DNA of 19,391 nt from Elusimicrobiota bacterium. Its GTDB lineage: Bacteria > Elusimicrobiota > Elusimicrobia > F11. Shown piece by piece: positions 1 through 19,391 of this stretch. Numbering within the stretch: position 1 is the first letter of the stretch; the number at the start of each line of letters is the position of its first letter. A program made the position numbers and the translations under genes. Under the pieces are notes generated by a model. The model was given only the letters and a program-made list of their open reading frames with translations. It was not told the origin of the DNA and searched no databases. The DNA lies in assembly GCA_022709485.1 (NCBI GenBank), contig JAKLIS010000002.1, positions 1 to 19,391 on the forward strand. The letters are read 5' to 3'.

Positions 1-2847
1 GGTATTTAAGACATACATAAAAAATCCGGGGAAGAATTCGGGATTCAACCAGTGGTTATTTCCTGAGTTGAGTTGACTGGTTAATTCCTGTCTTAAGGAA
101 AAAATGAAAATTGCTGTAAGATATTCTGGGGTTTTGTCCGGCTCGGCGCGGGCGAGGGCCTCAATGACAGAGCGTGAGCCGATATTAAAAATTAAATCCG
201 TTGGATATTTTAAGCGCCTGAACTTTCGAGCCAGAAGAACTAAATTTGTGTCACTCGATTCGAAAAAATTAAAACTGGAATGGAGCGACGTTTGGCCGCC
301 CATTTCTTCAAAGACGAGCCCTGTGGGTTTTTTACTTTCTGTAACGAAAAATTCCAGGACGTGTGTCAACCGGGCAAGGCCCCATTGGCCATGCCTTTCC
401 CCGTGCATCATGAGGAGCCGGCCCCGGTAATGCCTAAGACTAAAAACGCCTTCATAGTCGTCGGAGTTTACCCCTTTGAATTCCCAAATTGTTTTTTCTT
501 CATCAGGCTTGAGAACCCCCCTTTTTTTGAAGGATTCCCATCGTTCGACTTCCACTTTGAGAATTTCCACGCCGATCTTTAGAGCCAGCGGAGGAATTTC
601 ATCAAGATCTTTGGGGTCATACGGTCCCCATACAACTGCCCCAAACAAGGGTTGGGTGATATCAATCGGAAGACTGTCGCGATGGGTATTTACTATCAAA
701 AAAATTCTGGCGAGGTCGGAGTTCTTCAAGCGGGTTTTAACTGACATTTTTCTTAAATATTGAATCGCCTCATTCCGGGAAACCTTAAAAAATTTGGCTT
801 TGATAAATGACAAACTGGCCACCCATGCCCCATAGATTCCGGTCACCATCCAGAATCCAGGAGAATGCCCCGCGAGGTGTGCGGCCAGAAAAGTTAGTCC
901 AGTGGGAAGGAAAGAGGTCAGGCCGGGGGAATTCAAAACAGTTAACTTCCAGTCGTCTGAAATTGAAATTTTAAAGGCGGGTTCGAGGCCTGTAACGAAA
1001 ATTAGCCCTTTTTTGGCCAGGTCAACGGAGATGCGTTTAACACGCAGAGATCTTTGATACCACCGCTCAACCAACGGAAGAAAGTCCGCTTTTTTAAATA
1101 AAAGCCGGGCCCCTGTAAAAAGAATTCCAGTCCGCCGATTGCCTTCCGAAAAGGCTTCAATGGATAAAAATAATTTCTGCCCCTCAAAAAGTTTATCGAG
1201 CGGTGTTTTTTCTTGAGTGAATACGCTTAAGAAAGAGGAACCGGCCTTTGTTTCAACTTGAGTGATGCGGGGAACAAAGCTGATGACAGCCATTCCTTTT
1301 TTTCGGGCTAATTTTTCAATTCCTTTGGCGTGAAAGCCGCCTGTAACCAAAACAGCCGTCTGGGCTTTTTCACGCGTTATGGCTTCGAACAGATTTTGCG
1401 CCATCAAGGCGTCTCGCGCTTCGGCTTCCAGGTAAAAGGATTCGAAAGAAGATAAATCAAAGAAGTTCCCGGTTCCCCGTTCCCTGTTCCCGGCCTCATT
1501 TTTTTCATCTTTCCCGGGACCTGGGAACCGGGAACGGGGAACCACGTTTTTGTATTCCTCCCATTCCTCTCTCGTCAGAGCAAAGTCGATTAGTTTTCCA
1601 ATAAGATAGAGCTGCCGAGAATTTTGGATAAGATCTTTTTCTGCATTCGTTTTCGCGTGAGACAAATAGATATATTTCTCCAAGGCTTGGAGTTCGGTTA
1701 AAAGCGCCTCTGCGTTTATACTCTCGGCCAAAAGGACATACCGAATAAAATTCTCCATGGCAGGAAATCGCCTCAAAGGGACTTCGGCTCTCTGGCAAAT
1801 CGATTGAAGATAGCCGTAGAACTCTGAATGACTTATTCTCCCCGCTTTAAAAGCGGCGCTTATCTCCATTACTGACTTTACTTGCCCAGCGTTTAATTTG
1901 GGCAATAGTTCCTTGAGAAGTCGGGATCTTTCTCTTTCGACTTCAGTCACATTCAGGTCTTTTTCAACTCTGTACGCTTCCAGAAAATCGGAAAGGACCA
2001 TTGAGATGGGCTTTTTTTGAGAGAGAAGTTCGGCATATTCACCAAAAGAGAGATCTCCATTCCGAAAATCTTCAATTTGACGATCAAATTTTTGAAGGTC
2101 AAATGAAAATACAATTGCCTTTTGATTAGCCAGATTCATGAGGTGAGATTTAAGCCAGTTTTTCGCGGAAGAGGTTGATTTCGTCGCTTTTCGGTAAGCC
2201 TCAATATTGGCGTGGTAATGGTGTTTGTCGTCGACACCGATAAGCGGGGGAAATTGAGAGTTATGAAGCGCCGCATGGATGGGACCCGTGATTTTATTTT
2301 CCTTCAGAAGATAGTCGGCCACCTCTTTGACGGCAAGGGAATCCGGAAATTCACGGAAGGGAGAGAAATCAAGCGGTTCAAAGGCCCCTTCCAAAGCGAT
2401 GAGATCAACCTTTTTATTTCGGGCCAATTTCTTCAGAGCCCCTTCAATATTGGCTTGAGCTTCCTGATTCAGGTGAATGTCTTGTATATGGATGAGGACT
2501 TTCTGATGAGAATCGGAATTATTTCTATTGCGAACTGTCCCGTTCTCATAGGGAAGGCAGGCCAATATTTCTTCAAAAGGGGAAGGCTTTTTGAGTAAAG
2601 AATGGGATTTTTGAATTGATTGAGATAAAGGATGTGTTTTATTGAAAAATGGCGACTCGGTTGATAATGGGCTCGAGTGGGTAGACGCAAAATGGTACCC
2701 TAGATTTCGGGCTGGGGAGACATTTAGTGAGCGGTTTCTATTCGCCCAAATTTGGTTGTCTTGGGAGTAGGCGCCCAGACATTGGGTGGCCAGGACTGTT
2801 GCGCATAGAAAGCTGCAGGTAATTTTCGTAAGGATTATTTTCGGCAA
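1..2847 (-). CDS. Large exported protein with TraB/ChaN-like N-terminal part; C-terminus beyond the left edge
   Basis: Reading the minus strand by hand from 2847 to 1 gives 949 codons with no stop; the 3' end lies outside the window. The start is a TTG at 2847-2845, preceded by AGAGGGA at 2860-2854 (6-base spacing). An in-frame TAA at 2862-2860 rules out any earlier start. Residues 1-28 look like a signal peptide (basic MPKIILTK, then a hydrophobic core). Residues 117-131 (VLIHIQDIHLNQEAQ), E153-G154, GVDDKHH at 204-210 and GGFH at 503-506 resemble the beta-strand/metal-site pattern of the TraB/GumN/ChaN/EreA (Tiki) superfamily. A hydrophobic stretch at about 640-690 may be one or two membrane segments. 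The rest (about 700-949) is a region I do not recognise, containing LLMMHGERHGQWG. Several ATG codons stay in frame along its length (2139, 1869, 1404, 303), which supports an intact gene. The open frame is secure; the family is tentative and the function unknown. Confidence 0.82.
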   Translation of the reverse strand, partial: MPKIILTKITCSFLCATVLATQCLGAYSQDNQIWANRNRSLNVSPARNLGYHFASTHSSPLSTESPFFNKTHPLSQSIQKSHSLLKKPSPFEEILACLPYENGTVRNRNNSDSHQKVLIHIQDIHLNQEAQANIEGALKKLARNKKVDLIALEGAFEPLDFSPFREFPDSLAVKEVADYLLKENKITGPIHAALHNSQFPPLIGVDDKHHYHANIEAYRKATKSTSSAKNWLKSHLMNLANQKAIVFSFDLQKFDRQIEDFRNGDLSFGEYAELLSQKKPISMVLSDFLEAYRVEKDLNVTEVERERSRLLKELLPKLNAGQVKSVMEISAAFKAGRISHSEFYGYLQSICQRAEVPLRRFPAMENFIRYVLLAESINAEALLTELQALEKYIYLSHAKTNAEKDLIQNSRQLYLIGKLIDFALTREEWEEYKNVVPRSRFPGPGKDEKNEAGNRERGTGNFFDLSSFESFYLEAEARDALMAQNLFEAITREKAQTAVLVTGGFHAKGIEKLARKKGMAVISFVPRITQVETKAGSSFLSVFTQEKTPLDKLFEGQKLFLSIEAFSEGNRRTGILFTGARLLFKKADFLPLVERWYQRSLRVKRISVDLAKKGLIFVTGLEPAFKISISDDWKLTVLNSPGLTSFLPTGLTFLAAHLAGHSPGFWMVTGIYGAWVASLSFIKAKFFKVSRNEAIQYLRKMSVKTRLKNSDLARIFLIVNTHRDSLPIDITQPLFGAVVWGPYDPKDLDEIPPLALKIGVEILKVEVERWESFKKRGVLKPDEEKTIWEFKGVNSDDYEGVFSLRHYRGRLLMMHGERHGQWGLARLTHVLEFFVTESKKPTGLVFEEMGGQTSLHSSFNFFESSDTNLVLLARKFRRLKYPTDLIFNIGSRSVIEALARAEPDKTPEYLTAIFIFSLRQELTSQLNSGNNHWLNPEFFPGFFMYVLNT
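1465..1543. repeat. GTTCCC-rich inverted repeat inside the coding frame
   Basis: The left arm (about 1471-1493) and right arm (about 1513-1543) are near-complementary runs of GTTCCC/GGGAAC units. They share GGTTCCCCGTTCCC as a perfect stem core and flank a short A/T-rich centre. The element is translated in the large minus-strand gene as a Pro/Arg/Gly/Asn-rich insert (about residues 435-461), between two helical-looking segments. It looks like a palindromic repeat that inserted without breaking the frame. Confidence 0.7.
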
Positions 2848-2891
2848 AGAAGGTCCCTCTTAACTTATAAAGTGATCTTACAAGGGGGGAA

Positions 2892-2906
2892 TTAAGAAGT
2901 TCTTAA
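2892..2906. promoter_or_regulatory. Short perfect palindrome between divergent genes (possible operator)
   Basis: TTAAGAA-G-TTCTTAA is a perfect 7+7 palindrome in the AT-rich gap between the large minus-strand gene (start 2847) and the plus-strand rluD-type gene (start 2999). Its position fits an operator, but it lacks the central CG usual for LacI-family operators. No clear -35/-10 pair could be assigned for either gene. The regulatory role is inferred from position alone. Confidence 0.2.
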
Positions 2907-2939
2907 GGTCAAGTAACCAATTTGTAAAGAAGGGAAGTA

Positions 2940-2975
2940 GGGTCAAGTCGCCCGCCGCGGCGGGCGACTTGACCC
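2940..2975. repeat. Perfect 36-bp REP-like palindrome (GGGTCAAGTCGC core)
   Basis: Positions 2940-2957 are the exact reverse complement of 2958-2975. Each outer 12 bases are GGGTCAAGTCGC, the same core as the repeats bounding the RAYT unit at 5594-6819; the inner bases are a GC-only CCGCCG/CGGCGG centre. It ends 23 bases before the start codon of the downstream pseudouridine synthase, so in mRNA it could form a hairpin in the leader. It looks like a trans copy of the RAYT-associated repeat. Confidence 0.85.
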
Positions 2976-2998
2976 CTCGGCCCTCGAAGGTGGAGAGA

Positions 2999-3931
2999 AT
3001 GAACAAAGAAACGTGGGTAGTTGAAGAAGAAGCCGTGTCGGGGGTTCGATTGGACGTCTACTTGGCGTCGCGGTTTGACACCTGGTCTCGGACGCGGCTT
3101 CAGAAATTAATTGAAGATCAATTGGTTTGGGTGGATGGAAAACCGGCATTTTCAAACAAATTAAAATTGACCTCTGGCCAAACCATTCAAATAACTTGGC
3201 CGGAAGACAAGATCCCGAGGCTTCAAAAATCAAATATGCCACTGCCCCCGGTTTTGTTTGAAGATTCCTCTCTCATCGTTTTGAATAAACCGGCCGGCAT
3301 GGTGGTTCATCCGGCGGCCGGACATTTTGATGGAAATACGTTGGTCGAAATCGTGGCTCCCCGGCTTCTGAAAGGGCCGTGGCCGGAAGACATCCGGCGG
3401 GGTTTGGTCCATCGTCTAGACAGAGACACGAGCGGCGCCATTATCTTTGCCAAAACCCCGGAGATGCAGACCAAAATCTCAAAGCAATTTTCCCTCCGTC
3501 AGGTTAAAAAAACCTATCTTGCTTTGGTGAGCGGAAAAATGGAATCCAAAGAAGGGACCTTGGAGTGCCGAATCGCTCGCCACCCCGGAAAGCGCCAGCG
3601 TTTCGCGGTATCCAGCGACGGCCGCTGGGCGTTTACAAAATTTGATTTAAAAGAATCATTCGGAAAGTGGGCGGCCCTTGTTGAACTGCGTCCCTTGACT
3701 GGAAGGACTCATCAGCTCCGCGTTCAGATGGCCGCCATCAAACATCCCATTTTGGGGGACCATATCTATGGGGAAAAAAACAATCCCTTCTCTTTTATTC
3801 ATAGACAAATGCTGCATGCGTTCCATATTGAATTTAAACATCCCAAAACGGATAAAATGATGTCTCTTTCCGCTCCCTTGCCCGAAGATTTTCAGGATGC
3901 TTTAAAATTAATACGATTGAACCCATGTTAG
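2999..3931 (+). CDS. rluD: RluA/RluD-family pseudouridine synthase
   Basis: This enzyme isomerises uridine to pseudouridine in RNA, most likely 23S rRNA. The 310-residue protein has an N-terminal S4 RNA-binding domain (about 14-70, with RLDVYLASRF and SRTRLQKLIEDQ). The catalytic domain follows, with NKPAGMVVHP at 96-105, HRLDRDTSG at 138-146 (D141 is the family's catalytic Asp), RTHQLRVQ at 236-243 and HPILGDHIYG at 249-258. Length and domain order are typical of the family. The start is ATG 2999, with AAGGTGG about 8 bases upstream; an in-frame TTG at 2969 lies inside the upstream palindrome and is unlikely. It overlaps the guanylate kinase gene by 7 bases and heads a three-gene operon. Assignment to RluD rather than another RluA/RluD-type enzyme is by resemblance only. 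Confidence 0.93.
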   Translation: MNKETWVVEEEAVSGVRLDVYLASRFDTWSRTRLQKLIEDQLVWVDGKPAFSNKLKLTSGQTIQITWPEDKIPRLQKSNMPLPPVLFEDSSLIVLNKPAGMVVHPAAGHFDGNTLVEIVAPRLLKGPWPEDIRRGLVHRLDRDTSGAIIFAKTPEMQTKISKQFSLRQVKKTYLALVSGKMESKEGTLECRIARHPGKRQRFAVSSDGRWAFTKFDLKESFGKWAALVELRPLTGRTHQLRVQMAAIKHPILGDHIYGEKNNPFSFIHRQMLHAFHIEFKHPKTDKMMSLSAPLPEDFQDALKLIRLNPC

Positions 3932-4560
3932 ACACCTCGTCCACCCCCAAGAAAATGCTGACAAAAGGGCTTCCCGTGGTCATATCAGCTCCGTCCGGGG
4001 CAGGGAAATCAACCGTGGCCTCCCAGGTGGTTCAAAAATATCCTCATAAAATATTATCTATCTCTTGCACCACACGGACCCCTCGGGGAGAGGAAAAAGA
4101 AGGAAAGGACTACTATTTCATCTCTGACAGCGATTTCCAATCAAAGATTAAAACGGGGGATTTTCTTGAATGGGCCGAAGTTCACGGCAAATATTATGGG
4201 ACACCCCGAAAATATCTAGAAGAAAACCTGGAAAAAGGCGTGGATGTGCTCATGGTAATTGATGTTCAAGGCGCGCTTTCTGTTAAGCGGTTTTTTCCTC
4301 AAGGGGTCTATATATTTCTTGTTCCACCCTCGTGGGACGCATTGGAAAATCGGCTCAAAGCCCGGGCCTCGGATGACGCCGGGGCTGTGAAACGTCGATT
4401 GGCCAATGCCCGAAAAGAACTTTCATATTTATCTCATTACGATTATTTGGTTGTTAACGACAATTTAGATAAAGCAGTCGAAGACGTGGGGGCGATTTTG
4501 AGAGCCGAACACGCGCGGCTTTCCCATATCGACAAAAACAAAATTAAAATATTGGAATGA
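3925..4560 (+). CDS. gmk: Guanylate kinase
   Basis: It phosphorylates GMP to GDP with ATP in purine nucleotide metabolism, in the cytoplasm. The 211-residue protein has the P-loop SAPSGAGKST at 21-30, the guanylate-kinase signature SCTTRTPRGEEKEGKDYYF at about 47-65 (GMP-binding loop), and the downstream EWAEVHGKYYGTP segment. ATG 3925 overlaps the pseudouridine synthase stop by 7 bases. A second ATG at 3955 would trim the 10-residue polar leader and is also possible. It overlaps the regulator gene by 4 bases (ATGA), which suggests translational coupling. The common gmk partner rpoZ is not next to it. Confidence 0.96.
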   Translation: MLDTSSTPKKMLTKGLPVVISAPSGAGKSTVASQVVQKYPHKILSISCTTRTPRGEEKEGKDYYFISDSDFQSKIKTGDFLEWAEVHGKYYGTPRKYLEENLEKGVDVLMVIDVQGALSVKRFFPQGVYIFLVPPSWDALENRLKARASDDAGAVKRRLANARKELSYLSHYDYLVVNDNLDKAVEDVGAILRAEHARLSHIDKNKIKILE

Positions 4561-5618
4561 ATATGCGACAACCTTCTGTGGGATCCAGAAAACGAGTTCG
4601 GATGAGGGATGTGGCTCAGCGGTGCGGGGTTTCGATCTCGACGGTGTCATTGGTTTTATCCGGCGACGCGCGGATCCCGGAAGACACCACTCGCAAAGTT
4701 CTTCAAACGGTCAAAGCCATGGAGTATCGGCCGAGCGTGATTGCCCGAAGCCTTGCCCGCCGAATATCTCGAACCATCGGCGTCATCCTCCCCGAATTTG
4801 CCTTTAATAAAAACCAATCTTTTTATTACCAAGCGTTGAAAGGGATTCACAGCGAAACCCAGCCCGCGGGATTTAAGATGGTGGTGGAAGCCACCACGAA
4901 AGGGTTTATCGAGCGGCGTTTTTATTTAAGGCTTCTTAAGGAGCAAAGCGCCGACGCCATTATTTTTTTGACCCCCAGCTTGAATGATCTTTTCTTGAGC
5001 GAAATGGGTAAAGAGAATTATCCTTTTGTTTTGGTGGGCGGAACGGTCCAAGACGCTGACCTGCCTTCTGCAAAGGGGGACGATTTTGCCGGGGGTTTTA
5101 TGGCCACTGAACACCTGATTAAGCAGGGGCACCGAGCCATCGGCCATATCTCGGGCTTTTCCAACTATTACATCGGAGCTGATCGGAAGAGAGGGTATGA
5201 AGAAGCCATGAAAAAAGCCGGCTTGCCCATCGGGCCCGATTGGATTCAAGAAGGCGATTTTGACGTGGATGTGAGCGCCAAGGCCGCTGAACGGCTTGTC
5301 CAGTCCGGGGTCACGGCCATTTTTGCGGGAAGCGATATGATGGCCTATGGAGCGCTCAAGGCTCTTCATGACCTTCAAAAACGGGTTCCCGAAGATATTT
5401 CTCTTGTGGGGATGGACGACCTCGAATTCTCGGCGAATTCACGCCCCGCTTTGACCACGGTGCGGTATGATATTGAAAAGATTTCAGCTCTCGCGGCCAA
5501 TTTCGTCATTAAACAGATTCAGAGCCCCATTATTCCGAAATCTCTCCTCAAAGATGTTCCCGCTCCGGAATTGATTGTCCGCCAAACCACCGCAAGAAGG
5601 GGTCAAGTCGCTACATGA
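4557..5618 (+). CDS. LacI-family transcriptional regulator (C-terminus encoded by a repeat)
   Basis: This is a 353-residue DNA-binding regulator. The helix-turn-helix lies at about 17-36 (MRDVAQRCGVSISTVSLVL). The hinge at 58-70 (YRPSVIARSLARR) is followed by a periplasmic-binding-protein-like effector domain (TIGVILPE onward, with the late segments VPEDISLVGMDD and SRPALTTVRYD). The ATG overlaps the gmk stop as ATGA; a second ATG six bases on (4563) is equally plausible. The last seven residues (RRGQVAT) and the stop codon are read from the left repeat of the RAYT unit, so the native C-terminus was probably replaced. The expected end is near VRQTTA, so function may be intact. The effector and target genes cannot be told from the sequence. 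Confidence 0.94.
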   Translation: MNMRQPSVGSRKRVRMRDVAQRCGVSISTVSLVLSGDARIPEDTTRKVLQTVKAMEYRPSVIARSLARRISRTIGVILPEFAFNKNQSFYYQALKGIHSETQPAGFKMVVEATTKGFIERRFYLRLLKEQSADAIIFLTPSLNDLFLSEMGKENYPFVLVGGTVQDADLPSAKGDDFAGGFMATEHLIKQGHRAIGHISGFSNYYIGADRKRGYEEAMKKAGLPIGPDWIQEGDFDVDVSAKAAERLVQSGVTAIFAGSDMMAYGALKALHDLQKRVPEDISLVGMDDLEFSANSRPALTTVRYDIEKISALAANFVIKQIQSPIIPKSLLKDVPAPELIVRQTTARRGQVAT

Positions 5619-5666
5619 CTCATTTTTGTTCCAAAAATGAGTCATGTAGCGACTTGACCCCTTCTT
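5594..5666. repeat. REP-like hairpin with perfect 35-bp stem and 3-base loop
   Basis: Left arm 5594-5628 and right arm 5632-5666 are perfectly complementary, separated by TTC at 5629-5631. The core is GGGGTCAAGTCGCTACATGA. The hairpin overlaps the last codons of the LacI-type gene and lies just downstream of its stop, so the RNA form could also act as a transcription barrier or mRNA 3'-end stabiliser, although there is no U-run typical of an intrinsic terminator. Confidence 0.92.
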
Positions 5667-5673
5667 CCCCTGC

Positions 5674-5695
5674 TAGCGACTTGACCCCTTCTTCC
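5674..5695. repeat. Partial third copy of the REP-like repeat
   Basis: TAGCGACTTGACCCCTTCTT followed by CC repeats positions 5647-5668 exactly, 27 bases downstream and in the same orientation. It lacks the ATGAGTCATG inner half, so it cannot form the long hairpin alone but could pair with the left arm at 5594. Confidence 0.85.
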
Positions 5696-5802
5696 GTGAT
5701 TTGATAGCCTTTTTCCGTCGAGAAACTCGATTCCGATTCCCTCCATTCTGTCACAAAACCCCTTCTTTCTTTTCCCTCCTATTTTTGTCTCGGAGGTGAT
5801 CT

Positions 5803-6810
5803 ATGTCCCGGCCGTTGCGAATGGAGTATCCAAACGCTTTTTATCATGTCATGAACAGAGGCCTCAATAAATGTCCCATTTTTATTGATGAATATGACCG
5901 TCGCTTACTTCAAAGGACCATTGGCGAAGCGGTGAGTCAGTGGAACATAAAAATCCATGCTTTTTCTCTGATGGCAAACCATTACCACCTTTTGGTCGAA
6001 ACGCCCTTGGCCAACATCAGTCGAGCGATGCGCCATATTGATGGGATTTACACACAGAGGTTCAACCGGGTTCATCGCCGCGACGGCCCTCTTTTTCGCG
6101 GCCGATTTAAATCGATTTTGATCCAAAAGGAAACATATTTTCTCGAATTGATCCGTTACATCCACCTCAACGGAGTGAAGGCCCATGTCGCGCAATCTCC
6201 CGAATTAGATTTGTATTCAAGCCATTACGATTACCTTCATCCTGAAAAAGCGGCCCCGTGGCTGGTCCAGTCAATGACTCTTTCTTATTTCATTTCCTCT
6301 CCAAACCCCCGAGACGAACTTCATCGCTTTGTCTTAAGGGGAATTCCCGACAGCCTGGACAAAATTCTTTCAAATAAAATATGGCCGCCCATTTTGGGGG
6401 AAAAGTCGTTTATTTTGGGAATAAAAGATGAACATCTGACAAACCAACAGAAAAATCCGGAATTACCTCAGAAAAACCATCTTTTGAAGATTCGGAAATT
6501 AAAACCGGAGGAAGTGATTAGCTCCATTTTCGAAGTCTATAATTCGAAGCGAGGCCTAACGAGTGAAGCAAACCTTGTTCGTGAAACGCGATGGGTTAAA
6601 ATTTTCTTCCTTAGACGTTATTCTTCGATGACATTTGCGACGATTGGGAATCTTTTGGGGGGGTTGTCTTATAAATCGGTCCAAGGCTTTTTTAATCGAT
6701 ATGACTTTTCAAATTCTCCTTCATTTTCGATAGTAAAGAAAAACATTAATGAAAAATGGAAGGGGGCGGAGAACCCGCCGGCTAAAAAAATGAGTCATGT
6801 AGCGACTTGA
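5803..6810 (+). CDS. REP-associated tyrosine transposase (RAYT) with DnaA-like C-terminal domain
   Basis: This is a 335-residue Y1/HUH single-strand transposase of the TnpA-REP type. The N-terminus MSRPLRMEYPNAFYHVMNRG is typical of the family. The metal-binding HUH motif is H60-Y61-H62 in MANHYHLLVETP, the fold signature GPLFRGRFK lies at 95-103, and the probable nucleophile is Y119 in RYIHLNGVKA. Residues about 235-300 (helices ending in MTFATIGNLLGGLSYKSVQGFFNR) resemble the DnaA domain IV helix-turn-helix, presumably a DNA-recognition module. The start is supported by a strong GGAGGTGAT six bases before ATG 5803. The last residues (KMSHVAT) and the stop are encoded by the right-hand repeat. 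All catalytic residues are present, so it looks intact. Confidence 0.92.
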   Translation: MSRPLRMEYPNAFYHVMNRGLNKCPIFIDEYDRRLLQRTIGEAVSQWNIKIHAFSLMANHYHLLVETPLANISRAMRHIDGIYTQRFNRVHRRDGPLFRGRFKSILIQKETYFLELIRYIHLNGVKAHVAQSPELDLYSSHYDYLHPEKAAPWLVQSMTLSYFISSPNPRDELHRFVLRGIPDSLDKILSNKIWPPILGEKSFILGIKDEHLTNQQKNPELPQKNHLLKIRKLKPEEVISSIFEVYNSKRGLTSEANLVRETRWVKIFFLRRYSSMTFATIGNLLGGLSYKSVQGFFNRYDFSNSPSFSIVKKNINEKWKGAENPPAKKMSHVAT

Positions 6811-6819
6811 CCCCTTCTT
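6786..6819. repeat. Right-hand REP-like repeat of the RAYT unit
   Basis: It is identical to 5633-5666 and the exact reverse complement of 5594-5627. It encodes the last codons and stop of the RAYT and reaches into the PFK stop codon (TAA at 6820-6818, minus strand). The transposase and PFK genes therefore converge with their ends overlapping inside the repeat. Confidence 0.92.
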
Positions 6820-7897
6820 AATCCCCGAAAGAGGTGCCGACGTCGCGGGCCGTTTGAAGGAGAGGAAAATCCAACGGAATCCGCCGCGGGACCCCAGCCA
6901 CCAAACTCAGATGGACCGATTCAATGGCACTATTTTTTAATGACACCATGTGACCGAATTCACCCGCCGCAGCCAGATGAGCAGCGTGATGACCGTACCG
7001 GGTCGCCAGAACCCGGTCAAACGGGGTGGGCGTCCCGCCTCTCTGCAAATGGCCTAAAACCGTGAAGCGGCATTCGATCCCTGTGTCTTTCTCAATATTT
7101 TCCGCCAGTTGCGCCGAAATGCCGCCCAAATTGTGCGCCTTTTTCATGTATATGGGTGTTTCCCCTTTTCTGTGAGCGCCTTCCGCCACCACAATAATGC
7201 TGAAGCGGCGCCCCTTTTGGAACCGTTTCTGAACCACGGAATAAACTTTCTTAAGGTCATACGGAATTTCCGGGATCAGAATAATGTCCCCGCCGCCCGC
7301 CATACCGGAGTGGAGCGCAATCCAGCCCGCGCTCCGGCCCATCACTTCCACAATCATTACCCGCCGGTGACTGGCGGCGGTGGAATGAAGGCGGTCCACG
7401 GCGAGCGTGGCAATCCAAACGGCGGAATCAAATCCAAAAGTTTGGTCGGTATGCATGACGTCGTTATCAATGGTTTTGGGAACGCCGATGACGGGGATCC
7501 CGCTTTGATGAAGGTGATAGCCCACGGTGAGCGTCCCGTCTCCGCCGACGCAGATGAGGCCTTCCAGTTTGTGTTTACGATAAATTCGAAGGGCGTCTTT
7601 AAGGCGGTTTTGCCCCGGGATAACGCGCTGAGATTCGTTTCTTTTCACGCCGAAAAAATTGTCCTTGTTGGAGGTGCCGAGGATGGTGCCGCCTTGCGTC
7701 AATATATTGGACACGTGATCGTATCCGAGAGGAATGGTTTTATCCATGACGAGGCCGGAGAAGCCGTCCTGAAAACCAATGACCTGCATTCCATAAACGT
7801 TAATGGCGGTTTTGGCCACCGCTCGAATGACCGCATTGAGACCCGGGCAATCCCCACCGCCCGTTAAAATTCCGATCCGTTTAATTTTCTTCTTCAA
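6818..7897 (-). CDS. pfkA: 6-phosphofructokinase (PfkA superfamily)
   Basis: It phosphorylates fructose 6-phosphate to fructose 1,6-bisphosphate in glycolysis. The 359-residue protein has LTGGGDCPGLNAVIR at 11-25, GGDGT at 118-122, PKTIDND at 140-146 (D144 is the catalytic base position) and VMGRSAGW at 185-192. Gly in GGDGT is the ATP-type residue, whereas Lys in PKTIDND is the residue usual in PPi-dependent and actinobacterial ATP enzymes. It therefore belongs to the mixed PFK clade; ATP use is the better guess but is not certain. The start is a TTG at 7897, overlapping the peroxiredoxin stop by 4 bases (TTGA), with GGAG five bases upstream. The stop codon coincides with the edge of the RAYT unit. 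Confidence 0.95.
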   Translation of the reverse strand: MKKKIKRIGILTGGGDCPGLNAVIRAVAKTAINVYGMQVIGFQDGFSGLVMDKTIPLGYDHVSNILTQGGTILGTSNKDNFFGVKRNESQRVIPGQNRLKDALRIYRKHKLEGLICVGGDGTLTVGYHLHQSGIPVIGVPKTIDNDVMHTDQTFGFDSAVWIATLAVDRLHSTAASHRRVMIVEVMGRSAGWIALHSGMAGGGDIILIPEIPYDLKKVYSVVQKRFQKGRRFSIIVVAEGAHRKGETPIYMKKAHNLGGISAQLAENIEKDTGIECRFTVLGHLQRGGTPTPFDRVLATRYGHHAAHLAAAGEFGHMVSLKNSAIESVHLSLVAGVPRRIPLDFPLLQTARDVGTSFGD

Positions 7898-8346
7898 TTG
7901 AGCTCCGCCAAAACGTCTTCAATATGTCCATCCACTTTAACTTTGGGAAATATTTTAGCAATCCGGCCCTCTTTGTCGATGATAAAGGTGGTCCGTTCGA
8001 TTCCCATAAATTTTTTGCCATAAAGGCTTTTTTCCTTCCAAACCCCGTAAGCTTGGATGACTTCTCTCGTGGGATCGCTTAAAAGCTGAAAAGGGAGAGC
8101 GTTTTTGGTTTTGAATTTGGCGTAAGATTCTACGGAGTCGGCGCTCACCCCCAAAATGACGGCATTTTTATTGCCGGCTTTGGCCGCATCCCTAAAATCA
8201 CACGCTTCTTTGGTGCAGCCCGGGGTGTGGTCTTTGGGGTAAAAATAAAGAACGACGGTTTTCCCTTTGAACTCCTTGAGGGAAACATTTTTCCCGGCGT
8301 CACTCACAAGCTTAAAATCCGGGGCTTTGTCACCGATTTTGATCAA
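7894..8346 (-). CDS. bcp: Thiol peroxidase, Bcp/PrxQ-type peroxiredoxin
   Basis: It reduces hydroperoxides in the cytoplasm using thioredoxin-type donors. The 150-residue protein has the PrxQ/Bcp motif YPKDHTPGCTKEACDF at 36-51: C44 is the peroxidatic Cys and C49 the resolving Cys, an atypical 2-Cys arrangement. Length is normal. The start is TTG at 8346 with a strong GGAGG at 8357-8353, six bases upstream; no ATG fits better. It is the first gene of a two-gene unit with PFK (4-base overlap), an unusual pairing of peroxide defence with glycolysis. Confidence 0.95.
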   Translation of the reverse strand: MIKIGDKAPDFKLVSDAGKNVSLKEFKGKTVVLYFYPKDHTPGCTKEACDFRDAAKAGNKNAVILGVSADSVESYAKFKTKNALPFQLLSDPTREVIQAYGVWKEKSLYGKKFMGIERTTFIIDKEGRIAKIFPKVKVDGHIEDVLAELN

Positions 8347-8407
8347 ATCAAACCTCCATTCTGTGTGTTGAAAAATTTAACGTCTGCCTCGGGCTCAAGT
8401 TCCCACC

Positions 8408-8625
8408 CGTCATTCCCGCGATATGCCCGTCATCCCGTAGAATCCGTCATTCCCGCGAAACCTGCCCGTCCGGCAGGCGGGGCGGGGATCCAGGTTTTAA
8501 ACATGACATTTAAAAAGCGGGTTCACTACCTGGATTCCCGCCCCGCCTGCCGGACGGGCAGGTTTCGCGGGAATGACGGCTTCCGCGGGAATGACGATCA
8601 TCCGGAGATTTCGCGGGAATAACGT
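8408..8625. repeat. MITE-like inverted repeat, copy A (51-bp stem)
   Basis: Arms 8444-8494 and 8529-8579 are reverse complements at 50 of 51 positions, around a 34-base loop. The outer ends read CGTCATTCCCGCG and the inner ends CCAGG/CCTGG. Additional single units of the same end sequence lie outside the stem (8408-8420, and near 8583-8598 and 8611-8625). It fills the gap between the Bcp and DUF547 genes. The same loop and ends recur in copies B and C. Reading frames through it are spurious. Confidence 0.88.
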
Positions 8626-8639
8626 CTTTGGAAGGCGCG

Positions 8640-9464
8640 CTATGGTTGCTTGAGTTTGACGCTGTTTAAAGTCTCGTCGAATTCAAAAACAATCGTTCCC
8701 GGAAATCCTTGGGCCAATAACTCCAAAATCTGGGGCGCGTCGGCCCGCGCTTTCGGATCCAAATACGTTTTCACAACGGCGGGTACCCCGCCGGCCGCGT
8801 CGAAATCTTTGGCATACCGGCTAAAAATCGCCGACATGACGAGTTTCCCGTCTTTCACATAGATTTTTCGGGAATCGTTGATGAAATTGCGCGCCGCTTC
8901 CTGCAACTCCTCCTCTATTTTAATTCCAGAATAGGGCATTCGCCGGAGAGACGCCGATCCAACCACGCCGTCACAGATCGCGAAATGAATCAAAGGATCA
9001 AATTTGGCTATCGACAGTTCCGCGACGCCTCCCCCCATCTCAGGATCCAGCCTTAACGCGCGGTTTTTGATGAGACCCAAAGACACTTTCCAATGCGCCA
9101 CTTTGACTTTTTCTTCATAGACGAGATCGGCCGGAGCGATTTTCTGAAGGGCCGGTTGGGCCAAAATCAATTTGATGAGATAGGCATTGTAGGCGTTGAT
9201 CCAAAAGGCGGTTTTTTCTTTTTCACTCATCTTGGTGAGGTCGGCCACTTCCAACATGGACAGATATTCGTACAGATCTCCGCCTTTGTTGATTCTGATG
9301 CCGTCATAATCGACATACCCGTCAGCGCTGACGTTGGATTTTAATATTCCAGCCCATTCCCCCGAGTCTTTTTTGACGACGGCTCCGGATAGATTCGAAA
9401 AATAAATCCAAATCACACAAAAACCCAAAAGCCCCACCCATGTCCTCAAACCCCGATGCTTCAT
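8640..9464 (-). CDS. DUF547-domain protein, exported or membrane-anchored
   Basis: This 274-residue protein has an N-terminal hydrophobic segment (about 9-28) that looks like a signal peptide or anchor. DUF547 features are AFWINAYNAYLI at 86-97, IHFAICDG at 159-166, EEELQEAARNFIND at 184-197 and MSAIFSRYAKDF at 210-221. The usual second Cys of this family's C-x(5)-C-P block appears to be missing (C164 is kept, then GSASLRR). The biochemical function of DUF547 is unknown. The ATG overlaps the 6-phosphogluconolactonase stop (ATGA), and a strong AAGGAGG lies eight bases upstream, inside the end of that gene, so co-translation is likely. Frame and family are well supported; the role is not. Confidence 0.9.
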   Translation of the reverse strand: MKHRGLRTWVGLLGFCVIWIYFSNLSGAVVKKDSGEWAGILKSNVSADGYVDYDGIRINKGGDLYEYLSMLEVADLTKMSEKEKTAFWINAYNAYLIKLILAQPALQKIAPADLVYEEKVKVAHWKVSLGLIKNRALRLDPEMGGGVAELSIAKFDPLIHFAICDGVVGSASLRRMPYSGIKIEEELQEAARNFINDSRKIYVKDGKLVMSAIFSRYAKDFDAAGGVPAVVKTYLDPKARADAPQILELLAQGFPGTIVFEFDETLNSVKLKQP

Positions 9465-10213
9465 TTTTTAAGCCTCCTTGAATTTTTCGGCAACATTCCC
9501 GCTGCCGCCTGATCGATAAGCCAAATTAGATTTCCCGACTTTGGAACCACGCGCTCAATTGGGAATTTTTTCCTCTTATTGCGATTTTTAAAAATCCTTT
9601 GGATAACGACGGCTTTTTCCGCCCCGGCGCACAGAACCAAAATCCGCTTTGAGCGGTTTATTATAGGATAGGTGCACGTAATTCGATAAGAATTTAAGGC
9701 CGGAATGTGGTTTTCCGCCACCCAGCGGCGTTTTTCTCTGAGCGCCCAGGTCCCGGGAAAAAGCGAAGCGGTGTGACCGTCCCCCCCCACACCCAACAAA
9801 CACAAATCAAAAAGGGCTTTGCCGCTATTGTTTTTAAAATACAGGCGAAGGGTTTTTTCATAAGCGCGCGCGGCCCGGGAAGGAGATTTGAGATCGGTTG
9901 GAATTGGGAATATATTTTTTCGAGGGATTTTTACTTTTGAAAAAAGATTTTCCCGCACCATGCGAAAATTGCTTTCCGGGTGGCGAGGTGGCACCCAGCG
10001 TTCATCTCCGAAAAATAAAAATACACGAGACCAATCAATCTGGGTTCGAAAAGGGTTTTTGGAAAGGCGGGCATAGACGCCGCGGGGCGTGGCGCCCCCG
10101 GAGAGGGCCGCGCAGAAAAAGCCACGCTCCCGGATGGCGTTTTGGGCGGCCTCCTCAAAAATCTGGGCGGCTTTTTCATTAAAATCAGCGAGTGATCGAG
10201 TTATAAGAAACAT
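9461..10213 (-). CDS. pgl: 6-phosphogluconolactonase
   Basis: It hydrolyses 6-phosphogluconolactone to 6-phosphogluconate in the oxidative pentose phosphate pathway. The 250-residue protein shows LSGGATPRGVY at 37-47 (phosphate-binding loop), FFGDERWVPP at about 67-76, SNFRMVRENLF, and LLGVGGDGHTASLFPG at about 139-154, all hallmarks of the DevB/Pgl branch of the NagB-like fold. Length is typical. ATG 10213 has GGTGAG seven bases upstream. It is the first gene of a unit with the DUF547 gene. The usual partner zwf is not in the window, but the Tal-Pgi fusion lies just upstream on the same strand. Confidence 0.95.
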   Translation of the reverse strand: MFLITRSLADFNEKAAQIFEEAAQNAIRERGFFCAALSGGATPRGVYARLSKNPFRTQIDWSRVFLFFGDERWVPPRHPESNFRMVRENLFSKVKIPRKNIFPIPTDLKSPSRAARAYEKTLRLYFKNNSGKALFDLCLLGVGGDGHTASLFPGTWALREKRRWVAENHIPALNSYRITCTYPIINRSKRILVLCAGAEKAVVIQRIFKNRNKRKKFPIERVVPKSGNLIWLIDQAAAGMLPKNSRRLKK

Positions 10214-10282
10214 TTTTTATCTCACCCTGAGCAAGAAGTGATTTGCGCGTATAGCCATTATTCCCCCGAAAGTTTCATAAGA

Positions 10283-10470
10283 CATCATTCCCGCGAAAGC
10301 GTCCCCACGGGACGTACCCCTTCAATTATTTATTATTGAAGCGGCACGTGCCGGATTATGGAAGTCAAGGAATCGGTACGGGAACCCAGGTCTTAAACAT
10401 GATTTCTAAAAACAGGTTCACTGCCTGGATTCACGCCCCACCGGACGGACAGGTTTCGCGGGAATGACCG
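10283..10470. repeat. MITE-like inverted repeat, copy B (degenerate, enlarged left arm)
   Basis: TCATTCCCGCGAAA at 10285-10298 pairs perfectly with 10454-10467. The inner part (CCAGG, CTTAAACATGAT, AGGTTCACTGCCTGG) matches the loop and inner stem of copy A in the same orientation. Compared with A and C, the left arm carries about 80 extra bases (10299-10380), including a small hairpin CTTCAAT/ATTGAAG at 10320-10341. The repeat occupies most of the 338-base gap 10214-10551, where I see no gene. Further worn units lie at about 10480-10520. Confidence 0.7.
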
Positions 10471-10551
10471 CCCTCCTCTTCCGCAGGATGACGGCCTGCC
10501 GCTTTCGTGGGAATGGCGATCAGACATTTATGTTTTTTAACCACGCCACCC

Positions 10552-13383
10552 TCAACCGCGCGCCACGCGGGCCAAGGCGTCTTTTAACCGGATAAGTCCC
10601 TGTGTCCGATTGTGCAAATGAATGTGAAGAACCCGGCGGTTTTTATTTTTTAATGCTTCCCAATCCCCCCGGGATTGGGCTTCTTTCAAAACGGAAAAAC
10701 CAAAAGATTCCCCCGGTATCGGAAGATCTTTTTCATCATCGGCCGTGATGGAGAGATAGAGCCCATTATTTTTTCCGCCTTTGTGAAGCTGGCCGGTGGA
10801 ATGAAGAAATCGAGGCCCAAACCCGATGGTCGTGGCCACCTTCTTCCATTCCTGCACCAACAACCGCAATTCCTCTAATTGCTGTTGATTTTTCGGGTTC
10901 CGTTCAATGTAAGCCAAGATGGAAAAATAATCGCCCGGATTCATTTGGTTGAGATGCTTTGTGAGAACTTCATCCAAAGACTCCTGCCGCCCCAAACCAT
11001 ACGAAGCGTACACCACGATATCATCTCCCTTAAAGACGGGGGATTCTTGAACAAATTTCCCCAGCTGCCGGTATTGATTAAGCGCGCTTTTGGTGAGGTC
11101 TTTGGCTTCCTGCACGTTCGGCTGATCAAAAGGATTAATTTTAAGAATGGCACCCGCCACCGCGGTGGCGATCTCCCACCTGAAAAATTCGGAGGTGAGA
11201 TCAAATTTATCCTGAATGGTGAATCGAATCACCGGATGTCCCGCTTTCTCTAGTGCGGCCAATTTTTTGACCGTCGGAGCGTCCGCGTCTTTGGCCGCGC
11301 GGATATGGACGAACACGCGGTCATCCGAATAAGATTCAGGCGCAAGGAGCGCTTCGGACTCGACCGGAAGAATACCCGTCCCTTCTTTCCCCGTGGACTC
11401 CGCGATGAGCTGTTCCACCCAGGTCCCAAAGGTGCCGATTTCTTTTGATAAAACAAACGTCACTTTGTCTTTTCCCGCTTTGGCCAAAATTCCCAGAGCC
11501 ACCCCGGTTGAAACGCTGGGGCTTTTTTCGACCGGCATATAAGGCGAAGACATCGCGGCCATGAGTCCGGCGCGGCTTAAAAGCTCGCGAACATTGGCCC
11601 CCATAATTCCCGCCGGAAGCATTCCAAAAAAAGACATCGCCGAAAAACGGCCGCCGATGTCCGATGGATTTAACACAATGTGGCGGAATTTTTTCTCAAT
11701 GGCCAGTCGCTCCATAGAGGTCCCGGGGTCGGTGATGGCGATAAAATTCTCCCCCGCTTTTTCCCCCTTCACTTTGGCCACCGCGTCAAAGAAATAAGCC
11801 AGAAAAGCGTTGGGCTCCGTCGTGGAGCCGGATTTGCTGGACACGATAAAAAGCGTCTTCTCCGGCTTGCCCAAGGCGGCGCGGTTCATAACGGAAGCGG
11901 GCTCCGTTGAATCCAAGATGGCGAAGTTCGGGTATCCCGCTTTTTTCCCAAAGGTAAGGCGAATCACTTCGGGACAAAGGCTGGATCCGCCCATTCCCAA
12001 AAGAAGCGCGTTGGTAAATTTCGCTTTTTTTACGTCTTTCACAATCTCATCAATGAGAAAAAGTTTTTCCTCCACTTTTCCCAGGACATTCAGCCATCCC
12101 AGGGAGTTAAGGATGATTTTTTTATGATCCTCTTCCAATTTCCAAAGCGTGGGATCTTTGGCCCAAATTTTTTCCACCCACTTTTCCTCTTTCACTTTTC
12201 GTAGAGCGTCTTCAAAATCCCGCTGAGCCGATCCCAGAGAGAAGCTCATTTTCTTCTCGAGCCCGCCCAATAAAAGCGCTTTTTTGGCGCCCACCACTTG
12301 GAGGAGTCCGTCGAATGAATCGATAAAAAGCTGAACGCCCTGTTTTTGAAGTTTATCGGTGACGTCGTCAATATTAATTCCCAAAGTGGCCAGGCTCGCC
12401 ATGACGAGAGGCGCTTCTTCAAAACCGGACGCCAATATGTTTTTTACTTTTCCGTGATCTAAAAAAGCCTTGGCGGTTTGAGGCGGCATAGTATTCACCG
12501 TGTCGGGCCCAATGAGAGTTTCGACGTAAACGACATCCGAAAGACGTTTGTCCTTGGTACCGGTGGAAGCCCACAACAGCCGCTGAACTTGAGCGCCCTT
12601 TTTCTTGATGGCCTCAAATCGGGGGGATTGGATAACCCGCAAATAATGTTCATAGGCCAATTTTGCGTTCGCGATGGCGGCTTTGTGCAATAGCCTTTTG
12701 GCCGTTTCCCGTCTCATGCCGTCGTTGGCGATGATGTCATCCAATTGTTTATCGACCAATGAATCCACCCGGCTCACAAAAAAACTCGCCACAGAGGCGA
12801 TATCTTTTATGGGCAGTCCATTTTTAACGCGACGCTCCAAGGCTGTGAGATAGGTCTCCAACACTTTTTTATACACCTCGAGAGAAAATAAAAGAGTGAT
12901 ATTCACGTTGACGCCCGCGGTCAAAAGCTCTTCCACCGCTGGAATGCCTTCGGCGGTACCGGGAACTTTGATCATGACGTTCGGCCGGCCAACCAGTTTG
13001 AATAATTTTTTTCCCTCCGCGATGGTGCCGGCGGTGTTGTAGGCCAAGCGAGGATTCACCTCAAGGCTCACAAAGCCATCGGTGCTATTGGAGGCGTCGT
13101 AAATGGGGCGCAGCACGTCGGCGGCCAAGCGGATATCTTGGACCGCGATGGCTTCAAAAATGTCGTAATTTGTTTTGGCGGTTTTAGCGGCTTTTTTGAG
13201 GAGGTCGTCGTATTCGGATCCGGCGGAAATCGCTTTTTGAAAAATAGTGGGATTGGAGGTCATGCCGCGAAGGCCCTCCTCCGCCACCATTCTTTTTAAT
13301 TCCCCAGAGCTCATCAGGCTTCTTTGAATATAATCAAGCCAAAAGCTTTGGCCATTCGAATGTAATTCCTGCAACGGGTTCAT
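10552..13383 (-). CDS. Bifunctional transaldolase / glucose-6-phosphate isomerase fusion
   Basis: A single 943-residue frame joins two enzymes. The N-terminal transaldolase (about 1-370) has MTSNPTIFQKAI at 41-52, SLEVNPRLA at 106-114, MIKVPGTAEGIPAVE at 137-151 (K139 is the Schiff-base Lys position) and VNVNITLLFS. The C-terminal phosphoglucose isomerase (about 385-943) has GMGGSS at 463-468, SKSGSTTEPNAF at about 515-526, GGRFSAMSFFG, and HSTGQLHKGG at about 859-868. Transaldolase transfers dihydroxyacetone units between sugar phosphates, and the isomerase interconverts glucose 6-phosphate and fructose 6-phosphate, the shared node. This fusion is a known architecture in diverse bacteria. 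ATG 13383 has AAGGAG about ten bases upstream. Repeats flank the gene on both sides, so it is probably a single-gene unit. Confidence 0.96.
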   Translation of the reverse strand: MNPLQELHSNGQSFWLDYIQRSLMSSGELKRMVAEEGLRGMTSNPTIFQKAISAGSEYDDLLKKAAKTAKTNYDIFEAIAVQDIRLAADVLRPIYDASNSTDGFVSLEVNPRLAYNTAGTIAEGKKLFKLVGRPNVMIKVPGTAEGIPAVEELLTAGVNVNITLLFSLEVYKKVLETYLTALERRVKNGLPIKDIASVASFFVSRVDSLVDKQLDDIIANDGMRRETAKRLLHKAAIANAKLAYEHYLRVIQSPRFEAIKKKGAQVQRLLWASTGTKDKRLSDVVYVETLIGPDTVNTMPPQTAKAFLDHGKVKNILASGFEEAPLVMASLATLGINIDDVTDKLQKQGVQLFIDSFDGLLQVVGAKKALLLGGLEKKMSFSLGSAQRDFEDALRKVKEEKWVEKIWAKDPTLWKLEEDHKKIILNSLGWLNVLGKVEEKLFLIDEIVKDVKKAKFTNALLLGMGGSSLCPEVIRLTFGKKAGYPNFAILDSTEPASVMNRAALGKPEKTLFIVSSKSGSTTEPNAFLAYFFDAVAKVKGEKAGENFIAITDPGTSMERLAIEKKFRHIVLNPSDIGGRFSAMSFFGMLPAGIMGANVRELLSRAGLMAAMSSPYMPVEKSPSVSTGVALGILAKAGKDKVTFVLSKEIGTFGTWVEQLIAESTGKEGTGILPVESEALLAPESYSDDRVFVHIRAAKDADAPTVKKLAALEKAGHPVIRFTIQDKFDLTSEFFRWEIATAVAGAILKINPFDQPNVQEAKDLTKSALNQYRQLGKFVQESPVFKGDDIVVYASYGLGRQESLDEVLTKHLNQMNPGDYFSILAYIERNPKNQQQLEELRLLVQEWKKVATTIGFGPRFLHSTGQLHKGGKNNGLYLSITADDEKDLPIPGESFGFSVLKEAQSRGDWEALKNKNRRVLHIHLHNRTQGLIRLKDALARVARG

Positions 13384-13498
13384 GTTTCAATGTCTCCTTT
13401 CATAAGTTTTATTCCGCTCGATAGCGGCCATCAAATAATGTCTGGACCCTCGACAAAGACATTCGTACCGCATCAAAAATGAATTTATAAGGCCGGTA

Positions 13499-13534
13499 CG
13501 TCCCGTCAATTATTTTAATAATCGAAACGGGACG
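13499..13534. repeat. Small hairpin CGTCCCGT/ACGGGACG with AT-rich loop
   Basis: CGTCCCGT (13499-13506) pairs with ACGGGACG (13527-13534). The loop holds a further self-complementary ATTATT/AATAAT. A similar sequence (GACGT, TCAATTATTT, then GAA and CGG) occurs inside the extra left-arm DNA of copy B at about 10310-10345. It may be a second, smaller repeat family that sits next to or inside the larger one. Confidence 0.5.
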
Positions 13535-13565
13535 AGGGTGACGAATTATCGTCATTCCCGCGAAA

Positions 13566-13660
13566 ACCGTCATTCCCGCGAAAGCGGGAATCCAAGTAGT
13601 GAACCTGCTTTTGAACATCATGTTTAAAACCTGGATTCCCGTCTTTGCGGGAATGACGGT
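13566..13660. repeat. MITE-like inverted repeat, copy C (opposite orientation)
   Basis: Arms 13566-13596 and 13630-13660 are complementary at 27 of 31 positions, with outer ends ACCGTCATTCCCGC. Read on the minus strand, its centre (CCAGGTTTTAAACATGAT, then GCAGGTTCACTAC) matches copy A. It lies in the 350-base gap 13384-13733 between tyrS and the Tal-Pgi fusion, where I see no gene. An extra end unit lies at 13551-13563. Confidence 0.85.
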
Positions 13661-13677
13661 CCTCCGCTTCCGCGATG

Positions 13678-13718
13678 CCCTGAGCAAAGACTTCTCAGGG
13701 GGACGATGCTCTCAGGGG
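13678..13718 (-). terminator. Possible stem-loop downstream of tyrS
   Basis: CCCTGAG at 13678-13684 is complementary to CTCAGGG at 13694-13700, and CTCAGGGG recurs at 13711-13718. The stem lies 30-50 bases past the tyrS stop on the transcribed strand. No T-run follows, so this is only a weak candidate for a transcription end. Confidence 0.25.
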
Positions 13719-13733
13719 ATGTCATTCAGGATT

Positions 13734-14909
13734 TTAAGGGATGAGGTTTTTAAAGCGTCTCTTTCCGACTTTCAAAACGGTGGGAGCGGTGACCTGAATT
13801 TTATCTCCCATGTTCACTTTCCGATCTCCCAATTGAACGCCGCCCTGCTCCAAGAGCCGACGCGCTTCATTTTTCGAAGGGGCGAGGCCGGCGCTAACGA
13901 GCAATTCAACGGCGTCCACCGCGCCTTTCGTCTTAAAATCTTCGATATCTTCCGGAACGCCGCCCTTGGAAAAAATTTTATTGAACTCCGCCCGGGCCGC
14001 TTTGGCGAGATCCGCCGAATGAAAGCGGGCCGTAATAATTTCAGCCAAGGTTTCTTTCGCCTGTTTGGGATGAAGTCTTTTCATCTCCGTCAAATTTTCT
14101 TCGGTTAAAAGCGTGAAGTAATTCCACATCAGTTCATCCGAGATGGACATAATTTTGGAAAACATGGCGTTCGGTTCATCTTTGATTCCCACATGATTGC
14201 CGTAAGATTTGGACATTTTCCGAACGCCGTCCAGCCCTTCAAGTAAAGGGAGAGTAAGCACCACTTGCGGCTCTTGGCCGGCGTCTTTTTGGAGCTGGCG
14301 GCCCATTAACAAGTTGAACAACTGGTCATTGCCTCCAAGTTCCACGTCGGCTTTGACCGCCACGGAGTCGTATCCCTGAAAAAGCGGGTAGAGAAGCTCC
14401 AGAATAGTGATGGGCTGCCCGGCGGCACGCCTTTGAGTAAAATCTTCCCGCTCCATCAATTGCTGCACCGTGTGGGCCCGAAGAAGGGTTTTCAAAATAA
14501 AATTGGGGTTGGATTTGTCAAACAAGGAATCCAGCCATTCGCTGTTTTTCCGGACTTCGGTTTTAGACTTGTCCAGGACCTTAAAGACCTGATCTTCATA
14601 TGTTTTTATATTTTTTTGGATGTCCGAATCGGTCAAGGGCGGACGGGTGGCATCCCTGCCGGACGGGTCCCCAATGGCCGCTGTAAAATCCCCCAAAATA
14701 AAAACCACATGATGACCCAATTCTTGGAAGACCCGAAGTTTATTCAGGACCACACTGTGGCCCAAATGAATATCCGGCGCGGTAGGATCCACGCCCAATT
14801 TAATGCGGAGCGGTTTATTTTTGCCCAACTTTTGTTTCAATTCTTGTTCGGTCACAATGGACGTGGCGCCGCGGGAAATTCGAACGATTTGATCTTGAAT
14901 GGAATTCAT
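13734..14909 (-). CDS. tyrS: Tyrosyl-tRNA synthetase
   Basis: It charges tRNA-Tyr with tyrosine. This is a 391-residue class I synthetase with GVDPTAPDIHLGHS at 39-52 (HLGH is the HIGH-motif equivalent), ELLYPLFQGYDSV, a tyrosine/tRNA-site segment ELGGNDQLFNLLMGR, and KMSKS around M232. A C-terminal S4-like RNA-binding domain follows (about 328-391). The DPTAPDIHLGH form fits the TyrS2/TyrZ branch. ATG 14909 has no strong ribosome binding site and lies only 61 bases from the divergent SGNH gene. Confidence 0.96.
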   Translation of the reverse strand: MNSIQDQIVRISRGATSIVTEQELKQKLGKNKPLRIKLGVDPTAPDIHLGHSVVLNKLRVFQELGHHVVFILGDFTAAIGDPSGRDATRPPLTDSDIQKNIKTYEDQVFKVLDKSKTEVRKNSEWLDSLFDKSNPNFILKTLLRAHTVQQLMEREDFTQRRAAGQPITILELLYPLFQGYDSVAVKADVELGGNDQLFNLLMGRQLQKDAGQEPQVVLTLPLLEGLDGVRKMSKSYGNHVGIKDEPNAMFSKIMSISDELMWNYFTLLTEENLTEMKRLHPKQAKETLAEIITARFHSADLAKAARAEFNKIFSKGGVPEDIEDFKTKGAVDAVELLVSAGLAPSKNEARRLLEQGGVQLGDRKVNMGDKIQVTAPTVLKVGKRRFKNLIP

Positions 14910-14970
14910 AAGCTAATGGGGTGATTATAATCAAAATTTTTATACCATTGGCCCTTCAATCACCGGTGTC
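14910..14970. promoter_or_regulatory. AT-rich divergent promoter region between tyrS and the SGNH gene
   Basis: This 61-base spacer holds the palindrome GATTATAATC (14923-14932), which gives a TATAAT -10-like hexamer on both strands. I could not find a convincing -35 box at the right distance for either gene. No T-box-like structure could fit in this length. The promoter role is inferred from position. Confidence 0.3.
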
Positions 14971-15978
14971 ATGAAAAAAATATTTATCGTCCTATGCGCT
15001 TTGTTGGTGGGGGCTGAAATCACAGCCCGGGTTTTCTACAAACAAAGGCGGGCTCCAGAACCTTTTTCGGGCGTCGCCGGTCCCGCTCAATTTGACAACG
15101 AGGTTGTCATTGACCTGCCCAAAATGCGGCCGCCGGGACAATTTATCATTGTGACGGGCGGTTCGGCCGCTCTCGGTCTGGGGGCGTCTTCTCCGCAGCT
15201 GGCATTCCCACCTCAACTGGAAAAAATTTTGAACGAAGGAGCGGGGGACTCTCAAAAAGTGACCGTTTTAAACGCGGGGCTTTCCGCGATGGACGCGCAA
15301 GATGAACTAATGATTTACCTCAATTATCTCCAACAATTTAAGCCCGACACGATTGTCATGTATAGCGGCTTTAATAATCTCTGGAATAGTTTACGCGACC
15401 AAATCGTCCCCCGCCCCACCTCTCGTCAGATAAAATTCAAAGCGGTGACATTCAGGGATACCGGCCGGCTCTTTTTAACTTTTTTAAGATCGCTTGGTTT
15501 CCATATCCGCAATTTTTTAAGGTGGGCGTCCCATCTCTTCAAGCTTCTGACGGATAAACTGGACGCCCTGGATTACGTTCCAATTAAAAATTTGAGCGCG
15601 GCACGTCTAGAATCGAGCCGAACAGATCTCAACCGGTTTCTGACGGTCGTCCGGATATTTAATTTCTTGGCGAAAAAGGACGGGTTTAAATTTGTTTTGG
15701 TTCTTCAACCGGTCCGGGCCTTGAACCATCTAAAAAATACGGAATTTCAGAACAGTCGATACGAACAAAAAATGAAAATTGTTTTTAATGATTACCTTCT
15801 CCCGTCTCTCAAAGATATTCAAAAAGAAACCCACTTCGCGATGCTCAATTTGAATGACCAATTGACGGATGAGTTGATTCGGAATGGCTTATTCGTCGAT
15901 TTTTGCCACTTGAATGACGAAGGATACGCGCTTGTGGCCAAAGAGGTGTCCGCTTTTATTAAAAAATTAAAGAATTGA
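14971..15978 (+). CDS. SGNH/GDSL-family hydrolase, exported or membrane-anchored
   Basis: This 335-residue protein has an N-terminal hydrophobic segment (about 3-16), so it acts outside the cytoplasm. SGNH blocks are recognisable: block I IIVTGGSAALGLGA at 59-72 with S65 as nucleophile (GGS in place of GDS), block II VLNAGLSAMD with G103, block III MYSGFNNLW with the catalytic Asn at 135 or 136, and block V VDFCHLNDEGY with D310 and H313. Such enzymes are esterases or acyltransferase partners; the substrate here is unknown. It is the first gene of an operon with two peptidoglycan enzymes, so a cell-wall or glycan ester is a reasonable guess. ATG 14971 follows only a weak GGTG. Confidence 0.88.
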   Translation: MKKIFIVLCALLVGAEITARVFYKQRRAPEPFSGVAGPAQFDNEVVIDLPKMRPPGQFIIVTGGSAALGLGASSPQLAFPPQLEKILNEGAGDSQKVTVLNAGLSAMDAQDELMIYLNYLQQFKPDTIVMYSGFNNLWNSLRDQIVPRPTSRQIKFKAVTFRDTGRLFLTFLRSLGFHIRNFLRWASHLFKLLTDKLDALDYVPIKNLSAARLESSRTDLNRFLTVVRIFNFLAKKDGFKFVLVLQPVRALNHLKNTEFQNSRYEQKMKIVFNDYLLPSLKDIQKETHFAMLNLNDQLTDELIRNGLFVDFCHLNDEGYALVAKEVSAFIKKLKN

Positions 15979-16043
15979 TTGCAGCCCGACTTCCAAATCG
16001 ACAACCGAAAGAGCCCTCCAAGGTTTTCCGACCCGCAAACTTA

Positions 16044-17825
16044 ATGAAATCAAAGAATCCACTGGAAAAATCGCATTATTTCAACGATACTGTCCATGTG
16101 AAATTTTCACATAAGCCATTCTTACCGGTTTTTTTGGTTTTTTTCTTTTCATGCACGCTGGTCCTTCTCTGGCGATCGGAGAGTGTTACCGCTCAGTCCA
16201 GTAATAAAACGGCCGCGGAACTCAATCGCCTCCTCAAAAACCGATTGGAGTCATTCACGGCGACAAGTCGCCAATACATTTCAGGCGAACCTCTTTATAG
16301 CTTTAAAAAAATCTCTGATTTTTATTCCGGCCGGGGGTTTTCTTCCGCGTGGGTGAATGAAAAGGGAATGAAACCTGTTTCTCAAGATTTAATGCAAGCG
16401 CTCTCCGATGCCCCAAAAGAGGGGCTCGAAATAAAGGATTATCACACAGAACCGATCCTCGCGTTGACCCAAAAAATTTCAAAGAAACATTCAAAGGACA
16501 AATCCCTCAGCCTTTCCGATTTGGTGAATCTGGAGATTCTGCTTTCGGACGCTTTTCTCACTTATGGGTCTCACCTTTTGGCGGGACGGGTGGATCCCAA
16601 TCAAATCGATGAGGAATGGATCGCCAACCGCCGGGACGCCAATCTTCCCCAAATTTTGGAGCAAGCGTTCGAAAATGGGAGGGTACGCGGCCTTTTGAAA
16701 GAGCTTCTTCCCACCCAAAAGGCCTATAGCAAACTCCGCGCGGCTCTGGCCCGTTATCGAAAAATTGAAGTAGAAGGCGGATGGTCAGAAATTCCCGCTG
16801 GGTTCGCTATTAAATCCGGCTCCTCCGACGCCCGTGTCAAACTTCTTCGAAAGCGGCTTTGGATAGAAGGAGATTTAAAACAAGAGCCCAATGAAAGCGA
16901 ATTGTTTGATGATGCGTTGGAGCGCGCGCTCATCCGTTATCAAAAAAGCCACGGCCTTGAGCCCGATGGGACCCTCGGCAAAGAAACGCTTGAATCATTG
17001 AACGTGCCTGTTAAAAAACGGATCGAGCAAATTATTTTAAACATGGAACGCTGCCGGTGGCTTCCCCAAGATCTGGGCGAAAAACACATCGTTGTTAATA
17101 TTGCCGACTATTCCCTTCAAGTGGTGGAGAAGGGATCTACGGTGATGAATTTCAAAGTGGTCGTGGGAAAACGTTATCGGCGTACCCCGGTCTTTTCAAG
17201 CGTCATCACAGAGATCGTTTTAAACCCGTCTTGGACAGTACCCACAAAAATCGCCCGGTTGGATATTTTGAAAAAAATTCAAAAAGACCCGAATTATCTT
17301 GCGGAAGAAAATTTCACTGTCTATGATAGTTTCGACGAAAACGCGCGGATTATTGAGTGGAAAAATGTCGACTGGTCCTCAATGACAGCCCAAACCCTAA
17401 CTTATAAGTTTCGCCAGAAACCGGGGCCCAAAAATGCCCTAGGAAGAATAAAATTCTTTATAGTTAACGATTTTGACGTTTACCTCCACGGTACCCCCTC
17501 CAAAGAACTCTTCAAGAAGACTGTCCGTTCTTTCAGTTCCGGCTGCATTCGTGTCGAAAATCCTATTGAATTGGCCGCTTTCTTGCTGCACAATGATTCT
17601 AGGTGGTCGGCGGAAGAATTGCAGTCCGGCATAGATAAGAAAACAGAGCAATTTATTAGATTGCCCGAACCCATGCCGATTCACCTTCTATATTGGACGG
17701 CGTGGGAAGATGAACAGGGAAAAACCCAATTTAGAAACGACATTTACCGCCGCGATGAACGCCTTCAAGCGGCTTTACTGGGGAAACCTCTTCCCATTAT
17801 GGAGGAGGAAGAAGAGGATAAATGA
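16044..17825 (+). CDS. LdtD (YcbB)-like L,D-transpeptidase with peptidoglycan-binding domain
   Basis: It probably forms 3-3 (mDAP-mDAP) cross-links in peptidoglycan. From ATG 16044 it is 593 residues, starting MKSKNPLEK, with a single membrane segment at about 25-43. An in-frame TTG at 15975 overlaps the SGNH stop by 4 bases (TTGA) and would give 616 residues, close to E. coli LdtD; neither start has a good ribosome binding site. The scaffold domain starts near FYSGRGFSSAWV (94-105). A peptidoglycan-binding fold lies at about 258-320 (RVKLLRKRLW, IRYQKSHGLEPDGTLG). The YkuD catalytic domain spans about 347-520, with HGTP at H482 and SSGCIRVENP, where C501 is the nucleophile. The acidic tail EEEEEDK is encoded by purine-rich DNA that serves as the next gene's ribosome binding site. 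Confidence 0.93.
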   Translation: MKSKNPLEKSHYFNDTVHVKFSHKPFLPVFLVFFFSCTLVLLWRSESVTAQSSNKTAAELNRLLKNRLESFTATSRQYISGEPLYSFKKISDFYSGRGFSSAWVNEKGMKPVSQDLMQALSDAPKEGLEIKDYHTEPILALTQKISKKHSKDKSLSLSDLVNLEILLSDAFLTYGSHLLAGRVDPNQIDEEWIANRRDANLPQILEQAFENGRVRGLLKELLPTQKAYSKLRAALARYRKIEVEGGWSEIPAGFAIKSGSSDARVKLLRKRLWIEGDLKQEPNESELFDDALERALIRYQKSHGLEPDGTLGKETLESLNVPVKKRIEQIILNMERCRWLPQDLGEKHIVVNIADYSLQVVEKGSTVMNFKVVVGKRYRRTPVFSSVITEIVLNPSWTVPTKIARLDILKKIQKDPNYLAEENFTVYDSFDENARIIEWKNVDWSSMTAQTLTYKFRQKPGPKNALGRIKFFIVNDFDVYLHGTPSKELFKKTVRSFSSGCIRVENPIELAAFLLHNDSRWSAEELQSGIDKKTEQFIRLPEPMPIHLLYWTAWEDEQGKTQFRNDIYRRDERLQAALLGKPLPIMEEEEEDK

Positions 17826-18817
17826 GCTTAAAAAAGATGTGGCGTATCTTGGTCTGGGATTTTAGAGCCACCATCCTTATTATTGGGCTCCTATCTTCGA
17901 TGGGATATGAACTCGGGACCGCCACTTTGACTGAAATATTTGAAGCTCATAAACCGGGGTTCTCCGTTCGATTTAATGAAGAAGTAAATCCCTTTAGTGT
18001 CACCGGCGTCTTCGTCCTTCCTAAAGAAAAAATCTCTTTCTCCGTTGAAAATCCGGGAACAGAGCCCGCTTTTTCCTTCAATGCCTCTGCGGGAGATATC
18101 CTTGAAACCCGTTCTTCCAGTTGGGTCTGGAAAGCCCCGTCCAAGCCGGGCCTATACGTCGCCACTGTCACGAGTACCTTGGATAATCAGGTCATGACCT
18201 TCAACATTTTTGTGCTCGTTCCTTATGAAAAAATGAAGAAGGGATATCTAAACGGGTATCGCATCGGCCCGTATCCACCCGATGCAAAATTAAATTCATT
18301 GACCTATAAAACCCCCCGCGGGTTTGTGGAAGTCACCCAAAAAAACAGACACATACCGGTGTCCCCGCATTTCACCTTGGGGCAATTTCTATGTAAACAG
18401 TCGGGAAGCTATCCGAAATATCTGGTCTTGCGGGAGCGTCTGGTTTACCATCTCGAAAATGTCTTAGAGAAGGTCAATAATTATGGATACCGCTGCGAAA
18501 GCTTGACGATCATGAGCGGCTATAGAACGCCTTATTACAACAAAGCCATCGGGAATGTACCGTATAGCCGCCATTTATGGGGAGATGCCGCGGATATTTA
18601 TATCGATTTTGACCCTTCAAATGGGGTGATGGACGATCTAAATAAGGATGGGACAGTTGACCGCCAGGATGCGATCGTGTTGCGGAGGATTGTCGAAAAT
18701 ATGTTTCGAGATCCCATGTATCAAAAATTTATCGGGGGCTTGGGAACTTACCGTTCCACAAAATCTCATGGGCCCTTTGTTCACCTAGACGTTCGGGGGA
18801 GCTTTGCCAGCTGGTGA
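17822..18817 (+). CDS. M15-family (MepK/DUF882-like) peptidoglycan peptidase with EF-hand-like loop
   Basis: This is a 331-residue membrane-anchored metallopeptidase. A hydrophobic segment at about 15-34 anchors it. Residues about 45-135 look like a beta-sandwich (Ig-like) domain, followed by GYRIGPYP. The M15 catalytic domain (about 180-326) has MSGYRTPYYN at 231-240, SRHLWGDAADI at 249-259 (H251 and D258 as zinc ligands) and FVHLDVRG at 319-326 (H321 as third ligand). Between these ligands lies DLNKDGTVDRQD at 272-283, a textbook 12-residue EF-hand/dockerin calcium loop. It overlaps the L,D-transpeptidase gene by 4 bases (ATGA). In E. coli the LdtD gene is likewise followed by mepK, whose product cuts 3-3 cross-links, so an endopeptidase role is likely. 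Confidence 0.92.
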   Translation: MSLKKMWRILVWDFRATILIIGLLSSMGYELGTATLTEIFEAHKPGFSVRFNEEVNPFSVTGVFVLPKEKISFSVENPGTEPAFSFNASAGDILETRSSSWVWKAPSKPGLYVATVTSTLDNQVMTFNIFVLVPYEKMKKGYLNGYRIGPYPPDAKLNSLTYKTPRGFVEVTQKNRHIPVSPHFTLGQFLCKQSGSYPKYLVLRERLVYHLENVLEKVNNYGYRCESLTIMSGYRTPYYNKAIGNVPYSRHLWGDAADIYIDFDPSNGVMDDLNKDGTVDRQDAIVLRRIVENMFRDPMYQKFIGGLGTYRSTKSHGPFVHLDVRGSFASW

Positions 18818-19321
18818 GTCCTCGAGATCAAAATACATTTTAAGAAGCTTCACCTTCGATTCCAGCGAATCAAAATATTCTTCCACCCCTTCTCCCGTGT
18901 AATTCCAATAAAACTGATAAAAAGAACGCCTGAGAATAAGCCAATAATCGTTCAGGCCGATGGGCTTCACGTCTATTCCGGTTTGCTTCCGGAAAATATT
19001 ATCACTCAGCCAAAGTTCCTTTTCCACTTTTCTTGAAGCCAAAAATTTTGACCGAAAATTGGATGAAAATATCAGTTTCATATTCTTTAATTCCGTCCCA
19101 TCGATAAATCTCAAAATCTTTCCCTCCAGCTCGTTTAAAAACTGTTTGTTCATCCCCTTGTTGAAGTTTTTATCAATGTGACTCAACCATTCTTCGATCA
19201 TGACGGTGAGCTGCTTTATGTGGTTCTTTTTTAAACGCGGGAGAAAAACAGAAAAATAATATTGGTAGGCGGCATATAGGGCGGCGATAATGACAATTCC
19301 CAGGAAGATATTTAGGCCCAT
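18785..19321 (-). CDS. Small membrane-anchored protein of unknown function
   Basis: I do not recognise this 178-residue protein. It has one N-terminal membrane segment (about 4-24, FLGIVIIAALYAAYQYYF), then a basic, largely helical cytoplasmic or periplasmic part rich in Lys, Phe, Trp and Tyr (WLSDNIF, DYWLILRRSFYQFYWNY), and a loose Pro/Ala tail. ATG 19321 has GAGGTGA six bases upstream, which supports a real gene. Its 3' end overlaps the end of the convergent M15 peptidase gene by 33 bases, with no terminator between them. The last ten or so residues are therefore constrained by the opposite gene. No function is proposed. Confidence 0.75.
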   Translation of the reverse strand: MGLNIFLGIVIIAALYAAYQYYFSVFLPRLKKNHIKQLTVMIEEWLSHIDKNFNKGMNKQFLNELEGKILRFIDGTELKNMKLIFSSNFRSKFLASRKVEKELWLSDNIFRKQTGIDVKPIGLNDYWLILRRSFYQFYWNYTGEGVEEYFDSLESKVKLLKMYFDLEDSPAGKAPPNV

Positions 19322-19391
19322 TTACATTCACCTCAACACGAGAGTGGCTCAATCATAATTTAAAACCTGTCGAAATTAAAGGAATTGGAAT

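What the first reader, a model, noticed from the sequence alone, without database searches (positions are those of the whole stretch)
5594..6819. RAYT unit whose REP-like repeats write the stop codons of two different genes
The repeat core TCAAGTCGCTACATGA reads, in the LacI-type gene, as ...QVAT-stop. Its reverse complement TCATGTAGCGACTTGA reads, in the transposase gene, as ...HVAT-stop. Both orientations of the palindrome therefore carry an open frame with the same VAT-stop ending. The left copy caps the LacI-type regulator and the right copy caps the RAYT itself. A repeat that supplies a harmless in-frame stop whichever way it lands at a gene's 3' end could spread through gene tails with little cost. 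The sequence relation is seen directly; the selective idea is inference.
Basis: partly seen in the sequence, partly recalled or inferred. Interest (0 to 1): 0.75.

Follow-up and report, generated by a model that had tools for sequence, protein, structure and literature searches.

The report
Transposase gene ending inside its repeat
A small bacterial mobile element keeps its transposase gene's stop codon inside its own end repeat, and scattered copies of that repeat sometimes end neighbouring genes too; it is a new example of a known kind of repeat, with one conserved detail worth noting.

Summary
A 34-nt repeat lies at 5594-5627 (inverted), 5633-5666 and 6786-6819. The outer left copy ends a LacI-type gene as RRGQVAT-stop; the right copy ends a Y1 (REP-type) transposase gene as MSHVAT-stop. 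The genome, an Elusimicrobiota MAG, holds 34 copies of the repeat's edge, most of them in inverted pairs.

The strongest result is the transposase's own ending. In 23 of 69 complete loci of its phylum (window included, 10 families), and in 11 of 29 of a second phylum, the stop codon is exactly the TGA of the repeat motif TGACCC. Eight others read past that motif in another frame. The element carries its own stop.

Copies sit beside gene 3' ends far more often than random placement gives, and some write host stops: LacI and a PMT-like gene here, and 6-phosphofructokinase in a related genus, which ends in the same MSHVAT. LacI and PMT-like relatives lack these tails.

REPs that supply stops to flanking genes were already published.

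The parts
4557..5618 (+). LacI-type regulator gene; its last 7 codons and stop (AGA AGG GGT CAA GTC GCT ACA TGA) come from the repeat
   Evidence: PF00356, PF13377 and PF00532; codons; relatives end ESCGGNK and the like
5594..5627 (-). left outer repeat arm, inverted relative to the right copy
   Evidence: exact reverse complement of 5633-5666 and 6786-6819
5633..5666 (+). left inner repeat arm; with 5594-5627 it forms a REPIN-like pair (35-nt arms, 3-nt loop)
5674..5693 (+). partial third arm TAGCGACTTGACCCCTTCTT
5803..6810 (+). Y1 (IS200-like, REP-type) transposase gene; its last six codons and stop lie in the right repeat
   Evidence: PF01797 44.2 bits, above cut-off; NF047646 63.6 bits, below cut-off 80
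6786..6819 (+). right terminal repeat arm; its TGA at 6808-6810 is the transposase stop
6818..7897 (-). convergent 6-phosphofructokinase gene; its TAA stop (6818-6820) shares two bases with the right arm
   Evidence: PF00365; geometry; relatives

Best explanation
This is a transposable REP-type unit: a Y1 transposase gene between terminal inverted repeats, with short inverted-pair copies (REPIN-like) spread through the genome as its likely non-autonomous derivatives. The transposase reading frame runs into its right terminal repeat and uses that repeat's own TGA (complement of the GGGGTCA edge) as its stop, so the gene stops inside the element wherever the element lands. Host genes are tagged as a side effect: units settle at or just beyond gene 3' ends, where they do least harm, and a unit that lands in the last codons supplies a short new tail and stop in whatever frame it is read. 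Shown: the anatomy, the recurring stop register in two phyla, placement at gene ends, and tails that relatives lack. Inferred: mobility, selection for a self-contained stop, and selection rather than targeting as the cause of the placement.
For: Stop = TGA of TGACCC in 23 of 69 complete loci of the phylum (own included; 70 read, 1 truncated) and 11 of 29 of a second phylum (30 read, 1 truncated). Within 60 nt of the stop only 5 and 2 read past the motif in another frame: 23 of 28 and 11 of 13 against one third expected, naive P 1.5e-7 and 2.1e-4. The 20-mer round the stop has a copy of 16/20 or better elsewhere in the locus in 22 of 23 (20 inverted) against 2 of 115 control 20-mers. In 14 aligned transposases a linker of varying length is followed by a conserved last hexapeptide, V333 invariant. 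Units with a gene 3' end inside or within 35 nt: 13 of 23 (G000) and 14 of 31 (G002) against 3.9 (sd 1.8) and 5.8 (sd 2.2) for noncoding placement, none of 500 draws reaching them. Tail changes checked against relatives: LacI, PMT-like, phosphofructokinase in G002.
Against: 31 of 69 loci have no TGACCC near the stop and 9 stop before it; in the second phylum 13 of 29 stop before it and 3 lack it. The loci are related, so the naive P values overstate the case; inheritance of the register from an ancestor is not excluded. Stops inside units do not exceed noncoding placement (P 0.078 and 0.21). Only one transposase gene was found in this genome and none in G002, which has more repeats. The contigs used were chosen because they hold repeat matches, and genes were called by my own codon score.
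Confidence: 0.72

Rival explanations
1. One reading: the repeat spreads through gene tails because it gives a harmless in-frame VAT-stop whichever way it lands.
For: Two host genes in this genome end RRGQVAT; units are enriched at gene 3' ends.
Against: Entry frames of nine host genes are 2/4/3. The G002 family lacks the QVAT stop (ACATGC) yet has 57 edge copies against 34. Most facing units lie outside the gene, the stop being native.
Confidence: 0.06
2. Inheritance only: one ancestral transposase happened to stop in its repeat, and the register has simply been inherited, without selection for a stop inside the element.
For: Loci are related; 31 of 69 and 3 of 29 have other endings.
Against: Linker length before the tail varies, yet the TGA frame is kept in 10 families (labels) and a second phylum. 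Five loci of the second phylum stop at a TAG two codons before the repeat's TGA in the same frame.
Confidence: 0.17
3. Regulation: the repeat at or just after a stop codon folds in the mRNA and tunes expression or termination of the gene it ends, transposase included; placement is selected for that.
For: Very stable pair hairpin (-41.9 kcal/mol as DNA, z -18). In G002 all 14 facing stops found within 35 nt of a GGGG edge lie within 14 nt of it. A hairpin effect on mRNA was proposed for a MITE at a gene's 3' end in another bacterium (PMC5896051, passages).
Against: The transposase's own right end is a single arm with a weak predicted fold (-2.9 kcal/mol, z -2.5). No expression data.
Confidence: 0.05

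Closest known systems
TIRYT / TIRtron class (Di Nocera et al. 2013, PMC3733652; passages and the section on REPs and tyrosine transposases read)
   Same: Y1 transposase gene between inverted repeats that begin GGGG..A, repeats also found as dimers in the genome; the paper's figure legends mark repeats overlapping the transposase gene at its 3' end.
   Different: Here the edge is GGGGTCAA, one base off the published GGGGWSAS. The fixed register (repeat TGA = gene stop) is not stated in the passages read.
GTAG REPs that provide stops to flanking ORFs (same paper)
   Same: Repeats close to gene 3' ends; repeat termini supply stop codons; some REPs encode C-terminal residues.
   Different: There the TAG of the GTAG terminus is named; here it is a TGA inside the arm, and the same repeat ends its own transposase gene.
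RAYT / TnpA-REP units (Nunvar et al. 2010, PMC2817692; passages read)
   Same: Y1 transposase flanked by inverted repeats with dispersed copies; that paper notes REPs very close to or immediately downstream of the rayt stop codon.
   Different: No GT(A/G)G head at the foot of a GC-rich palindrome; NCBIfam RAYT cut-off missed; the repeat overlaps the stop instead of following it.
REPINs (Bertels and Rainey 2011, PMC3116915; passages read; author names recalled)
   Same: Inverted pairs that fold into one hairpin and behave as a dispersed unit.
   Different: Different phylum and repeat; tens, not hundreds, of copies.
MITEs overlapping gene 3' ends (PMC5896051; passages read)
   Same: Repeat-encoded C-terminal residues of host genes.
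   Different: Here the repeat also ends its own transposase gene.

Membership tests
Y1 (IS200-like) transposase superfamily | PF01797 domain above the curated cut-off | tested here: met
   44.2 bits against 23
Y1 (IS200-like) transposase superfamily | HUH motif and a conserved tyrosine | tested here: met
   H60-Y61-H62 and Y119 are invariant in 14 sequences; that Y119 is the catalytic one is recalled, not tested
RAYT / TnpA-REP | NCBIfam NF047646 cut-off | tested here: not met
   63.6 bits against 80
RAYT / TnpA-REP | gene flanked by two inverted repeats that also occur elsewhere in the genome | tested here: met
RAYT / TnpA-REP | GT(A/G)G head followed by a GC-rich palindrome | tested here: not met
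   GTAG is present, but the predicted arm hairpin runs across it instead of starting after it
RAYT / TnpA-REP | the transposase cuts and moves its own repeats | not testable with these tools
   needs a biochemical assay
TIRYT / TIRtron | terminal inverted repeats with GGGGWSAS | tested here: not met
   GGGGTCAA here, 7 of 8 positions; many relatives' ends read CTGACCCC, which fits
TIRYT / TnpA-REP subclass 2.1 | C-terminal DnaA-like or other HTH domain | tested here: inconclusive
   no such hit in the window protein at E up to 1; PF08299 in P0035 and listed for many homologues
REPIN | two repeat arms in inverted orientation forming one hairpin, dispersed in the genome | tested here: met
   13 of 18 repeat groups are inverted pairs, starts 30-67 nt apart; fold for the window pair

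The most novel reading that the evidence does not exclude
The end repeat of this transposase class is a dual-use sequence: one short stretch is both the DNA end that the enzyme recognises and the codons of its conserved C-terminal tail and stop. Repeat families could then drift along synonymous paths of that tail (AGT/TCG and GTA/GTC between two genera both keep MSHVAT), and dispersed copies act as portable 'tail plus stop' cassettes that have tagged host enzymes such as phosphofructokinase with the transposase's own C-terminus. Against it: the three G003 copies do not keep the frame, and the palindrome alone explains much of the conserved VAT.
Probability: 0.2. Interest if true: 0.65.

Novelty: new member of a known kind. 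Interest (0 to 1): 0.42.

Why it matters
It gives a simple, countable rule for a large, little-studied transposase class: in many members the conserved repeat edge GGGGTCA is the complement of the gene's own stop context TGACCCC. That helps to annotate these genes and to find their repeats. It also gives clean cases, checked against relatives, in which a dispersed repeat replaced or extended the tail of a housekeeping or regulatory protein.

Tried and rejected
Rejected: enrichment of the VAT-stop frame in host genes (2/4/3). Rejected as sole cause of the shared MSHVAT: coding conservation, because the three G003 copies break or change the frame's peptide. Not conclusive: excess of stops inside units over noncoding placement (P 0.078 and 0.21). 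No relative of the transposase by sequence among solved structures at E up to 0.01. No Rfam family at gathering score in the four stretches searched. The genome-contig scan found one partial relative.

Own errors: the filter for stops lying before a unit was wrong, so that list holds only stops inside or beyond a unit; redid it. In one search a crude ORF filter missed loci on the other strand; redid both strands.

Sampling: LacI tails were printed for 55 of 120 listed homologues, one being the window's own. Of the Elusimicrobiota transposase hits, 70 loci were read: the 30 given plus the next 40 listed rows without a locus. In the second phylum the 30 loci given were read; many more rows were listed.

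Full report
What is there. The window is contig C112 of a 2.10-Mb, 531-contig genome, 85% complete. It belongs to Elusimicrobiota by inference: a LacI homologue whose longest contig has the length of G002:C126 (77,589 bases), same family as the window's genome, is labelled 'Elusimicrobia bacterium'. The 34-nt repeat, its three full copies and both stop codons are as described. The unit spans 5594-6819: an inverted pair and a partial arm on the left, the transposase gene, and a single arm on the right. It sits between a LacI-type gene and a convergent phosphofructokinase gene, whose stop codon shares two bases with the right arm.

The repeat in the genome. GTCAAGTCGCTACATGA with up to 3 mismatches has 33 matches in the genome, and the edge GGGGTCAAGTCGC has 34. 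Of 18 groups seen, 13 are inverted pairs with starts 30-67 nt apart. The edge has 57, 3, 0 and 0 exact copies in G002, G003, G001 and G023. The degenerate pattern GTNGCNACNTGACCCC was found in 5 of 340 genomes of the phylum: 25 in G000, 57 in G002, 3 in G003 and one each in two others. One PF01797 gene was found in this genome.

The transposase ends inside its own repeat, and so do many relatives. Its nearest relatives by sequence end MSHVAT, MGHVAT, MLYVAT, MSDVAT, MSNVEI and the like. Aligned, 14 of them show a linker of varying length and then a conserved last hexapeptide. At DNA level in Elusimicrobiota, of 69 complete loci, 23 (the window's own included) use the TGA of TGACCC as the stop, 6 read past the motif in another frame (one of them 98 nt upstream, doubtful), 9 stop before it and 31 have no such motif near. 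By the family labels the 23 lie in 10 families. In a second phylum, that of the genome holding L077 (a MAG titled Deltaproteobacteria), the numbers are 11, 2, 13 and 3 of 29 complete loci. Five of those 13 stop at a TAG exactly two codons before the repeat's TGA, in the same frame. The sequence round these stops is a true repeat: 22 of 23 have a second copy of 16/20 or better in the locus, 20 of them inverted, against 2 of 115 controls; for the other 46 loci it is 9, against 3 of 230. Of the 120 listed protein hits, 58 end in T and 18 in I, as ACC/ACT or ATC/ATT before TGA would give (the codons of those proteins were not seen).

Host genes. With a home-made gene caller, 13 of 23 units in G000 and 14 of 31 in G002 have a gene 3' end inside or within 35 nt. 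Random noncoding placement gives 3.9 (sd 1.8) and 5.8 (sd 2.2), and no draw of 500 reached the observed numbers. Stops strictly inside units (4 of 23, 5 of 31) do not clearly exceed it. The counts include the transposase's own copy and some lone cores, and the contigs were chosen because they hold repeat matches. Measured from the GGGG edge, 10 of 30 sides in G000 and 14 of 57 in G002 have a facing stop within 35 nt; all 14 in G002 are within 14 nt, 6 of them within 2. Nine host genes run into or through a unit. Two, LacI and a 541-aa PMT-like gene (PF02366), end RRGQVAT. The phosphofructokinase of G002 reads through a whole pair at its tail (GTSFG, then EGKGSSRDMRHEMSHVAT) and stops at the far arm's TGA; the nearest others, in G000, G003 and G006, end GTSFGD, GTSFGDET and VAFGD. 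LacI relatives end ESCGGNK and similar, none in QVAT (54 others, 20). Nine PMT-like relatives lack the tail too. In G002 the LacI stop matches relatives in place, and the GGGG edge of a pair begins 2 nt after it.

Reading. The best-supported account is a self-contained stop. Of the three frames in which a gene can enter the terminal repeat, one meets the TGA, and that frame is used far more often than one third (23 of 28 in one phylum, 11 of 13 in the other, counting only motifs within 60 nt). Shared descent inflates the formal probabilities. Host tagging looks like a by-product: its frames are random (2/4/3), and a repeat family without the QVAT stop has more copies. The VAT on both strands comes from the near-palindrome. 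A bolder reading, that repeat families drift along synonymous paths of the tail, rests on G000 (ATG AGT CAT GTA GCG ACT TGA) and G002 (ATG TCG CAT GTC GCG ACT TGA) both reading MSHVAT; the three G003 copies read M*LVAT, MFHVAT and M*FVAT and speak against it.

What is known. Di Nocera et al. 2013 (PMC3733652; [quoted passage not shown] Nunvar et al. 2010 (PMC2817692; passages) note REPs very close to or immediately downstream of the rayt stop. PMC6006769 (passages and one section) suggests that its subclass 2.1, which includes DnaA-like domains, corresponds to the TIR class. I saw no statement of the fixed stop register in those passages or in the listings. That is not proof of absence: figures, supplements and most subscription papers were not seen.

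Filing. It works like a RAYT/TIRYT unit. It misses the NCBIfam RAYT cut-off and the GTAG-head test, and the strict GGGGWSAS motif by one base. I therefore call it a Y1 transposase unit closest to TIRYT, not a certified RAYT.

Noticed in passing
G000 contigs C13, C46, C80, C168, C223, C505 (L033, L035, L037, L038, L040, L043): An IS110-type element (PF01548 in a 202-aa piece cut by the contig end) joins the repeat arm at one fixed point, GACTTGA|TAATCATCTAGG, in six contigs that end or begin in it. Insertion of another IS, ISPpu9, into REPs is reported (PMC8450116, listing only).
   Followed up: partly
window 5594-6819; L185 (G002:C126); L181 (G002:C93); L086 (G001): In G002 LacI and phosphofructokinase lie on different contigs, each with a repeat pair at its 3' end, and LacI is followed by a PF02836 gene, as in G001. 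In this window the two genes face each other across the unit. This may be a rearrangement between repeats.
   Followed up: partly
window 2943-2972: A short variant pair with a GC-rich centre lies just before the pseudouridine-synthase-like gene. The same variant on contig C77 (L191) ends a 352-aa gene as RRAT-stop.
   Followed up: no
L111, L123, L130, L207 (other Elusimicrobiota genomes): A different Y1 transposase group ends ...TCAAAAAGGTAG, followed within 7 nt by the start of an inverted CTACCTTTT; the TAG stop lies in that palindrome. It may be the same principle with another repeat.
   Followed up: no
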